Assembly: GCA_937930305.1 (NCBI GenBank)
Contig: CALGLE010000039.1
Span: 1 to 64,000 of the forward strand
Direction of reading: 5' to 3'
DNA length: 64,000 bases
Origin: an uncultured Granulosicoccaceae bacterium
GTDB lineage: Bacteria; Pseudomonadota; Gammaproteobacteria; Granulosicoccales; Granulosicoccaceae
This document shows, piece after piece, positions 1 to 64,000 of this stretch; within the stretch, counting starts at the first letter, position 1, and each line of letters opens with the position of its first letter. The position numbers and the translations under genes were made by a program. Below the pieces are notes generated by a model that saw only the letters and a list, made by a program, of their open reading frames with translations, had not been told where the DNA came from and ran no database searches.

Positions 1-783
1 ATTCCAGAAGACAACATTCAACGTCTGGTGGAGCTTCTTTGGCGCTTTGATGAAAAAGACCCTCACGACATGAGCACCTGGGATGCGCCGCAAAGACGCG
101 AGCACAAAATGCTGGAGCTGAACAACACCGGTATGCTGGAAATTTACAACCATCAGTACCTTTGGGACAATCGGATGAACCAACGGGTATACGACGCCTA
201 CGTTGACATCTGGGACCGAGAAGATCTTTGGGTGGGTGCTGATCGGGCGAACTTGAATTTGCCGAAAAAACAAGCGAATGATTCGGATGGCTTCATTCAT
301 TGGGATGTGGACACCAGTCTTAATCCCTTGCCCGTGGGCGTGCAAGGCATTATCAGTTTATTGCCGCAAACCGAACAGACCGGTGGCTTTCAATGTGTGC
401 CGTATTTGTTTGAACACTTTGAGGAGTGGGTGGCTACGCAGCCTGCCGATCGAAACCCAAAACACCCCGACATCACCGGTTTAGACATTGTCAGCCCAAC
501 GCTAGAACCAGGGGATATGCTGATCTTCAATTCGCTACTGGCCCATGGGGTTAAACCGAATCGATCGAAGGATCAAGCGCGCATGGCGCAGTATGTGTCG
601 ATGTATCCTGCAACGCCGAATAACACCGCAGAACGAGACGAGCGCATTCGCTTGTGGCGCGAACAAGAGTCCCCAAATCGAGACGCTTTCCCAGGGGACC
701 CCAGAGAGTGGGAAAAGCACCACTCGGATGTCGCTGTGCTCAATGAGCTGGGTAAGAAATTACTTGGTGTTGAACCGTGGTGA
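1..783 (+). CDS. Phytanoyl-CoA dioxygenase (PhyH)-family protein, 5' end cut by window
   Basis: The reading frame is open from base 1, so the gene begins outside the window; an internal GTG at 28 is not a convincing start. The visible part resembles the Fe(II)/2-oxoglutarate-dependent PhyH family, which hydroxylates small molecules in the cytoplasm. The HxD iron ligands are seen in HWDVDT (bases 298-315) and the distal His in AHGVKPNRS (His codon at 544), followed by Arg residues that could bind the co-substrate carboxylate. The spacing fits a jelly-roll dioxygenase. Bacterial PhyH proteins act on varied substrates such as ectoine, phosphonates or acyl chains; nothing here fixes the substrate. 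It converges on the lumazine synthase/importer operon. The family call is fairly sure, the reaction unknown. Confidence 0.8.
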   Translation: MPEDNIQRLVELLWRFDEKDPHDMSTWDAPQRREHKMLELNNTGMLEIYNHQYLWDNRMNQRVYDAYVDIWDREDLWVGADRANLNLPKKQANDSDGFIHWDVDTSLNPLPVGVQGIISLLPQTEQTGGFQCVPYLFEHFEEWVATQPADRNPKHPDITGLDIVSPTLEPGDMLIFNSLLAHGVKPNRSKDQARMAQYVSMYPATPNNTAERDERIRLWREQESPNRDAFPGDPREWEKHHSDVAVLNELGKKLLGVEPW

Positions 784-794
784 TGGGCAATTGC

Positions 795-814
795 GCTGCA
801 ACACACACTGCAGC
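795..814. repeat. Short inverted repeat between convergent genes
   Basis: Arms GCTGCA (795-800) and TGCAGC (809-814) enclose an 8-base CA-rich loop. It lies in the 65-base gap between the convergent PhyH and ribH genes. It lacks a T-run, so it is at best a weak transcription barrier. Confidence 0.35.
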
Positions 815-848
815 ATGCATCCAACACTTAACATAACATCAGGCAAAT

Positions 849-1283
849 TTACGACGGTAACGAAGCTCGGGCGGCAACCATACGCTGAACCGCATTCGCT
901 GCCTCTTCACCTTTGGTGATGAAATGATCTTCATAGATCCGATTGTGGTGATCGGTTTCTTGATAATTATGCGGGGTGAGTGATACCGAGAATATCGGCA
1001 CACCGGTTTCTAAGCCCACTTGCATCAATCCGCTCACCACCGCTTGCGCCACAAAATCGTGCCGGTAGATGCCACCGTCCACCACAAAGGCGGCAGCGAC
1101 CACCGCATCGTAGTTGCCGGTCAATGCTAAATCGCGCGCGAACAGGGGCATTTCAAAAGCACCGGGCACACTGAACACATCGATGGGGTTGTCCCCCATG
1201 CCTTTTTGAAAACCGACCAAGGCGTTATCCACAATGGCCTTGTGCCATTCTGCTTTTATAAACGCACATCGAATCTTGGACAT
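849..1283 (-). CDS. ribH: 6,7-dimethyl-8-ribityllumazine synthase, RibH2 type
   Basis: Lumazine synthase condenses the ribityl-pyrimidinedione with dihydroxybutanone phosphate in the penultimate step of riboflavin synthesis in the cytoplasm. The 144-residue protein shows the family's VPGAFEMPL loop and the GGIYRHDFV segment with the catalytic His. This wording, and the later SLTPHNY and EDHF segments, resemble the alphaproteobacterial RibH2 branch (Brucella, Mesorhizobium) rather than the usual gammaproteobacterial RibH with its GATPHF-type loop. The start MSKIRC is chosen because it follows the importer ATPase stop by one base; a longer frame to 1319 lies inside that gene. It is the last gene of the minus-strand importer operon, with no other rib genes nearby. 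That location is odd and suggests a second, specialised copy. Confidence 0.85.
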   Translation of the reverse strand: MSKIRCAFIKAEWHKAIVDNALVGFQKGMGDNPIDVFSVPGAFEMPLFARDLALTGNYDAVVAAAFVVDGGIYRHDFVAQAVVSGLMQVGLETGVPIFSVSLTPHNYQETDHHNRIYEDHFITKGEEAANAVQRMVAARASLPS

Positions 1284-1284
1284 C

Positions 1285-2949
1285 TTAATTACCTGCGGCT
1301 TCGCCGATGTTATCCACACCGCGCTGTTCTAACAGTTGAGTTAACCAGTCTGGGTCCATCTCTGGCACTGATGAGAGTAACAGATCGGTATACGCATGAT
1401 GAGGTGGGGTAAACATCTCGGTTTTTGGGCCCTGCTCAACCACTCGCCCTTCTTTCATCACCACCACTTCATCCGCAATGGAGCGCACGGTGGCTAAATC
1501 GTGGGTGATAAACATATACGCCAATCCTAAGGTATTTTGCAATCGATCAAGCAATCTCAATATGCCTTCCGCGACTAACTGATCCAACGCACTGGTCACC
1601 TCATCGCAAATGATAAACGACGGCTCCGCTGCTAGCGCACGAGCAATACCAATGCGTTGTTTCTGGCCGCCGGAAAGTTCGGGCGGGTAGCGGTTGTAAT
1701 ACTGTGCAGGTTCCAATTCGATTAAATCCAATAGCTCTTCCACCCGCGTTTTTAATTTCGCGCCATCCAAGCCGCTGTAGAACTGTGCGGGACGGCCGAT
1801 GATGTCGCAGATTTTTATGCGAGGATTCAGTGCGGTGTCGGCCATTTGGTAAATCATTTGCGCCTGGCGTAATTGATCGGTGGTGCGCTTTTTATAGCTC
1901 GGTGGTAACTCTTCACCATTAAAGCGAATCACCCCTTTTGAAGGCGGCAATAAACCGGTGATGCAACGCGCCGTGGTTGACTTACCCGAACCCGATTCAC
2001 CCACCACAGCGACGGTCATACCCGCATAGATATCGAACGAGACATCGTCTAGTACTTTTAACCCTTTACCGTAGGCGGCATCGATGCCATCCACCGACAC
2101 CACCGGAATTTCTCCAGAGTCAGCGGTTGGGCGTTGCTTTTCAGGGCGCCTAAAGCTGCGCACTGCCCACAAGGACTTGGTGTAGTCTTCTTTTGGCGCA
2201 CTGAGCATGGTTGCAGTGTCGGCCTCTTCCACTTCATTGCCTTTTAACAACACCTTGATGCGATCCGCCATTTGTGCCACCACCGCTAAATCGTGCGTGA
2301 TGTAAATCGCTGCCGTATTAAACTGCTCTACGATGTCACGGATGGCCGCTAACACTTCAATTTGTGTGGTCACATCCAGAGCGGTGGTGGGCTCATCGAA
2401 TATGATTAAATCCGGACGGCACGCCATCGCCATGGCTGTCATCGCACGCTGCAACTGGCCTCCAGACACCTGATGCGGGTAACGAAAACCGATTTCCTTT
2501 GGGTTAGGTAAACGCAGCTTTTCGTACAGCTCCATGGCATCGGCTTGGCTTTCACTCAAACTCTTGATGTTGTAGTGCACGGGGGATTCGGTGTGCTGAT
2601 CAATCAGTTTGTGCGCTGGATTAAACGAGGCCGCTGCGGATTGCGCCACATAGGCAATACGGGAGCCGCGTAGCTTACGCAGTTCGCTTTTGGGTTTACT
2701 GGTTAGCTCCATCCCGTCGAACTGCACCGACCCTCCAGATATCCTGCAACCGTCTCGAGTAAAGCCCATCGCGGCTAAGCCAATCGTGGACTTACCGGCA
2801 CCGGATTCACCGATCAGCCCCAACACTTCACCGCGGTGTAAGTCTAAGTCGATGCCGTGAACGATTCCCACCCACTCTTCATCTGAGTAGCCTTCGATCT
2901 TTAAATCTCGAATTTTTAACAGAAGATCGTTTTCGTTTTCAGTTGACAT
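1285..2949 (-). CDS. Peptide/nickel-type ABC importer ATPase, two fused nucleotide-binding domains
   Basis: This is a single 554-residue chain with two ABC ATPase domains in DppD-DppF order. The first domain has Walker A GESGAGKST, signature VSGGQLQRAM and Walker B IIFDEPT; the second has GESGSGKST, LSGGQKQRIGIA and IICDEVTSALD. The first half ends with an oligopeptide-type C-terminal extension. It would energise import through the two permeases encoded just before it (gaps of 4 and 12 bases). Such fused ATPases are common for family-5 systems that import peptides, opines, nickel chelates or glycosides. The substrate cannot be read from the ATPase. Confidence 0.93.
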   Translation of the reverse strand: MSTENENDLLLKIRDLKIEGYSDEEWVGIVHGIDLDLHRGEVLGLIGESGAGKSTIGLAAMGFTRDGCRISGGSVQFDGMELTSKPKSELRKLRGSRIAYVAQSAAASFNPAHKLIDQHTESPVHYNIKSLSESQADAMELYEKLRLPNPKEIGFRYPHQVSGGQLQRAMTAMAMACRPDLIIFDEPTTALDVTTQIEVLAAIRDIVEQFNTAAIYITHDLAVVAQMADRIKVLLKGNEVEEADTATMLSAPKEDYTKSLWAVRSFRRPEKQRPTADSGEIPVVSVDGIDAAYGKGLKVLDDVSFDIYAGMTVAVVGESGSGKSTTARCITGLLPPSKGVIRFNGEELPPSYKKRTTDQLRQAQMIYQMADTALNPRIKICDIIGRPAQFYSGLDGAKLKTRVEELLDLIELEPAQYYNRYPPELSGGQKQRIGIARALAAEPSFIICDEVTSALDQLVAEGILRLLDRLQNTLGLAYMFITHDLATVRSIADEVVVMKEGRVVEQGPKTEMFTPPHHAYTDLLLSSVPEMDPDWLTQLLEQRGVDNIGEAAGN

Positions 2950-2953
2950 GGTA

Positions 2954-3904
2954 TTACTCCTTCAGACCGGAGGATCGATACAGCATCCAGTCAACAACAA
3001 AATTAACCGCCACCGTGAGCAGTGAAATCGCTGCCGCCGGTATCAGCGGGGTGACTTCACCGAAAGATATTAAGGTTGCATTCTCACGCACCATGGAGCC
3101 CCAATCGGCTGTTGGCGGCTGAATGCCTAAGCCTAAAAAGGATAGGCCAGCAATCAAAAGAAACACGAAACAAAACTCTAAGCCAAACTCGGCAATCAAC
3201 GGTGCTTTTGAATTGGGCAAAATCTCTTTGCGAATGAGATACCAAAGACCTTCACCGCGAAGACGGGCCGCTTCTATGTAGTCCATCACCACCACGTCCC
3301 CAGCAACCGCTCGGGTTAATCGAAACACTCGAGGCGCATAGATTACTGCGATGATTAAAATTAGAACGATCATGCTGGTGCCAAAGATACTGAGCAGCAA
3401 CAACGAAAATATTAACGACGGTATCGACATAATCACATCGGCCGAACGTGCCATGGCCTGATCGATCCAGCCGCCTTTAGTCGCCGCAATTAACCCTGTC
3501 ATCGCGCCGATAAAGAACGCTAGGCTGGTGGCAATCAGCGCGATTCCCACCGAGTTTCTTGCGCCAAAGATCACCCGGCTGTACAAGTCTCTGCCCAATT
3601 GATCGGCACCCAGCCACATATTTTCATCGGCCGGTGCAAACGCCGATGAAATCACTTCGGATTCAGAATACGGGGCAATCCATGGCGCAAAGATGCCTGC
3701 TATGGCGTACAGCAGGATGATCATGATGCCAAACGCAGCGGTTAAGGGTGCGGTGCGCATCACCTTAGCGCCTTCACCGGGTAGAACCGCAACCAGTAGC
3801 GCTCGAAAAATCCACGAGGCGATGATGGCGACAAGAATAAGTGCGAACCCTTTTACGAAAATCGAAGCAATGGGGTAGCTTTCCGACAGTGCTGAAATAT
3901 CCAT
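2954..3904 (-). CDS. ABC importer permease, DppC family
   Basis: A 316-residue inner-membrane protein with an N-terminal helix (about residues 15-38), a second helix near 50-75, the DppC N-terminal linker, and a binding-protein-dependent permease domain. The segment with GAD-LGRD-YSRVIFGARNS is typical of DppC/OppC. The cytoplasmic coupling EAA loop lies around EAARLRGEG. It pairs with the DppB-like permease 12 bases upstream and the fused ATPase 4 bases downstream. The family call is secure, the substrate is not. Confidence 0.93.
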   Translation of the reverse strand: MDISALSESYPIASIFVKGFALILVAIIASWIFRALLVAVLPGEGAKVMRTAPLTAAFGIMIILLYAIAGIFAPWIAPYSESEVISSAFAPADENMWLGADQLGRDLYSRVIFGARNSVGIALIATSLAFFIGAMTGLIAATKGGWIDQAMARSADVIMSIPSLIFSLLLLSIFGTSMIVLILIIAVIYAPRVFRLTRAVAGDVVVMDYIEAARLRGEGLWYLIRKEILPNSKAPLIAEFGLEFCFVFLLIAGLSFLGLGIQPPTADWGSMVRENATLISFGEVTPLIPAAAISLLTVAVNFVVDWMLYRSSGLKE

Positions 3905-3916
3905 GTGTGCCGCCCC

Positions 3917-4918
3917 CTATTTCGGATGCCGCAAGCGCGGATTCGTTAATATCGAGCCAATGTCGGCGGCCAGATTTAATAAGATAAAAGTGGCTGCAAA
4001 AATTAAACAACAGGCTTGCACAATGGGGAAATCGCGTTTACTCACGCTATCTACCAGCAGTTGTCCGATACCGGGATACACAAACACCACCTCCACCAGC
4101 ACCACACCGGTAATCAAAAACGCTAAGTTCAAAGCCACCACATTGATGATGGGTGCCCAGGAATTCGGTAGCGCGTGTTTCACAATCACCTTCCATGCGG
4201 GCGTGCCTTTTAAACGCGCCATTTCAATGTAAGGGGATGCCAATAAATTAATGATGGCCGCTCGTGTCATACGCATCATGTGAGCGACCACGATAAGCAC
4301 GAGCGTTAAAGCCGGTAAGAACGTTCGATGCAAACGGTCAAACAAGGACATATCAGGGCTCACCTTCGCAATCGATGGGAACCAACCGGTCTGAACCGAC
4401 AAGTACAGAATCAGAATGTAGCCCAGAAAAAATTCTGGACACGAAATGGACGTTAAGGTCAGAACGTTTGCCACCCGATCAAATAATGTATTTCGAAACA
4501 ATGCCACCAGAACACCGAGTGTTATCGCTATCGGTACCGCAATGACTGCTGCAAACAGCGCTAAAAACAAGGTGTTTTTAAATCGTGGGGTGATGGCGTC
4601 CGTCACCGATTCAGAACTGACCAAGGACTTTCCGAAGTCGCCCACAACAGCACCTTTTAACCAATTGAAATAACGTACAGGCGCAGGATCGTTGAGCCCC
4701 AACTCGGCCCGCTTCGCCGCCAAGGTACTTTCAGTGGCTTGCTGACCCAACACCGCTTGTGCGATGTCACCGGGCAAAAGCTCAACCGCGATAAAGATCA
4801 ACACCGAAATGATCAACAAGGTAAACAAACCCAGTCCGAGTCGTTTCGCAACGATTGCAAGTACATCACCCATAGCTTTGTTAACTCGTGTCAGTTCAAA
4901 TGGAAGGGATTCGTTCAC
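3917..4918 (-). CDS. ABC importer permease, DppB family
   Basis: A 333-residue inner-membrane protein with about six predicted helices and the DppB/OppB N-terminal signature (helix near 28-50, then LLPGDIAQAVLGQQAT). The EAA coupling loop is near EMARLKGTPAWKVIVKHALPN. It forms the membrane channel with the DppC-like subunit that follows. It is the second gene of the operon, 109 bases after the solute-binding protein. An ATG at 4918 is used; the first about 15 residues are soluble and could be shortened. Confidence 0.93.
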   Translation of the reverse strand: MNESLPFELTRVNKAMGDVLAIVAKRLGLGLFTLLIISVLIFIAVELLPGDIAQAVLGQQATESTLAAKRAELGLNDPAPVRYFNWLKGAVVGDFGKSLVSSESVTDAITPRFKNTLFLALFAAVIAVPIAITLGVLVALFRNTLFDRVANVLTLTSISCPEFFLGYILILYLSVQTGWFPSIAKVSPDMSLFDRLHRTFLPALTLVLIVVAHMMRMTRAAIINLLASPYIEMARLKGTPAWKVIVKHALPNSWAPIINVVALNLAFLITGVVLVEVVFVYPGIGQLLVDSVSKRDFPIVQACCLIFAATFILLNLAADIGSILTNPRLRHPK

Positions 4919-5027
4919 AGGACCGAACGGTCGTGAAGCGAGAAACGTTGCGCTTAAAACACAACAGGGCCTGGCACCGTGGTGGTGTCAAGCCCTGTTG
5001 GTATCACATCAAAGCACAAACAATGGT

Positions 5028-6638
5028 TTAGGCAAACCACCAACGGTGCGTGCTGCGTCCACCATCGTTTTCCCAACTGGAGGCAACCGCATCATTGCGC
5101 GCAACGCCCTTGTTGCGTGCGTACACGAAGTTGGCAAAGAAAGGAATCACGGTTCCGCCATCATCGCGAGCGATCATGCACATCTCACGATATTGCTCAG
5201 CTCGCAAGGTATCGTCCAGTTCCGCTTTGGCACTTAACAACAGCTGGTTAAAGCGCTCGTTCTGCCAATGCGACTCATTCCAAGGTGCATCATCTTTGTA
5301 GGCAATACTGAACATTTGATCCGGTGTTGGGCGAGCCCCCCACTTTACAAAGGTCCAAGGCTTCTTCATCCACACATCCGCCCAGTAACCGTCATTGGCT
5401 TCACGAATCGGTGTGATGTTGATGCCCGCTTTCTTGGCTTGTTCGCTGTATAAAACGCACATATCAACCGCACCAGGCAACACACTGTCGGCGGCCGAGA
5501 GGTTCACATCCAAGGAGCTTAAGCCCGCTTTCTTTAAGTGAAACTTCGCTTTATCGGGATCATACGGACGACGCTCAATGTCCGTCGGTGCGTATGGCAT
5601 GCCAGGAGAGACATGGTAGTCGTCGCCAGGTGTGGCGGTACCGAACATAATTTTCTCAACCAGTTCATCACGATCACAGGAATATTTCAGCGCCAGGCGA
5701 ACGTTCACATCATCAAACGGGGCTTGGTCACAGAACATCGGCAGTGTGATACCCGAACCCGATGGGATGTTGTCTACAACAAGGTTCTTGTTGCGCTGCA
5801 ACAACGCCATGGTCTTTAAATCCACCGACGTGATGGAATCAACGTCACCGGTTATCAGTGCTGTTTGGCGAGCGTTAGGATCGTTGAGTGCGATGAATTC
5901 AATCGCATCAAAGTAAGCACCTTCACGATGCCAGCCGTCGTGACGCACGAGTTCGGTACCAATACCGGGTTCGTGGTTAACGATTTTATAAGGGCCTGCA
6001 CCGATGCCAGATTCCCAATCCACCTTGCCATCATCTTTTGCTGGCAGCATCACTAAGTGATAGTCGGTAAAGAACCAAGGAAGGTCGGCCAACCCCTGAT
6101 CCAGTTCAATCACGATGGTGTGATCACCGTCCGCCTTAATGTCTTTAATCGGCGCTAGCAGCGACTTAACCGCAGACGTAGAATCTTCACCCCGGTGGTG
6201 GTTCAAGGACGCGATGGCATCTTTTGCTGTGAATTTACGGCCGTCGTGAAACGTGGCGTTTTCCGCTAACTTAAAGGTCCAAATGGTTGCATCCGGAGAG
6301 GCACTCCACTCAGTCGCCATGTCAGCGCCAACGGTGTTCTCTGGCGTGACTTCCGTTAAGTAACTGCGGTGTGTGTGTGCGAGTTGGATTTGGCCCACAC
6401 TCAGATAGGTGCCTGGATCGTGTGTGTCAGAGGTGTTCGCGTCGTGAACACCAATACGGAATTTTCCGCCTTTTTGCGGCGTGGCAGCCGATACATCGCT
6501 GGTCCAAAGCCCAGAGGCTGCGGATACCGACATGCCTGCTGCAATGCTGTACGTAAGGAAGTCTCGTCGACTCACGCCGCCCGATTTGGCGTCGCGAATC
6601 AGAGCTTCTTTCATCTCTCTCTTTAAGTGGTCTGTCAT
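5028..6638 (-). CDS. Extracellular solute-binding protein, family 5, Tat-exported
   Basis: A 536-residue periplasmic receptor of the DppA/OppA type. It has a twin-arginine signal: SRRDFL at residues 23-28, a hydrophobic stretch and an Ala-rich cleavage region around 45-52. The mature part carries family-5 landmarks such as the SPDATIWTFKLAENATFHDG segment split by short linkers, an AKDA helix and a YDPDKAKFHLKKAG region. It captures the substrate for the two permeases. It is the first gene of the operon, after a 360-base region with possible RNA structure. Tat export hints that it folds before export; members import peptides, amino acids or other solutes. The substrate is unknown. Confidence 0.92.
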   Translation of the reverse strand: MTDHLKREMKEALIRDAKSGGVSRRDFLTYSIAAGMSVSAASGLWTSDVSAATPQKGGKFRIGVHDANTSDTHDPGTYLSVGQIQLAHTHRSYLTEVTPENTVGADMATEWSASPDATIWTFKLAENATFHDGRKFTAKDAIASLNHHRGEDSTSAVKSLLAPIKDIKADGDHTIVIELDQGLADLPWFFTDYHLVMLPAKDDGKVDWESGIGAGPYKIVNHEPGIGTELVRHDGWHREGAYFDAIEFIALNDPNARQTALITGDVDSITSVDLKTMALLQRNKNLVVDNIPSGSGITLPMFCDQAPFDDVNVRLALKYSCDRDELVEKIMFGTATPGDDYHVSPGMPYAPTDIERRPYDPDKAKFHLKKAGLSSLDVNLSAADSVLPGAVDMCVLYSEQAKKAGINITPIREANDGYWADVWMKKPWTFVKWGARPTPDQMFSIAYKDDAPWNESHWQNERFNQLLLSAKAELDDTLRAEQYREMCMIARDDGGTVIPFFANFVYARNKGVARNDAVASSWENDGGRSTHRWWFA

Positions 6639-6677
6639 ATTATTCTCGTGTGCATCAAAAATTTGGGGCCGAACTAA

Positions 6678-6696
6678 AGGCTAGCGCGATTAGCCT
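6678..6696 (-). promoter_or_regulatory. Short leader hairpin before the solute-binding protein gene
   Basis: Arms AGGCTA (6678-6683) and TAGCCT (6691-6696) enclose a 7-base loop about 40 bases upstream of the ATG at 6638. It would sit in the 5' untranslated region of the importer mRNA. It could influence translation or be chance; no known riboswitch motif is recognised. Confidence 0.35.
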
Positions 6697-6700
6697 AACG

Positions 6701-6761
6701 CGTTGGCGGATGAGCTTCCAGCAGCCAACTGTCCCTAAACGACGGTGAGTACCCGCCAACG
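6701..6761 (-). promoter_or_regulatory. Long-range inverted repeat in importer leader
   Basis: The nine-base arms CGTTGGCGG (6701-6709) and CCGCCAACG (6753-6761) are perfectly complementary and enclose 43 bases. With the hairpin at 6678-6696 they could fold the leader of the importer operon into a multi-stem element. The 360-base gene-free stretch 6639-6998 otherwise holds only the terminator at 6855-6898 and, presumably, the operon promoter, which I could not place. Confidence 0.35.
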
Positions 6762-6854
6762 GGTGGAGAAAACGCAAAATAGCTTGGATTACCCCACTTA
6801 AGGGACGTAATCGATTGTTCGGCTACCCCTAAAGACTATACACGCGAGAAAAAC

Positions 6855-6898
6855 AAAGGCAACGGACGGTGCCTCGTAAGCCACTGTCCGCTGCCTTT
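6855..6898 (-). terminator. Rho-independent terminator after the TauBC-like operon
   Basis: Arms of 17 bases at 6855-6871 and 6882-6898 pair with two mismatches around a 10-base loop. A T-rich tract follows on both strands. It lies about 100 bases downstream of the permease stop at 6999 on the minus strand and would also block readthrough on the plus strand. Confidence 0.8.
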
Positions 6899-6998
6899 TT
6901 CGTAGCATTTAACGTTAGTTAACGACTCAAAAGCGCTTTTATCCGTCAATTGCACCAATTAAGAACCAATTTAACGATAACTGACACCTTCGGAATGG

Positions 6999-8912
6999 TT
7001 AGCCCTTACCACGCCAAGGAATGGTGCGTCTGATCACCCAACGCATAATCAAGTCAAACAACAGACCCAACAAGCCCAGCAAGATGATCGTCATCCAAAT
7101 GGTTTCGTAGTCGGACTGTTTACGCGCCACGTTCTCCACAAAACCGATACCAGTGGTGCCCGCCAACATTTCAGCCGCCACCAAGGTACCCCAGCACACA
7201 CCAATGGAGATGCGAATACCGGTTAAGATTTCGGGTAAGGAGTTTGGCAAGATAACTTTACGAAGAATTTGCCGGTTCGTTGCTCCCAAAGAGTGCGCGG
7301 CATGAATTTTCGATAACTGCGTGCCACTGGCTCCGGTGCGAGCAGAAATAACCATGATGGCAAAGGCCACCATAAACAGCAGGAAGATCTTACCGTCATC
7401 CCCAATACCAAAGATGGTCAGAATCAGCGGCGCCCAGGCCAACGGTGGTACTGGTCGGTACAGTTCAATTAAAGGATCAAAGAAGCCTTTAGCGAATCGA
7501 GACAAGCCCATAAACAAACCTAACGGTACGCCTAAGATGATGCCTAAGAACAACCCGACGAGAACACGAACAATCGAATCCCAAATGTGGCCACTGGGCA
7601 CAGGAACTTCGGGTGAGGAGTAATTACCGGTGGCAACGTTCAGCACCTTAGTTTTTAAATTCTCCGTTATGGTGCCGTCTTCACCGTGCCTGGGGTATTT
7701 GCCCGGCACCAGGTCGGCGATAAAATCGGGAATGAAGAACGCCACCAGCTCGCCCACAGGCCGCATTTCGTACCAGAACAACGGAATGTTTTTGTAACCA
7801 ATGTTGGGGTCAGCCAAACGAACCAAGGTGCCTATGGTATCGGACGGTTTCGGTAACCAACGACCGGAACCTTGTTCCGAGCACGAGGTGTTGCCGGCCA
7901 CAATAGTGCCCGAAGGCATCGCGATTCGGTCAACCCACAGTAAGCTGCCTTGCTGATCTCGAGAGACATTCTCAAGTTGTACCAACGATTGTTCAACCGG
8001 GTCTAACGCAGCAGCTGGAAACAACTTCCCATCATCAATGCGCTTGGCCATTTTGCCCAGGTTCTTAACAAAGCGATCACGCACGGTGGCATCGGCTGGC
8101 TCAAGGGAATCAGGAGATGTTTTAACCAACGCCAATTGCGCATTCACGGCATCGAGGTTGCTTTGAAAGTTTGCGCTGGTGTTTTTAATCGCGGAGAAAT
8201 CTTTGGTTATCACCGATAGATCTTTAGCCGCAGCATCGAACTTAAAACCCAATGGCGTGGTCGGTAGTGTGGGCACTTCCGTGGTACCGCGCCCCCATTC
8301 TGGTTGGGCCAAACCTTTCTCTAAAGCGGCCGCATCGGGCTCGCCCGGATAATCAGGTGATGCCAAGTTAGCTGTCACCTCATCAAAGCGCTGCGCGATA
8401 TCCGCAATAGCGGTTTCAGTGGCGGCATCCAAATTGTCGCTGTTCGCCATAGAAACCATCATGTTTCGCAGCAGATCAACGGACTTACCCAATTCCGCAC
8501 GGTCGGCGTCACTGACCGGTAAATTGGACAATTGAGCTTCTAATTCATTTAACTGCCTCGAATCACGAGCAAGCAGTTCAGTGCCCTTTAACAACCGAGA
8601 TTCAATGGGGAACACACTGCGCACGGGGTTGAGCGCTGAGGTAACTTTCGCCACTTGGCACAACTCATTGGCCGCTTTCGGGAAAAATGAGCGCGCGGCA
8701 TCCCAGGAGAAAAATATCCACATGAGAAGAACCGAGGAGACGCCAGCGATAACCCAGTGATACCCACCGAGTGCACGTTCTGGGTTACCGAAGACCGCAT
8801 CGGACTTTTCGGTGGCGATAATTTTTCGTCCGTGCAACCACGTCCAAAAAATCGTAATGATTAAGGCAATGAACAGGAACCCAATAAAGAGCCCACGAGG
8901 TGAAGTATCCAT
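6999..8912 (-). CDS. TauC/SsuC-type ABC importer permease with large extracytoplasmic insertion
   Basis: The C-terminal about 230 residues are a typical nitrate/taurine/sulfonate-type permease. The coupling loop is seen in AAHSLGATNRQILRKVILPN and several helices end in a basic tail. The N-terminal part is unusual. Two helices (about 9-25 and 52-70) are followed by roughly 330 mostly hydrophilic residues with heptad-like stretches, a Cys near each end and no recognised domain. Classical TauC is about 275 residues, so this 637-residue protein is far longer. It follows its ATPase with a TGATG overlap. No binding protein is encoded nearby, so the added region might help capture substrate; that is inference. 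Confidence 0.88.
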   Translation of the reverse strand: MDTSPRGLFIGFLFIALIITIFWTWLHGRKIIATEKSDAVFGNPERALGGYHWVIAGVSSVLLMWIFFSWDAARSFFPKAANELCQVAKVTSALNPVRSVFPIESRLLKGTELLARDSRQLNELEAQLSNLPVSDADRAELGKSVDLLRNMMVSMANSDNLDAATETAIADIAQRFDEVTANLASPDYPGEPDAAALEKGLAQPEWGRGTTEVPTLPTTPLGFKFDAAAKDLSVITKDFSAIKNTSANFQSNLDAVNAQLALVKTSPDSLEPADATVRDRFVKNLGKMAKRIDDGKLFPAAALDPVEQSLVQLENVSRDQQGSLLWVDRIAMPSGTIVAGNTSCSEQGSGRWLPKPSDTIGTLVRLADPNIGYKNIPLFWYEMRPVGELVAFFIPDFIADLVPGKYPRHGEDGTITENLKTKVLNVATGNYSSPEVPVPSGHIWDSIVRVLVGLFLGIILGVPLGLFMGLSRFAKGFFDPLIELYRPVPPLAWAPLILTIFGIGDDGKIFLLFMVAFAIMVISARTGASGTQLSKIHAAHSLGATNRQILRKVILPNSLPEILTGIRISIGVCWGTLVAAEMLAGTTGIGFVENVARKQSDYETIWMTIILLGLLGLLFDLIMRWVIRRTIPWRGKG

Positions 8913-9727
8913 CAGCTAGCCTTCCCCATGATCTCTTCTTCCATGTTCCAGATCATCTCCAGAATTTCTTCGCGGTTTTCGCCGAACTGTGCATGGTTTT
9001 TGACATCACGTAAGTCTTGCCCCAAACCCCATTCGGCGAAGGGCAGCCGGTATTCTTTGTGTAACCGCCCTGGGCGTGGCGCCATTACAAATAGGCGTTC
9101 TCCCAGTAGCAACGCCTCTTCAACCGAGTGCGTAATGATCATGATGGTTTTACCGGTTTCCTTCCATATCTTTAAAACCAGCGATTGCATTTTTTCACGC
9201 GTCAGTGCGTCCAGTGCACCCAAGGGTTCATCCATTAAAATGACATCCGGATCATTGATTAAGCATCGGGCTAAGGCCACCCGTTGTTGCATTCCGCCTG
9301 AGAGTTGATAGGTGGGTACATTGCCAAAGCCTTGTAGGCCCACAATATCCAACCATTCCTCGACTTTATTCGCCGTATCCTTCCTGTTCGCACCTTTCAT
9401 GCGCAAGCCAAAATCTACATTCTCAGCCACCGTCAACCACTCAAACAACGCACCTTGTTGAAACACCATGCCGCGTTCCACTCCTGGGCCATCAATCTCG
9501 TTCTCATCCAAGGATATAGAGCCACCGGTGGGCCTTAAAAACCCTGCGATTATGTTCAACAGCGTCGTTTTGCCGCAGCCGGAAGGCCCAAGTACAGAAA
9601 GCAGCTCGCCTTGTTTGAGCGTAAAAGACACATCCTTCAACGCGTGCACAGACTCCCCCTTAGGCGTCGTAAACACCATATTGAGGTTGTCAGAAATTAA
9701 ATCGGCCATAATCTTATTAGTATCCAC
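8912..9727 (-). CDS. TauB/SsuB/NitT-type ABC importer ATPase
   Basis: A 271-residue nucleotide-binding subunit with Walker A GPSGCGKTT near residues 52-60, the Q-loop in MVFQQGALFEWLTV, signature LSGGMQQRVALARC, Walker B ILMDEPLGALD and the H-loop His in ITHSVEEAL. This wording is typical of nitrate/sulfonate/taurine importers. It is translationally coupled to the permease by a one-base stop/start overlap and should hydrolyse ATP on the cytoplasmic face. It is the first gene of a two-gene operon ending at the terminator near 6.9 kb. The substrate is not determined. Confidence 0.92.
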   Translation of the reverse strand: MDTNKIMADLISDNLNMVFTTPKGESVHALKDVSFTLKQGELLSVLGPSGCGKTTLLNIIAGFLRPTGGSISLDENEIDGPGVERGMVFQQGALFEWLTVAENVDFGLRMKGANRKDTANKVEEWLDIVGLQGFGNVPTYQLSGGMQQRVALARCLINDPDVILMDEPLGALDALTREKMQSLVLKIWKETGKTIMIITHSVEEALLLGERLFVMAPRPGRLHKEYRLPFAEWGLGQDLRDVKNHAQFGENREEILEMIWNMEEEIMGKAS

Positions 9728-9932
9728 CGCGAATGTGCGTCTATGGTAGCCGGAACCGCCGCAGGATTAAATGCCAGGTTCCATTGCCTATTGGCACCAA
9801 TGAGACCCCGCCGCGTACGAACACGACAAATCGCCCTTAAAATGAACTTCTGTAAGGCGTGGAGAGTCCACTGTTAACCACTTAACTCACACGTTGCACG
9901 TGTCTCTCCCCTCAATTCAGCTAGGTTGGATT

Positions 9933-10835
9933 ATGCGAAACCCACGATGCCTAACAGCTGCGGCAGCCCTTCTCATTCTGACTGGCTGCGGCGGTGATGA
10001 CGGGGGGTCCGCGACGAATCAGAGAAGCGGCCAATTTTTGGATGCCGCCGTTGCCGGATTGAATTATCAATCGGACACTCGAAGCGGTCAAACCGATGCC
10101 AATGGCGAGTTTCAGTATTTGAGCGGTGAGAGCGTTACCTTTTCTATTGGCGAACTTGCGCTACCCACTGTAGAGGCCGCCCCGATTGTCACCGCTTTGA
10201 ACGTGTTCAACACCAACGACACCTTCAACACCTCCGTGGTGAATCTGAATCGGTTGCTGCAAAGTTTGGATGCAGACGGTGACCCCAACAATGGCATCGA
10301 TCTGACCGCACTGGAGGCAAGTCACACCCAAGGGCTGAACATTGACTTTGCCAGCCCGAATTTCGATGCTCAAGTGATTAATTTGGTTGCCAACAGTAAC
10401 AGCGAGACAACGGAATTGGTCTCAGCTTCTGCGGCTCAATCTCACTTTCAACAAACCTTAGAGGCCAACAATTTAACCGACTCGGGTTGCACAGCGGAGC
10501 ACCCCTTGGTTGGTTCCAATGCCGAATTCACCACCCGATTTCATGAGGTGGTTGGCACGCTGACAGTGGTCGATGATTGCACACTGGAAGTGAGCGGTTT
10601 TGGCTATGACGGCCTAGGCCCCAATGTGTTTTTCTACACCGGTAAAGACGGCGTTTTTCAAGGCCCAAGTGCCCGTCCGATTGGGCCCATGCTGAACGGG
10701 AAAGTATACGTTAATGACGCGTTTCGACTGACTCTACCTGAAGGTCTAAACTGGGATGAGGTGAACTCATTAAGCGTCTGGTGCGTCGAATTTCGAGTGA
10801 GTTTTGGTGACGCAGTTCTCACACCAGAATCTTAG
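9933..10835 (+). CDS. Hypothetical lipoprotein
   Basis: The start at 9933 gives a classic lipoprotein signal: two basic residues, a hydrophobic stretch and lipobox LTGC, followed by Gly/Asp-rich residues. An earlier frame start at 9894 would bury the signal. The mature part (about 280 residues) opens with FLDAAVAGLNY and GQTDANGEFQY segments, as in repeated beta-domains of secreted proteins. It later has ASPNFDAQVINLV and Cys-containing segments. I do not recognise a family with known function. It is divergent from the importer ATPase and followed by the GGDEF gene after about 100 bases; no functional link is visible. Confidence 0.75.
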   Translation: MRNPRCLTAAAALLILTGCGGDDGGSATNQRSGQFLDAAVAGLNYQSDTRSGQTDANGEFQYLSGESVTFSIGELALPTVEAAPIVTALNVFNTNDTFNTSVVNLNRLLQSLDADGDPNNGIDLTALEASHTQGLNIDFASPNFDAQVINLVANSNSETTELVSASAAQSHFQQTLEANNLTDSGCTAEHPLVGSNAEFTTRFHEVVGTLTVVDDCTLEVSGFGYDGLGPNVFFYTGKDGVFQGPSARPIGPMLNGKVYVNDAFRLTLPEGLNWDEVNSLSVWCVEFRVSFGDAVLTPES

Positions 10836-10934
10836 TAAATTTCCATCTTCCACACACCCCAGGAGGGTTTTCAGAAAACGCCCAATCAGCCGCTACGTTA
10901 GCTGAGGGGAGACTCTGCGGTATCAAGGTCTTCA

Positions 10935-12611
10935 TTGAATAATCAGGTTGTTGCAAGGGTGCATAAGCCGGTGTTGAAAACTTCCAATCGAATCGAGCGA
11001 AGAGCGCTTATCGGTTTAGCCATTTTCTTGGTGGTTTGCTGTGTGGGTATTGTGCTCACAGCAAAAAGTTTATCCACATCCATGAGTGGAATAGTCGCGC
11101 TCGTCTTTTGGCTGCTGGGCATGGCAAGCACCGCTGGACTAAGCGTTTTCTCTTTAAAGCTGTATCGTCAGAACCAGCAGCTTGCAGAAACCAGCAATGT
11201 AGAAAGTCATGCGGCGATGCACGACCCATTAACAGGTGTTGCCAACCGTCGCCAATTTGAACAGCGACTCGATAATTTGGTGAATGACGATAAGCCCAAC
11301 CATGTGCTGTTGATGTTGGATTTAGATCGCTTCAAACCCATCAATGATTTGCACGGGCACGCAGCCGGTGATGCACTGCTTATAGAAATATCGAACGGTT
11401 TGGCCAGTATTGTTGGTTCAAAAGATACGGTCGCGAGGCTCGGCGGGGATGAATTCGCCATATTGTTAAAGTCTACCAATGCGCAAGTTGCCGAAGCAGT
11501 GGCAACACGAGCGCTAGATTTTGTGGCCAAATTCCGATTGAATTGGGAAGGCAACCGACTCAGTGTGGGCACCAGTATCGGTATGGTGGCCATTGATGCC
11601 CCAGGTAACACCAGTGCTGCGCTGATGGCTGTAGCCGATGAAGCACTCTATGCAGCGAAAGAAGCCGGACGCGGTGTGGCCTTCATTGCCACACCCGGTG
11701 ATTCCATAGGTGAACCCTACACTTTCGAAAAGATGGAGTCCGATGTAACACAACCAGCCGGTGAACTGCGTAGCCATGAACCCGAGGACGGCAGACAGCC
11801 TGAGCTATACGCTAACGAGATTGCCTACTTAAACGTTCCGAACTTGGAAGCAGAAACCCGCAGCGGCTCGCGTCGTCGACACAACATAAAACATTGGGTG
11901 TTAACCCAGCCCCGCACGATTGGTGATCACGTATCACCGGGTATGCAAGTGCGTGAATTAATAGAAAATGCTGCAACACGCGCCGATGGCGGTGCAAACT
12001 TTGCGCGCTGGGTTTTGGTCAACACGTTAAATGCTGCGTCACGGTTTAAACCTGCAGAGATTGATCAACTGGGTTTTGTTTTACCGATTCCCGCACACGC
12101 AGTTATTACTGAACCTAAGCTTGGTGAGGAACTGATGCGCATCAATGCCTTGGCGCACAACCCGCTACGCCATTACACCTTTTTACTCTATGGGGTGGGC
12201 GCGTTGTACAACGCACCGGAAATCCAAGAATTCCAAAAACGCTTAGCAGTCAGTGACGTAGGGCTTGCCTTTGAAATTACCAGCAGTACTTTGGATGTGC
12301 TAGCGCCTTTAAATCACGCCGCTTTTGACGAAGTCTATTTAGGCCGACAGCTCAGCCGAAATCTAAGACCAGGCACACCAGCTTTCGCCGGGGTGGAGTC
12401 ATTACTGGCAGTCGCCAAACAAGGCGGTACCGCCGTCGTGGCATCGAACGTAGAAACCGAAGAAGAAGTGCGCCACCTAGCCCACATGGGCGTATTCCGA
12501 TTCAGTGGCGAATTCATCGGAGAACCCGCCCCGTTATATTCCTTATTAAGCCAGCTGCATTCTAAAGACGAGGCCGAAGTGCAAGCGACGCGACTGGATA
12601 AATCAGCCTAG
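10935..12611 (+). CDS. Membrane GGDEF protein with degenerate EAL-like C-terminal domain
   Basis: The protein has two N-terminal helices (about residues 27-47 and 53-75). A diguanylate cyclase domain follows: it starts at DPLTGVANRR, has the metal-binding LDLDRFKPIND segment and the intact active-site motif RLGGDEF with GGDEF at residues 170-174. It should make cyclic di-GMP at the inner membrane. The C-terminal region (about 325-540) keeps EAL-like spacing and fold hints such as SRNLRPGTPAFAGVESLL and GVFRFSGEFIGEP. However, it lacks the ExL motif and metal-binding acids, so it is probably a non-catalytic sensor. The start is TTG with AAGG six bases upstream; no in-frame ATG precedes the helices. 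Confidence 0.85.
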   Translation: MNNQVVARVHKPVLKTSNRIERRALIGLAIFLVVCCVGIVLTAKSLSTSMSGIVALVFWLLGMASTAGLSVFSLKLYRQNQQLAETSNVESHAAMHDPLTGVANRRQFEQRLDNLVNDDKPNHVLLMLDLDRFKPINDLHGHAAGDALLIEISNGLASIVGSKDTVARLGGDEFAILLKSTNAQVAEAVATRALDFVAKFRLNWEGNRLSVGTSIGMVAIDAPGNTSAALMAVADEALYAAKEAGRGVAFIATPGDSIGEPYTFEKMESDVTQPAGELRSHEPEDGRQPELYANEIAYLNVPNLEAETRSGSRRRHNIKHWVLTQPRTIGDHVSPGMQVRELIENAATRADGGANFARWVLVNTLNAASRFKPAEIDQLGFVLPIPAHAVITEPKLGEELMRINALAHNPLRHYTFLLYGVGALYNAPEIQEFQKRLAVSDVGLAFEITSSTLDVLAPLNHAAFDEVYLGRQLSRNLRPGTPAFAGVESLLAVAKQGGTAVVASNVETEEEVRHLAHMGVFRFSGEFIGEPAPLYSLLSQLHSKDEAEVQATRLDKSA

Positions 12612-12612
12612 T

Positions 12613-15039
12613 TTAAGAATTCGATCTTGGGCGTTCGTTAGCAGGATCAAACAACGGCTCCGTGCCAACAGATGCATCCCGCCATTCACCAAAGACTTGG
12701 ACTTGTACTTTGGTATCTGCCTTGGCTAGATCGGTTCGCATGTAACCTAAGGCAATACTTTTTTCTATGCAATGCCCGTATCCACCGGAGGTGACATAAC
12801 CCACAATGTCCTGCCCGTGGCGAATGGGGCATCCGTAAATGGCTTCGGTTTCCCCATCGGCTAACAACAACGGCACAAACACATCGGGTAGCCCACCATC
12901 CAGCTCGGCTTGCATCGCGGCTTTTCCGATAAAGGCCGGTTTATCCAAGTTGACGAAACGATCCAATCCAGAACGCAGCGGTGAGTACTCACTGTCGAGT
13001 TCCACTTTCCAAGCGCGGTAGCATTTTTCTAATCGCATGGATTCCATGGCGTACATGCCAAAATCTCGCACATCCAGGGCTTTACCAGCATCCATTAAGG
13101 CGTCATAGACCGCTAACGTATCATCCGGACTGACGTGTAGCTCCCAACCTAATTCACCCACGTAATTCACCCGTAAAGCACGCACATTGGCTTCGCCAAT
13201 TTGCAACGCTTGATAACTGAGCCACGGGAAAGACGCATTGTCTAAACTGGCGTTGGTTAGTTTTTGCAGTAGCTTTCTAGAATCCGGGCCAGCCACCACT
13301 AAGGTGTCCCAAGAAGCTGTAACGTCGGTGAGTTCAATTTGGTGTTGGGCAGGTAAATGCTCTTGCAACCATTGCATATCGTGCCACTTAGCCGCTGCTG
13401 CCGATATCAATAGAAAATGATTGTCATCCAAACGTGTGATGGTTAATTCACACATCACGCCACCGTCAGGCGCGCAGAAGTAAGACAAGGTTAAGCGATT
13501 TTGTTTTGGTAAATTACCCGCGATTAAAGAATCCAACCAGTCGGCGCAACCCTCACCCTTAACTTCGTATTTTGAAAATCCCCCTAAATCTAATACACCC
13601 ACTTTGGATCGAACGTGTCGACATTCATCCCCCACCCGATCAAACCAATGTTCACGGTGGTAACTGGCATCCGCATCCGTCACATCGCCATCTTGCGGGA
13701 ACCAAATCGCTCTTTCCCAGCCGCCTCGAGCGCCAAATTGTGCGCCCTTATCTTTCAAGCGTTCATACACGGGCGTGGTTAATGCGGGACGACCAGCCGG
13801 CCATTCATCATGTGGGAAAGCGATTGCGTATTCGCGTTGATACAACTCAGTGGCGCGCGCCACCACGTATTTTTGATCGGCGTATTCGGTGTAGCGCCGC
13901 GGATCAACCGACCATAAATCCCATTCAGGTTTACCATCGATGATGTACTCAGCCATGGACTTACCAGCACCGCCACCTTGGCAAATACCAAAACTAAAAC
14001 TGTTGCAATGGAAAAAATTCGGTAAGCCAAACGCAGGTCCGATGTAGGGTAAGCCATCGGGTGCATAAGGAATGGGGCCGTTAATAACGCGTTGCACACC
14101 CACTGTACCTAATATCGGCATGCGTTCGCAGGCACGTTCGATGTACCACTCCAGTCGATCCAAATCATCCGCGTACAGTTCGTAAGCAAAGTTATCGGGC
14201 ACCTTCCCATCGGCCCAGTGTGGCGTGGCACCCCATTCATAGGGGCCCAAAATTAAACCTTGCTTCTCTTGCCGCAAGTAATAGGAATCATCCGGATCAC
14301 GCACCAGCGGCAGAAGGTCACTCAAGGCTTCTAATTCAGGGATGGATTCGGTAACCAAGTATTGGTGTTCCATGGTGGCAATCGGTAAAAACTTACCCGC
14401 CATGTCGGCCACTTCATGCCCACGATAACCGCCCGCGTTAACAATATATTCACACGTGATATTGCCCTTATCGGTTTTCACCAGCCATTCGTTATTCTCT
14501 GTGCGTTCAAATCCAGTCACGCGCGTAAAGCGATTTACTTCAGCGCCCATGGCTCTGGATTTAGACGCTAGCGCTTGGGTTAACTGGCTGGGATCAATGT
14601 CCCCATCGTTCGGATCCCATAAAGCACCGACCAAGCCGTGGTCTTCTAAATACGGATGACGCTTCTTCATCTCTGCGTTGTCGATCAGCTCGTAGCCTAA
14701 ACCCATGGCGTTGGCCATGGCGGTTACGTGTTGAAATTCTTCCCAACGTGCTTGATTTTGCGCTAAGCGAATTGAACCGGTTTGGTGATACGCGAAGGGG
14801 TAATCTTCTTGATCATGCAGTTCGGCATACAACTGGGTACTGTAGTGCTGCAACTTAATAATGTTGCGAGATGAAGAAAAGGTGGGGATATTGCCCGCTG
14901 CGTGCCACGTTGACCCCGACGTAAGTTCATCCATCTCCACCAGCACGGTGTCAGTCCAGCCACTTTTTGCCAGGTGGTAAAGAGTGCTTGCACCAACAAC
15001 TCCACCACCGATAACTACGACGCGCGCATGTGATTTCAA
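12613..15039 (-). CDS. FAD-dependent dimethylglycine/sarcosine dehydrogenase-like protein with GcvT domain
   Basis: An 808-residue protein in two parts. The N-terminal FAD oxidoreductase has the dinucleotide-binding GGGVVGAST near residues 11-19 and the STWHAAG motif. His46 in that motif matches the residue that carries covalent FAD in mammalian dimethylglycine and sarcosine dehydrogenases. The C-terminal half is a folate-binding GcvT/aminomethyltransferase domain (YVGELGWELH, MRLEKCYRAW). Such enzymes remove an N-methyl group and pass formaldehyde to tetrahydrofolate. It lies 8 bases after the MttB-family gene and is probably co-transcribed with it. The exact substrate (dimethylglycine, sarcosine, N-methyl amino acid) is not resolved. 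Confidence 0.88.
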   Translation of the reverse strand: MKSHARVVVIGGGVVGASTLYHLAKSGWTDTVLVEMDELTSGSTWHAAGNIPTFSSSRNIIKLQHYSTQLYAELHDQEDYPFAYHQTGSIRLAQNQARWEEFQHVTAMANAMGLGYELIDNAEMKKRHPYLEDHGLVGALWDPNDGDIDPSQLTQALASKSRAMGAEVNRFTRVTGFERTENNEWLVKTDKGNITCEYIVNAGGYRGHEVADMAGKFLPIATMEHQYLVTESIPELEALSDLLPLVRDPDDSYYLRQEKQGLILGPYEWGATPHWADGKVPDNFAYELYADDLDRLEWYIERACERMPILGTVGVQRVINGPIPYAPDGLPYIGPAFGLPNFFHCNSFSFGICQGGGAGKSMAEYIIDGKPEWDLWSVDPRRYTEYADQKYVVARATELYQREYAIAFPHDEWPAGRPALTTPVYERLKDKGAQFGARGGWERAIWFPQDGDVTDADASYHREHWFDRVGDECRHVRSKVGVLDLGGFSKYEVKGEGCADWLDSLIAGNLPKQNRLTLSYFCAPDGGVMCELTITRLDDNHFLLISAAAAKWHDMQWLQEHLPAQHQIELTDVTASWDTLVVAGPDSRKLLQKLTNASLDNASFPWLSYQALQIGEANVRALRVNYVGELGWELHVSPDDTLAVYDALMDAGKALDVRDFGMYAMESMRLEKCYRAWKVELDSEYSPLRSGLDRFVNLDKPAFIGKAAMQAELDGGLPDVFVPLLLADGETEAIYGCPIRHGQDIVGYVTSGGYGHCIEKSIALGYMRTDLAKADTKVQVQVFGEWRDASVGTEPLFDPANERPRSNS

Positions 15040-15047
15040 AATAGTTC

Positions 15048-16610
15048 CTAAGCTGTGTCTGGTGCAACGTTTCTTTCAACCAACACATTAAATTCTTTTC
15101 GAATTTGAGTATCGGTCTCATCCGACACATGCACAGGGTGATGCGTCGCCAAGATCTCATCAACACGCTTTCGTGCTGTAGTAATGAGATCGGGTTTGTT
15201 TTGTTCCACCCATTCTTTGGGACTGGTGCGATCCCCCACTTCTGGATACACATACTCTTTTTGCATCAAATCCAGTGTTTGCCCGTGACCTAAAAAGTGC
15301 GAGGGGCCATCCACACACACATCCCGCATGGCTTGCAATGACAAGGTTTCATCATTCACTTCAATACCTCTGACTGTGCGATTGATGGCCCCCAACATGT
15401 CATTGTCGATCACCATGCTTTCAAAGCTGCATCCCAGCAAAGAGGCGTGCATGCCTGCCGATTCGTAAACTAGATTCGCGCCGCTATGGGCGGCCAGCGT
15501 AACGGTATAGCCTTTTTCAAACCCCGACTGCGCATCCGGTAATTTTGCATCGGTCATACCCGCGGCAATGCCGGTGGGTAAATCGTAGTATCGACCCATC
15601 TGACCACACGCTGCCATTAACACCGCTTGCTCACCACTCCCTCCGCTCATTGCTCCTGTGCGTAAGTCGGACACGAATGGCCAAGTGCCATACATGGCAG
15701 GATGCCCAGGAACCATTAGGTTTACCCAAACCAACCCAGCTAGCACTTCGGCCACCTCTTGCACCACGCTGCCAGCTAAGGCCGCTGGACTGGTCGCACC
15801 GGCTTGACCGGCCGCTAACAACAACACCGGCATACCGCCGCGAACGGCCACTTCCAAACACGCGCAGGCATCTTCAGCAAATCGCAAAGGCGGTACAACA
15901 AAACAATTCGATTGACTCACAAACGGACGCTGACGCCATTGTTTTTCTCCGCCAGCTATGACGTGCAACATTTTTAAAGAGGCTTCCACATGTTCTGGCA
16001 TAACCCAGCTACTGCCCACGTGCTTTGATGTACCCGCAACGGCGGCGTAACAGGTATTGAAATCCATGTCGTACGGATCGGACACATCACGGGCGACCAA
16101 GCAGCGCTGGAAATAATGGATATGATCCATTCGGTCCACCAAGCGCGCCATGTCATACAAATCTTTTAGATTTGATTCGCGATAGTGTTTGTTTTCAATA
16201 TCAACGATGTGAACCGCAGCCCCTGCGGTTCCGAAATACACCTTGTTGCCGGTGATTTCCATATCGTGTTTTGGGTCTTGCCCGTGCAACACAAAATTTC
16301 GGCCGCAATTGGCGAGGGTGTCTTCAACCAAAGCACGAGGAAAATACAAACGCCCGTCTTTGTATGTGCCGCCCGCCTTCGTAACGGCTTCAATACAAGA
16401 GGGAATCGCTTGTGACAAGCCAATGTTTTCCAAGGTTTCCATGACCGCCTCATTCACTTTGTGAACATCAGCGTCTGCTAACGGCTGGAACCCCCCGCCG
16501 GACATCCCTGGCCTAACCGCTCGGTCCTCTTCAGCTAAGGGGGCTGCTCTTAACGCGCGCTTGGCTGCACGGGCACCTCGGCGCTTTGGCGCTGTGGGGC
16601 TTGCACTCAT
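15048..16610 (-). CDS. MttB-superfamily (trimethylamine/glycine betaine) methyltransferase
   Basis: A 520-residue cytoplasmic protein of the COG5598 MttB superfamily. It has the typical N-terminal region (ETLENIGL, PRALVEDTL), the TAGAAVHIVD segment and the Gly-rich barrel part (GMTDAKLPDAQSGFEKG, YESAGMHASLLGCSFE). The frame runs through without an amber codon, so it belongs to the pyrrolysine-less branch. That branch includes MtgB, which demethylates glycine betaine onto a corrinoid protein. No corrinoid-binding protein is encoded in the window, so its methyl acceptor must lie elsewhere or differ. It is the first gene of a two-gene unit with the DMGDH-like enzyme, divided by 140 bases from the upstream regulator. 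Confidence 0.85.
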   Translation of the reverse strand: MSASPTAPKRRGARAAKRALRAAPLAEEDRAVRPGMSGGGFQPLADADVHKVNEAVMETLENIGLSQAIPSCIEAVTKAGGTYKDGRLYFPRALVEDTLANCGRNFVLHGQDPKHDMEITGNKVYFGTAGAAVHIVDIENKHYRESNLKDLYDMARLVDRMDHIHYFQRCLVARDVSDPYDMDFNTCYAAVAGTSKHVGSSWVMPEHVEASLKMLHVIAGGEKQWRQRPFVSQSNCFVVPPLRFAEDACACLEVAVRGGMPVLLLAAGQAGATSPAALAGSVVQEVAEVLAGLVWVNLMVPGHPAMYGTWPFVSDLRTGAMSGGSGEQAVLMAACGQMGRYYDLPTGIAAGMTDAKLPDAQSGFEKGYTVTLAAHSGANLVYESAGMHASLLGCSFESMVIDNDMLGAINRTVRGIEVNDETLSLQAMRDVCVDGPSHFLGHGQTLDLMQKEYVYPEVGDRTSPKEWVEQNKPDLITTARKRVDEILATHHPVHVSDETDTQIRKEFNVLVERNVAPDTA

Positions 16611-16750
16611 ATGAAACCTCGTCCGATCGGAAGGTGAGACTCATTGGCCTCAGGATTGGGCAATGAATGCCTCTTACCGGATTATTGGCATCGGGAGCGC
16701 ATTTGGGAAGCTAAACCGCGACAACATAACGTGCCGAGGCGACGTATGAT

Positions 16751-17755
16751 TCAGCGGCGTCGTTGCCCAAAATGTTGTTGACGTAAATCGGTCGGGCTTT
16801 GTCCGAAAAAAGCTCGGAATCGTTTGGAGAAATGATCGGCTGAACTAAACCCACAGGCGTCAGCAATTTCTAACACCGACATGCTGGTTTGCAATAACAG
16901 ATTGTGTCCTGCCCTCAGCCGAATTTGTTGATAGTGCATGGTGGGGGTGGCATCCAGATGTGCACGAAATAAGCGTTCCAATTGGCGTTTGGACAAGTTC
17001 ACCATGTTGGCTAATTCTTCACTGCGTAGCGGCGTATCGATGTTCGCCTCCATCAGCTCGATCGCACTGACCAGCTTGGGGTGAAAAATGCCATCGCGTT
17101 CCACCACGCTCATGCGTTGCGATTCATTCGAATTACGGATGGTGCTGTGCACGAACAATTCAGCCGCTTTTGATGCCAATTCATGCCCGTGGTCTTCAGA
17201 CACCATGGTAAGCATCATGTCCAAGGCGGCGTCTCCGCCCGAACAGGTGAACAAATTACCGTCAATTTCAAACAACTCGCTAGACACTTTAAGGTGGGGG
17301 AATTCTTGGCGAAAACCGGGCAAATTCTCCCAATGCACGGTGCATCGGCGAGAGCCAATTAAATTAGCACGTGCCAACAGATAACTGCCCGTATCTAGTG
17401 CTCCCATGCGCACACCACGACCACTGAGCCGCCGCAGTGCGCGCAAAGTATTTGGGTTGCTGGCCGGTTGAGGGTCGTGCGGGCCACACACAATGAGCCG
17501 GTCTAATTTCCAATCATCGCTGAACGGATCGTCTGCAGCCAAACTCAGGCCATTGGAAGCGATAACCGGTTCCCCAGATTCGCTGAATATTTGCCAGCTG
17601 TAATGCTGCTGATCGCTGTACCGGTTTGCCGCCCGAAGTGGCTCCAGTGCGGATATAAACGGCAGCATCGCAAACGTGTGGCACAGCAGAAAGCCGACGT
17701 GTTGTTGCCCTCTTTCCGAGTGAACACCCAATGATTCAAGCATGTTCGACGTCAT
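16751..17755 (-). CDS. GlxA/GbdR-like AraC-family transcriptional regulator
   Basis: The N-terminal part is a DJ-1/PfpI-like domain (VGFLLCHTFAMLPF onward). Where active members keep a Cys, this one has DTGSYLLA, so it is a ligand sensor rather than an enzyme. The C-terminal about 100 residues form a double helix-turn-helix AraC domain (MVNLSKRQLERLF; LEIADACGFSSADHFSKRFRAFFG). The organisation matches GbdR and CdhR, the regulators of glycine betaine and carnitine catabolism. It precedes the MttB-family and DMGDH-like genes in the same direction, which supports a role in methylamine use. I use the ATG at 17755; the frame extends to 17836 but the extra residues look unlike a protein start and neither has a strong ribosome site. 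Confidence 0.83.
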   Translation of the reverse strand: MTSNMLESLGVHSERGQQHVGFLLCHTFAMLPFISALEPLRAANRYSDQQHYSWQIFSESGEPVIASNGLSLAADDPFSDDWKLDRLIVCGPHDPQPASNPNTLRALRRLSGRGVRMGALDTGSYLLARANLIGSRRCTVHWENLPGFRQEFPHLKVSSELFEIDGNLFTCSGGDAALDMMLTMVSEDHGHELASKAAELFVHSTIRNSNESQRMSVVERDGIFHPKLVSAIELMEANIDTPLRSEELANMVNLSKRQLERLFRAHLDATPTMHYQQIRLRAGHNLLLQTSMSVLEIADACGFSSADHFSKRFRAFFGQSPTDLRQQHFGQRRR

Positions 17756-17900
17756 ATTAGAAGGAGGTTTTCTACAAACATAGTGGGTGTGGAGCGGCGT
17801 TTTGGCGCGTGGAATGTCGCGATAGGACGGAAACATAACACGGTTTGGCCTCAGAGATCACCCTTATAGATTGACTCAGGCCATCCATGGCCTTCGCCCC

Positions 17901-17915
17901 CGCGCAAATTGCGCG
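17901..17915. promoter_or_regulatory. GC-rich palindrome upstream of the regulator gene
   Basis: A perfect palindrome with 7-base arms CGCGCAA and TTGCGCG around one A. It sits about 150 bases upstream of the likely regulator start, next to the larger palindrome at 17921-17944. It may be an operator for autoregulation or chance; no binding consensus is recognised. Confidence 0.35.
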
Positions 17916-17920
17916 CGCCC

Positions 17921-17944
17921 CAAATCGTCAGTCCTGACGATTTG
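17921..17944. promoter_or_regulatory. Perfect 11-base-arm inverted repeat upstream of the regulator gene
   Basis: Arms of 11 bases (17921-17931 and 17934-17944, core ATCGTCAG/CTGACGAT) flank a two-base centre. It lies between the tRNA-Ser terminator and the GlxA-like gene. Such a tight palindrome fits a dimeric repressor operator or a hairpin. It is not followed by a T-run on either strand, so it is not a standard terminator. Confidence 0.45.
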
Positions 17945-18000
17945 ACGAACCCTTGGCTTCTCATCCCTCACTGTAGGTTCTTGATGAGTTCTTGCGGACA

Positions 18001-18025
18001 CAAAAAAACCCACGTTCTGTGGGTT
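18001..18025 (-). terminator. Terminator downstream of tRNA-Ser
   Basis: Stem AACCCAC (18007-18013) / GTGGGTT (18019-18025) with a 5-base loop. On the minus strand it is followed by a run of T. It begins nine bases past the encoded CCA of tRNA-Ser and ends the tRNA transcript. Confidence 0.85.
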
Positions 18026-18033
18026 CAGTGTGA

Positions 18034-18124
18034 TGGCGGAGAGTGAGGGATTCGAACCCTCGATACGCTATTAACGTATACTCCCTTAGCAGGGGAGCGC
18101 TTTCGACCACTCAGCCAACTCTCC
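18034..18124 (-). tRNA. tRNA-Ser (anticodon GCT)
   Basis: A 91-base tRNA with encoded CCA end. It has an acceptor stem GGAGAG.../...CTCTCC, a D-arm (TGGCTGAGTGG), a long variable arm typical of serine tRNAs, and the T-arm GTTCGAATC. The anticodon GCT, read on the minus strand, lies at 18088-18090 and reads AGC/AGU codons. It follows the tRNA-Arg gene in the same transcript. The neighbourhood csrA-tRNA-Ser-tRNA-Arg matches the serV-argV region of enterobacteria, though here the Arg tRNA comes first. Confidence 0.97.
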
Positions 18125-18248
18125 TAATCAGATTCGATCACTTATGTTGCAAAGCATAGCCAATACGGTCGCTTTCGCAACCTTAAGAGCGTTTGCTTTG
18201 CCGAACGACATACTGCCTGTCGATTTATCGAATAACCTCGAAATGCAA

Positions 18249-18325
18249 TGGCGCGCCCGGAAGGATTCGAACCTCCGACCGCCTGGTTCGTAGCCAGGTA
18301 CTCTATCCAACTGAGCTACGGGCGC
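18249..18325 (-). tRNA. tRNA-Arg (anticodon ACG)
   Basis: A 77-base tRNA with encoded CCA. The acceptor stem starts GCGCCCG and ends CGGGCGC. The D-arm (AGCTCAGTTGGATAGAG), anticodon loop with ACG (18289-18291) and T-arm GTTCGAATC are all seen. The first anticodon base would be deaminated to inosine by TadA-type tRNA deaminase, so that it reads CGU/CGC/CGA. It is the first tRNA of the pair, 22 bases after the -10 element of a good promoter. Confidence 0.97.
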
Positions 18326-18346
18326 GTGGTCAACTGCAAGACCGAA

Positions 18347-18375
18347 AGTATGAACCACGACTTGGCTTGCGTCAA
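18347..18375 (-). promoter_or_regulatory. Sigma-70 promoter for the tRNA-Arg/tRNA-Ser pair
   Basis: On the minus strand, TTGACG (18375-18370) and CATACT (18352-18347) are separated by exactly 17 bases. Transcription would start about 15 bases before tRNA-Arg. The terminator of csrA lies just upstream, so the tRNAs have their own promoter. Confidence 0.7.
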
Positions 18376-18425
18376 CTGATTCGAGCTAATGAATAGCTCT
18401 TATTTTTTAGGGATTTGCTCATAAA

Positions 18426-18449
18426 AAAAGCCGGGAGAACCCGGCTTTT
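18426..18449 (-). terminator. Terminator downstream of csrA
   Basis: A 10-base stem (18426-18435 with 18440-18449, core AGCCGGG/CCCGGCT) and a 4-base loop, with a T-run on the minus strand. It lies 36 bases past the csrA stop. It is nearly symmetrical, so it can act in both directions. Confidence 0.9.
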
Positions 18450-18485
18450 CAGCGCTACACGATTAACCCAACACAGCTACCTACT

Positions 18486-18692
18486 TTAAGAGGCGAGCTC
18501 GTCAGATTTCTCATCAGTCGGCGTATCCTGTTCAAGCTTAATTCGCTCGTATATTTCTTCACGATGGACAGCAACATTCTTGGGTGCGTTCACACCAATT
18601 CGAACTTGATTGCCTTTAACCCCTAATACCGTCACAGTGATTTCATCACCGATCATCAAGGTCTCACCGACACGTCTGGTTAAGATCAACAT
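18486..18692 (-). CDS. csrA: Carbon storage regulator CsrA (translational regulator)
   Basis: A 68-residue RNA-binding protein that acts as a dimer on GGA-containing hairpins near ribosome sites to repress or stabilise mRNAs. It starts with the invariant [16 protein letters not shown] and has the conserved [28 protein letters not shown] core with the RNA-contacting Arg in HREEI. The C-terminal tail is variable and acidic. AGGGG lies nine bases before the ATG. The 280 bases upstream to lysC hold no gene, only the presumed csrA promoter region; a 63-codon frame there has no protein-like features. The alaS-lysC-csrA-tRNA order is as in pseudomonads. Confidence 0.97.
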
Positions 18693-18972
18693 GATTATTT
18701 ACCCCTGTGCTTTACAAACCGTCCTGCGCTACCCTTTTTAATAAGGACTGCACAGCGAATGGCGTTTAAAGCAAAGTTCCTCTTTGAACACAGACTGAGA
18801 GTATGACAGCTGAATAAGTAATTGCAGCACAAGATGGGTATATCGGCGCACAAGTTTACAGTCCGATTTGTGGCCGACTGACGCAAGATGCGCTCAAAAT
18901 GCTCCGTGTCACATCGACAAACAATAACTTATTCGCAAATGCAAATTACTGTCACCACATTGGCCCAGCAAG

Positions 18973-20217
18973 TTAACTCAATTCGTTGGTCGAACTAGCC
19001 GCTAATTCAAACTCATCATGCAATGCGCGCACACCCAACTCCAAATATTTCTCATCAATCACCACTGACACCTTAATTTCTGATGTGCTGATTAGAACAA
19101 GGTTTATTCCCGCCTCAGCCAACGCCCGAAACATACGACTTGCAATACCCGCATGAGATCGCATACCTACGCCGACAATGGACAACTTAACGATCTTATC
19201 GTTACCCACCACCGAGTCTGCCGATAACTCTTCTTTTTTAGAGGTTAAAAACGCGACGACTTTAGAGTAATCATTCCGATCTACTGTAAAGGTGAAGTCG
19301 GTTGTGCCACCCATACCTTTGTTCTGAACAATCATATCCACTTCAATATTCAGATCAGACACCGGGCCTAAAATTTTGTAGGCAATGCCCGGTTGATCCG
19401 CAACGCCAACTACCGTGATCTGCGCTTCGTTTCGGTTGAAGGCTATGCCCGAGACCTGAGCTTGTTCCATTGTGTTTTCCTCATCATCATAGGTAATCAA
19501 CGTGCCTTCGCCCGGCTCAAAGGTCGATAAGACACGCAGCGGCACGTTGTATTTTCCAGCAAATTCAACGGCGCGAATTTGCAACACTTTGGAGCCTAAA
19601 CTCGCCATCTCCAACATTTCTTCAAAAGTAATTTTTTCCAAACGCCGTGCCTTAGATTCAACTCTAGGATCGGTCGTGTAAACGCCATCAACATCCGTAA
19701 ATATTTGACACTCATCCGCACCCAGCGCCGCGGCAAGCGCAACCGCTGAGGTGTCTGAGCCACCGCGGCCTAAGGTGGTGATGCTGCCATCGGCACTGAC
19801 ACCCTGAAAGCCTGCCACAACGACGATGGATCCTGCCCGTATGTCGCTCATGATGTTTTCTGTGTCGATCGATTCTATGCGCGCTTTCGAGTGCGCCCCA
19901 TCAGTCAGGATTTTCACTTGCCCACCCGTATAAGATCGAGCTTCACAACCCAGGGCTTTCAGCGCCATGCTCAGTAATGCGATGGTGACTTGTTCACCGG
20001 TTGCTAACAGCACATCCAGTTCACGTACATCGACCGCTCCGGGTTGGATGTCTTTCGCCAAGCCGACCAGTCGATTGGTTTCACCCGACATGGCCGACAC
20101 CACAACAACCACGTCATCACCGTCGTCTCTGGCTTGTTTTAATTGCTCGGCCACACGCTGAATGCGTTCCACTGTGCCAACCGAAGTTCCGCCGTATTTT
20201 TTTACTAGAAATGCCAT
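18973..20217 (-). CDS. lysC: Aspartate kinase
   Basis: This enzyme phosphorylates aspartate, the first step to lysine, threonine, methionine and diaminopimelate. The 414-residue chain starts [14 protein letters not shown] with the KxGGTSV kinase motif and has LGRGGSDTSAVALAAAL and a DVDGVYTTDPR segment. Two C-terminal ACT domains (VGVADQPGIAYKIL; VGVGMRSHAGIASRMF) should bind the feedback inhibitors lysine and threonine. The length and form match the monofunctional Pseudomonas/Corynebacterium type. Its start overlaps the alaS stop by one base (TGATG), so the two genes are translationally coupled. Confidence 0.96.
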   Translation of the reverse strand: MAFLVKKYGGTSVGTVERIQRVAEQLKQARDDGDDVVVVVSAMSGETNRLVGLAKDIQPGAVDVRELDVLLATGEQVTIALLSMALKALGCEARSYTGGQVKILTDGAHSKARIESIDTENIMSDIRAGSIVVVAGFQGVSADGSITTLGRGGSDTSAVALAAALGADECQIFTDVDGVYTTDPRVESKARRLEKITFEEMLEMASLGSKVLQIRAVEFAGKYNVPLRVLSTFEPGEGTLITYDDEENTMEQAQVSGIAFNRNEAQITVVGVADQPGIAYKILGPVSDLNIEVDMIVQNKGMGGTTDFTFTVDRNDYSKVVAFLTSKKEELSADSVVGNDKIVKLSIVGVGMRSHAGIASRMFRALAEAGINLVLISTSEIKVSVVIDEKYLELGVRALHDEFELAASSTNELS

Positions 20218-22826
20218 CAGGCTGTGCCCAAAGTTTCCGCGACATGACCACGTACATCGGCAATCGCTTGATCAATCTGTTCCAGTGAATCCGCCCCGCC
20301 TTGAGCTAAGTCGGCGCGACCTCCGCCTCGCCCACCCATGGCAGCAGCCGCTTTTTTCATCAAGTCCCCCGCTTTTAACTGATCCTGCAGATCAGCACTC
20401 ACGGCGGTGACCAGAGATACTTTTCCACCCTGCTCGCTGGCCAATAAGATAACGTGTTGCGGCAGATCCTGACGCAGTTGATCGACAACAGAACGTAGTG
20501 CTTTTGCATCCGTACTCGGAACCACTTGCGCAAGAAAGGCAACGCCAGCAACTGTTTCGGCTTCGCCTGACAACGATTTGCCAGCTTGAGACGATAAGCG
20601 AGACGACAATTGCTCAACCTCACGGGTTAATTCCTTTTGCTTTTGCAGAGCCTGCTCTAATTTAGCCACCACATCTGTGGGATTTGTTTTCAACAGCGAG
20701 GCGCATTGCTTCAATGTCGCTTCGACCGATTGCGTATGACTTAAGGCGGCATCCCCACTAACCGCTTCGATACGCCTAATCCCGGCTGCAACGCCGCCTT
20801 CCGAGACCAAACGCACAGCGCCTAAATCCCCGGTGGCTGATACGTGCGTACCACCGCACAACTCCACCGACTTGTCACCGAGTTTGACCACGCGAACTCT
20901 ATCCCCGTACTTCTCACCAAACAACGCCATGGCTCCAGCATCCAGCGCTTGCTGCATGTCCATCTCTTCAATGGAGCACGGACTGTTACGACGCACTTCC
21001 TCGTCCACCCATCGTTCAATGCGAAGCATGTCTTCATCATTGATTGGACCTGTGTGGGAAAAATCAAAACGCAGTTGTTTTTCGTTCACCAAAGACCCGC
21101 GTTGTTCAACATGGGTGCCCAGCACGTCCCGCAACGCACCGTGCAAAAGATGCGTGGCCGAATGATGGGCTTGAATACGGTTGCGCCGATGCACGTCAAT
21201 GGCAGCTTCCACTGTATCGCCTATGTTCAATTTGCCAGCGACCACACTCACGTTGTGCAAGAAGGCGTTGTCGGTTTTTTGTGTATCCAGCACATCAACC
21301 ACAAGACCTTCGTTCGTAGTGAATTGACCGGTGTCCCCCACTTGCCCCCCGGACTCGGCATAAAACGGTGTTTGGTTCAGCACCACAACACCGGCTTGAC
21401 CTTCAACCAGCTCGTTCACGGCTGCGCCGTCGTGATACAGCTCTGCCACATCGGCCGATGCGGTGACCTCGTTGTAACCTAAGAATTGGGTTTGGGCTGT
21501 GGTTTTAATATCCGCAGTGGCCTCGGCACCAAAATTACTCGCAGCTCGCGCACGCGCGCGCTGCGCCTCCATGTGAATTTCAAAGCCGTCGGAATCGACT
21601 TTCAGTTCTCGCTCACGTGCGATATCAGCGGTGAGATCTACCGGGAATCCGTAGGTGTCATACATTTTGAAAAGCACTTCACCGGGTACGGTATCACCGC
21701 TTAAGTTTTTAATTTCACCATCCAGAATGGCCAGGCCATCTGAGAGGGTTTTGGCAAACCGTTGCTCTTCCTGGTGCAATTGCTCACTGACGTGATCGGC
21801 TGCTTTGGTCAGTTCAGGATAGGCTTCGCCCATGGTTTCAACCAGGGGTTGCACCAGTTGATGAAAGAAGCCCTCGCTGGCGCCCAACTTATGTCCGTGC
21901 CGAACCGCGCGACGAATAATTCTTCGCAGCACATATCCACGCCCTTCATTGCTTGGCAATACCCCATCGGTGATCAAAAACGCGCAACTTCGTATGTGAT
22001 CGGCCACCACCTTTAACGAAGGATTCGTCAAATCATCCGTGCCAATGATTCCACCGGCACGACGAATTAGCGTGTCAAACAAATCAATTTCGTAGTTGTT
22101 GTGCACGTGCTGCATAACGGCAGCCATGCGCTCCAAACCCATACCGGTGTCCACCGACGGTTTAGGCAGCGGTGTCATGGTGCCATCAGCAGAGCGATCG
22201 AATTGCATGAAGACCAGGTTCCAAATTTCTATAAACCGATCCCCATCCTCTTCTGGTGTGCCAGGAGGGCCACCCCAAATATCGGGCCCATGATCGTAGA
22301 AAATTTCCGAGCAAGGACCACAGGGGCCAGTGTCTCCCATCATCCAGAAATTATCTTTTGCACCGATGCGAATGACGCGCTCTGCCGGCACACCGATTTT
22401 ATTTACCCAAATGGATTCGGCTTCATCATCCTCTTCGAACACCGTTATCCAGAGCTTATCTTTAGGCAGCGCTAAGGTGCCGGTCAGAAACTCCCAGGCA
22501 TAGTGGATGGCTTCTTCTTTGAAATAGTCACCAAAACTGAAGTTGCCGAGCATTTCAAAAAAGGTGTGATGGCGCGCCGTATAGCCGACGTTGTCCAAAT
22601 CGTTATGCTTACCGCCAGCGCGCACACAGCGCTGCGAGGTGGTGGCGCGATTGTAGTCGCGGCTCTCCGCCCCGGTGAACAGGTCTTTAAATTGAACCAT
22701 GCCCGCATTGGTAAACAACAGAGTTTTGTCGTTGCCAGGCACCAGTGAACTGGATGCCACAATTTCGTGGCCGCGTTCGGCAAAGAAGTTCAGAAACTTA
22801 TTGCGAATATCCGACGTCGATGTCAT
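20217..22826 (-). CDS. alaS: Alanyl-tRNA synthetase
   Basis: The 869-residue length is close to the E. coli enzyme. The N-terminal class II catalytic domain shows [13 protein letters not shown] and [20 protein letters not shown]. The editing domain has the zinc/active-site motifs [12 protein letters not shown] and CGGTHV. The C-Ala region near the end has [14 protein letters not shown]. It charges tRNA-Ala and clears mischarged Ser or Gly. It lies between recX and lysC in one minus-strand block. The start ATG at 22826 is 52 bases after the recX stop. Confidence 0.98.
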
Positions 22827-22878
22827 GGGGTTTCTATTAGTGACAGAATCCCACCGATTGTAGCCAGTTACCCGCGCT

Positions 22879-23385
22879 TCATGTCTCGTCTAACAGCCCG
22901 TTCAAACAATTATCCAGGGCTCGATGAGCAATGCTTGGCGAAAATCCACGAGATTGTAGGAATCTGGCCACCCGCCCACGCTGCCTTTGGGACTTATCGG
23001 CCAATTCGGATGGGTTGAATCGAGACTGCAACGCTTCAACGGCCTGGGCCACCCAATCGGTATCCAGTTCGTCGATGACTTCAGAGATAATGGCCCGATC
23101 AACGCCGCGCTCGTGCAGTTTTGCTCGAATGGACATGGGGCCAAAGCCCTTCCTCAATCGCTGTTCGGTGAGCAAGGTGGCAAATCGCACATCGCATTGG
23201 TATCCCTCGCGGTGCAGTTGCTCAACCACCGCATCAATCACATCGGAAGGTACGTCCCGTTTGGCTAATTTGGTCTCAATCTCCATGCGCGAATGTTCGC
23301 GTGTGACCAGCAATTTGACGGCCTTCAGGTAGGCCTGACGAAATGTCTCGGCATCCTCTGGGTTCTGAACCATGACAGCGCTCAC
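22879..23385 (-). CDS. recX: RecA regulator RecX
   Basis: A 168-residue protein of three-helix repeats that binds RecA filaments and limits their growth. Family landmarks are [24 protein letters not shown] near the start (helical) and the [24 protein letters not shown] segment. The C-terminal repeat has [21 protein letters not shown]. It follows recA by about 140 bases that contain a hairpin, so it is probably expressed at a lower level than recA from the same SOS transcript. Confidence 0.93.
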
Positions 23386-23483
23386 CGGTTAGGCTCCTCT
23401 TTAAAATCGATTAGGCGTTAAAACTCACGTGCGACAACACGTTGTGACGATTTGGGTTTTGGGTGGTCGCTTGATAGATGGCT

Positions 23484-23509
23484 GGTAGATGATTGGGGAA
23501 CCACCTACC
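23484..23509 (-). promoter_or_regulatory. Hairpin between recA and recX
   Basis: In the minus-strand RNA, 10-base arms at 23509-23500 and 23493-23484 pair fully, with two G-U pairs, around a 6-base loop. No T-run follows. It lies 19 bases past the recA stop. In E. coli a partial terminator at this place keeps recX low; this hairpin could play that part or protect the recA 3' end. Confidence 0.5.
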
Positions 23510-23527
23510 AAGCTCCAACCGCAGGCT

Positions 23528-24598
23528 CTAAGCTTCTTCGAGCTCGGCCTTTTTCTCCTCACTGCCTTTCTTCCCGTCTTTCTTTTCATCGGGTGCTGCG
23601 GCGGCTGGCGGTGATAACAATATGCCGCGCAGGTTGTTGTCGATTTCATCAGCGATGGCTGGGTTCTCAACCAGAAACGTGCGCACGTTCTCTTTGCCCT
23701 GGCCGATTCGATCCCCTTGGTAGCTGTACCACGCGCCGGCTTTGTCGACCAAGTTGTGTTGCACACCTAAGTCAATCAATTCGCCCTCACGGGATGTGCC
23801 TTCACCGTACAAAATTTCAAACTCTGTTTGACGAAATGGCGGTGCCATTTTGTTCTTAACCACCTTCACACGCGTTTCATTACCCACGATGACATCGGCT
23901 TTCTTAATGGCACCGATTCGGCGAATATCCAACCGCACGGATGAGTAGAACTTCAGTGCGTTACCACCCGTAGTGGTTTCAGGACTGCCGAACATCACCC
24001 CAATTTTCATTCGAATTTGGTTAATAAAGATGACTAAGGTGTTGGTGCGTTTAATGTTTGAGGTGAGTTTTCGTAGAGCTTGCGACATAAGGCGGGCGTG
24101 TAGGCCGACATGAGAGTCGCCCATATCACCTTCGATTTCAGCCTTTGGCGTGAGAGCGGCCACCGAATCAACGACGATAACATCGACACCGCCAGAGCGA
24201 ACTAGCATGTCGGTAATTTCTAAGGCTTGATCGCCCGTATCGGGCTGTGAAATTAATAAGTCATCCACATTCACGCCCAACTTAGCCGCGTACGCGGGAT
24301 CCAGTGCGTGCTCCGCATCGATGAACGCTGCCGTGCCACCGGCTTTCTGGCATTGGGCAACCACTTGTAGGGTTAAGGTGGTTTTACCTGAGCTTTCCGG
24401 GCCGTAAATTTCGCACACGCGACCGCGTGGTAAGCCGCCTATGCCCAATGCCACATCCAGCCCTAGAGAGCCGGTTGATATGACATCAATATCACGGGTA
24501 TCGGTGGAGTCGCCCATGCGCATGATGGCGCCTTTACCAAACTGTTTTTCAATTTGCCCAAGCGCGGCACTGAGGGCTTTTTTGCGATTGTTGTCCAA
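23528..24598 (-). CDS. recA: Recombinase RecA
   Basis: RecA forms filaments on single-stranded DNA, drives homologous recombination and triggers LexA cleavage. Walker [10 protein letters not shown], the [16 protein letters not shown] segment, the L2-loop [14 protein letters not shown](S)PETTTGG region and the acidic/lysine-rich C-tail are all present. I choose the TTG at 24598: it gives the usual N-terminus ([19 protein letters not shown], read as Met first) and GGAG lies eight bases upstream. A longer frame from a GTG at 24655 would add residues without family support. The protein is then 356 residues. A LexA-box candidate lies about 110 bases upstream, consistent with SOS control. Confidence 0.98.
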
Positions 24599-24709
24599 GG
24601 TCGTTCTCCGTCGATCATTGCTGTAATGGTGGGTGGTGAGTGCGTCCTGCTGCACCGTTTGAAAAGTATTTCACACCCGATGAAAGAAGCTTAGCGCAAA
24701 ATTGAGAAC

Positions 24710-24729
24710 TACTGGTAATTTTTTCAGTG
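24710..24729. promoter_or_regulatory. LexA (SOS) box candidate upstream of recA
   Basis: TACTG and CAGTG flank exactly ten bases rich in A/T, which fits the gammaproteobacterial LexA consensus TACTG-N10-CAGTA with one mismatch. It is about 110 bases upstream of the recA start. A second inverted repeat GTGTTT-N6-AAACAC (24727-24744) overlaps its edge. LexA bound here would cover the recA promoter. Confidence 0.8.
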
Positions 24730-24767
24730 TTTGATTGTAAACACTTTGACCAAACTCACCCGACACA

Positions 24768-25109
24768 CTAGTTGGACGCCAGATCCATTTCCTCTAAGCA
24801 CGCATCCAAAGTGCCGGGTTCAGTGGCTTCCCGGTCTTCGCAAAGAGTACGTAACTCTTCTTCCAATTTCTGCTGGCGAGCCTCTTGTTCGGCTCGCTTT
24901 TTATCCAGCTCAGCTTGTTTTTCCAGAGTGGCATCACGCTGATCTAACGCCTCTGTCAGCTTGGCCTTTTTCTCAGCGATGTAGGCTTCAAGTTCATCCA
25001 CCGTCATCGATTGTTGAGCTGTGGCATTAACGGCCATCGTCAACAAGCCGGCAGCCAACGCAACGCGTGTAACCACAGTGAATGATGTGTTTGAAAAGGA
25101 ACCGATCAT
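24768..25109 (-). CDS. Small exported coiled-coil protein of unknown function
   Basis: A 113-residue protein with an N-terminal signal peptide (hydrophobic stretch about 12-30, Ala-rich cleavage region ending near ATAQQ). A charged, heptad-like helix from about 36 to 90 follows (EAYIAEKKAKLTEALDQR and onward), with two Cys in the tail (TLCEDRE, LDACLEE) that could form a disulfide in the periplasm. Its ATG at 25109 overlaps the pncC stop by four bases (ATGA), so it is coupled to pncC. I know no named family. A recA-neighbouring periplasmic coiled coil is not part of the usual gammaproteobacterial order. Confidence 0.75.
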   Translation of the reverse strand: MIGSFSNTSFTVVTRVALAAGLLTMAVNATAQQSMTVDELEAYIAEKKAKLTEALDQRDATLEKQAELDKKRAEQEARQQKLEEELRTLCEDREATEPGTLDACLEEMDLASN

Positions 25110-25666
25110 AATGGCAAATCCTTGGTAGTTAGCTCGTTGCCTGGCGTTAATCGGGCGATGGTACCACGCAACGCAGCCAATACTGCACTGCGTCGAACCG
25201 CATCGCGGTCGCCGTCAAAAACAAAATGCTCAGCCTCTGTTATTGACTTTTGCTGCACAGAAATTGACCAAGCAATCCATACCGTGCCAACCGGTTTTTC
25301 AGCGGAGCCGCCACCCGGACCTGCCACCCCGCTAACCGCCACCGCCACAGCAGCATCATCGCGTCGCCTCGCCCCTTCAGCCATGGCTAATACCACGGCT
25401 TCACTGACTGCACCGTGCTCCGCAAGCGTTTCAGTCGGAACATCCAGCAATCGTTGTTTTGTGGCGTTGCTGTAGCTAACAATGCCAGTACTAAAAAAAG
25501 CGGAGCTGCCTGCTATCGAGGTCAGCGCTGCGGCAATCATCCCCCCGGTGCAAGATTCTGCGGTTGTGATGGTGAGCTTGTTTTCGATTAACCGTGCCGC
25601 CAACGCGTGCACCACCTCCAATTCGATGGCCCAAGAATCAGTGGAGGCTTGTGTTTTTTTGTTCAA
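25106..25666 (-). CDS. pncC: Nicotinamide-nucleotide amidase (CinA C-terminal type)
   Basis: The enzyme deamidates nicotinamide mononucleotide, which recycles the by-product of DNA ligase and sirtuins to NAD. The 186-residue stand-alone CinA domain has the active-site TAESCTGGMIAAALT and FFSTGIVSYSNATKQRLL, followed by VSGVAGPGGG and KPVGTVWIAW. Its place upstream of recA is conserved in gammaproteobacteria. The frame starts with TTG at 25666; no ATG occurs before the conserved core and no clear ribosome site is seen, so the exact start is uncertain. Confidence 0.93.
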   Translation of the reverse strand: MNKKTQASTDSWAIELEVVHALAARLIENKLTITTAESCTGGMIAAALTSIAGSSAFFSTGIVSYSNATKQRLLDVPTETLAEHGAVSEAVVLAMAEGARRRDDAAVAVAVSGVAGPGGGSAEKPVGTVWIAWSISVQQKSITEAEHFVFDGDRDAVRRSAVLAALRGTIARLTPGNELTTKDLPL

Positions 25667-25771
25667 TCGCTGGCGTCCAGAGTCGATGGGATCAAGTCTA
25701 TGGGATCGAATCCCAGAATCGCATCGCGGAATCGAAGCACGGATTATGGCTGATTGGTTACACTTTCGGTC

Positions 25772-28447
25772 ATGGCTTCAAGCACCCAAACCCCCATGAT
25801 GCGTCAGTACCTTGGCATCAAGGCAAATCACCCCAATCACCTGCTGTTTTATCGCATGGGGGACTTCTATGAATTGTTCTTCGACGATGCGAAACAGGCC
25901 GCTCAGCGGTTAGATATTACGTTAACAGCGCGCGGTAAAAACGAAGGCGAGGCCATCCCCATGGCCGGAGTGCCCTACCACTCTGTGGACAACTATTTAG
26001 CCCGCTTAGTGCGCCAAGGTGTGTCAGTGGCAATATGCGAACAAACGGGGGATGTCACGGGGAAAGGTCCGGTTAAGCGCGAAGTGGTGCGAATTGTTAC
26101 CCCAGGTACCTTAACCGAAGAGCATTTATTAGATGCACAACAAACCAGTTGGTTGGCTGCCATATCCGAAGCACCCGCCACGGCTGATAAACCCACCGTT
26201 TTCGGTTTGGCCGCTTTGGATGTTGCCAGCGGGAGATTTATGGTTCAGCAATTGGAAGGCGCTGATGCGCTGGCCACAGAACTTGCCCGACTCACACCCA
26301 GCGAATTATTAATTGCGGAAGGCAGTTCATTGGCTCGAACCATTACCGATACCGCCATTACGGAACGAGCACCTTGGCTATTCGATGCAGAAAGAAGCAC
26401 CGATGTGCTTAATGAACATTTTAATACCCAACATTTAGATGGTTTTGGTTGCGCTGATATGCCTTTAGCGATAAGCGCCGCAGCAGTCGCACTTGGCTAT
26501 GCGCGTGAAACGCACGTCAGTGATTTACGTCAAGTCACCTCCTTGTCCGTGGTGCACGCCAGCGATACCGTTATTTTAGACCCCGGTACCCGGCGGCATT
26601 TGGAATTGACGCATAGCCAATCGGGTTTAACCGAACACACCCTATTTGGTGTGATGAATAAAACCCGCACATCAATGGGTGCCAGGCGGTTAAAAGATTG
26701 GCTGCAGCAACCTTCTCGTCAGCACGCATTAATTCGTGAAAGGCAAGATAGAGTTCGAGCGTTTATCGAGCAGCAGCACTGGCAAGCCATGCAACAGGCT
26801 CTGGCATCCGTAAGCGACATGGAGCGCATACTCACCCGCGTTCATTTGCACACGGTGCAACCGCGTGAACTGGATAGGTTACGTTCCAGCTTGCAACAAA
26901 GGCCAGCCATCTATGATGTATTAAGCTCAGGCTCAGACGCCTTAACCCCATTGGCGGCAGCCATCAGCAACGACCCAGATGCCTTAGCGTTGTTGCAAAG
27001 CGCACTCATTGATGAACCCCCCGTTACCATTCGCGATGGTGGGTTTATTCGTGAAGGGTTTGACAACGAACTGGATGAATTGAATGCGTTAAGCACCAAC
27101 GCTGATGCTTTTCTTAAAGCATTGGAACAACGTGAGCGCGAGGCCACAGGAATCAATTCACTGAAAGTCGGTTACAACCGCGTGCACGGTTTTTATATTG
27201 AAACCAGTCGTCATGAATCACCACCCAGCCACTACATACGAAGGCAAACCTTAAAAGGCACCGAACGCTACATCACACCAGAATTGAAAGAGCACGAAGA
27301 TAAAGTCTTAACAGCAAGAGAAAAATCGCTAGCGCGAGAAAAACATCTGTACAAAGCCTTAATTGAACAGTTGCAACCCGAACTTCCTGCGTTGTCGCGC
27401 ATTGCAGATGTGTTCGCGCACGTCGATGTGCTGCAAAGTTTGGCCGCCGTTGCCGATTTGAATCAATGGTGTGAGCCCGAACTTACCGACACGCCTGGTG
27501 TTGACATTGAATTGGGCCGACACCCTGTTATTGAATCGCTGAGCAATGACCCATTTGTGGGAAATTCGTTATTACTGACTCAAGAGCTGCGCATGTTGAT
27601 AATCACCGGGCCAAACATGGGCGGTAAGTCAACATTTATGCGGCAAAACGCCTTAATTACTTTACTGGCTTGCATGGGCAGTTATGTGCCGGCCAATCGA
27701 GCTGTGATTGGACCGATTGATCGAATTTTTACCCGTATCGGCGCTTCCGATGATCTTGCCAGCGGGCAATCCACGTTTATGGTGGAGATGACCGAAACCG
27801 CAAACATATTGCACAACGCCACGGAGCATTCATTGGTGCTCATGGATGAAGTGGGCCGTGGCACCAGTACCTACGATGGACTGGCCTTAGCGTGGGCAGC
27901 GGCACAGCACTTGGGAACTCAAAACAACGCGCTGTGCCTATTCGCAACCCATTATTTTGAACTCACCGACATGGCAGAACAATTCGGCAGCATTCGCAAT
28001 GTGCACTTGGATGCTGTGGAGCATGAAGGCAAAATTGTATTCATGCACCAAGTTAAAGCAGGTGCTGCCAATAAAAGTTATGGCATCCAAGTGGCAGAAC
28101 TGGCCGGGCTACCGGCGGCAGCGCTTAATACCGCCCGTGAGCACTTGGCATCCCTTGAGCAATCTGAGCGGCAATCTGAGGGGCAATCTCACGGGAAATC
28201 TCGGGGGCAATCCCAAACCGGACTTAGCCCAGCCAGCCATGCAGTGATATCAGACTCACAGTCAAATCAGTTAGCCAATCAAAATCAGCCAAACCCAAAC
28301 GCCGGCCCCGCTGCATCGCAGTTGGACATGTTTTCTGCGCCAAGTCCCATTGTGGAGTATTTACGGCAATTGAATGTCGACGACACCACACCTCGGGAAG
28401 CCTTAAACCACTTATTTGAACTCAAGGATTTAACGCGCTCACACTGA
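25772..28447 (+). CDS. mutS: DNA mismatch repair protein MutS
   Basis: MutS binds base mismatches and recruits MutL. The 891-residue protein from ATG 25772 has the mismatch-reading motif [15 protein letters not shown] near the start, the lever and clamp regions, and the ATPase with Walker [10 protein letters not shown], the [14 protein letters not shown] and [14 protein letters not shown] motifs, and an [10 protein letters not shown]-motif. An upstream TTG at 25754 is rejected. Near the C-terminus a 12-base tandem repeat inserts Gln/Ser-rich residues before the conserved tetramerisation tail ([14 protein letters not shown]). It is divergent from pncC-recA and followed by nadK after 30 bases. 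Confidence 0.98.
28159..28218 (+). repeat. 12-base imperfect tandem repeat inside mutS
   Basis: About five copies of a 12-base unit starting GCAATCTGAG (28159, 28171, 28183, 28195, 28207), increasingly diverged. It encodes four-residue repeats of the form xQSx/GKSx in the flexible linker between the ATPase domain and C-terminal helix. Because the unit is a multiple of three, copy changes would not break the frame. Confidence 0.8.
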
Positions 28448-28477
28448 GCCTACCCATTAACGTGTTATCTTGCTGTT

Positions 28478-29338
28478 ATGAGTGAATTTTCGACTGCTGG
28501 AGTTATCGTCAAAATTGGCGATGATGGCGCTGCCCAAACCTTAAACGATGTCTTAGAAAAGCTAAAAGCCCATTCCATTAAGGTTAAAATCGAAGCCAGT
28601 GCCGCCCCATTACTGCCCGAATCCAACACGGTTACGCTGCAAGAGATTGGTGAAACTTGCGATGTGGCCATCGTGATTGGCGGCGACGGTACGCTCCTGC
28701 ATGCGGCGCGCGCCTTGGTGGATCACAACGTACCGCTCGTCGGCATCAATCGTGGACGATTGGGGTTTCTAGTGGACGTGTCCCCCAACAATGGGATGGA
28801 ACAACTTAACCAAATTCTATGTGGTGAGGTGCATACAGAACAACGCATCATTTTAGAAACTCGTATTCTCAGAGATGGTAATTGCATAAACACCAGCTAC
28901 TCGTTTAATGACACCGTCATTCGAGTGAAAGACGTTCTGCAAATTATGGACTTCGACATCATCATCGATGATGTGTTGGTCACGCATCAGCGCGCCGATG
29001 GCTTGATCATGGCAACGCCTTCAGGCTCAACCGCCTACTCATTGTCCAACGGTGGCCCCATTGTTGGCCCAACGATTGATGCGGTGATTCTGCAACCTAT
29101 ATGCCCACACACGCTCACCTCACGACCGTTAATGGTCGATTCAAAAAGTGCTGTGCGCGTGCACCTTTGGGATGACAAAGTGATGGAAGCCCAAGTGGTG
29201 TGTGATGGACAAGTTTATATGCCCGCAACCTTGGGTGACATGATTGAAATGCGGGTAAAAACAGAGCGCGTCACCTTACTGCACCCCACAACCTACGACT
29301 ATCACCGCATCTTGCGAGAAAAACTTAACTGGGGCTGA
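28478..29338 (+). CDS. nadK: NAD kinase
   Basis: This enzyme makes NADP from NAD with ATP in the cytoplasm. The 286-residue protein has the GGDGT phosphate-binding motif in VIGGDGTLLHAARAL, the GINRGRLGFL segment and the NE/D region replaced by the usual FNDTVI. Gly-rich TPSGSTAYSLSNGGPIV follows. Length and order fit the E. coli/Pseudomonas enzyme. It follows mutS after 30 bases and may be transcribed with it; bamE starts 37 bases later. Confidence 0.97.
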   Translation: MSEFSTAGVIVKIGDDGAAQTLNDVLEKLKAHSIKVKIEASAAPLLPESNTVTLQEIGETCDVAIVIGGDGTLLHAARALVDHNVPLVGINRGRLGFLVDVSPNNGMEQLNQILCGEVHTEQRIILETRILRDGNCINTSYSFNDTVIRVKDVLQIMDFDIIIDDVLVTHQRADGLIMATPSGSTAYSLSNGGPIVGPTIDAVILQPICPHTLTSRPLMVDSKSAVRVHLWDDKVMEAQVVCDGQVYMPATLGDMIEMRVKTERVTLLHPTTYDYHRILREKLNWG

Positions 29339-29375
29339 ATCGGCAATTTCCGCCAATTTGTACGATAATACGTAG

Positions 29376-29786
29376 ATGCTACCGACTCGCTACCAATCCG
29401 TATTGGCCACCCTCGTGCTGCTGGGTTCCAGCGCATCGCTCATCGGCTGTGGTGGGGACCCCCTTTGGCTGCCTCCGGCGCACAAAATCACCATTCAGCA
29501 AGGCAACTTGTTGTCAGAAAAGCAAGTTGCCCGCATCCAAGTCGGTATGAGTGAATCCGAGGTGCAGTCACTTATCGGTGCGCCCATTCACCGATCGCCT
29601 TTCCATTCCGATCGTTGGGATTACGCTTACACGAAGGGGCCTTCAGGCTTTGCCATTGAAGCGCGGCGAATCACATTGAAGTTCAACGAAGGCGTGGTTG
29701 CATCCATCGAATCCAACGCCGACACCACCACCGGTGTCATTCCACAAAAACGACGTTGGTGGGAAATCCTAACGCCGAACGGCTGA
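29376..29786 (+). CDS. bamE: Outer membrane assembly lipoprotein BamE
   Basis: A 136-residue lipoprotein of the SmpA/OmlA family, part of the BAM complex that inserts beta-barrels in the outer membrane. The signal has a hydrophobic stretch and the lipobox LIGCGG (Cys near residue 25). The mature part shows the family motif KITIQQGNLLSEKQVARIQVGMSE split by short spacers, then VQSLIGAPI and WDYAYTKGP. It ends in an 18-base convergent overlap with ratB, a neighbour that is conserved in gammaproteobacteria. Confidence 0.95.
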   Translation: MLPTRYQSVLATLVLLGSSASLIGCGGDPLWLPPAHKITIQQGNLLSEKQVARIQVGMSESEVQSLIGAPIHRSPFHSDRWDYAYTKGPSGFAIEARRITLKFNEGVVASIESNADTTTGVIPQKRRWWEILTPNG

Positions 29787-30092
29787 TTGTTTGGCGCGCT
29801 TGCGGCGCAGTTCCATTGGGTCTTGCTGCAACGGTCGATACACTTCCAATCGATCCCCGTCCTGCAGTGGGTAATCGTCCGCCACGCGTTCTGAATAGAC
29901 GCCTAGCGCGGCTGTTTTCGCGTTGACGCCATTCACGGTTAATCCGTTCTTCTCTGCCAATAGAACCGCATCTCTTGCTTGTGTGCCAACCGGTAATTCT
30001 AAGCGCAAACGTTGCACTCTTTCGGCTTCGGCGAAGACCACCTCCACCACAATGTCCACTTTACGGGTTTGATCAGTTGGTTCGCGTGTCAT
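29769..30092 (-). CDS. ratB: RnfH/RatB family ubiquitin-like protein
   Basis: A 107-residue small protein of the UPF0125/RnfH family with a beta-grasp fold. Conserved parts are VEVVFAEAERVQRLRLELP, GTQARDAVL and the DGDRLEVYRPLQQDPMELRR tail that ends the family's core. Its role is not settled; RatB is encoded with the ribosome-binding RatA toxin-like protein. The gene follows ratA by 19 bases on the minus strand and overlaps the end of bamE. Confidence 0.92.
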   Translation of the reverse strand: MTREPTDQTRKVDIVVEVVFAEAERVQRLRLELPVGTQARDAVLLAEKNGLTVNGVNAKTAALGVYSERVADDYPLQDGDRLEVYRPLQQDPMELRRKRAKQSAVRR

Positions 30093-30111
30093 AGGAAAAC
30101 GTTGAGAAACA

Positions 30112-30543
30112 TTATTTCAATTGCTCGTTGGCGCGCTGAATGAACGCATCCACCAAGGTATCGCACACGCGTGTGAACACTGGGGAAATGGCTTTGCCGA
30201 GTAAGGCGTTTGAGAATTCAAAATCAACCACTAAGGTAATTTTGCATCCGGAATCGCCTAGGGCTTTGAACACCCACTCTCCACTGAGATGCTGGAAGGG
30301 CCCATCATCGAGTTCCATCACAATGCGCTCGGTCGGCAACAGCTGGTTGCGGGTTTGGAATTCTGTTTGTGAGAATACCGCGTTTATGGATACCGAAGCG
30401 CATTGTTCAGTTTCCGTTTGTGATTGCACGGCAGCACCCGCACACCAAGGCAAAAATTGTGGGTAGGACGCCACGTCGACCACAAGCTCGTACATAGCTT
30501 TCGCCGGATGCGGCACAAGAGCCGTGCGTTCAATGGTTGGCAT
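30112..30543 (-). CDS. ratA: RatA/Coq10-type START domain protein
   Basis: A 143-residue protein of the Coq10/RatA family with a START-like lipid-binding fold. It opens with IERTALVPHPAKAMYELVVDVASYPQFLPWC, a family hallmark read in pieces, and ends with a long helix (FTRVCDTLVDAFIQRANEQL). E. coli RatA interferes with ribosome subunit joining and homologues bind ubiquinone; which role applies here is unknown. It is divergent from smpB across 48 bases, an arrangement conserved in gammaproteobacteria. Confidence 0.94.
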   Translation of the reverse strand: MPTIERTALVPHPAKAMYELVVDVASYPQFLPWCAGAAVQSQTETEQCASVSINAVFSQTEFQTRNQLLPTERIVMELDDGPFQHLSGEWVFKALGDSGCKITLVVDFEFSNALLGKAISPVFTRVCDTLVDAFIQRANEQLK

Positions 30544-30591
30544 TTATGGCAGTTCACAACGATAGCGGGCTGAGAAACGTATAATCGCTCA

Positions 30592-31074
30592 ATGGGCAAG
30601 AAGAATAAACCAGTCAAGAGCGCCGGAGACGGCCAAATTGCAAAGAATAAGCGTGCCACCTTCGATTATGAAATCACTGAAAAATTCGAAGCGGGCATGG
30701 TATTGCAAGGTTGGGAGGTGAAAAGCCTGCGTGCGGGCAAGGTACAGCTCAGCGATGCGTTTGTGCAAATCCGCAGCGGGGAAGCCTGGCTGTACGGCTG
30801 CGCCGTTACCCCTCTGATCAGCGCATCAACTCACCACACCACAGCGTCTCAGCGGCCGAAGAAGTTACTGCTACACCGACGAGAATTATCGCGGCTAATC
30901 GGATCAGTTGAACGCAAAGGCTTCACCATTGTAGGCATGCGCTTGTACTGGAACCGCGGCCATGTAAAAGTGGAAATCGGCTTGGGTAAGGGTAAGAAAG
31001 AATTTGATAAACGCGCGACCATTAAAGAGCGCGATTGGCAGCGCGACAAAGCCCGAATTTTACGACCCCGTTAG
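30592..31074 (+). CDS. smpB: tmRNA-binding protein SmpB
   Basis: SmpB carries tmRNA to stalled ribosomes for trans-translation. The 160-residue protein has the N-terminal [10 protein letters not shown] and [19 protein letters not shown] core, the [14 protein letters not shown] region and a basic C-terminal tail ([14 protein letters not shown]) that enters the mRNA channel. Its stop overlaps the convergent dnaQ stop by four bases. I found no tmRNA gene next to it in this window. Confidence 0.97.
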
Positions 31075-31772
31075 CTCTTGCGCCAAGCGGCCTCTCCACC
31101 GCAGGCTTCATCGATGCGCTGCAAATTGGCCTCGTGCGCATCCAGTTCGGTTTTTGACGCCTTAACAACCGGCAAATTTAATCCCAGTTCGGCCAAAGAT
31201 GCTCGTTGCACGCTGGCCGTGGATCCATCTTCCACATCCAGCGACAGGGTTTCTTGGCCGCCGGTCATGTACAGGTACACATCGGCCAGAATTTCAGAAT
31301 CTAACAATGCGCCGTGCAAGGTTCGATGGGTGTTGTTTACCCCCAATCGCTTACATAAAGCATCCAAATTATTGCGCTGCCCTGGAAACATTTTGCGCGC
31401 CATCGCTAAGGAGTCTGTGACCTTACAAATCTCGCGAAGCTTTACGTTTTTGCCCAGTAAGTCAAATTCGTGCTCGATAAAGCCCACGTCAAAAGGTGCG
31501 TTGTGAATGATTAGTTCTGCGCCCTTGATGTATCGATAAAATTCTTCAGCAACTTCAGCAAAACGTGGCATTTCAACCAACTGCTCGTTGGTGATGCCAT
31601 GCACTTCCATTGCACCGGCATCAATCAATCTATCGGGTTGTAGGTATTGATGAAAGTTGTTTTGCGTTAACCGGCGGTTCTGCATTTCCACACAACCGAT
31701 TTCGATAATGCGGTGACCGTCAGAGGTTTCTAAACCCGTGGTTTCCGTATCTAAAACAATTTGCCGAGTCAT
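31071..31772 (-). CDS. dnaQ: DNA polymerase III epsilon subunit (proofreading exonuclease)
   Basis: The 233-residue protein is a DEDDh 3'-5' exonuclease that proofreads for the replicase. Motif I is [11 protein letters not shown] near residue 5. Then come the [13 protein letters not shown] motif II, and the motif III region with the His and Asp in [16 protein letters not shown]. The C-terminal tail that binds the alpha subunit follows. Its start overlaps the rnhA stop (ATGA), so the two are one operon, unlike E. coli where they are divergent. Confidence 0.96.
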
Positions 31773-32212
31773 GACGCCGCCCCCAATTCATCGATACCCC
31801 GATTCGCCAGTTCATCCACGCGCTCATTCTCAGGATGCCCACTGTGTCCTTTTACCCACTCCCATCGAATGGTGTGCTCTGAACTCAGCGCATCAATTTG
31901 TTGCCATAAGTCGGCATTTTTAACCGCTTGCTTGGCCGAGGTCTTCCAACCGTTTTTCTTCCAGTTGTGTATCCATTCGGTGATGCCTTTACGCACGTAT
32001 TGAGAATCGGTGGTGAGAGTGACTTCACTGGGTTGCTTAAGCGCTTGTAATGCATTCACTACCGCGGTCATTTCCATGCGATTGTTGGTGGTGTCGTGAG
32101 CACCGCCATATAACTCTTTTTCGTGCTTACCTGAACGCAGCACGGCTCCCCAACCACCTGGCCCTGGGTTACCTCGACAGGCGCCGTCGGTGAATATTTC
32201 AATTTGAGCCAC
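31769..32212 (-). CDS. rnhA: Ribonuclease HI
   Basis: This enzyme cuts RNA in RNA-DNA hybrids. The 147-residue protein has the motif [16 protein letters not shown] with the first catalytic Asp, then [12 protein letters not shown] with Glu, [10 protein letters not shown] with Asp, and the C-terminal [14 protein letters not shown] with His and Asp. Length and order fit type 1 RNase H. It is followed by dnaQ and preceded at 21 bases by the methyltransferase gene. Confidence 0.97.
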
Positions 32213-32233
32213 GCGTTAAGTTTTCCGGTTTTC

Positions 32234-33028
32234 TTAAGACTTGTCTTGATGCAATCGACGCGCGACTTCTATCGACACAACACGCTCACGAGAATGTGCC
32301 AGGGAACTCACACCTAAGGCCGCACGATTCGGCAACCACGCCTGACGCTGCAGGCTCATCGGTAGCGTTTGTTTGCGTGCCTGCAACACATACAGGCCTC
32401 CCATCGAACCCAACCGTTTTTGCAAGCTTTCTAAACGTCGCAGTCGCCATAACAGCCGATGGCTGTTTATCGGTGGCCGCATGAATAAAGATTCGTTGTG
32501 CAGCACTCGATAGTCCAGTACCGACAACCAATCTGACACCCGTGACTGTGAGTAAAAATGCCCACACCAAGGCTCACGTCGTCGCCAGCCGGTCAGTAAA
32601 TGGCGCAGACCAAAGGAGCTGTAAGGGTTAAAGCCAATCACAATGAGCTGGCCATCGTCGGTCAGCACCCGGTCCGCTTCCCGCAACGCTTGGTGGGGTT
32701 TTGCGCAAAAATCTAAGGTGTGGAAGAACAGCACCAGCTTCATGCTATCGCTGGCAATCGGCAAACTCAGCACATCTCCGTGAATGTCTGCAGGCCGCCC
32801 CGGGGCATCCAAAATGATCCGGCGACGCAATCCGGCACAGCCCAGCATGTCCCGTTCCGGCGAAAGATTGCCGATTTGAAGGCCTTGATAGCCGAAGATG
32901 TCCGATAGGCAATGTGATAAACGTTGCTGAAGGTCGCCAAGAATGGACTGGCCCAGCCCGGACGCGTACCATTGCGCCAGAGGTTGCTGTGCGTCCAGCC
33001 AGTCAGGTGGATGTCGCGGCTCTGTCAT
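32234..33028 (-). CDS. SAM-dependent methyltransferase, YafS-like
   Basis: A 264-residue class I methyltransferase-like protein. The SAM-binding region is weakly marked, with IILDAPGRPADIHGDVLSLP and LPIASDSMKLVLFFHTLDF. The following DRVLTDDGQLIVIGFNPYS and SFGLRHLL segments are typical of the group next to rnhA. E. coli has yafS in the same spot. The target is unknown. Its ATG (33028) is directly next to the ATG of mltD on the other strand, so the two share a promoter region that must lie within the coding sequences. Confidence 0.85.
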   Translation of the reverse strand: MTEPRHPPDWLDAQQPLAQWYASGLGQSILGDLQQRLSHCLSDIFGYQGLQIGNLSPERDMLGCAGLRRRIILDAPGRPADIHGDVLSLPIASDSMKLVLFFHTLDFCAKPHQALREADRVLTDDGQLIVIGFNPYSSFGLRHLLTGWRRREPWCGHFYSQSRVSDWLSVLDYRVLHNESLFMRPPINSHRLLWRLRRLESLQKRLGSMGGLYVLQARKQTLPMSLQRQAWLPNRAALGVSSLAHSRERVVSIEVARRLHQDKS

Positions 33029-34483
33029 ATGTTGTTTCTTCGAACTGCTGGACTTGTGATTATAACGACCCTATCGACGCTGCGCCTGATTGCCAAGCGA
33101 ACAGCCGCACCGCTTTTGGCGCTGCTTGGCACCACATCAGCTTACGCCAACGGTGTCAGTTACTTGCCAGCTCTTGGCAATACCGAGCAAACCGACCATG
33201 CGCTGAGCCGGGAAGTCAGCGACGATCATGTCTATGACGGAGAAACCTTAGCGCCTAGGGTGCTGAACGTTTCTAATGACACAGAATCGACGACCCACCC
33301 CTTCGCATCCGATCCAGCTTCCTCTGGCAGGGTGATTTGGGACTTTATTCGTCAAAGTGACGGTTTGCCGCTTAACGATTCTGAGCAGGTAACGAAATAT
33401 AAGCAAAGTTACATCGACAAAGCGTTTTTCACTAACCAGATGCTGGAGCGCTCGCAGCCCTATTTGGCGCACCTAGTAAAAGCATTACACGAACGTTACT
33501 TACCGGTTGAACTGGCCTTACTGCCAGCGATAGAAAGCGGATTTCAACCCCATGGGGTCAGTGCCAACAATGCGGTGGGGCTTTGGCAAATCGTGCCTAT
33601 CACGGCACGTGAAATAGGCGTTACCAGAAACCGATGGTTCGATGGCCGCGCCGACATTGTGATTTCTACCACGGCAGCCATTGACTATTTAAGTTACCTC
33701 AACGCCGAATTCAATGGCGATTGGGAGCTTACACTCGCCGCGTATAACGCAGGACCCGGACGCGTGCGAAACGCAATGAAACGCAACGCCAATGCGGGTA
33801 AAGATACCCACTTCGCGGCGCTGGACTTACCCACCGAAACGCGCAATTATTTACCCAAATTCGTGGCCCTACTTCAACTGATTAAGGACCCAACTCAAAC
33901 CGCCATTAAATTGCCCGCCGTGCCGCAAGAAGATGCCTTCGAGTCGGTTGACCTGGGTACCCGATACAGCTTGGATCAACTGGCACAACTCAGCGATGTA
34001 GCAGAGAAAACCCTGCGCAATTTAAACCCTGGACTTATTCATGGGGTAACGCCTCCGGATGGCCCTCATACGGTTTATCTGCCGCGCGGACAAGCACAAC
34101 GAGTTCAGGCCGTGGTAGCGGGAACAGACCCTAAGTTATTGTTTTCTGTGCCAAGCAGCCACACCGTTGCGGGTGGGGAAACCCTTGGCGGCATTGCGTT
34201 ACGCTATGGCATGAGCATGCGTGAACTGCAAAACATCAATCACCTGGATTCTGATCGGATAAAGATTGGTCAAATATTGTCCGTTGTCGACAGTCGTTTT
34301 GTAGAAGAAACTAAATTATTACAGTATGTCGTAGCTTCTGGAGATACACTGTCCGAAATTGCAGCACAGTTTTCGGTCAATGTTTCCGAGATAGTCACCG
34401 ATGCAGGTAAGCCACTGGAGTCTGATGTTATTAGGCCCGGTGATACTCTAAACATTCGTGTCGTCTCTTCTAACGGCAGTTAA
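33029..34483 (+). CDS. mltD: Membrane-bound lytic murein transglycosylase D
   Basis: The start at 33029 gives a signal-like hydrophobic N-terminus (LFLRTAGLVIITTL). The frame extends upstream to 32924 but that overlaps the divergent methyltransferase and lacks family support. The 484-residue protein has a goose-lysozyme/SLT domain with the catalytic Glu in LPAIESGFQP, then SANNAVGLWQIVP and AAYNAGPGRVRNA. Two C-terminal LysM repeats (SSHTVAGGETLGGIALRYG; QYVVASGDTLSEIAAQF) bind peptidoglycan. No clear lipobox Cys is seen, unlike E. coli MltD. It cleaves the glycan backbone in the periplasm. Confidence 0.93.
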   Translation: MLFLRTAGLVIITTLSTLRLIAKRTAAPLLALLGTTSAYANGVSYLPALGNTEQTDHALSREVSDDHVYDGETLAPRVLNVSNDTESTTHPFASDPASSGRVIWDFIRQSDGLPLNDSEQVTKYKQSYIDKAFFTNQMLERSQPYLAHLVKALHERYLPVELALLPAIESGFQPHGVSANNAVGLWQIVPITAREIGVTRNRWFDGRADIVISTTAAIDYLSYLNAEFNGDWELTLAAYNAGPGRVRNAMKRNANAGKDTHFAALDLPTETRNYLPKFVALLQLIKDPTQTAIKLPAVPQEDAFESVDLGTRYSLDQLAQLSDVAEKTLRNLNPGLIHGVTPPDGPHTVYLPRGQAQRVQAVVAGTDPKLLFSVPSSHTVAGGETLGGIALRYGMSMRELQNINHLDSDRIKIGQILSVVDSRFVEETKLLQYVVASGDTLSEIAAQFSVNVSEIVTDAGKPLESDVIRPGDTLNIRVVSSNGS

Positions 34484-34507
34484 TAAAAACGTGAAAGTGA
34501 AACATCA

Positions 34508-34540
34508 GTCAATAATTCGACGCAATAAGCACTTATTGAC
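34508..34540. repeat. Overlapping alternative hairpins after mltD
   Basis: GTCAATAA (34508-34515) can pair with TTATTGAC (34533-34540). A tighter palindrome CAATAAG-CA-CTTATTG (34523-34538) competes for the same right arm. There is no T-run. The element lies 25 bases after the mltD stop and 80 bases before the FHA gene. Confidence 0.35.
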
Positions 34541-34621
34541 GCGAGCTACGCAATTGCAAACAATACTCGCTTACAGTCCCAGCCCCATGCTGAGTCAATT
34601 TAATTTATGCAGGGAGATCGC

Positions 34622-35836
34622 ATGATCACGATTGTCGTTACTCATGAAGACGAGCAGTCTGATGAGTTCGATTTCGACCCGTCGCAATCCACCATCAGTA
34701 TTGGACGACGGTCAACCAACGACGTGTGCATTCCGCACTTATCGGTTAGCGGACGTCACGCACGCATTGTTTTCAATGAAGGCGAAGCGTGGGTTGAAGA
34801 CATGAACAGCACCAACGGCACCTACATCAACAACCGTCTTATCAGTCGGCAAATGTTGAATCACAACGATGAATTAGTGATTGGCAAAACCCGAGTGCGC
34901 TATCAAAACACGGCCGCTGGCAGTACCTTAGACGCTGAAGTTCAACCGATCAGTGAACCGGTCAAATCAACGGTTGACGAGGTCGACGCGTTTGACGACT
35001 CCTTAGACCTGCATTCAGTAAGCGATACGGCAGCTGAGGAGGCCACCCCAGCTGCGCCCATTGAGCCAAGTCCTGAAGCCAAGCCGCGAGTTTCACCGGC
35101 GCAAGTGGCCGCCGGTGTAGGCGCAGCAGGTGCCGCTGCCATGGGCGCAAACTCAGCCGCCAGTGCGGTTGCTTCAAAAGCTTCTTCGTCAGAAGCTTTG
35201 TTTGAGTCACTAGCCGATGATTTAGAGACTAACAAACCCGTCGAACGCCCTCTCAATAACGAACAACAACCAGACCCGTTCACCGAAGATGATTTGGAGA
35301 TGGATTCAGATGATGAGGAACCGATGTCGTTATCAGAAAAAGCCAAGTTGGCACTGGGCCGAAGCACCCCACGTCCCTCGCTGTCTTCGGTAAACGGCCG
35401 CAGCGCAGCTGCCGCGGTAGCGACCAGTTCTGCGGCAGCGGCCGTGGCTGAAACAGGCGAGGCTATGTTGGCGGATGAACCCGCGACAGCGTCCGGACCT
35501 GCGCCCGCACCTCAACAGGCCGAGCAAGCGGAACCAACACCAGCTGCCCCGACGCGCGCAAAGCATACCGGTGCGGTTATCGAAATTAAAAACGGTGCAA
35601 AGTCAGGGCAAACACTCCCAATAGATAAGCCCGTTACCACACTGGGTCGACCTGGGATACAAATTGCGGCCATCATGAGAAAACCGGACGGCTACTTTCT
35701 GATGCACATCGAAAGTGACGATAGTGTTGATCGCCCAACTTTGAACAACGACGCTATTGGCGATGAGCCCATGTTGTTGCAATCCGGCGATGAGTTAAAC
35801 GTGGCCGGCATCGACGTCGAATTTAATTTGTCGTAA
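34622..35836 (+). CDS. Cytoplasmic protein with two FHA-type domains
   Basis: The ATG at 34622 follows an AGGGAG ribosome site; an earlier start at 34607 lacks this. The N-terminal FHA domain (about 1-95) has the phosphothreonine-binding landmarks: GRRSTND, LSVSGRHARI and NSTNGTYINN. An Ala/Pro/Glu-rich linker of about 210 residues follows. The C-terminal about 90 residues look like a second, diverged FHA fold (GAKSGQTLPIDKPVTTLGR), in which the usual Ser-x-x-His is not clear. Such proteins bind phosphorylated partners. No kinase, phosphatase or type VI gene is adjacent. The function is unknown. Confidence 0.88.
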   Translation: MITIVVTHEDEQSDEFDFDPSQSTISIGRRSTNDVCIPHLSVSGRHARIVFNEGEAWVEDMNSTNGTYINNRLISRQMLNHNDELVIGKTRVRYQNTAAGSTLDAEVQPISEPVKSTVDEVDAFDDSLDLHSVSDTAAEEATPAAPIEPSPEAKPRVSPAQVAAGVGAAGAAAMGANSAASAVASKASSSEALFESLADDLETNKPVERPLNNEQQPDPFTEDDLEMDSDDEEPMSLSEKAKLALGRSTPRPSLSSVNGRSAAAAVATSSAAAAVAETGEAMLADEPATASGPAPAPQQAEQAEPTPAAPTRAKHTGAVIEIKNGAKSGQTLPIDKPVTTLGRPGIQIAAIMRKPDGYFLMHIESDDSVDRPTLNNDAIGDEPMLLQSGDELNVAGIDVEFNLS

Positions 35837-35853
35837 GCGGTAAAGGTTTAGTG

Positions 35854-35896
35854 CATTTCCACCGCGGGCTAATCTGGAAACAGCCCGCTGGAAATG
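35854..35896. repeat. Strong bulged hairpin at the cysM 3' end
   Basis: Arms CATTTCCA (35854-35861) plus GCGGGCT (35864-35870) pair perfectly with AGCCCGC (35882-35888) plus TGGAAATG (35889-35896). A two-base bulge and an 11-base loop complete it. It covers the cysM stop codon and ends the convergent FHA transcript. No T-run follows on either strand, so it may act by blocking exonucleases or through Rho. Confidence 0.6.
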
Positions 35897-36771
35897 TATC
35901 GATCCCCGCGATCACACACAATGGTCACCACGAGCGCATCCTGAAGCTCGGACAGCAATCGAGTCGCGGCTACTAACGCACCACCAGACGACACACCCGC
36001 CAATATGCCTTCCTCACGGGCCATGGTGCGCGTCATCTCTTCCGCATCCGTTGCAGACACATCAATGATTTGGTCCACCCGGGCTGGCTCATAAATTTTT
36101 GGCAGATATTCTGTTGGCCACCGTCGAATACCGGGAATGCTAGAACCGTCTTCAGGCTGTACGCCAATAATTTTTATGTTCGGGTTTTTCTCTTTTAAAT
36201 ATCGCGACACACCCATGATGGTTCCGGTGGTCCCCATAGAGCTTACAAAGTGCGTCACTTCACCGTGGGTGGCATTCCAAATTTCAGGCCCAGTGGACTT
36301 AACGTGCGCGCCCCAGTTATCCGGGTTAGCAAATTGATCGAGCACCAATCCTTCCCCATTGGCTTGCATATCATGAGCATGGTCTCGTGCGTATTCCATG
36401 CCCTGCTCTTCGGTGACTAAAACCAGTTCAGCCCCATAGGCACGCATAAGCGCGCGACGTTCAGCGGTCATGTTATCTGGCATCAGAAGCCGCAACTTTA
36501 AACCCACCGTCGCCGCCACCATGGCCAGCGCAATGCCGGTATTACCACTGGTCGCTTCAATTAAGCGATCACCGGGCTTGATGTCGCCGCGACGCAACGC
36601 TTCTAAAATCATGTTAGCTGCGGGCCGATCTTTAACCGATCCAGCTGGATTATCACCTTCGAGCTTGCCGAAAACGCGATTGTTATTTGAATTTTTGGCT
36701 AGGCGCTGAATAGGCACCAAACGGGTATTACCAATTTGATCAACCAGATTAGAATGCGGCATTGATGTCAT
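35869..36771 (-). CDS. cysM: Cysteine synthase B
   Basis: A PLP-dependent enzyme that makes cysteine (or S-sulfocysteine) from O-acetylserine. The 300-residue protein has the cofactor Lys in NPAGSVKDRPA near residue 45, the phosphate-binding EATSGNTGIALAMVAA, and GVSSGGALVAA near the end. Length and wording fit CysM rather than CysK. The ATG at 36771 has GGAG eight bases upstream. It follows miaA by 17 bases and takes the place usually held by hfq. Strong hairpins lie at both of its ends. Confidence 0.95.
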   Translation of the reverse strand: MTSMPHSNLVDQIGNTRLVPIQRLAKNSNNNRVFGKLEGDNPAGSVKDRPAANMILEALRRGDIKPGDRLIEATSGNTGIALAMVAATVGLKLRLLMPDNMTAERRALMRAYGAELVLVTEEQGMEYARDHAHDMQANGEGLVLDQFANPDNWGAHVKSTGPEIWNATHGEVTHFVSSMGTTGTIMGVSRYLKEKNPNIKIIGVQPEDGSSIPGIRRWPTEYLPKIYEPARVDQIIDVSATDAEEMTRTMAREEGILAGVSSGGALVAATRLLSELQDALVVTIVCDRGDRYISSGLFPD

Positions 36772-36788
36772 CGTTTGTACTCCAAGCT

Positions 36789-37745
36789 TTAGCCAGCGCT
36801 TAACTGTGCTAACACGGTGTTGGCACAGTTAAGCGCCTGCTTATTATCATCGCACGGAATATGATGGACATTTTCCATACCTCGCACCCAAGTCATTTGG
36901 CGCTTGGCCAATTGCCGGGTAGCAGCGATTCCTTGCTCAACAAATGTGGGGTAATCCGTTGCGCCTTCAAGGTGCGCCCAAGCCTGTCGATACCCGACGC
37001 TGCGCATGCTTGGCAAATCGGCGGTTAATTTCGGCCGCAACTTCAATTGCCGTACCTCATCCAAAAATCCGGCCTCCAGCATCTGCAGAAAGCGACGCTC
37101 GATGCGTTCATGCAACCACTGCCTAACAGCCGGCATGAGCGCAAACTTGATGGCAGGTTCAGGCAACAAGCTCACCGTGCTGGCTTGCCAGTGGGTGATG
37201 GTTTTACCGGTTAATTGATGCACCTCCAAAGCACGCGATGTGCGCTGTGGATCGTTGGGATGAATCTTAGCGGCGGCGGTTGGATCAATCGCTTGCAATT
37301 TTTCATGCATCGCCGGCCAGCCGATTTGTAAGGCTTCTTGTTCAAGGGCGGCGCGGATGGTCGCATCGGCTTCAGGCAAGGGTGCTAACCCACGCTCCAA
37401 TGCATTGAAGTAAAGCATGGTGCCACCGGCCAAAATGGGGGTGCGCCCTTTGTCTCTAATGGCATGAATGGCGGCGAGCGCATCGTCACAAAATCTTGCC
37501 GCAGAGTACGGATCTTCAGGCTCAACCTGATCCACTAAATGATGCGGTACCTCATTGAGTTCTTGTTCGCTCGGTTTGGCGCTACCAATGCTCATCGCAC
37601 GATACACCTGCCCCGAATCAACATTGATGATTTCACCATTAACCGCTTTGGCTAAAGCAATGGCGCAGGCGGTTTTTCCAATCGCCGTTGGCCCCATCAA
37701 AAACACCAGTGGGCAGTGCGTCATAGTAGGTTGCTCACTGCCCAC
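36789..37745 (-). CDS. miaA: tRNA dimethylallyltransferase
   Basis: The enzyme adds an isopentenyl group to A37 of tRNAs that read codons beginning with U. The 318-residue protein has the P-loop GPTAIGKTACAIALA, the INVDSGQVYRAMSIGSAKP substrate-binding segment, and the NDPQRTSRALEV region. It keeps its usual place after mutL, with which it overlaps by 11 bases. The last codons lie inside a 41-base inverted repeat that constrains the sequence at the C-terminus. Confidence 0.97.
   Translation of the reverse strand: MGSEQPTMTHCPLVFLMGPTAIGKTACAIALAKAVNGEIINVDSGQVYRAMSIGSAKPSEQELNEVPHHLVDQVEPEDPYSAARFCDDALAAIHAIRDKGRTPILAGGTMLYFNALERGLAPLPEADATIRAALEQEALQIGWPAMHEKLQAIDPTAAAKIHPNDPQRTSRALEVHQLTGKTITHWQASTVSLLPEPAIKFALMPAVRQWLHERIERRFLQMLEAGFLDEVRQLKLRPKLTADLPSMRSVGYRQAWAHLEGATDYPTFVEQGIAATRQLAKRQMTWVRGMENVHHIPCDDNKQALNCANTVLAQLSAG
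36796..36836. repeat. 41-base near-perfect inverted repeat in the miaA 3' end
   Basis: Arms of 20 bases (36796-36815 and 36817-36836) pair with one G-T mismatch around a single central base. The left arm starts GCGCTTAACTGTGC. It lies within the last codons of miaA, 25 bases before the cysM start. It is much stronger than expected in coding DNA and is not followed by a T-run on the minus strand. RNA processing or attenuation before cysM is possible. Confidence 0.7.
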
Positions 37746-39585
37746 GCAAAAACAATTTATCTAATGACGTCATGCCAAGTTCCGTCCATGTAGGCCGACC
37801 ATGATTGCATTGGCCACTGTTGGGTGTTGCCTCTATTTGTCTGAGTAAGGCGTTCATTTCCGGAATACTGAGCATACGATTGGCTCGCACCGAACCATGA
37901 CAAGCCATGGAAGACAACACGCGATCTATCGCAGAATCCACCAAGTCTGAGTGGCCGTGACTGGCAATTTCACTCAAAACATCACGCAGTAACGCCGCGG
38001 CATCGGCTTTCGCCAGTAGCGAAGGTACCTCACGTACTTGCAAACAACCCGGAGATAATCGAGTGATGTGTAAACCCGTTTGTTGCAAACTCTTTTGGTG
38101 AGCTTCACCCAGGTCAGCTTCTGTGGTGCTGACCGCCACATCCACCGGTACCAATAATCGCTGTGTTACCACCGCCTTACTACGCCAAGCCACTTTAAGA
38201 TTCTCGTAAGTGATGCGTTCATGCGCGGCGTGGGCATCCACAATCACTAAGCCGTTTTTATTCTCAGCCAATATGTAAACACCATGACAATGCGCCAACG
38301 CAAATCCCAAAGGTGGGCATGGCGATTCCGCGTCGTCATCAGAGCTGGAGGCTTCTGCCACGAAAGCTTCTGAAGCATCAAATGGCGATTCATTGCCATA
38401 AGGATTGTGAGGCATGGCAGCGCCCGATGAACGACCCACTGCACGATCTTCAACTAAACGCCGCATGGATTCGCGGGTGTCCTGCGGTGCTAGAGGCAGC
38501 TCTCGAGTGCCCGGCATAGCTAAGCCTGTGGAGGCACTGCCGGTTACCGCCGATGCATCTCGACCAATCGATGCCAAATGTTCACCGCTGGTCACAACGG
38601 CTAAATAGTCTTTTAACGATTTGCGAATGAAGCCGTGTACAGCGGACGATTCTCGAAAACGCACTTCCTGTTTTCCTGGGTGAACATTCACGTCCACAGC
38701 TTCTGGCGGCATTGTTAGAAACAGCACAAAGGCAGGATGTCGTTGGTGATACAACAAATCCGAATACGCTTGCTTTACCGCATGGGACACCACTCGATCT
38801 TTGATGGGACGTTGGTTAACAAAGAAGTACTGCATGTCCGCCGTGCTGCGAGAAAAGGTGGGATCAGCCACCCATCCGTGTAAGGCTAATGGCGGCTGAT
38901 CGATTTCCACCAATCGTGCAGCTTCGCCAAAGGCTGTGCCTAAAATTTTAGTGATCCGTTCGTTCTTTGCCGTCTCGGTCGTTGCACGTTCACAACGAAA
39001 GCTCACTTTGCCATTGTGCGAAACAGTAAACGCCACCGCAGGATGTGCCATAGCCAGCGTTTTTATGACCGTTTCGCAGCGCGTGTATTCAGTGCGTGCG
39101 GTGCGCATGAACTTGCGTCGTGCCGGTACGTTATAAAACAGCGATTGCACATCGACGGTGGTGCCGTTGGGGTGTGCAGTGGGTTCTGATTCCACGCCGC
39201 CATCGTGCCGATAGCGGATTAGCCATGCACGTTCTGCGTCGGCAACTTTCGAAGCAAGTTCAAGCCGCGATACCGAGGCGATGCTAGGCAAAGCTTCGCC
39301 GCGAAAGCCCATGCTTGATAAGCTTGAGAGTTCTTCTAATGAACTTAACTTACTGGTTGCGTGGCGTGACAAAGCCAGCGGTAATTCGTTTTGACTGATG
39401 CCATGACCATCATCGCGAATTCGGATGCGTTCCAAGCCACCCTCTTGCAATTCGATAGTAAGTTGACGAGCACCGGCGTCTAAGCTGTTCTCAACCAGCT
39501 CTTTAACAATGGAGGCAGGACGCTCGATAACCTCGCCGGCGGCGATTTGATTAATTAAGTGATCGGGTAGCTGTTGAATGGCCAT
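37735..39585 (-). CDS. mutL: DNA mismatch repair protein MutL, endonuclease type
   Basis: MutL couples mismatch recognition by MutS to strand removal. From ATG 39585 it starts MAIQQLPDHLINQIAAGEV and has GHKL ATPase motifs ENSLDAGA, DDGHGI and SSMGFRGEAL. The C-terminal domain has DAHAAHERITYE, which fits the metal-binding endonuclease motif DQHA-x2-E-x4-E, plus ACHGSVRAN and CNHGRPTW. So this MutL should nick DNA itself, as in pseudomonads, and a MutH is not expected. An earlier frame start at 39606 is unlikely. It is 616 residues, followed by miaA with an overlap. Confidence 0.96.
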   Translation of the reverse strand: MAIQQLPDHLINQIAAGEVIERPASIVKELVENSLDAGARQLTIELQEGGLERIRIRDDGHGISQNELPLALSRHATSKLSSLEELSSLSSMGFRGEALPSIASVSRLELASKVADAERAWLIRYRHDGGVESEPTAHPNGTTVDVQSLFYNVPARRKFMRTARTEYTRCETVIKTLAMAHPAVAFTVSHNGKVSFRCERATTETAKNERITKILGTAFGEAARLVEIDQPPLALHGWVADPTFSRSTADMQYFFVNQRPIKDRVVSHAVKQAYSDLLYHQRHPAFVLFLTMPPEAVDVNVHPGKQEVRFRESSAVHGFIRKSLKDYLAVVTSGEHLASIGRDASAVTGSASTGLAMPGTRELPLAPQDTRESMRRLVEDRAVGRSSGAAMPHNPYGNESPFDASEAFVAEASSSDDDAESPCPPLGFALAHCHGVYILAENKNGLVIVDAHAAHERITYENLKVAWRSKAVVTQRLLVPVDVAVSTTEADLGEAHQKSLQQTGLHITRLSPGCLQVREVPSLLAKADAAALLRDVLSEIASHGHSDLVDSAIDRVLSSMACHGSVRANRMLSIPEMNALLRQIEATPNSGQCNHGRPTWTELGMTSLDKLFLRGQ

Positions 39586-39639
39586 GCGCGCATTATCGCA
39601 TCCCAAGCCTTCCGATATGGGCCAGTGCGCTGGGAAAAA

Positions 39640-40848
39640 TTAACCTCGATCACTGGCATTCATGGCGTAATAGGTGCCCTGCGGGGCCCGACGCTTCAAA
39701 TACTGCACCACTCCGGCTTGTATGGAGTACGCAAGCTGATCCTGAAACTGCGGATTTTTCAACTTGCGCTCTTCCTTAAGATTTGAAATAAAGGCCGTTT
39801 CCACCAGCACCGATGGAATGTCGGGGGATTTCAGCACCGCAAAAGGCGCTTGCTCAACCGTCGCCTTGTGCACTGGCCCTATTTGTTTTAGCTGCGCCAA
39901 CACCTCAGCCCCCACATCTAAGCTGGCCTCAAGGGTTGCGTTTTGCGCTAAATCTAACAAGGTGGATTTCAACGTTTCACTTAAACCCCCTAATTCCACA
40001 TCACCAAACAGAGCCGCTTGTTCAGTCTCTTTTGCCGCAAGCCACTTTGCAGCTTCCGAGGTAGCCCCTTTCAACGACAGGGTGTACACCGAACTGCCAT
40101 GAGCACTTTTACGTTTAAACGCATCCGCGTGAATGGAAATAAACACATCCGCTTTCATGGAACGCGCTAAACGCAAGCGCTCGCGCAACGCAACAAAATA
40201 GTCGTTATCGCGAATCATCACCGGCTTAATGCCGGGTGTATTCGCAAAGCGTGTTTGCAGACGTCTTGCCACCGACAACACGATGTCTTTTTCTCGGGTT
40301 CTATTTTGCCCCACCGCACCCGGATCTTTACCCCCATGGCCCGCATCAATCGCCACGATGACATCACGCGAAGCCACTTGTGTGGGTTCGATATGGCGCT
40401 GACTGTGGGATGCGATTTCGGCATTGCCTGGCACACCTAAATCCACCACCAAGCGTTGCCCGTTACCGCGCGGGACAAACTGGTAGTTAGCCGACACCGA
40501 CCGGCGTAAGTCCACCACCAGCCGCAATCGACCATCGGCTTGTTTGCCAGAGCGAACCGATTGCACCACACCTTGCTCAAAAATGGTGTTGGGCAGTTCG
40601 GTTTGTAACGTTGTGTTGGCAAAGTCAATGACTAGGCGGTGTGGATTTTCTAAAACAAAGAGCGACGCTTCCCCGACCGGACCATACAAATCAAAATGCA
40701 GCATCACGTTATCTTGCTGCACCACACGAAAGCCGGTCATGGCCGCTGAATTGCCCAGCGCACCGGTTACGGGCAGGCCCGCCAACAGTGTGCCACCGGC
40801 TAAACGAATTAACCGTCGTCGATCAATGAAGCGTTGATCCAGCGCCAT
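39640..40848 (-). CDS. N-acetylmuramoyl-L-alanine amidase (AmiB/AmiC type)
   Basis: A periplasmic zinc amidase that splits septal peptidoglycan during cell separation. The 402-residue protein from ATG 40848 has a twin-arginine-like signal (RRRLIRLAGG then a hydrophobic run). An AMIN domain (about 45-140) targets it to the septum or pili. The amidase_3 domain starts VIAIDAGHGGKDPGA with the first zinc His; later zinc ligands are in SIHADAF and VLVETAFISN. It lacks C-terminal LysM repeats, so it is closer to AmiC in layout though it sits at the amiB place between tsaE and mutL. Confidence 0.93.
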   Translation of the reverse strand: MALDQRFIDRRRLIRLAGGTLLAGLPVTGALGNSAAMTGFRVVQQDNVMLHFDLYGPVGEASLFVLENPHRLVIDFANTTLQTELPNTIFEQGVVQSVRSGKQADGRLRLVVDLRRSVSANYQFVPRGNGQRLVVDLGVPGNAEIASHSQRHIEPTQVASRDVIVAIDAGHGGKDPGAVGQNRTREKDIVLSVARRLQTRFANTPGIKPVMIRDNDYFVALRERLRLARSMKADVFISIHADAFKRKSAHGSSVYTLSLKGATSEAAKWLAAKETEQAALFGDVELGGLSETLKSTLLDLAQNATLEASLDVGAEVLAQLKQIGPVHKATVEQAPFAVLKSPDIPSVLVETAFISNLKEERKLKNPQFQDQLAYSIQAGVVQYLKRRAPQGTYYAMNASDRG

Positions 40849-40927
40849 GAAACCCCCGTTGTGCAAAAACCAGCATTAGCAACATTAGAAGGTAGTTCAA
40901 AAGTTGAGCTTTGCAAGGCCGTAGGAT

Positions 40928-41407
40928 TTAGTGTTCAATCAGGCACACATTGCGCGCGCCGGACCCCTTCGAAACCTGATAACTAATGATGACTTCATGC
41001 GTCGCTTTTGGCAACTGCCCCAGGCCTTTTTCAGGCCATTCAATCAGCATCAAGTCACAGCGTGTAACCACATCGTCAAACCCAATAAAGTACAACTCTT
41101 CCGGATCAACCAAGCGATACAAATCGATGTGAGCCGCCGTTGCAATAGCGCCCCCCAGCTTAAAATCTGCCAGTTCGTATTGCTCAACCAAGGTGTATGT
41201 GGGGCTTTTTATTGCCCCATCCACTCCCAGCGAACGCAGCAAAGCACGCACGAACACACTTTTACCAACACCCAAATCCCCCGTCAAATACACCACCAAT
41301 GGCCGATTAAGGCAATCCGCAAGCTGCTTTGCGAACTCAGTCGCTAGCGCTTGAGTCTGATGTTCAGAATGGATTGCGTGGTGGTTTTTTACCGGATTCA
41401 CTGCCAC
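40928..41407 (-). CDS. tsaE: tRNA threonylcarbamoyladenosine biosynthesis ATPase TsaE
   Basis: TsaE is the ATPase that works with TsaB/TsaD to make t6A37 on ANN-reading tRNAs. The 159-residue protein has the P-loop LTGDLGVGKSVFVRALL, the SPTYTLVEQY switch segment and AHIDLYRL. The P-loop has Ser where many have Thr, a mild change. Its start overlaps the sppA stop by 10 bases, and the amidase gene follows; tsaE-amidase-mutL-miaA is a conserved gammaproteobacterial order. Confidence 0.96.
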   Translation of the reverse strand: MAVNPVKNHHAIHSEHQTQALATEFAKQLADCLNRPLVVYLTGDLGVGKSVFVRALLRSLGVDGAIKSPTYTLVEQYELADFKLGGAIATAAHIDLYRLVDPEELYFIGFDDVVTRCDLMLIEWPEKGLGQLPKATHEVIISYQVSKGSGARNVCLIEH

Positions 41408-42426
41408 TGTGTTCGTGGTCTAAGCCCATCCGCAATGCTCGCCCCCACCGCATCAGAAAGCTGTTCAAGTAACGTTTTTTCGGGTTGAAACGCTTTAATC
41501 TCTTCCGCGCCAATGATTTCCCGCGCCACGGTATATTGATCTTTTAGCCCATCAATCAAGCCAAGCTCTAGCGCTTGCTCCCCGTTCCAAACTAACCCGG
41601 TAAACAAATCCGGATCATCAGACAAGCGCTCACCGCGCCCGTTCTTTACCGCATCGATGAATTGCTGATGCACCGAATCCAATACCCCTTGCAAATGAGC
41701 CTGGGCTGTTTCATCAACCGGCGAGAACGGATCTAACAATCCCTTGTGCTCGCCTGCGGTTATCAGACGGCGCTCTAAACCCAGGCGTTGCATGGCATCT
41801 ACGGCACCAAACGAATCCAATCGAACACCAATTGATCCCACTAAACTGGCTTGATTCGCATAAATATTATCCGCCGCTGCCGCGATGTAATAACCCGCAG
41901 ATGCCGCCAAATTCCCTACGACTGCATGCACCGGTTTATCCGGGAATTCCTCTCGTAAGCTTAAGATGTCGTCATACATCATGCCTGCTTGCACTGGGCT
42001 ACCACCCGGGCTGTCGATAAGCAACAGCACGCCCGCCGATTGCTCATCTTCTAAAGCCTTTCGCAAACGGGTGCGTAAACTTTCGGCACTCGCCTCAGCA
42101 CCTTCTATAACCACACCACTTAATGACACTGTTGCGGTGTACGGCTCATTCGTTTCGGCCTCCAGGGATGAAAACAGAGGCTTTAGTAGTGCGGCAGCAA
42201 TCGCGGCTAGCAACAACAACACAGCGATGCGAAACACCCATGTCCAAATTCGGCGTCGCCGCTTATCGCGTACCCACTCGCTGGCCATATCGGCCAGCAG
42301 TAAATCGGCTGTGGCCGATACGCGCGCTGGATCCTCTGCGCTCAGGACGTCCACTTCCCGACGGTTTTTGGCCATGCCGTTAACCTCTTCCTCGATGTCG
42401 TCAATCCAATCGCTTTTCATCGCCAA
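41398..42426 (-). CDS. sppA: Signal peptide peptidase SppA, short (single-domain) form
   Basis: A membrane serine peptidase that degrades cleaved signal peptides. The 342-residue protein has about 60 cytoplasmic residues, one transmembrane helix (64-82) and an S49 peptidase domain. The nucleophile Ser176 is in NLAASAGYY and the general base Lys228 in GEHKGLLDPF. The 52-residue spacing matches Bacillus SppA. This is the short form that assembles as a ring, as in pseudomonads, not the double-length E. coli type. It follows rluC by 3 bases. Confidence 0.95.
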   Translation of the reverse strand: MAMKSDWIDDIEEEVNGMAKNRREVDVLSAEDPARVSATADLLLADMASEWVRDKRRRRIWTWVFRIAVLLLLAAIAAALLKPLFSSLEAETNEPYTATVSLSGVVIEGAEASAESLRTRLRKALEDEQSAGVLLLIDSPGGSPVQAGMMYDDILSLREEFPDKPVHAVVGNLAASAGYYIAAAADNIYANQASLVGSIGVRLDSFGAVDAMQRLGLERRLITAGEHKGLLDPFSPVDETAQAHLQGVLDSVHQQFIDAVKNGRGERLSDDPDLFTGLVWNGEQALELGLIDGLKDQYTVAREIIGAEEIKAFQPEKTLLEQLSDAVGASIADGLRPRTQWQ

Positions 42427-42429
42427 CGC

Positions 42430-43389
42430 TCACACTTTCCTATTACCACGCAATCGATTAATCGATTGCTCCCAGTCAGCATCCACCGGCACATCACAGG
42501 TAACCGTTTGACCATCCCAATCGAAACCTAACTGGGCGGCATGCAAATAGAGCCGGGTTAATCCTAATCGACGAAAGCGCTGGTTGTCTTGATTATTACC
42601 GTACCGCTCATCTCCTACCACAGGACACCCACGACTTGCTGTGTGCACTCGTATTTGGTGAGTTCGCCCAGTTTCCAATGTAATCGCCAACAAGGAAACG
42701 TTCTGAAAACGTTCCTGCACGCTCATGTGCGTTACCGAGGGTTTACCGTTTTGGTGATCGATCATCACCCGTCGTTCCCCGGCATGTTCACTGTTTGCAG
42801 TTAACGGGGCATTCACGGTCGTTAGCGATTCCGGCCAATCGCCACTGACCAAGGCCAGGTAATGCTTAGCCACCGAACGCTGCCGAAATTGCTCTTGCAG
42901 CACACGACTTCGCTTTCGGTCCCGAGCAACCAACAAAGCCCCACTGGTGGCGCGGTCTAGGCGATGCACCAACTCCAAACGCGGTGAATCAAACAACTGG
43001 CGTAATCCATCGATCACCCCAAAAGACAAACCACTGCCGCCATGAACTGCGATGCCGGCCGGTTTGTTGATAACCAGAAAATCCTCGGTCTCTGTTAGCA
43101 CCGATCGTTTCAGCACCTCCAGCAGTTTGTCTGGCACTCGGACCGGGGCGCTGGTTTTCGTTGTCATGGGCGGTATGCGCACCACATCGCCGGTTTTCAG
43201 CCGCACAGACACCTTGACACGACCGCCGTTTATGCGAACCTGCCCACTTCGCACCACCTTATAGATGTGACTCTTTGGCACACCTTTAGCCATGCGCAGC
43301 AGCCAATTGTCCAATCGCTGACCCTCGTCGGGGTCGGTGACGGTGACGTGCTGGACTCTTTGGCCGGTTGGAGGGGGGTGATCTTGCAT
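42430..43389 (-). CDS. rluC: 23S rRNA pseudouridine synthase C
   Basis: RluC makes pseudouridine at positions 955, 2504 and 2580 of 23S rRNA in E. coli. The 319-residue protein has an N-terminal S4 RNA-binding domain (QRLDNWLLRMAKGVPKSHIYK) and the RluA-type catalytic core with the active Asp in VHRLDRATSGALLVA. Later come RTHQIRVH and LHAAQLGF. It is divergent from rne across 480 bases, an arrangement common in gammaproteobacteria. The N-terminus may have a few extra residues. Confidence 0.95.
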   Translation of the reverse strand: MQDHPPPTGQRVQHVTVTDPDEGQRLDNWLLRMAKGVPKSHIYKVVRSGQVRINGGRVKVSVRLKTGDVVRIPPMTTKTSAPVRVPDKLLEVLKRSVLTETEDFLVINKPAGIAVHGGSGLSFGVIDGLRQLFDSPRLELVHRLDRATSGALLVARDRKRSRVLQEQFRQRSVAKHYLALVSGDWPESLTTVNAPLTANSEHAGERRVMIDHQNGKPSVTHMSVQERFQNVSLLAITLETGRTHQIRVHTASRGCPVVGDERYGNNQDNQRFRRLGLTRLYLHAAQLGFDWDGQTVTCDVPVDADWEQSINRLRGNRKV

Positions 43390-43663
43390 GAATATTGCTG
43401 AAAGCTATCCCGTAGCAGGAGAATGTAACGTTTTAAATGACAGTTTATCGGCACGATCAATTGCCGAATGACAGCGTCACTGCTATATTACGGGATCGGT
43501 CAGCAACTTTGCTCGCCGTCAATTGGCTGGGATTGCAACGAAATGCGGCACAACCGCTCATGCCTCCTAGCCCGGAATTCAACTGAACATTCCTATTTGA
43601 ACAACTGAAAGCGATCACCCTCGAGCTAGTCCGTTTATCAGACTCAATCTAAAGGTGACGCAT

Positions 43664-43702
43664 TCGGTGTGTCGAGCAAACTTTTCAACGTTCGCACACC
43701 GA
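43664..43702 (+). promoter_or_regulatory. Hairpin in the rne leader
   Basis: TCGGTGTG (43664-43671) pairs perfectly with CACACCGA (43695-43702) around a 23-base loop. It lies within the 480 bases between rluC and rne. In E. coli a long structured rne leader binds RNase E for autoregulation; this stem is a candidate for the same role. The rest of 43390-43869 holds no gene and no recognised riboswitch. Confidence 0.5.
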
Positions 43703-43774
43703 GCTTCAACAACACTACGCCGGATCAAATCCTGACGTGACACTCGAGTTACTTATTTGCCAGATCACCGCTTT

Positions 43775-43789
43775 CTTGGGAATCCCAAG
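43775..43789 (+). promoter_or_regulatory. Short perfect hairpin in the rne leader
   Basis: CTTGGG and CCCAAG flank three bases AAT. It sits 81 bases before the rne start. It may be the second stem of the autoregulatory leader. Confidence 0.4.
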
Positions 43790-43869
43790 CGAGGCGTGGT
43801 TGCCATCTGCCTGTAATGCCTACTCAAGCAAGATCACCACAGAGTGCCCGGCTATGGACTCTCCAAACA

Positions 43870-46800
43870 ATGAAAAGAATGCTTATCAACGCAACTCACG
43901 AAGAAGAGTTGCGTGTTGCCATCGTAGATGGCCAGAAATTAATCGACTTAGACATCGAGCATAAACAACGCGAACAAAAAAAATCCAATATATACAAAGC
44001 AAAAGTTACCCGAGTTGAGCCCAGCCTAGAGGCCGCCTTCGTTGACTACGGTGCAGAGCGCCACGGCTTTTTGCCCTTCAAAGAAATTGCCAAGGAATAC
44101 TTAACCAAGAAAAACGGTGAAGAAGTATCCCGCTCCAAAATAAAAGAAGTGCTGAAAGAAGGCACTGAACTGGTTGTACAAGTTGAAAAGGAAGAACGCA
44201 GCAATAAGGGCGCGGCGCTAACCACCTACATCAGCTTGGCCGGCCGCTTTCTTGTGTTAATGCCCAACAACCCTCGCGCAGGCGGTATTTCTCGCCGCAT
44301 AGAAGGCGATGACCGCAACGACTTGCGCGATGCCATCTCGGGTGTGAACTTGCCCAATGGTACTGGCATGATTGCCCGAACCGCAGCGATTGGTCGAACC
44401 ACGGAAGAGTTGCAGTGGGATTTAGACTATCAAGCCGACATTTGGCAAGCGATTCAAAGCGCCTCTGAAGGTCGGAAGGCCCCCTTCTTAATTTACCAAG
44501 AAAGCAATATCATTGTGCGAGGCTTGCGTGACTACTTCCGTGGCGACATCGGTGAAATCATTGCCGACGAACAAGCCACGTTCGATCAAGCGGCTGAATT
44601 CATACGCATGTACATGCCGAAGAACGAACGCAAGTTAAAGCTGTACACCGATGATGTGCCGTTGTTCAATCGTTACCAAATTGAATCCCAAATTGAATCG
44701 GCGTTCACACGCGAAGTGCGACTGCCTTCTGGTGGTGCTTTAGTGATCGATCACACCGAAGCGCTTATCTCCATCGACATTAACTCAGCGCGCGCCACCA
44801 AAGGCAGCGACATTGAAGAGACTGCCACCAACACGAACTTAGAAGCGGCTGAGGAAGTGGCACGCCAACTACGTATTCGAGATTTAGGCGGTTTAGTGGT
44901 TATCGATTTCATCGATATGTTGGCTAATAAAAATCAACGAGCGGTAGAGAACCGATTGCGTGAGTCGCTCAAGCATGATCGAGCACGCGTTCAAGTTGGA
45001 CGAATCTCACGCTTTGGATTGTTAGAAATGTCACGCCAACGGTTACGACCGTCTTTAGGTGAAGGCACAGACAATGTTTGCCCTCGCTGCCACGGTGCAG
45101 GCTCCATTCGAACGGTGGAATCGGCGGCACTATCTATATTGCGCTTACTCGAAGAAGACGCAATGAAAGACAACACCGCTCGCGTGGTGGCCGATGTACC
45201 GGTGGAAGTCGCGACGTATTTATTGAACGAAAAGCGTCAAAACCTGACGGAAATCGAAGGCCGATGTGATGTTTCCATGTTGATTGTGGCGAATCCCACA
45301 TTAGAAACCCCCAATTACAACATCGAACGCGTTCGCCAGTCGGATGATGAGCACAACAGCTTGTCGAAGAAGAGCTTTGAACTGCCCACGGACAACACTG
45401 AATCCTACAATCCAACCACGCCCGAACAGGTCACAATCGAACAACCGGCTGTCAGCACGGTTCGTCCGAACGCCCCGGCCCCACAGCCTGTTAAAGCAGC
45501 CGACACTAATTTAAGTGTTGCCGCCGAAGATCAATCGGGTGGATTTCGCCGCATCATCGGCAAAGTAACCTCCTTGTTCTCGCCCGGTTCTGACAACGAT
45601 GCCAACGCCGAGACCAAAGCCGAAGCGGACGCAAAGCCTGCGGACAATAGCCGTCGTGATCAGAACAAAAATCAAAGTAATGGCCAGAGCAACAACCAAC
45701 GCCGCACTCGGGGCGGACGTGGACGAAACAACAATCGCAACCGCGACAACAATCGAGATGAGAACGCGACCGAATCAAAGCCACAGGGTCGTAACCGTGG
45801 TCGGGGTCGGGGTGGTAATAACAAAACCGCAGCTGCTGAGAACAAAAAAGAAACAGCGAACAGCAATACAGAGAACAAACAAGAGAACAAACAAGAGAAC
45901 CTTGACAATAAGCCGGCCCAAGCGGCCGACAGCGCAGACACTTCACGCAAACCCAGACGCAGTCGCGGCGGTCGCGGGCGTGGCGGTCGAGGACGCGGTG
46001 CAGAGAATCGAGACAATAACGATTCCAATGCCATGCAAGATGCCCCAGCCGCGAACGATTCGCAAAATGGCGCGAACTCAAACGCTGCGAAAAATAACGA
46101 CAACGCATCGAATGGTGCCGGTAGCACACAAGCTAAAAGTGATCGCCCACGCACCAATGGTGTCGCACCGCGTGCCAAGGTAAGTGATGAATCCCTTGCA
46201 GCTACGGCTGCTGCGAATGCGCCAGTTGCTGGCACTGAAGACTCGGTTACTCAAACTGGCGGACCATCAGATAAAGCGACCAACGTTGCTTCAAAAACTG
46301 GTGCTTCCAATGATACTCAATCGGAGGATAAGCCCGAGCCGCGACGACGCCGTGGACCCGGCCGTCGTCGTCAACGCGTAGATTCAAAGAAAGAATCGGC
46401 ACCAGAAGGCCGTACGGATACATCCCCGGAGAAGTCTACGGCCGAGACACCTTCGCCCAAAGACGCTGCACCAAAGAAAGAGCCTAATGCCGCGACACCG
46501 ACTCAAGCTGCGCAGCAAGACAAGCCAGTTGTAAATTCGTCGTTGAATGAGAAGACTGAATCGAGCCCCAAATCGCCCGATCGGACTGAAACAAAACCCG
46601 CCAAGGCAGAGACATCAGCCTCGAGCCCAGGAGCAACCGCGACAAACTCAGATTCAAACCAAGCCAATGACAGCGAGAACGGTTCACGTCGATCTCGTCA
46701 GGGCTCAAATCTGAATCGGTCACGACGCGGCAGCAATTCAGTGGATTCAGACAATTCGAGCAAACCGGAGGCGAAAGAAAGTGCACAGGTCTCCCCTCGT

Positions 46801-47058
46801 CAGCCAAGTCAACTGAAGAGCTCGGTGCGTTCATTGGCATCGAACAGTGAAGATAAAGCACCTGCAGCCGCAGCTGCACCTGCACCTGCACCTGCACCCG
46901 CACTTGCATCCGCACCAAAACCTGCCGAAGCCGCTGCAGCTAAAGCAGCGCCTGCACCGCGGAAAGGCTTTGCGTCTCGTAAGGTGCCCGATGTTAAGGC
47001 ACCGGCTGCAATCACCAGTGATTCTGGCTCAGGCTCGGACAACTCATCTGGTCAATAA
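43870..47058 (+). CDS. rne: Ribonuclease E
   Basis: The essential endoribonuclease that starts mRNA decay and processes rRNA and tRNA. From ATG 43870 the protein is 1062 residues and begins [18 protein letters not shown], as in the family. The N-terminal half has the S1 domain ([20 protein letters not shown]), the 5'-sensor/RNase H-like parts, the DNase I-like catalytic segment with the acids in [14 protein letters not shown] and VVIDFIDML, and the zinc link CPRCHGAG. The C-terminal half is disordered, with Arg-rich RNA-binding patches ([22 protein letters not shown]) and Ala/Pro repeats. Frame starts upstream of 43870 are unlikely. The long leader suggests autoregulation. Confidence 0.97.
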
Positions 47059-47141
47059 TTGACAGATTCACCCGGTTAATTGACAAGCCCAGGCTGGCAC
47101 TGGACCATACACCCATCTTTTAAACATTTTTGGATGGTCAG

Positions 47142-47918
47142 ATGGTTATTTGGTTACTAGGCCTCATCACACTAGGCTTACTGTTGTGGTTTGGTTACAA
47201 AGTATTCTCAGGCGGTGTCGGTTCTGCGTTTGACGCAGCAAACGAGAGCAGCGGTTCAAGTGGCAGCGGTTCGAATGGTGCACATGGCCACGGCGAACAG
47301 AACATTGCTGATGGCTCGGCGTCCGGCGTAACCTCTGACGGCAGTTCATCAGCATCGCCAGCTGCGTCATCGGGTGCGGGTGCAAGTGCGGGTGCAAGTG
47401 CGGGTGCAAGTGCGGGTGCAAGTACCGACACCACTAGCAGTGCAACTTCTAGTGCAAGTGCAAGTAGCGGGACAGATACCGGTCCGGGCGCAGGCGCAGC
47501 CGCAAACAGTGGTGCTGCCGCAGGCTCTTCCAATGCAGGCTCATCTGGTGCCGGTGCAGCGGTTGCTGCCGGCGCTGCAGCGGCCGCCGTGGGTGGCATT
47601 GCGGCAGTTCGAAGTGCTTCACGCCCAAATGCGTCCGCTGACCCCATTGTGTACGAAAACGTCACATCCGGCGCAGACATCACAGCATCGGGTAATGGCG
47701 CCTCTGGCCATGCTGCCGGTGTTGCTGACGCGTTGTCGGCTCAAGAAGCCGGTAGTGTTCGCGAGATGATTAAAATTCTCAATCTACGCGAGTCTGATGC
47801 TTCACGACTCGGTGTTGATCAATCTCAATTTGCGAGCCTGTGGCAAGGATCCACGGACGCCGTTGATGCCAGCACTTTATCGTCGGTTCACTCACGTCTG
47901 CAAAACATGTTGAACTGA
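47142..47918 (+). CDS. Membrane-anchored Ala/Gly/Ser-rich protein of unknown function
   Basis: The protein has one N-terminal helix (VIWLLGLITLGLLLWFGYK), then about 170 low-complexity residues rich in Ser, Gly and Ala, partly made by a 12-base tandem repeat. The C-terminal about 60 residues (EAGSVREMIKILNLRESD onward) look folded and helical. I choose ATG 47142, with GGATGG just upstream, over a TTG at 47130. It follows rne by 83 bases on the same strand with a possible shared transcript. I recognise no family. Alanine-rich linkers like this can extend a C-terminal domain from the membrane. Confidence 0.7.
   Translation: MVIWLLGLITLGLLLWFGYKVFSGGVGSAFDAANESSGSSGSGSNGAHGHGEQNIADGSASGVTSDGSSSASPAASSGAGASAGASAGASAGASTDTTSSATSSASASSGTDTGPGAGAAANSGAAAGSSNAGSSGAGAAVAAGAAAAAVGGIAAVRSASRPNASADPIVYENVTSGADITASGNGASGHAAGVADALSAQEAGSVREMIKILNLRESDASRLGVDQSQFASLWQGSTDAVDASTLSSVHSRLQNMLN
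47376..47423 (+). repeat. Perfect 12-base tandem repeat, four copies
   Basis: The unit GCGGGTGCAAGT occurs four times without change. It encodes alternating Ala-Gly-Ala-Ser. Perfect identity points to recent expansion by slippage; copy changes keep the frame. Confidence 0.95.
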
Positions 47919-47947
47919 TCGACTGTCGTTACTAACGGCACATCCGT

Positions 47948-48568
47948 ATGTTGATTGATGACCGAAATGTTCACGATGTAAAACGCGACGTTAAGTGGAT
48001 CGTTTTACTCGTGGGCATTATTTGGTTGGTGTTCGCAGCCGACTACTTCCTGCCGCTTGAGCAGTTTGGGTTAGTCCCAAGAACGGCAAAAGGGCTGCTT
48101 GGAATCGTTGCGATGCCATTTCTGCATGGCGATTTTGCACATATCATGGGCAACACGATTCCGTTAGTGTTCACGCTCGCGTTACTCGCGGGTTCTCGCG
48201 CCAACAGCGGCCAGATTGTTCTTCTAATCGCCCTATTAGCCGGCATTGGCCTTTGGGTTTTTGGCCGAGAGGCCAGGCACATCGGTGCCAGCGGATTGGT
48301 GTTCGGCCTCATCGCTTTTCATATTTTTGCCGGCGTATTCGAACGCCGATTAATCCCTATACTGTTATCAGTTGTGGTGGGCGCTTTGTATGCCGGTACT
48401 TTGTTCAAGGGCGTGTTACCCATGCAAGAAGGGGTTTCCTGGGATGGACATTTAATTGGGGCACTGGCGGGAACCTTTGTGGCACTGATGGTTTCAAAAG
48501 TTCTTCTTCAAACGACTAAGCTAAACCATTCAGACCCCTACGACGATATGTTCAATCGACGCAGTTAA
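47948..48568 (+). CDS. Rhomboid-family intramembrane serine protease
   Basis: A 206-residue membrane protein with about six helices. Rhomboid landmarks are HGDFAHIMGN (the His-x3-Asn oxyanion segment, in helix 2), the nucleophile Ser in HIGASGLVFGL (GxSG, helix 4) and the general-base His in SWDGHLIGALAG (helix 6). It cuts membrane proteins within or near the bilayer. The substrate is unknown. It lies 30 bases after the Ala/Gly/Ser-rich protein and 75 bases before an ABC operon with extracytoplasmic peptidase domains, so this is a cluster of membrane proteolysis genes. Confidence 0.92.
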   Translation: MLIDDRNVHDVKRDVKWIVLLVGIIWLVFAADYFLPLEQFGLVPRTAKGLLGIVAMPFLHGDFAHIMGNTIPLVFTLALLAGSRANSGQIVLLIALLAGIGLWVFGREARHIGASGLVFGLIAFHIFAGVFERRLIPILLSVVVGALYAGTLFKGVLPMQEGVSWDGHLIGALAGTFVALMVSKVLLQTTKLNHSDPYDDMFNRRS

Positions 48569-48643
48569 CATACACGTCAATTCGTTCATCCATTCGCTGT
48601 TCACAACAACGGCTTATGCTGTTTCTGGAGTTACGCGTTCCCC

Positions 48644-49606
48644 ATGGTCGATACCAATCTGCAAGAACCCAGTCATACTTCGGTGCACGCTCAGGCCAAC
48701 ATCGCGCCCCTGGTTTCTCTAACTGATGTGACAAAACGCTATGGCAAATTAACGGTTCTTGAAAACTTAAATTTGCATGTTCGCCCCGGAGAAATATACG
48801 GTTTCTTGGGTCGTAACGGTGCCGGTAAATCAACTGCCATTCGACTCATGATGGGAATTTCTCCGCCAAATTCAGGAACGGTGTCAGTGTTTGGTGCACC
48901 GATGCGCGGTGCTCGCTGTGCCAAAGCACGTCGTCACATTGGCTTCGTGGCTCAAGAGCAATCTTTCTATCCGTGGATGACGCCAAAGCGATTAGGTAAG
49001 TTCATGCGCGGTTTATATCCGGATTGGAGTGATGATCGTTATTACGCGCTGCTTAAACGCTTTGAGTTACCGCTCACTCGCAAAGCGGGCAGTTTCTCCG
49101 GTGGGATGAAAGCGCGCTTAGCGTTATCGATGGCATTAGCGGCGATGCCAAGAATATTGATATTGGACGAACCTACAGCCGGCATGGACCCGGTTGCACG
49201 CCGGCAATTTTTATCATTAGTCAAAGCGGAAGTTCAGAACAGCGATACCACCGTCTTTTTCTCAACCCATTTAATTGGCGACATTGAAAGCTTGGCCGAC
49301 CGTATTGGCATACTAGACGGTGGCAAGTTAGTTTATGAAGGGTCTTTGCAAGAACTTTCCACTCGCACAGCCAGCTACACAGCGAATGTAACGGCAGAAA
49401 CCGATGCTTTTCCACTGGATGAATTAGCGGGTCATCCGTTCGAAACGATTCGAGCGGGAGGAGACAGGACCCAACAAACGGTGGTACTGCGTTGGCTTGA
49501 AAATGAAAGGCCCAGCATCCCAGCATCCGCATTACCCAATGGCTGGCAAGAGGTGCCTATGTCGTTAGAGGATATTTTTGTTGCGATTATTCTGCAGCAG
49601 CACTAA
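48644..49606 (+). CDS. ABC-2 type transporter ATPase
   Basis: A 320-residue nucleotide-binding protein of the CcmA/NatA-like group. Walker A is GRNGAGKST, the signature FSGGMKARLALS, Walker B ILILDEPTAGMDP and the H-loop STHLIGDIESL. About 90 C-terminal residues form a regulatory extension. It has about 30 residues before the ATPase domain, so the start could be later. It is followed after 18 bases by two membrane-subunit genes and should power them from the cytoplasmic side. The closest roles in this group are export of peptides, lipids or antibiotics and assembly of cell-surface parts. Confidence 0.93.
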   Translation: MVDTNLQEPSHTSVHAQANIAPLVSLTDVTKRYGKLTVLENLNLHVRPGEIYGFLGRNGAGKSTAIRLMMGISPPNSGTVSVFGAPMRGARCAKARRHIGFVAQEQSFYPWMTPKRLGKFMRGLYPDWSDDRYYALLKRFELPLTRKAGSFSGGMKARLALSMALAAMPRILILDEPTAGMDPVARRQFLSLVKAEVQNSDTTVFFSTHLIGDIESLADRIGILDGGKLVYEGSLQELSTRTASYTANVTAETDAFPLDELAGHPFETIRAGGDRTQQTVVLRWLENERPSIPASALPNGWQEVPMSLEDIFVAIILQQH

Positions 49607-49624
49607 AAACTATCCGGTAAAGAC

Positions 49625-51619
49625 ATGGTAACGCTGACGTTTTTAAGAAAAGAATTGGTAGAACACGGCTTAGCTATTGCGGCGCTTGTGTTTGCTGTGG
49701 TGTGCGCCCTATTCATCACCCTAGCCCGCCAGCAAAATCAAGAGTTCAGTATTTCGCCTTTAGAAATATTGAGCTATTCGCTGTACACCTTTATTCCCTT
49801 AACCGCGTTTATTTTAGGTAATCGGTTAATTGTTCGAGACTACCGATCTAGGGCGCAGCTGTTCACCGAATCTTTGCCAACTCGACGCTTCATACCCGTC
49901 TTGGTGAAATACCTTCTAGGCGCATTCATAGTGACGGGGCTGATGCTGATCACCTTGTTACTGGCCTCTCGATACGCCAGTGTGGTTGACAGCATTACGC
50001 CCGAATATTTTGGCCTACTGGCATTAAAAACCTTGTCCTTAGCGCTTTTGTATTGGTCGGTGATGTTCGCCATCAGTTTATCTGGCCATCTTCGCTTGTT
50101 GCTGTATGTGCTGTTGATCGGCTCGGTTTATTATCTATTGACCACCAGTTCAGTGGATGTCACCGACTTTGGCCCCTTTGCCTTATTAATGGACGGCACC
50201 TTGGCCTACGAACGAGTGGATATCCCTTATAAAGCGTTGAAGGAAACGTGGGCATTAACTGCAGCCTTCACCTTGGTTGGCTTTTTAATTGCGCTTTGGC
50301 ATGAAGGCTCGATGGCTGAAGTTTTGTCTCGCCCTATGGCTCGCCGAGATTACTTAATGGTGGGTTTTATTGTGGCAGGCTTTGCCACGGTGCTCAGTAT
50401 CTTGGAAAAAGAACCCTCACCCGATCCATTTCCAATCGCCACTCGACATCGCCTGGATGGCGATGCACACGCGATTACGATTGCTTACATGGAAGATGGT
50501 GCCAAGGCGGCAGCTCAGCCGGTGTTGGAAGGGCTATCAAACGATCTTGATACGTTGCAGGCTACGATTGGCCCAATTGCACTCACACCCTCTTACATTG
50601 TGCACGACGACTCTTTAGCTTCATGGGAATTCATTGCAGAACGCGCCGACGGTCCGTTGGTGTATGGCAACTTAACCGAAGCAGACCATTATGATCGTGT
50701 GGTGTTTCGAACCACTGTTTTGCATCAACTGCTTTTAAGTACCAGCGGCAGTCGAGCGGTGTTCGAATACTTTCACTGGTTTTTAGATGGTTTTACACGA
50801 CGCATCACCGAAGCCAGCACCGCAGCCAGTACAGCAACAGAGCGAGAACAGAGTCGGTACGAATTAATGGCCAGAGCCGTCATCTCGCAAGAAGTGTTGG
50901 GCGACAAAGTGAACTTAATCTTCCAATGGCAAACCATTGCTGACACCATTGGCTATGCCTCGGCTGAGGCCCTAGCCTACAGCGCACTGGTTTATTTAGA
51001 GGAACAACAAGGTGCTGACGTTATTAACGACCTAGCGTCGCGTTGGCTACTTACCCCCTATGAACGTGATAGCCGCGCCTCACTGCGTCGTTGGACAAAC
51101 GATGTGCCGGAAGAGTTTGAAGACATAACTGGTCTAAACTGGAGTGAATTCATGACCGGTTGGAGAAGCTGGTTAAGAGCACAAAACGACATTCCAGAAA
51201 TTGCCCGCAGAACTTCTGCACTCAGTTACCGCTCGGGTGCGGTACACATTGTCGATAACGACGATTATGGACAGTTGCTACTGGGTAGCTTCGCGGCTTC
51301 AGACTCAAAGCTGCCTGATCCGTCTGAATTTGAAGTGCCTGAATCCTCAGCCAGTCTCATCACCGACAATTCATTACAAGAAAGGAACGCAGCACAGACA
51401 ACTTGCGTACTGAACTACGACGCAGCGGGCCCTTTTGATACCGAGATGGACTTTGTGTTCGACAACTTTTCAGCACAAGCCTGTGAGGGCGAGACGTTCA
51501 CGGTATACGACTTCAACATCGCAGGTTCGGGTGACCGGGTTTATATGACGCTGGAAGTACAATTGCCTGAATTTCATCAGCCGATTCGTTTGCACGCTGA
51601 GCGGGTAACCTCGCCATGA
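49625..51619 (+). CDS. ABC-2 permease fused to an inactive peptidase-like domain
   Basis: The first about 265 residues form an ABC-2 membrane part: helices near 13-35, 52-72, 95-118, 133-152, 155-172, 195-215 and 240-258. The rest (about 400 residues) is outside the membrane and aligns by order and spacing with the peptidase-like domain of the next gene. At the place of its HExxH motif this protein has HQLLL (residues 367-371). In place of the third zinc ligand Glu it has Asp388 in FLDG. So catalysis is lost though the fold seems kept. It likely forms a heterodimer with the next gene product, whose start overlaps its stop (ATGA). Confidence 0.8.
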   Translation: MVTLTFLRKELVEHGLAIAALVFAVVCALFITLARQQNQEFSISPLEILSYSLYTFIPLTAFILGNRLIVRDYRSRAQLFTESLPTRRFIPVLVKYLLGAFIVTGLMLITLLLASRYASVVDSITPEYFGLLALKTLSLALLYWSVMFAISLSGHLRLLLYVLLIGSVYYLLTTSSVDVTDFGPFALLMDGTLAYERVDIPYKALKETWALTAAFTLVGFLIALWHEGSMAEVLSRPMARRDYLMVGFIVAGFATVLSILEKEPSPDPFPIATRHRLDGDAHAITIAYMEDGAKAAAQPVLEGLSNDLDTLQATIGPIALTPSYIVHDDSLASWEFIAERADGPLVYGNLTEADHYDRVVFRTTVLHQLLLSTSGSRAVFEYFHWFLDGFTRRITEASTAASTATEREQSRYELMARAVISQEVLGDKVNLIFQWQTIADTIGYASAEALAYSALVYLEEQQGADVINDLASRWLLTPYERDSRASLRRWTNDVPEEFEDITGLNWSEFMTGWRSWLRAQNDIPEIARRTSALSYRSGAVHIVDNDDYGQLLLGSFAASDSKLPDPSEFEVPESSASLITDNSLQERNAAQTTCVLNYDAAGPFDTEMDFVFDNFSAQACEGETFTVYDFNIAGSGDRVYMTLEVQLPEFHQPIRLHAERVTSP

Positions 51620-53523
51620 TGACGTTATTTAAAACCGAGTTTCGGCAACTGTGGCCTTTGGCCGGTTTGTGGTTACTGTTGGAGTTACTGCACACCGCTC
51701 TTTTGGTATTCACCACCCGCTTGGATGAATCTGAATACGGTGTGCTGTGCGATGCGTTTTGCCAACCGGGCATTGCCTCTTCGGCGATATTTTTATTGGT
51801 CGCCATCATTGTGTGGGTGGGTTGGAGTTTATTCCCACGCGATAGCGATGATGGCACCTTGGCGCACTTACAATCGTTGGCGCTAACCCGACCGCAAATT
51901 TACTTTGCCAAGGTACTGGCCGGGGTTGCCTTAATTTTATTTTTCTTTGTACTCAGTTCCGCTACCACCTATCTACTTGTGGCGTTAAATCCGCAGTCAA
52001 TACATGGCAAATTCTACGCAGCCATGGAATGGCAACACTTTTTACGCGGCATGGCATTTTCTGCCATCGTGTTGTGCCACGCGGTATTTTTATCATCGTT
52101 CCGCTTAGTCGGATTGGTGTTGTACGCCGGCTACTTTGTGTTGGTCAGCTGGCTGGAATCCGCGTTCGGAAACGTCGGTGCGTGGAATTTGTTAAACCTG
52201 ATGAGGGTGGATTACTTTGGCACGCAGCTCATCACCAATTGGATGATGTACGCAGCACATGCCGTGGTTGCACTGATTGCACTATGGCTAGGCTACTTGC
52301 GCTGGATGGGCCGAGAAAATAGCCCCACCTTTGGTCGCATCGCGATGGACTCTCCTTGGTTAACGGTACCCGTCATGGTGTTACTGTTCCTGGGTTTAAT
52401 CGCGGGACTACTACAACACTCCAACCAATCGGTTGCTCAGCGAAACGATCTGTACGACTCGCTTGAAACTGAACACTATCGGTTTGTGTATCACAAAAAC
52501 TCAGCCCCGTTTGCAGAAGAGCTGGCTGAAGATGCCGATGACATGCTGCGGCGAATAGCCGACTATTTAAATACGGATACGCCACCAAAAATTCAAACCG
52601 ACCTAACCGCTAACACCAGCCACGTTGCTGGCTTAGCGGTTCATAACCGCATTCGTATGCGATTAAGTCGCTTTGCTCAAAATAAAGATAACCCCTTTGT
52701 ACTGGCCCATGAAACGGCGCACGTGTTCCAGTCTCATGTCACCCGTCGACGCTTGAAGAAAGTCGATTCCAGCGTTAACTTCTTTGTTGAAGGGATGGCC
52801 CAACAAGTGGCCTATACCGTTCAGCCCGATGACAAGGTGAGAAACATCAATTGGGTTGTGGGAGCGCTTGCCGCGGAGCGCAACGACATTGATTTTGCCG
52901 ACCTTGTCGATGCACGGAAATTTGGTGAAAAATTTGATGCTGAATTGCCCTACACGCTTGGGGATTTATGGGTGAACACCATGACCGAAATTTGTGGGCA
53001 CGATAGCCTAGGAAAGTTCCTGAACATCATCGGCTCTGATGATTCCGTATTGGCGCTTCAAGGTGTGGCCTTTTGGCGACAACACTTGCAGCGTATCCCG
53101 TGTGAATTAGAAGACATTAACTTCCGATTCCGCGAGAGAATCAAAGAAATCGCTAATTCCGATGCCGCCAAAGCCATTCCAGCAACGCAGAGCATCAGTT
53201 TGCGCGTGGACGACGATGACACAGATGTGTTTTGGTTAGACCTGACAGTAGAAAACCCCTTCACTCTAGATGAAGACGGGCTACCCGATGGCGGTAGGGA
53301 CTACATGCTAAGGGTACGTAGCGGCGCATCTCTGGCTAAAGGGATTGATGAAATGATTGTTGGTTACCCGCAGTCGCTTGAAAACCCAGCTTTGGTTTCG
53401 TTTCGCTTATCAAGAGCACAATTTAGCGATGCACGGTTTCAATATCAGGTTGGTTATTTAGGTGGGTATGACTATCGATCCGTGTTTGACGAATGGCAAA
53501 ACGCCGCCGTGCCACGACGTTAA
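51616..53523 (+). CDS. ABC-2 permease fused to a zinc metallopeptidase (gluzincin) domain
   Basis: The N-terminal about 275 residues are an ABC-2 type membrane domain with about seven helices. The extracytoplasmic part (about 290-635) contains a zinc peptidase motif: His365-Glu366-Thr-Ala-His369 (HExxH) and, 23 residues on, Glu392 in FFVEGMAQ. This is the HExxH...E layout of M1-like and MA-clan peptidases, with the usual EGxA after the third ligand. A C-terminal beta-rich part follows. Permease/M1-peptidase fusions are known in proteobacteria, but their job is unclear. It is the last gene of the ABC operon; its stop overlaps the convergent hydroxylase-like gene by four bases. Confidence 0.85.
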   Translation: MMTLFKTEFRQLWPLAGLWLLLELLHTALLVFTTRLDESEYGVLCDAFCQPGIASSAIFLLVAIIVWVGWSLFPRDSDDGTLAHLQSLALTRPQIYFAKVLAGVALILFFFVLSSATTYLLVALNPQSIHGKFYAAMEWQHFLRGMAFSAIVLCHAVFLSSFRLVGLVLYAGYFVLVSWLESAFGNVGAWNLLNLMRVDYFGTQLITNWMMYAAHAVVALIALWLGYLRWMGRENSPTFGRIAMDSPWLTVPVMVLLFLGLIAGLLQHSNQSVAQRNDLYDSLETEHYRFVYHKNSAPFAEELAEDADDMLRRIADYLNTDTPPKIQTDLTANTSHVAGLAVHNRIRMRLSRFAQNKDNPFVLAHETAHVFQSHVTRRRLKKVDSSVNFFVEGMAQQVAYTVQPDDKVRNINWVVGALAAERNDIDFADLVDARKFGEKFDAELPYTLGDLWVNTMTEICGHDSLGKFLNIIGSDDSVLALQGVAFWRQHLQRIPCELEDINFRFRERIKEIANSDAAKAIPATQSISLRVDDDDTDVFWLDLTVENPFTLDEDGLPDGGRDYMLRVRSGASLAKGIDEMIVGYPQSLENPALVSFRLSRAQFSDARFQYQVGYLGGYDYRSVFDEWQNAAVPRR

Positions 53524-54530
53524 ACCTTACCCTTACGCCTGGCCAGAAAAGCCTGATGTGATTCCGCAGTACCATCGTGAAAACTGCCCGTCCATTGATC
53601 CCAGGGTATTTCAAGCCCGCCGTAGTTACACGTAAAGTATCGATGATGCAACTGATGGTGGAACGTGCCCAGCGGTAACACTAACTTGCCTCGCACTAGT
53701 ATGCCTTGATAACCCGTGTGGGTTGTGGCGGCAGACAAAGTGAAGTACATCAAATGGAACGCAATTAACAACGGTGTTGACGGAATAATGAAGTGCACCA
53801 GCACGGTACTTAAATAAATAAGGTGCTCCACCGGATGCATCGACAGCCCTGACCAAGGGCCCACGTTGGTATTTCTATGATGCAGTGCATGGACTCGTTT
53901 ATACAATTCTGATGTGTGTATTAACCGATGTATTAAAAAGAAATGTGTGGTTTCCCACATCGGCAAAAGGAAAATCAGTAACACCAGCCAAGGCCACTGT
54001 TCAGGCATGCTTAAGGCAGGCGCATAGCCATTGGCCAAGGCCCATAACATCAAAGTTTCATACGCAGTCCAGATCGTCACCCCACTGGCCAGCGTCCAGA
54101 ACATGTTGTCGCGTACTTGTGAACCAAACGTAAACACTTTACTCGACACGGCAAATGGACGCGTATCGTAACGTCGCTCATCGCCCTGTTTACGTGCGAT
54201 GTAGAAGAACCAGTGAAGGCCCCCTGCCACAAAACACATTAGAAACAAGTTGCGTAAAAACAGTTGGAAAATCCAACCTGGCTCTATGTTAACGGTATCG
54301 GCAAGCGTGGGCTGAAATACCGTAGTGACGATTAATGCGAGAACCAATATGATCAGTCGCTCAGATAACGGAAACCATCCGCTCACCATCCATTTAAGGA
54401 TGGCAGCGATTTTTGGCGGCCATCGAAAGTATGGCGACACACCCACGGGCAATGACGGGGTGTAATGCCAAACTGTTCTGGCTTTGTTGGTCTTGTTTGG
54501 TGACGCAGCAGATTCTTTTGATCGACTCAT
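53520..54530 (-). CDS. Membrane fatty-acid hydroxylase / sterol desaturase family protein
   Basis: A 336-residue membrane protein with about five helices. It has the di-iron His boxes of the family: HRLIH (HxxxH), HALHHRN (HxxHH) and FHHQLHHRYF (HxxHH) near the C-terminus. Family members hydroxylate or desaturate lipids, carotenoids or alkyl glycerols with oxygen. The ATG at 54530 has AGGA five bases upstream; the frame extends to 54581 without support. No electron-transfer partner or lipid gene lies near. The family is secure, the substrate unknown. Confidence 0.9.
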   Translation of the reverse strand: MSRSKESAASPNKTNKARTVWHYTPSLPVGVSPYFRWPPKIAAILKWMVSGWFPLSERLIILVLALIVTTVFQPTLADTVNIEPGWIFQLFLRNLFLMCFVAGGLHWFFYIARKQGDERRYDTRPFAVSSKVFTFGSQVRDNMFWTLASGVTIWTAYETLMLWALANGYAPALSMPEQWPWLVLLIFLLPMWETTHFFLIHRLIHTSELYKRVHALHHRNTNVGPWSGLSMHPVEHLIYLSTVLVHFIIPSTPLLIAFHLMYFTLSAATTHTGYQGILVRGKLVLPLGTFHHQLHHRYFTCNYGGLEIPWDQWTGSFHDGTAESHQAFLARRKGKV

Positions 54531-54609
54531 GATTGTCCTGATGTTCGACTTCCGGTTGCCGAGCTGCCGGTTCGACAGCACTCGCAGCGCCGTGCCACAC
54601 CGCCAGGCG

Positions 54610-55029
54610 TTATTGGCGTCGCGCTAGGTGCGCTGATTCCAGCTGGGGCAAATTCTCCGTGATCAGTTTAACGCACAATTCGTGAGCCGCTTCCGCTAAT
54701 CGGCCACCTTCCTGGGCAAGTTTTTGATTGTCAGATTCAGCTAGATTTTGTAGCGCAATACTGCGAGTGTCTCTATCTCGGCTGGTTAGTTCCAGACTTA
54801 CATCAGCCACCTTATCAATCCATGTCACCAAATCATGGAACGCGTGTCGAGATGCTGCGTCTTTCAGCGCGTTAAGATGATCACCGCAAGAAGTATCATA
54901 ATAATGCGTACCACCACCAAATGCAGTTTCTATTTCGAATTCGTTGAGCACAGCCACATCGATTTCTAATGTTGTTAGTTCACTGTGCGGCTTAGCCACC
55001 AGATCATTGAGAATATCCACGTAATCCAT
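54610..55029 (-). CDS. Hypothetical protein
   Basis: A 139-residue soluble acidic protein with mixed helices. The segment LNEFEIETAFGGGTHYYDTSCGDHLNALKDA (read in pieces) recalls the N-terminal region of DUF4375/DMP19-type proteins, which have a conserved Gly-rich turn followed by a helix, but I cannot confirm this. The rest is helical, with no signal or membrane helix. It lies 79 bases before the hydroxylase-like gene on the same strand and just after the Tad operon terminator, so it is not in that operon. Confidence 0.65.
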   Translation of the reverse strand: MDYVDILNDLVAKPHSELTTLEIDVAVLNEFEIETAFGGGTHYYDTSCGDHLNALKDAASRHAFHDLVTWIDKVADVSLELTSRDRDTRSIALQNLAESDNQKLAQEGGRLAEAAHELCVKLITENLPQLESAHLARRQ

Positions 55030-55066
55030 TGAATTCTAGTCCCTTCGAATGCAATACAACTCTAGC

Positions 55067-55092
55067 AAAAAAACTCGCGGGAGTTTTTTTTT
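55067..55092 (-). terminator. Terminator of the Tad operon
   Basis: AAAAAAACTC (55067-55076) pairs with GAGTTTTTTT (55081-55090) around a 4-base loop, with T-runs on both strands. It lies about 95 bases after the last Tad gene on the minus strand. Nothing else is seen in 55093-55187. Confidence 0.85.
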
Positions 55093-55187
55093 GGGCAAAT
55101 TAAACCAGCAAACTACCCAGACCTGGTTACGCATCCACCAAGATTTGACCACACTTTTACAATGAATATTTTCACTCACAAGCCACG

Positions 55188-56521
55188 TTAACATTGCGAT
55201 AAAACATCACTGGCAGACGCTGTGGTTGTCTGATTATCAGGAGAATTAACAACCGTATTGTCTAACGGCACCGAGCATTGTGCCGCGGTGTCGACCGGAC
55301 TGATGGATTCTATGACCAAATTACTGGGTAATCCGTGTTCACCGGTACACTCGGCATTTTCAGATTGTGACTGTTCTTCCTGTCCCTGTTGATCCATCAG
55401 ACCTGCCGTAGGATGTTGAGCCTCACCCAATTCGAGTTCAGCAATTGAAGGGCGACTAGGCGCGGGATCTTCCACGTTGACGTGATTCGCTATTGCTCGA
55501 CTTTGCATACGAACCGTGGCCACTGCACGCAGTGGAATCTGACCCTGTAGGTAGAACGATGCATTACTCGGATCCGCCAAGACCATGAGTTCTTTTAGTA
55601 CAAAATCCACCCCTGGCAAACTCATATCGAACCAAGGAAATTTCAATTCGTAGCCATGGGTGACCTCAATTTTCAATAGGTTTGCATCTTGTATTGTCAC
55701 CCCTGATGTGGCACCAACGGATGTTGAGCGGTGCTGCAAATGAGCATTGGGTAAAACCGTTTCGCCAGTTTCAAGGTCACGCACACCAAAATCGTCAAAA
55801 GCGGCTGCAGTTGGATTAATTATTCTTAGTTGTGTTCGAAGTGGGTTATTCACCGCTGCAACGGCTCTACCCACTGCACTTCTAACCCCATCACTACTTC
55901 CATCACCACTGAAAATTGGCCCCAGTCGATACGCCAGCTCTTTTTTCATCTCCTGATTGCTAGCCTGAGTTACCGCACCAGATCTGGCCGCTTCAAACGT
56001 TGCGTAATCTAGAATATTTCTCGCGTGATAAACCAATCCCATTTGGATAATCCCCATACCCAAAAAAATCAGGATCGGTGCAACGATAATAAACTCAACC
56101 ATCGAAGCACCCTTCTGATTCTGAGTCAAGAACCCTCGCGTGTTACTTTTTTTCTTGGGATTGAGAAGAAGTGATCCAAATTCAATACGAGAACCGACCT
56201 CAATATTCAGATTGCCAATACCACCTTCACAAAGCTCAAGAACACTAAAAGCGCGGTTATCGATACACATTGAAAACGGTTTAAGGGATTTAAGTGATAG
56301 CACACGATCCTGTTTATCAAGAAAGACAACATCAAGCGTTCGTTTTAATCCTATGCCGTGCACCGCAGAACAGCCCCTCAGCAAAACGCCGTGTTGCAAA
56401 TTGAAGTGTTTCCGAAAAAATACACCTTGCATCCGTGTGAACGCGTTTTGACATAGATAGATTCGCGTTAGACCACGAGGGCGTTCGTCAGATCGCGAAA
56501 TAAATACCGTTGTCTCAGCGG

Positions 56522-56525
<4 letters not shown>
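55188..56525 (-). CDS. DUF192-like domain fused to TadE-type pilus protein
   Basis: A 445-residue protein of two parts. Residues about 17-120 look like a DUF192 domain: RMQGVFFRKHF, GVLLRGCSAVHGIGLKRTLDVVFLDK (in pieces) and SVLELCEGGI match that family's order. From about 137 there is a TadE-type sequence QKGASMVEFIIVAPILIFLGMG, with the Glu after the Gly-Ala-Ser start, as in pseudopilins cut by a prepilin peptidase. A large exported C-terminal region (about 260 residues) follows, with Cys residues near the end. The start overlaps the stop of the lipoprotein gene by four bases. The fusion puts a stretch before the cleavage site, far longer than a normal prepilin leader. Confidence 0.8.
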
Positions 56526-57178
<653 letters not shown>

Positions 57179-57225
57179 ATCACTCTCCTTGTGAATTGTG
57201 AGTTATTAAAGATCGTTTAATCCGT

Positions 57226-58134
57226 TTACCCAGGCCATGTGTAGGCCCAAGTCATCGGTGCCCAACTGATGATGTCCTGTTGCAGCATTTTGCTCAGCAC
57301 TAAGAACCCCAGCACAATAAAAGTCGTTGGGAAAATAAATAAGACTAACGGCGCGAGTAGCCGAACCGGTGCTTCCATCGCCCTCTTTTCAGCGGTTGCG
57401 AATCGTGCACTGCGCAGTTGAGTCGCTTGAGATCGCATGACTGGGCCTAAGCTTGCACCACTTCGCTCGGCTTGAATCATTCCTGATAAAACGGAACTAA
57501 GCGATTTATTACCCGCTCGATCAGACAATTCTCTTAGCGCATCCGCTCGTGGCTTACCGGCCCTGATGTCTCGCAGAACACGATTAAATTCATGGCGTAA
57601 AGGTGAATCTGGGGCCTTTTGAACGGCTTGAGTTAATGCACCCGTTAAATTCGATCCGGATTCAATCGCCAGAGTGACCACATCCAGATAAAAAGGCAGG
57701 TCCCGATCCATTTTACGTTTACGAGCAACGATGACTCGCTTAATCCAAAGGTCCGGATAAAGATAACCCCAAACAGCAGTGACTAAAATCAAAACGTATA
57801 ACGAACTTTCGAACACTCGAAGACAACATATCGTCAGGCTAGCGATGATCGTTGCGGACACAAGCTTCGACGCAATAAATTGACCGGATGTCAGCGTGAA
57901 TTCTTGCCCTGCTTCATTCAATCGAAGACTGACTACGTCGTGCTGACCTGTTGAATAGACTCTAGATCCGTAATGATCAAACAATTGAATGAGCGGCCAG
58001 ACAATCTGAAAACCCAACGCAGGTTTGTCCCGCCATACTCGATTCTCTGTAGGTACGCGGTCTATCACCATGGCGAATTGCCAAACAAATAGCATGATAG
58101 ACAAACCTAGACAAAAACTAATCAGGTAAATCAT
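57226..58134 (-). CDS. tadC: Tad pilus inner-membrane protein TadC
   Basis: A 302-residue type II secretion F-domain protein with helices near the N-terminus (1-22), in the middle and at the end. The F domain is marked by DLPFYLDVVTLAIESGSNLTGAL and RAGKPRADALRELSDR (in pieces). ATG 58134 overlaps the tadB stop (TAATG), so it is coupled; a longer frame from 58215 lies inside tadB. TadB and TadC form the platform that the TadA ATPase drives to assemble Flp pilin. Confidence 0.93.
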   Translation of the reverse strand: MIYLISFCLGLSIMLFVWQFAMVIDRVPTENRVWRDKPALGFQIVWPLIQLFDHYGSRVYSTGQHDVVSLRLNEAGQEFTLTSGQFIASKLVSATIIASLTICCLRVFESSLYVLILVTAVWGYLYPDLWIKRVIVARKRKMDRDLPFYLDVVTLAIESGSNLTGALTQAVQKAPDSPLRHEFNRVLRDIRAGKPRADALRELSDRAGNKSLSSVLSGMIQAERSGASLGPVMRSQATQLRSARFATAEKRAMEAPVRLLAPLVLFIFPTTFIVLGFLVLSKMLQQDIISWAPMTWAYTWPG

Positions 58135-58982
58135 TAAATATCTACCTGAACTATTTTCCGAATGAACCAACCACCCAATATTTGCAGCGTTATGATGATG
58201 GTTAAAAATATCCATCCAAGTAAGGATGTAAACAACGGCATTATGGCTTTTCGTTCAACGACCACCAACGCCAACACGATGAATGTAGGTAAGGCCGTGA
58301 CTACATAACCTTGCATTACACCTTGTGCAGTGAGCGACTGTATACGTTCCTCCATAGATATTTTCGAGCGCAAAGTTTCTGCCAATCGATTCAACACTTC
58401 AGCTAAATTTCCGCCCACATCTTGAGCAATTAAAATGGCTGAAACCACGATATCCATGTCCTCTGATTTAACGCGATCACCTAAATTTTCTAAGGAATCA
58501 TCTAGTCGTGTCCCCAAGCGTTGTTCCCGCAGCACCAATGAAAATTCCTGTGCTATAGGCCCCTCACGTTCCGAAACTAAGGCGTCCAGCGCCATGTTAA
58601 ATGTAGCGCCTGCTCTCAAGGCTCCAGACAGTTGTTGAAGCACATCGGGTAATGCGTTAACAATCATTTTCCGACGATGGATTTCCATAATGGAAAAAGC
58701 AATTCTTGGGAACACCAGAATGATCAAGACAGCCCCTACCGAAAAAAACCAGGATGAAAAAATCCACCACAATCCGATTGGCGCAACAAACAATACAAGG
58801 GAATAGAAATAAAACATCGTGGATGCGTTAAAGAACAAAAATTGACTACTGAAAAATCGCTCGAATAATTCAGTCATGGAAGTTCTAAATCGGAAAACGA
58901 CTTTTTTTCCAACTCCAATAAGCAACGCCCCCAGAAACGAAATGCTAAAAAACAACAGAGCCCCAATTATTTCCAAGCTCAT
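58134..58982 (-). CDS. tadB: Tad pilus inner-membrane protein TadB
   Basis: A 282-residue membrane protein with an N-terminal helix (3-24), two helices near 50-90, the F domain (VLQQLSGALRAGATFNMALDAL, EFSLVLREQRLG and IAQDVGGNLAEVLNRLAETLR, in pieces) and two terminal helices. It pairs with TadC as the pilus assembly platform. Its ATG overlaps the tadA stop by four bases. Confidence 0.94.
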   Translation of the reverse strand: MSLEIIGALLFFSISFLGALLIGVGKKVVFRFRTSMTELFERFFSSQFLFFNASTMFYFYSLVLFVAPIGLWWIFSSWFFSVGAVLIILVFPRIAFSIMEIHRRKMIVNALPDVLQQLSGALRAGATFNMALDALVSEREGPIAQEFSLVLREQRLGTRLDDSLENLGDRVKSEDMDIVVSAILIAQDVGGNLAEVLNRLAETLRSKISMEERIQSLTAQGVMQGYVVTALPTFIVLALVVVERKAIMPLFTSLLGWIFLTIIITLQILGGWFIRKIVQVDI

Positions 58983-60682
58983 GCAGCACCTTCATTGATG
59001 CGTCGATTAAACCCATGGATGGACAGCTGTACGCCTTGTTCACGTAGGAACTCATAAAATGTTGGAATAAATCCGCTTGCCTCAAATTGCCCAAGTGTTG
59101 TGCCATCGACATCTATTCCACTGGGTTTGAATTTGTAGATATCTTGAAGTTGGATAGTGCCACTCTCAACACCCACAACCTCAGAAATTTGTGTGACCTT
59201 GCGATGCCCGCAGGGCAGGCGATTTTGTTGAATAATGATATCCACCGCTGACGCTAATTGCTCTCGAATAGCCATGATAGGAATTTCTATTCCCCCCATC
59301 AATACCAAAACTTCTAAACGAGAAACAACGTCTCTGGGAGAATTGGCGTGCACCGTCGTTAAAGATCCATTGTGCCCAGTATTCATCGCTTGCAACATAT
59401 CAATGGCTTCCCCACCTCGACACTCACCCACAACAATGCGATCTGGTCGCATTCTTAGAGCATTGCGCATGAGATCTCTTATCGTGATCTCTCCCGTACC
59501 TTCACTGTTCGACGGTCTCGACTCCAACGACACAAGATTGGGTTGATCAAGCTTTAATTCAGCCGCATCTTCAATAGTAACGATACGTTGATCGTGAGGA
59601 ATGAAGGCGGAAAGTAAATTCAGTAGCGTTGTTTTACCCGATCCAGTACCACCGGCAACCACGATATTTCGTCGCTGTTCAACACACACTTGCAGAAAGT
59701 CCACCATGTCCTGAGTTAACGATTCGCCGTGCACCAATTTGGAAAAGTCTAGTCGGTGTTTTGGAAATTTTCGAATCGTCAAAGACGGACCTTTCAGCGC
59801 CAGTGGTGGTATCACCGCATTGACACGCGATCCATCTTTCAAGCGCGCATCAACAACGGGGCTACTCTCGTCAATTCTTCGACCCAAGGGCGTGATGATG
59901 CGTTCTATCACCGAATAAACCGTTTTATCACTGCTGAATTGAATCGTGGACTGTTCAAGTCGTCCGTTTTTCTCCACGAATATTTCTCTGTGATTGTTGA
60001 CCATCACCTCTGAAATGGCATCATCAGCCAGAAAAGCTTCCAGTGGTCCCAAACCTACCGACTCGTTCAACACTTGTTCGTGCAGTGCATCAGCGTTTAA
60101 ATCTTCCGGCAGTTCATTTAGCAGCCTTTGTATAATTTCTGAAATTAAGCTGGCCGATTCTTGTCGAAGTTGCTCATCCGACATTCGACTCACATCTTTA
60201 CGTCGTAAATCCATCGCGTCCAGTAAACGTTCGTGCACCACCCGCCCCCAGTACGCAAATGATTCAGAATAATGGCTTTCCGACGCAGTGTAGACACCAT
60301 CTTGTTTGTTCATTACTTCAAAACCAGTGAACCTATTTTCCATCGGCTCTTTCACGAGGCGTGTTTGTTCTGAATTTAGCGGGGTTGCCGGCACAACTTT
60401 CTGTAGTCCAATTCTGACATCCCCCAAAACCACTTCATCCAATGTGTCCAGTGGCCCATATTCAACGACTCGTTGACGATTCACATAAGATCCTGCTGAA
60501 CTCCCAAGATCACGAATGTGTACACCATCACTGTGTTGCGAGAACTCTGCGTGATGCTTCGCGATGGATCGACTGTCAATAGGTAAGTCGTTATTCCTTG
60601 CTCGCCCAACCACGCAACTACTACCAGCGACATGAAAAACACGTCGCCTAGAATTATTCGGCTGAAAAACGATATCAAACAT
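58979..60682 (-). CDS. tadA: Tad pilus ATPase TadA with N-terminal FHA domain
   Basis: The C-terminal about 400 residues form the CpaF/TadA secretion ATPase: Walker A GGTGSGKTTLL, the Asp box TIEDAAELKL, Walker B RIVVGECRGGEA and the His box MNTGHNGSLTTVHANS. The ATPase drives pilus assembly. The first about 95 residues form an FHA domain with GRARNNDLPI, SRSIAKHHAEF and SSAGSYVNRQ, the phosphothreonine-binding landmarks. A linker with SYSESFAYWG lies between. The fusion suggests control by protein phosphorylation. No TadZ/CpaE is in the window; FHA might replace a localiser, but the upstream part of the operon is cut off. Confidence 0.93.
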   Translation of the reverse strand: MFDIVFQPNNSRRRVFHVAGSSCVVGRARNNDLPIDSRSIAKHHAEFSQHSDGVHIRDLGSSAGSYVNRQRVVEYGPLDTLDEVVLGDVRIGLQKVVPATPLNSEQTRLVKEPMENRFTGFEVMNKQDGVYTASESHYSESFAYWGRVVHERLLDAMDLRRKDVSRMSDEQLRQESASLISEIIQRLLNELPEDLNADALHEQVLNESVGLGPLEAFLADDAISEVMVNNHREIFVEKNGRLEQSTIQFSSDKTVYSVIERIITPLGRRIDESSPVVDARLKDGSRVNAVIPPLALKGPSLTIRKFPKHRLDFSKLVHGESLTQDMVDFLQVCVEQRRNIVVAGGTGSGKTTLLNLLSAFIPHDQRIVTIEDAAELKLDQPNLVSLESRPSNSEGTGEITIRDLMRNALRMRPDRIVVGECRGGEAIDMLQAMNTGHNGSLTTVHANSPRDVVSRLEVLVLMGGIEIPIMAIREQLASAVDIIIQQNRLPCGHRKVTQISEVVGVESGTIQLQDIYKFKPSGIDVDGTTLGQFEASGFIPTFYEFLREQGVQLSIHGFNRRINEGAA

Positions 60683-60705
60683 CTCACCCTCCTTGATTGA
60701 ATGCC

Positions 60706-62055
60706 TCAGTTCGACACATCATGTCGCTGTCTTGCTTGCACAGCTTGACGCTCTGCGGAATTAAACAGCTCTGTTTCTCGTTCATTGAGTGCAATCGATG
60801 TTGGTTCAATCACTTCAGGTGTGATGAATATCACCAACTCGCTGACATTATTTCGAACGTTATCGGAACGGAACAAGCGCCCAAGAACGGGTAGCCGACC
60901 AATGCCTGGCAACTTATTTAAGTCGTTGCTGGCTTCAGAGCTTAACAATCCACTTATAACGATTGTTTGGCCGGACCGAACATTAACTTCGGTATTGGCA
61001 CGTCTTGTTAGTAAACCGGGAGCTCCCTGCACGGTAACCGCTGGATCAAGTTGGCTGATTTCTGTTTTGATGTTTGCCCGAACATTCCCACCAGAGTCAA
61101 TCCGCGGTTGTACTTCCAAACGAATTCCATATTCTTTAAAGTCCACAATGGATTCACCGTTGCTTCCTACTGTAGGGTATGGAACCTCCCCTCCAGCGAG
61201 AAAAGACGCAACACCACCATTGGTGCCACTTAGCACCGGTTCAGCGAGAATCCGGGCATCCCCTTCAACCGCCATTGCATTAATTCGTGACGTTAAGTTA
61301 GACGCAATCCCAAAATAAGTTGAAATCGGATCGACGCCGAGTGGCAACCCATCAAATCCGTCAAACGTAGGGCGATGCAAATTATTGGAAATGGCATCAC
61401 CGGCGGCACTAAATGTGGGCCCGGTAACCGAATCGGCCCAATCGATCCCCAATCGCGTAAGTGCGCTCTTACGAAACTCAATCATCCGTACGCGCATGCG
61501 AACCATTTTTTCCATCCGAAATCGAGTTTCCGGATCCTTCTCTGAAACGCGAATGTTATAGTCAGTTTGGCGTCCATTCGATAACCAGATTCGCAGCGAA
61601 CTACTCCCTGCGGATTCTGCAATTACCAGTAATTCACTTGAGTCCAGCACTTCCGTACGCAGCACCGCCCCCTGACCGATAGCAATTCGTTCTATTTTTT
61701 CTTCTGTGAGTACCCGAACTTCCCCCACAAACATATCTAGGTTTTGTCTTGTGACTCGAGATTGGGGTTCAACAATATTGCTCGGCGATAAAATCGCCCG
61801 TTGGCGTTGGGAGGAATCTATATTTCTATTCAGCTTGGCTGAAGAGACCAATATCTCTTGCCCAGCTGATGAGCCAGCAACTTTGTTCTCTGGTGTAATG
61901 GATTCGCGCCATAAAACCACTGGATGATCGGGCACTTCAACAAACTCTATTTCACCCGTAGCACCGGCTCCAAAGCTGGGTTTAGCCAATATCAAACCCA
62001 ATAGAAACACAACGAATACATACATTAATTGCAACGCCAATGTGGATACTCTCAT
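60706..62055 (-). CDS. cpaC: Tad pilus secretin (CpaC/RcpA)
   Basis: A 449-residue outer-membrane secretin that forms the pore for the pilus. There is a signal peptide (hydrophobic about 8-25, FGAGATG cleavage region), an N-terminal BON-like region with the RVLTEEKIERIAIGQGAVLRTEV stretch, and a C-terminal secretin domain: GEVPYPTVGSNGESIVDFKEYGIRLEV (in pieces), VRSGQTIVISGLLSSEA, LPGIGRLPVLGRLFRSD and ELVIFITPEVI. It overlaps cpaB by four bases and precedes tadA by 23. Confidence 0.94.
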   Translation of the reverse strand: MRVSTLALQLMYVFVVFLLGLILAKPSFGAGATGEIEFVEVPDHPVVLWRESITPENKVAGSSAGQEILVSSAKLNRNIDSSQRQRAILSPSNIVEPQSRVTRQNLDMFVGEVRVLTEEKIERIAIGQGAVLRTEVLDSSELLVIAESAGSSSLRIWLSNGRQTDYNIRVSEKDPETRFRMEKMVRMRVRMIEFRKSALTRLGIDWADSVTGPTFSAAGDAISNNLHRPTFDGFDGLPLGVDPISTYFGIASNLTSRINAMAVEGDARILAEPVLSGTNGGVASFLAGGEVPYPTVGSNGESIVDFKEYGIRLEVQPRIDSGGNVRANIKTEISQLDPAVTVQGAPGLLTRRANTEVNVRSGQTIVISGLLSSEASNDLNKLPGIGRLPVLGRLFRSDNVRNNVSELVIFITPEVIEPTSIALNERETELFNSAERQAVQARQRHDVSN

Positions 62056-62912
62056 CGTCGTCCCCCGATGATAATTTCAATTTTTGGCTCAGACGCTTTC
62101 ACCACACTTGGGCGATTTCGCCGTGGTTTTGGCTTCGGCGTAACCGGCTCACCCAACAATGAAGCCAATGTAATTTCTTTATCAGAAATGTCCCCAGTAT
62201 CTTCTGGGTTTCTTAACACAGCGGTTAGAGACCCGATTTGCTGAGCTAAGGTGATTCTCTTTGCGTCGATGGGAGTCACTTGCACGGTGATCGTCGTGAA
62301 TGCGCGCTGACCACGATAGCTCGCCTTATCGACCATCGTTTGAATACCAGTCGCTATGACCGCTAAGTTCTCTATGAGCGGCCGAATTTTCTGTTTGTCG
62401 CCAGCACCATGGGTAAACAGCAGGTCTATTTTGTCTTTCGGCTGAAGAAACCCAGAGACACTGTTTATCTCGTCCACATGAACCGTTAAGGCTCGCATGC
62501 CATCAGGGACTTTTCCGGAAAAGGTCGGTGTCAGCCCGCCTTCCAAATGGGCCCATAATAACGGGGTGCCAGCGTCAATATCAAAATCCAAACGCTGTCC
62601 ACTCGCCGCATTAAAACTCTCTGCCGTGACGCTGTGGGTATCCACATACTGGGCGGGAATGCTCCTCACTGACATGACAGATTCTGAAACGGTATCGCCT
62701 CGGCTGAGATTTCGAGATGGCACCACGACATCAACCATTGGCTCTGTTTTTTCTAACTGTCTGCGATAGCCTTCTACCTCACTAGTTATGTAGTCATTAG
62801 CGAAGTAAACACCCGATGCCCCCAGACCAATCGATGCAATGAGTAATAATATTTTTCCCCATGGGCCTTTCCTGCGCTCTACATCGCGCACGGCTGTCTG
62901 CATTCCTTGCAT
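62052..62912 (-). CDS. cpaB: Tad pilus assembly protein CpaB/RcpC
   Basis: A 286-residue protein with one N-terminal helix (about 22-42) and a periplasmic part. The SAF-like domain is seen in VVVPSRNLSRGDTVSESVMS and SGQRLDFDIDAGTPLLWAHLEGG (in pieces); RALTVHVDEINSVSGFLQPKDKIDLLFT is the CpaB core. It is a periplasmic partner of the secretin, and may bind peptidoglycan. The C-terminus is basic. It lies 31 bases after the pilin gene. Confidence 0.93.
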   Translation of the reverse strand: MQGMQTAVRDVERRKGPWGKILLLIASIGLGASGVYFANDYITSEVEGYRRQLEKTEPMVDVVVPSRNLSRGDTVSESVMSVRSIPAQYVDTHSVTAESFNAASGQRLDFDIDAGTPLLWAHLEGGLTPTFSGKVPDGMRALTVHVDEINSVSGFLQPKDKIDLLFTHGAGDKQKIRPLIENLAVIATGIQTMVDKASYRGQRAFTTITVQVTPIDAKRITLAQQIGSLTAVLRNPEDTGDISDKEITLASLLGEPVTPKPKPRRNRPSVVKASEPKIEIIIGGRR

Positions 62913-62943
62913 TCTAAGAACTCCTGATTGTCTAAATTCGCCA

Positions 62944-63165
62944 TTAAGGCATCGATAAAAGTACGGTTGAATGCGCTTGAAATTCGTTCAGCGCTTGAAT
63001 CAAAATATCAAGTGCAGATTGTCCCAATCCGGGTATCGGAACGATTAGGGCGACGATTACAACACCGGTCGTCACCAGATATTCAGTCATAACAGAACCG
63101 GTAGAGTAGTAATCGATAGATAAAGTATTTCGCTTAGCATCAATCTTAGAGTTACTGAATTTCAT
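62944..63165 (-). CDS. Flp-type pilin candidate
   Basis: A 73-residue protein with a type IVb prepilin-like cleavage site: Gly23 is followed by SVMTEY, so the mature protein would begin at Ser24 with Glu at +5 and Tyr at +6, as in Flp pilins. A hydrophobic stretch follows (TEYLVTTGVVIVALIVP), then about 30 polar residues. It sits at the place of flp, before cpaB. The sequence is diverged from the usual AIEYGLIAA wording, so it could be a minor pilin. The start overlaps the stop of the 233-residue gene by 14 bases. Confidence 0.72.
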   Translation of the reverse strand: MKFSNSKIDAKRNTLSIDYYSTGSVMTEYLVTTGVVIVALIVPIPGLGQSALDILIQALNEFQAHSTVLLSMP

Positions 63166-63853
63166 TCACCACCTCACTAACAAATACTAAGGTTTTCCCA
63201 TAAGCACTTTCAACCAAAGCCACATCCAATTTGCGCTTTGAGCGTTCAAACCGTTGAGCGACCGAACTTCCATGAACGTATTCATCTTGAAGTGACCAAC
63301 CCTGATCTACTGCGTATTTTTTATATTGATCTGCCACCGATTTTGGCCGACCAGAAAATATTTGAGTTTGTGTACGCGCCGATGTGGGGTTTTCTGAATG
63401 AGTGCTGGATACCAAGACACCTCCATGAGGCATCGGCATAAAGTTCTGCTTCGCTATTCGGCCAGGTTGTTCGTTAGGTTGCAACATCATTTGTGAAATC
63501 AAACCCTCACTCCCACGGCCTGTTGCATCCGATTTAACCTGGACTACCCACTGGTCACGCAACGTGAGCCGGCTAATCATCTGCCATCCTCGCACATCCG
63601 ATTCCATGAAACCAGGTAGTTCCGAATCGGACTTCCAAGCGTCTCGATAGTATTCCAGCACCTCATCCACCGAGAGCTGGCTCTTAAATTGTTTGATGAA
63701 AAGCTTGTAGCCGTTATGAACACTGCCTTGTGTGACCCACCAAAGTTCTGTGCGCTGGGGTATTGGAAAGCGCTCCCAATCATTGGTTGCACCACATACA
63801 GAAGTAAGCAATAACCAGCTGAGAAAAAACCAACGGATCGACTTAACATTCAT
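63152..63853 (-). CDS. Hypothetical exported protein of the Tad locus
   Basis: From ATG 63853 the 233-residue protein has a signal peptide (SIRWFFLSWLLLTSVCGA), and the segment LLTSVCGA could also be a lipobox. The mature part has two similar halves: each starts with a Tyr-rich helix after a Ser/Asp-rich stretch (FIKQFKSQLSVDEVLEYYRDAW and RPKSVADQYKKYAVDQGW, in pieces) and has beta-rich ends. An earlier frame start at 63880 lies in the upstream gene. I recognise no family; similar proteins of this size occur in Tad loci. It precedes the pilin gene. Confidence 0.7.
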   Translation of the reverse strand: MNVKSIRWFFLSWLLLTSVCGATNDWERFPIPQRTELWWVTQGSVHNGYKLFIKQFKSQLSVDEVLEYYRDAWKSDSELPGFMESDVRGWQMISRLTLRDQWVVQVKSDATGRGSEGLISQMMLQPNEQPGRIAKQNFMPMPHGGVLVSSTHSENPTSARTQTQIFSGRPKSVADQYKKYAVDQGWSLQDEYVHGSSVAQRFERSKRKLDVALVESAYGKTLVFVSEVVNEIQ

Positions 63854-64000
63854 GAATTTCGCCTCCCTCGGCGAGTTCACCGGTTAATTCTTTAGTTGGC
63901 AAAGTCGTCGTGTTAATGCACCCTAATCCCTCATCAAAATCTTTAAATTCTTTCAGCAAAGGAACGACAGCGACTGCCGACATAGCACGCCCAATCGGCT
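63843..64000 (-). CDS. 3' end of an unidentified upstream gene of the Tad locus
   Basis: The minus-strand frame that is open from the window edge at 63998 ends with TAA at 63845-63843. It encodes about 51 residues (PIGRAMSAVAVVPLL, then KEFKDFDEGLG, then CINTTTLPTKELTGEL). The stop overlaps the start of the next gene (ATG 63853) by 11 bases, typical of an operon. The fragment is too short to name; it has helix-like and Cys-containing parts but no membrane helix. Confidence 0.5.
   Translation of the reverse strand, partial: PIGRAMSAVAVVPLLKEFKDFDEGLGCINTTTLPTKELTGELAEGGEIHEC

Follow-up and report, generated by a model that had tools for sequence, protein, structure and literature searches.

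A three-gene set of Granulosicoccaceae for a putative ABC-2-type transporter with two predicted gluzincin-like outside domains, one with and one without the zinc motif

The window, that is, the whole stretch of 64,000 nucleotides analysed here, comes from an uncultured Granulosicoccaceae bacterium with a genome of 4.2 Mb. On its forward strand, three neighbouring genes encode an ABC ATPase and two permease-type subunits, hereafter A and B, with the following features:

48644-49606, + strand: ABC ATPase, 320 aa, an open reading frame matching PF00005 at 106.7 bits (cut-off 25)
49625-51619, + strand: permease A, 664 aa, about seven helices followed by a predicted outside domain without HExxH at the site
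50429-51616, + strand: predicted outside domain of A, residues 269-664, gluzincin-like by profile, zinc motif lost
50723-50791, + strand: former active-site stretch of A, residues 367-389 (H367, R377, E381, H384, W385, D388, G389)
51616-53523, + strand: permease B, 635 aa, about seven helices followed by a predicted outside domain with a complete HExxH..E
52441-53520, + strand: predicted outside domain of B, residues 276-635, gluzincin-like by profile
52708-52722, + strand: HETAH of B, residues 365-369, with H365, E366 and H369 in 28/28 genomes
52789-52800, + strand: EGMA of B, residues 392-395, with Glu392 as the presumed third zinc ligand, in 28/28 genomes

The coordinates and open reading frames of the set (48644-53523), as well as the residues H365, E366, H369 and E392 of B and HQLLL 367-371 and D388 of A, are exactly those given in an initial annotation of this DNA. 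Its description of two related membrane parts, one outside domain with the motif and one without it, beside a single intact ATPase, was also confirmed. The ATPase contains Walker A (GRNGAGKST), signature (SGGMK), Walker B (ILILDEPT) and H-loop (FSTHL) motifs, all four of which are kept in 27/27 aligned rows from loci of named genomes, a count that omits the truncated ATPase of one locus (L066). Its best NCBIfam match was DrrA, an exporter type, at 176.5 bits and below the cut-off of 312, and with 193 families compared GldA scored 128.4 bits, below the cut-off of 402.6. The genes of A and B overlap by 4 bases in the window, and the same 4-base overlap was observed in 24 of 29 loci, with the start of B taken from the match and not from the longest ORF in nine of them. 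The outside domains comprise 360-400 residues each and are C-terminal in both permeases.

The membrane parts of both subunits matched ABC-2 models in the right region, with scores below the cut-offs, A matching ABC2_membrane_5 (18.1 bits, cut-off 25) and B matching ABC2_membrane_2 (23.1 bits, cut-off 27.2). Averaged hydropathy of B presented seven peaks. A presented six clear hydrophobic stretches, one of which, 33 residues long (137-169), was read as two helices, and the seventh helix of A depends on this splitting. Most basic residues lie on loops 55-95 and 222-252 in A and on loops 64-104 and 220-257 in B, a placement that would leave the C-terminal domains outside; loop 165-208 of A, outside by the same count, is also basic. 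Cysteines conserved in more than 90% of rows (45, 49, 460 and 496 in B, 594 and 620 in A) are all outside by this count, and Cys460 and Cys496 of B were present in 31/31 rows, Cys594 and Cys620 of A in 28/28 rows. We infer from these patterns a topology of seven helices per subunit with the C-terminal domain outside.

The pairing of A and B had been proposed in the initial annotation, and both subunits were searched for in the window's own genome and its relatives. B was found in 28 of 57 genomes and A in the same 28, with no genome having one of them alone. These comprise 25 of 27 genomes of the genus, 3 of 9 from other genera of the family and 0 of 21 from the rest of the class, and the two genus genomes without a match are 63% and 82% complete. 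A's domain was detected in 32 of the 48 genomes searched in the order, all 48 of which belong to one family. A scan of named genomes yielded 30 loci, 29 of them titled Granulosicoccaceae or Granulosicoccus and one titled 'Chromatiales bacterium'. The nearest named relatives are Granulosicoccaceae MAGs with 68-70% identity in B, and a genome consisting of one contig of 7.8 Mb (G023) carries the A/B set. The order ATPase-A-B was observed in 27 of the 30 named loci, and in L060, L068 and L087 the contig begins inside the set or just before B. Granulosicoccus, the genus of the type strain Granulosicoccus antarcticus, also has lineages that are abundant on kelp surfaces (PMC9238374). Domain-only searches with A and B detected no further member in 274 genomes of the class, B's domain had none among 249 genomes of the phylum, and a plasmid search found B on no plasmid. 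When the full-length B profile was run against the 274 class genomes, only short matches to the membrane part appeared outside the family, in 18 genomes, and the domain searches of class and phylum gave five weak matches outside the family (E 0.02 to 0.08), four of which were read. Within the genomes searched, we found no member outside the family.

The genes flanking the set differ between lineages. Eight recurrent neighbour families were checked, and they suggested no shared pathway. Seven of them had Pfam matches, namely an EAL-domain protein (cut by the contig end), an iron alcohol dehydrogenase, a methionine synthase, a NYN protein, a mechanosensitive channel, a Na/H exchanger and a sensor kinase, and the eighth had none. 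In the flanks of the named loci, no substrate gene was seen travelling with the operon. A rhomboid protease gene directly upstream of the operon (47948-48568, + strand) was considered as a part of it and dropped, since among the named loci it was seen next to the operon in two close relatives, L061 and L062; in L087 it lies near B on the other strand. Among the 30 named loci, the order RNase E, low-complexity protein, rhomboid, ATPase, A, B was observed in L061 and L062. The low-complexity protein of the window (47130-47918, + strand) has repeated GAS units and matches SARAF weakly, below the cut-off. A single ORF of the window at 55188-56525 (- strand) combines DUF192 with a TadE pilus-type domain, both over Pfam cut-offs, and in L061 two ORFs match this region.

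In HExxH enzymes, the Glu of the motif serves in catalysis rather than in zinc binding. In B, His365, Glu366, His369, Glu392 and Gly393 were unchanged in 28/28 genomes, and because these genomes had been retrieved with the whole protein and not with the motif, this conservation exceeds chance. The motif was also present in 31/31 rows of a second alignment, which is weaker support, since 30 of these rows were fetched by motif patterns; one B alignment omits a locus (L014) with an in-frame TAG in B. An HExxH followed by a downstream Glu ligand, as in gluzincins (clan MA), was thus found in B in every one of the 28 genomes. A, in which the site reads HQLLL (367-371) followed by Asp388 in the window, had HExxH at the site in 0/28 and Asp388 in 28/28, and cannot be placed among gluzincin enzymes by this pattern; a stray HEKPH at residue 470 of one of the 28 A proteins is away from the site. 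The asymmetry between an intact B and an altered A is fixed across 28/28 genomes, and the outcome that the initial annotation had set against its pairing idea, namely HExxH kept at random in both subunits, did not occur.

The former site of A shows conservation of its own. Arg377, Glu381, Trp385, Asp388 and Gly389 were found in 28/28 genomes and His367 and His384 in 27/28, the sole genome without either histidine (G032) retaining Asp388 and an intact B. Seven of the 14 invariant columns of A's 396-residue outside domain (28 rows) are located within the 23 residues 367-389. Alignments of this domain omit the partial A of L060 and L068 (L087 has no A) and consequently do not include G032, and the 28/28 for His367 and His384 in aligned rows therefore excludes the genome that has neither. 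A decaying copy would hardly keep residues 367-389 as the best conserved stretch of its domain, and A's former site looks repurposed rather than decaying. The earlier statement that A had lost the site is right for the zinc motif, which is absent, but too simple for a region that is the best conserved of the domain. A tentative extension, in our view unlikely, is that A has been rewired, with His367 on the former zinc helix and His384/Asp388 (HxxxD) on the stretch after it making up a novel metal site of two His and one Asp that replaces HExxH..E. The joint loss of His367 and His384 in G032, a single event, is in line with such a site, which would mean that two different metal centres face each other outside the membrane.

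Kinship of the two outside domains had been suggested in the initial annotation, and profile comparison of the full-length proteins favours it. The A and B profiles were collinear over 550 columns with a probability of 98%, and in later alignments, made with realignment off, they spanned 594 columns with a score of 89.7. When the columns of A's domain were shuffled, 0/60 shuffles reached 89.7 (maximum 83.9), and the furthest end in B was 425 compared to the observed 615, no shuffle running as far. The membrane parts alone gave a probability of 94% and the outside domains alone 1%. Compared directly, the outside domains of A and B matched weakly, with a score of 24.0 that was reached by 2/100 shuffles, and the score of a slice around the site was reached by 39/100 shuffles.

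In addition to these direct comparisons, a reference set of HExxH proteins was obtained from two weak matches of the B profile (E 0.079 and 0.045). These two proteins, L117 and L146, have HExxH and EG motifs. Two proteins of the set matched no Pfam peptidase family, and its members count as peptidases by motif only. Homologues of one of the two weak matches, collected from 17 of 143 genomes, formed the reference profile, which has the query plus 20 more rows, one of them a duplicate of the query, all retained. Two of its rows have a degenerate motif, L166 with QKLTQ and Ala in place of Glu and L165 with HETMS, and two others, L160 and L168, are short. One genome (G087) holds two copies from the reference set, L166 being the one with the degenerate motif and apparently a pseudo-peptidase. 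Peptidase_MA_2 (PF13485) was also tried as a reference and dropped, as its single match in 56 genomes (in the window's own genome, on contig C4) left too few rows. Since the reference set was chosen through B, its match to B is not independent, whereas its match to A is independent of that choice.

B's domain (residues 276-520) matched the reference with 97.2% probability and a score of 80.1, and A's domain (residues 270-535) with 86.5% probability and a score of 47.3. Neither score was reached by any of 100 shuffles (maximum 24.1 for B and 24.6 for A). Across 40 jackknives, the score of B never dropped below 57.7; its HExxH coincided with the reference motif in 40/40, and Glu392 was on the third ligand in 38/40. 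For A the median of the jackknife scores was 43.1, and the lowest, 26.6, came near the shuffle maximum of 24.6. Asp388 of A was on the third ligand in 34/40 jackknives, unaligned in 6 and never elsewhere, so this part of the register proposed in the initial annotation is the firmer one. The other part, with His367 as the first zinc His, was reproduced in 20/40 Viterbi jackknives and left unaligned in 20, but posterior realignment placed His367 on the second zinc His. As aligned, A lacks the catalytic Glu and one His in either register. With references cut to two rows, the median score was 44.3 for B and 21.0 for A, a drop which indicates that the kinship of A needs the whole reference profile and is weaker than that of B. 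A's domain had no Pfam peptidase match in 28 members and no PDB chain match; the window's B domain stayed below every Pfam cut-off, and its PDB search gave no peptidase. Taken at the level of profiles, a gluzincin-like peptidase ancestry is well supported for B's domain, and that A's domain is an altered relative of it is fairly supported. The suggested kinship of the two domains can therefore be upheld through their collinear alignment (550 and 594 columns) and shared reference set, though not through their direct match, which is weak.

The interpretation we favour, and to which we give about an even chance, is an enzyme/pseudoenzyme machine in which ATP drives the presentation and cutting of a peptide, either exported or from the membrane. 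The three genes would encode one complex, made up of an ATPase dimer and a heterodimer of the ABC-2 permease halves A and B, and each half would span the membrane about seven times and carry a gluzincin-like domain outside the cytoplasm. B's domain would be a zinc peptidase, and A's domain, derived from the same fold and without the catalytic Glu and one zinc His, would be its partner, either holding the substrate or controlling B. ATP binding and hydrolysis would move the permease halves, and a peptide or membrane protein might be drawn out or presented between the outside domains and cut by B. Placing A and B in one complex draws on gene order and co-occurrence, and also on the gene overlap and the collinear kinship. 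The heterodimer, its topology, and the zinc binding and peptidase activity of B are predictions from sequence, and A and B may jointly handle a peptide that is pulled out of the membrane or across it; the substrate and the direction of transport named here are guesses. If this interpretation is true, the two permease halves of a membrane machine powered by ATP have a fixed pair of active and inactive peptidases built in. Being small and self-contained, the three-gene set would make the function of such proteins open to tests by deletion and by single-residue loss-of-function variants.

Alternatively, the set could be an ABC-2 exporter with a built-in maturation peptidase, in which a peptide is exported and trimmed by B at the exit, with A as a scaffold. 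Such an exporter would agree with the weak ABC-2 matches of both permease parts, with DrrA as the best NCBIfam match of the ATPase, and with a peptidase motif located on the predicted exit side. However, no recurrent small precursor gene was found in the flanks, where ORFs of at least 80 aa were counted and shorter ones could be missed, and the former site of A is conserved beyond the need of a mere scaffold. We regard the exporter as possible, if rather doubtful. In A as in B, an outside domain comes after the last helix, and its presence on both halves sets them apart from the two M1 fusions discussed below; this would suit a power stroke without transport of the kind attributed to MacB, LolCDE and FtsEX. 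ATP would then open and close the outside pair, either pulling or releasing envelope proteins or switching the peptidase on. This appears decidedly improbable to us, given that the permease parts resemble ABC-2 models, even if weakly, and that B's membrane part is similar to the second permease half in the M1 fusions. That B is not a peptidase in practice, with HExxH..E binding zinc for structure or sensing and the pair acting as a receptor, would be compatible with the absence of any known activity and with Pfam matches of the window's B domain that are all below cut-off, but it is very improbable considering that Glu366, at the position which in HExxH enzymes is catalytic and does not bind zinc, is unchanged in 28/28 genomes.

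The favoured machine can be compared with several known systems. Permease/M1-peptidase fusions occur in other bacteria and had been mentioned in the initial annotation, but no M1 match was found for either domain. At E up to 10 and with HMMER's filters on, the 23 Pfam families matched by 31 B domains did not include Peptidase_M1 (PF01433), nor did the 13 families with matches among 28 A domains, leaving an M1 identity of the outside domains unsupported, and the only PF01433 match of the window's own genome is on another contig, C10. The two M1-permease fusions examined, L199 (1201 aa) and L200 (1227 aa), are single chains with two permease halves, of which only the second carries an HExxH domain and the first is without a large domain. 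In comparison, the A/B set has two genes, and each half bears a domain. Adjoining the fusions is an ORF with a Walker A motif, and the ATPase gene is likewise next door here. The membrane part of B resembles the second half of the M1 fusions (score 42.2 over 213 columns, E 2.7e-5, 0/40 shuffles). Against the M1 fusion domain, for which the profile rests on two sequences, B's domain gave a weak match (score 29.0, E 0.0076, 0/40 shuffles) and A's domain was no better than shuffles, 10/40 of which reached its score. When references of two rows are compared, the median of B was 44.3 (26.3 to 64.3) for the non-M1 set, to which its domain is the closer, compared to 29.0 for M1, and A, with a median of 21.0 compared to 18.1, did not tell the two apart.

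The best sequence relatives found for both domains are HExxH..EG proteins of the L117 type, with the same order of HExxH and EG, although A's domain is without their zinc motif. L117 has PD40 repeats, and the segments examined of L117 and of L146 showed no permease part; such proteins may be located outside the cytoplasm and cut peptides. The GldA/GldF/GldG gliding-motility ABC system also combines one ATPase with two permease-type subunits having an outside part, and to our knowledge it has no zinc-peptidase motif. We know of no function assigned to permease-peptidase fusions, and a literature search likewise gave none. Searches of open-licence full texts gave no description of the A/B pairing among the titles and abstract starts listed. 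Judged by these sequence comparisons, the system is apparently a variant of the permease-peptidase idea, with a different type of peptidase and, on the other half, a second, altered copy of it.
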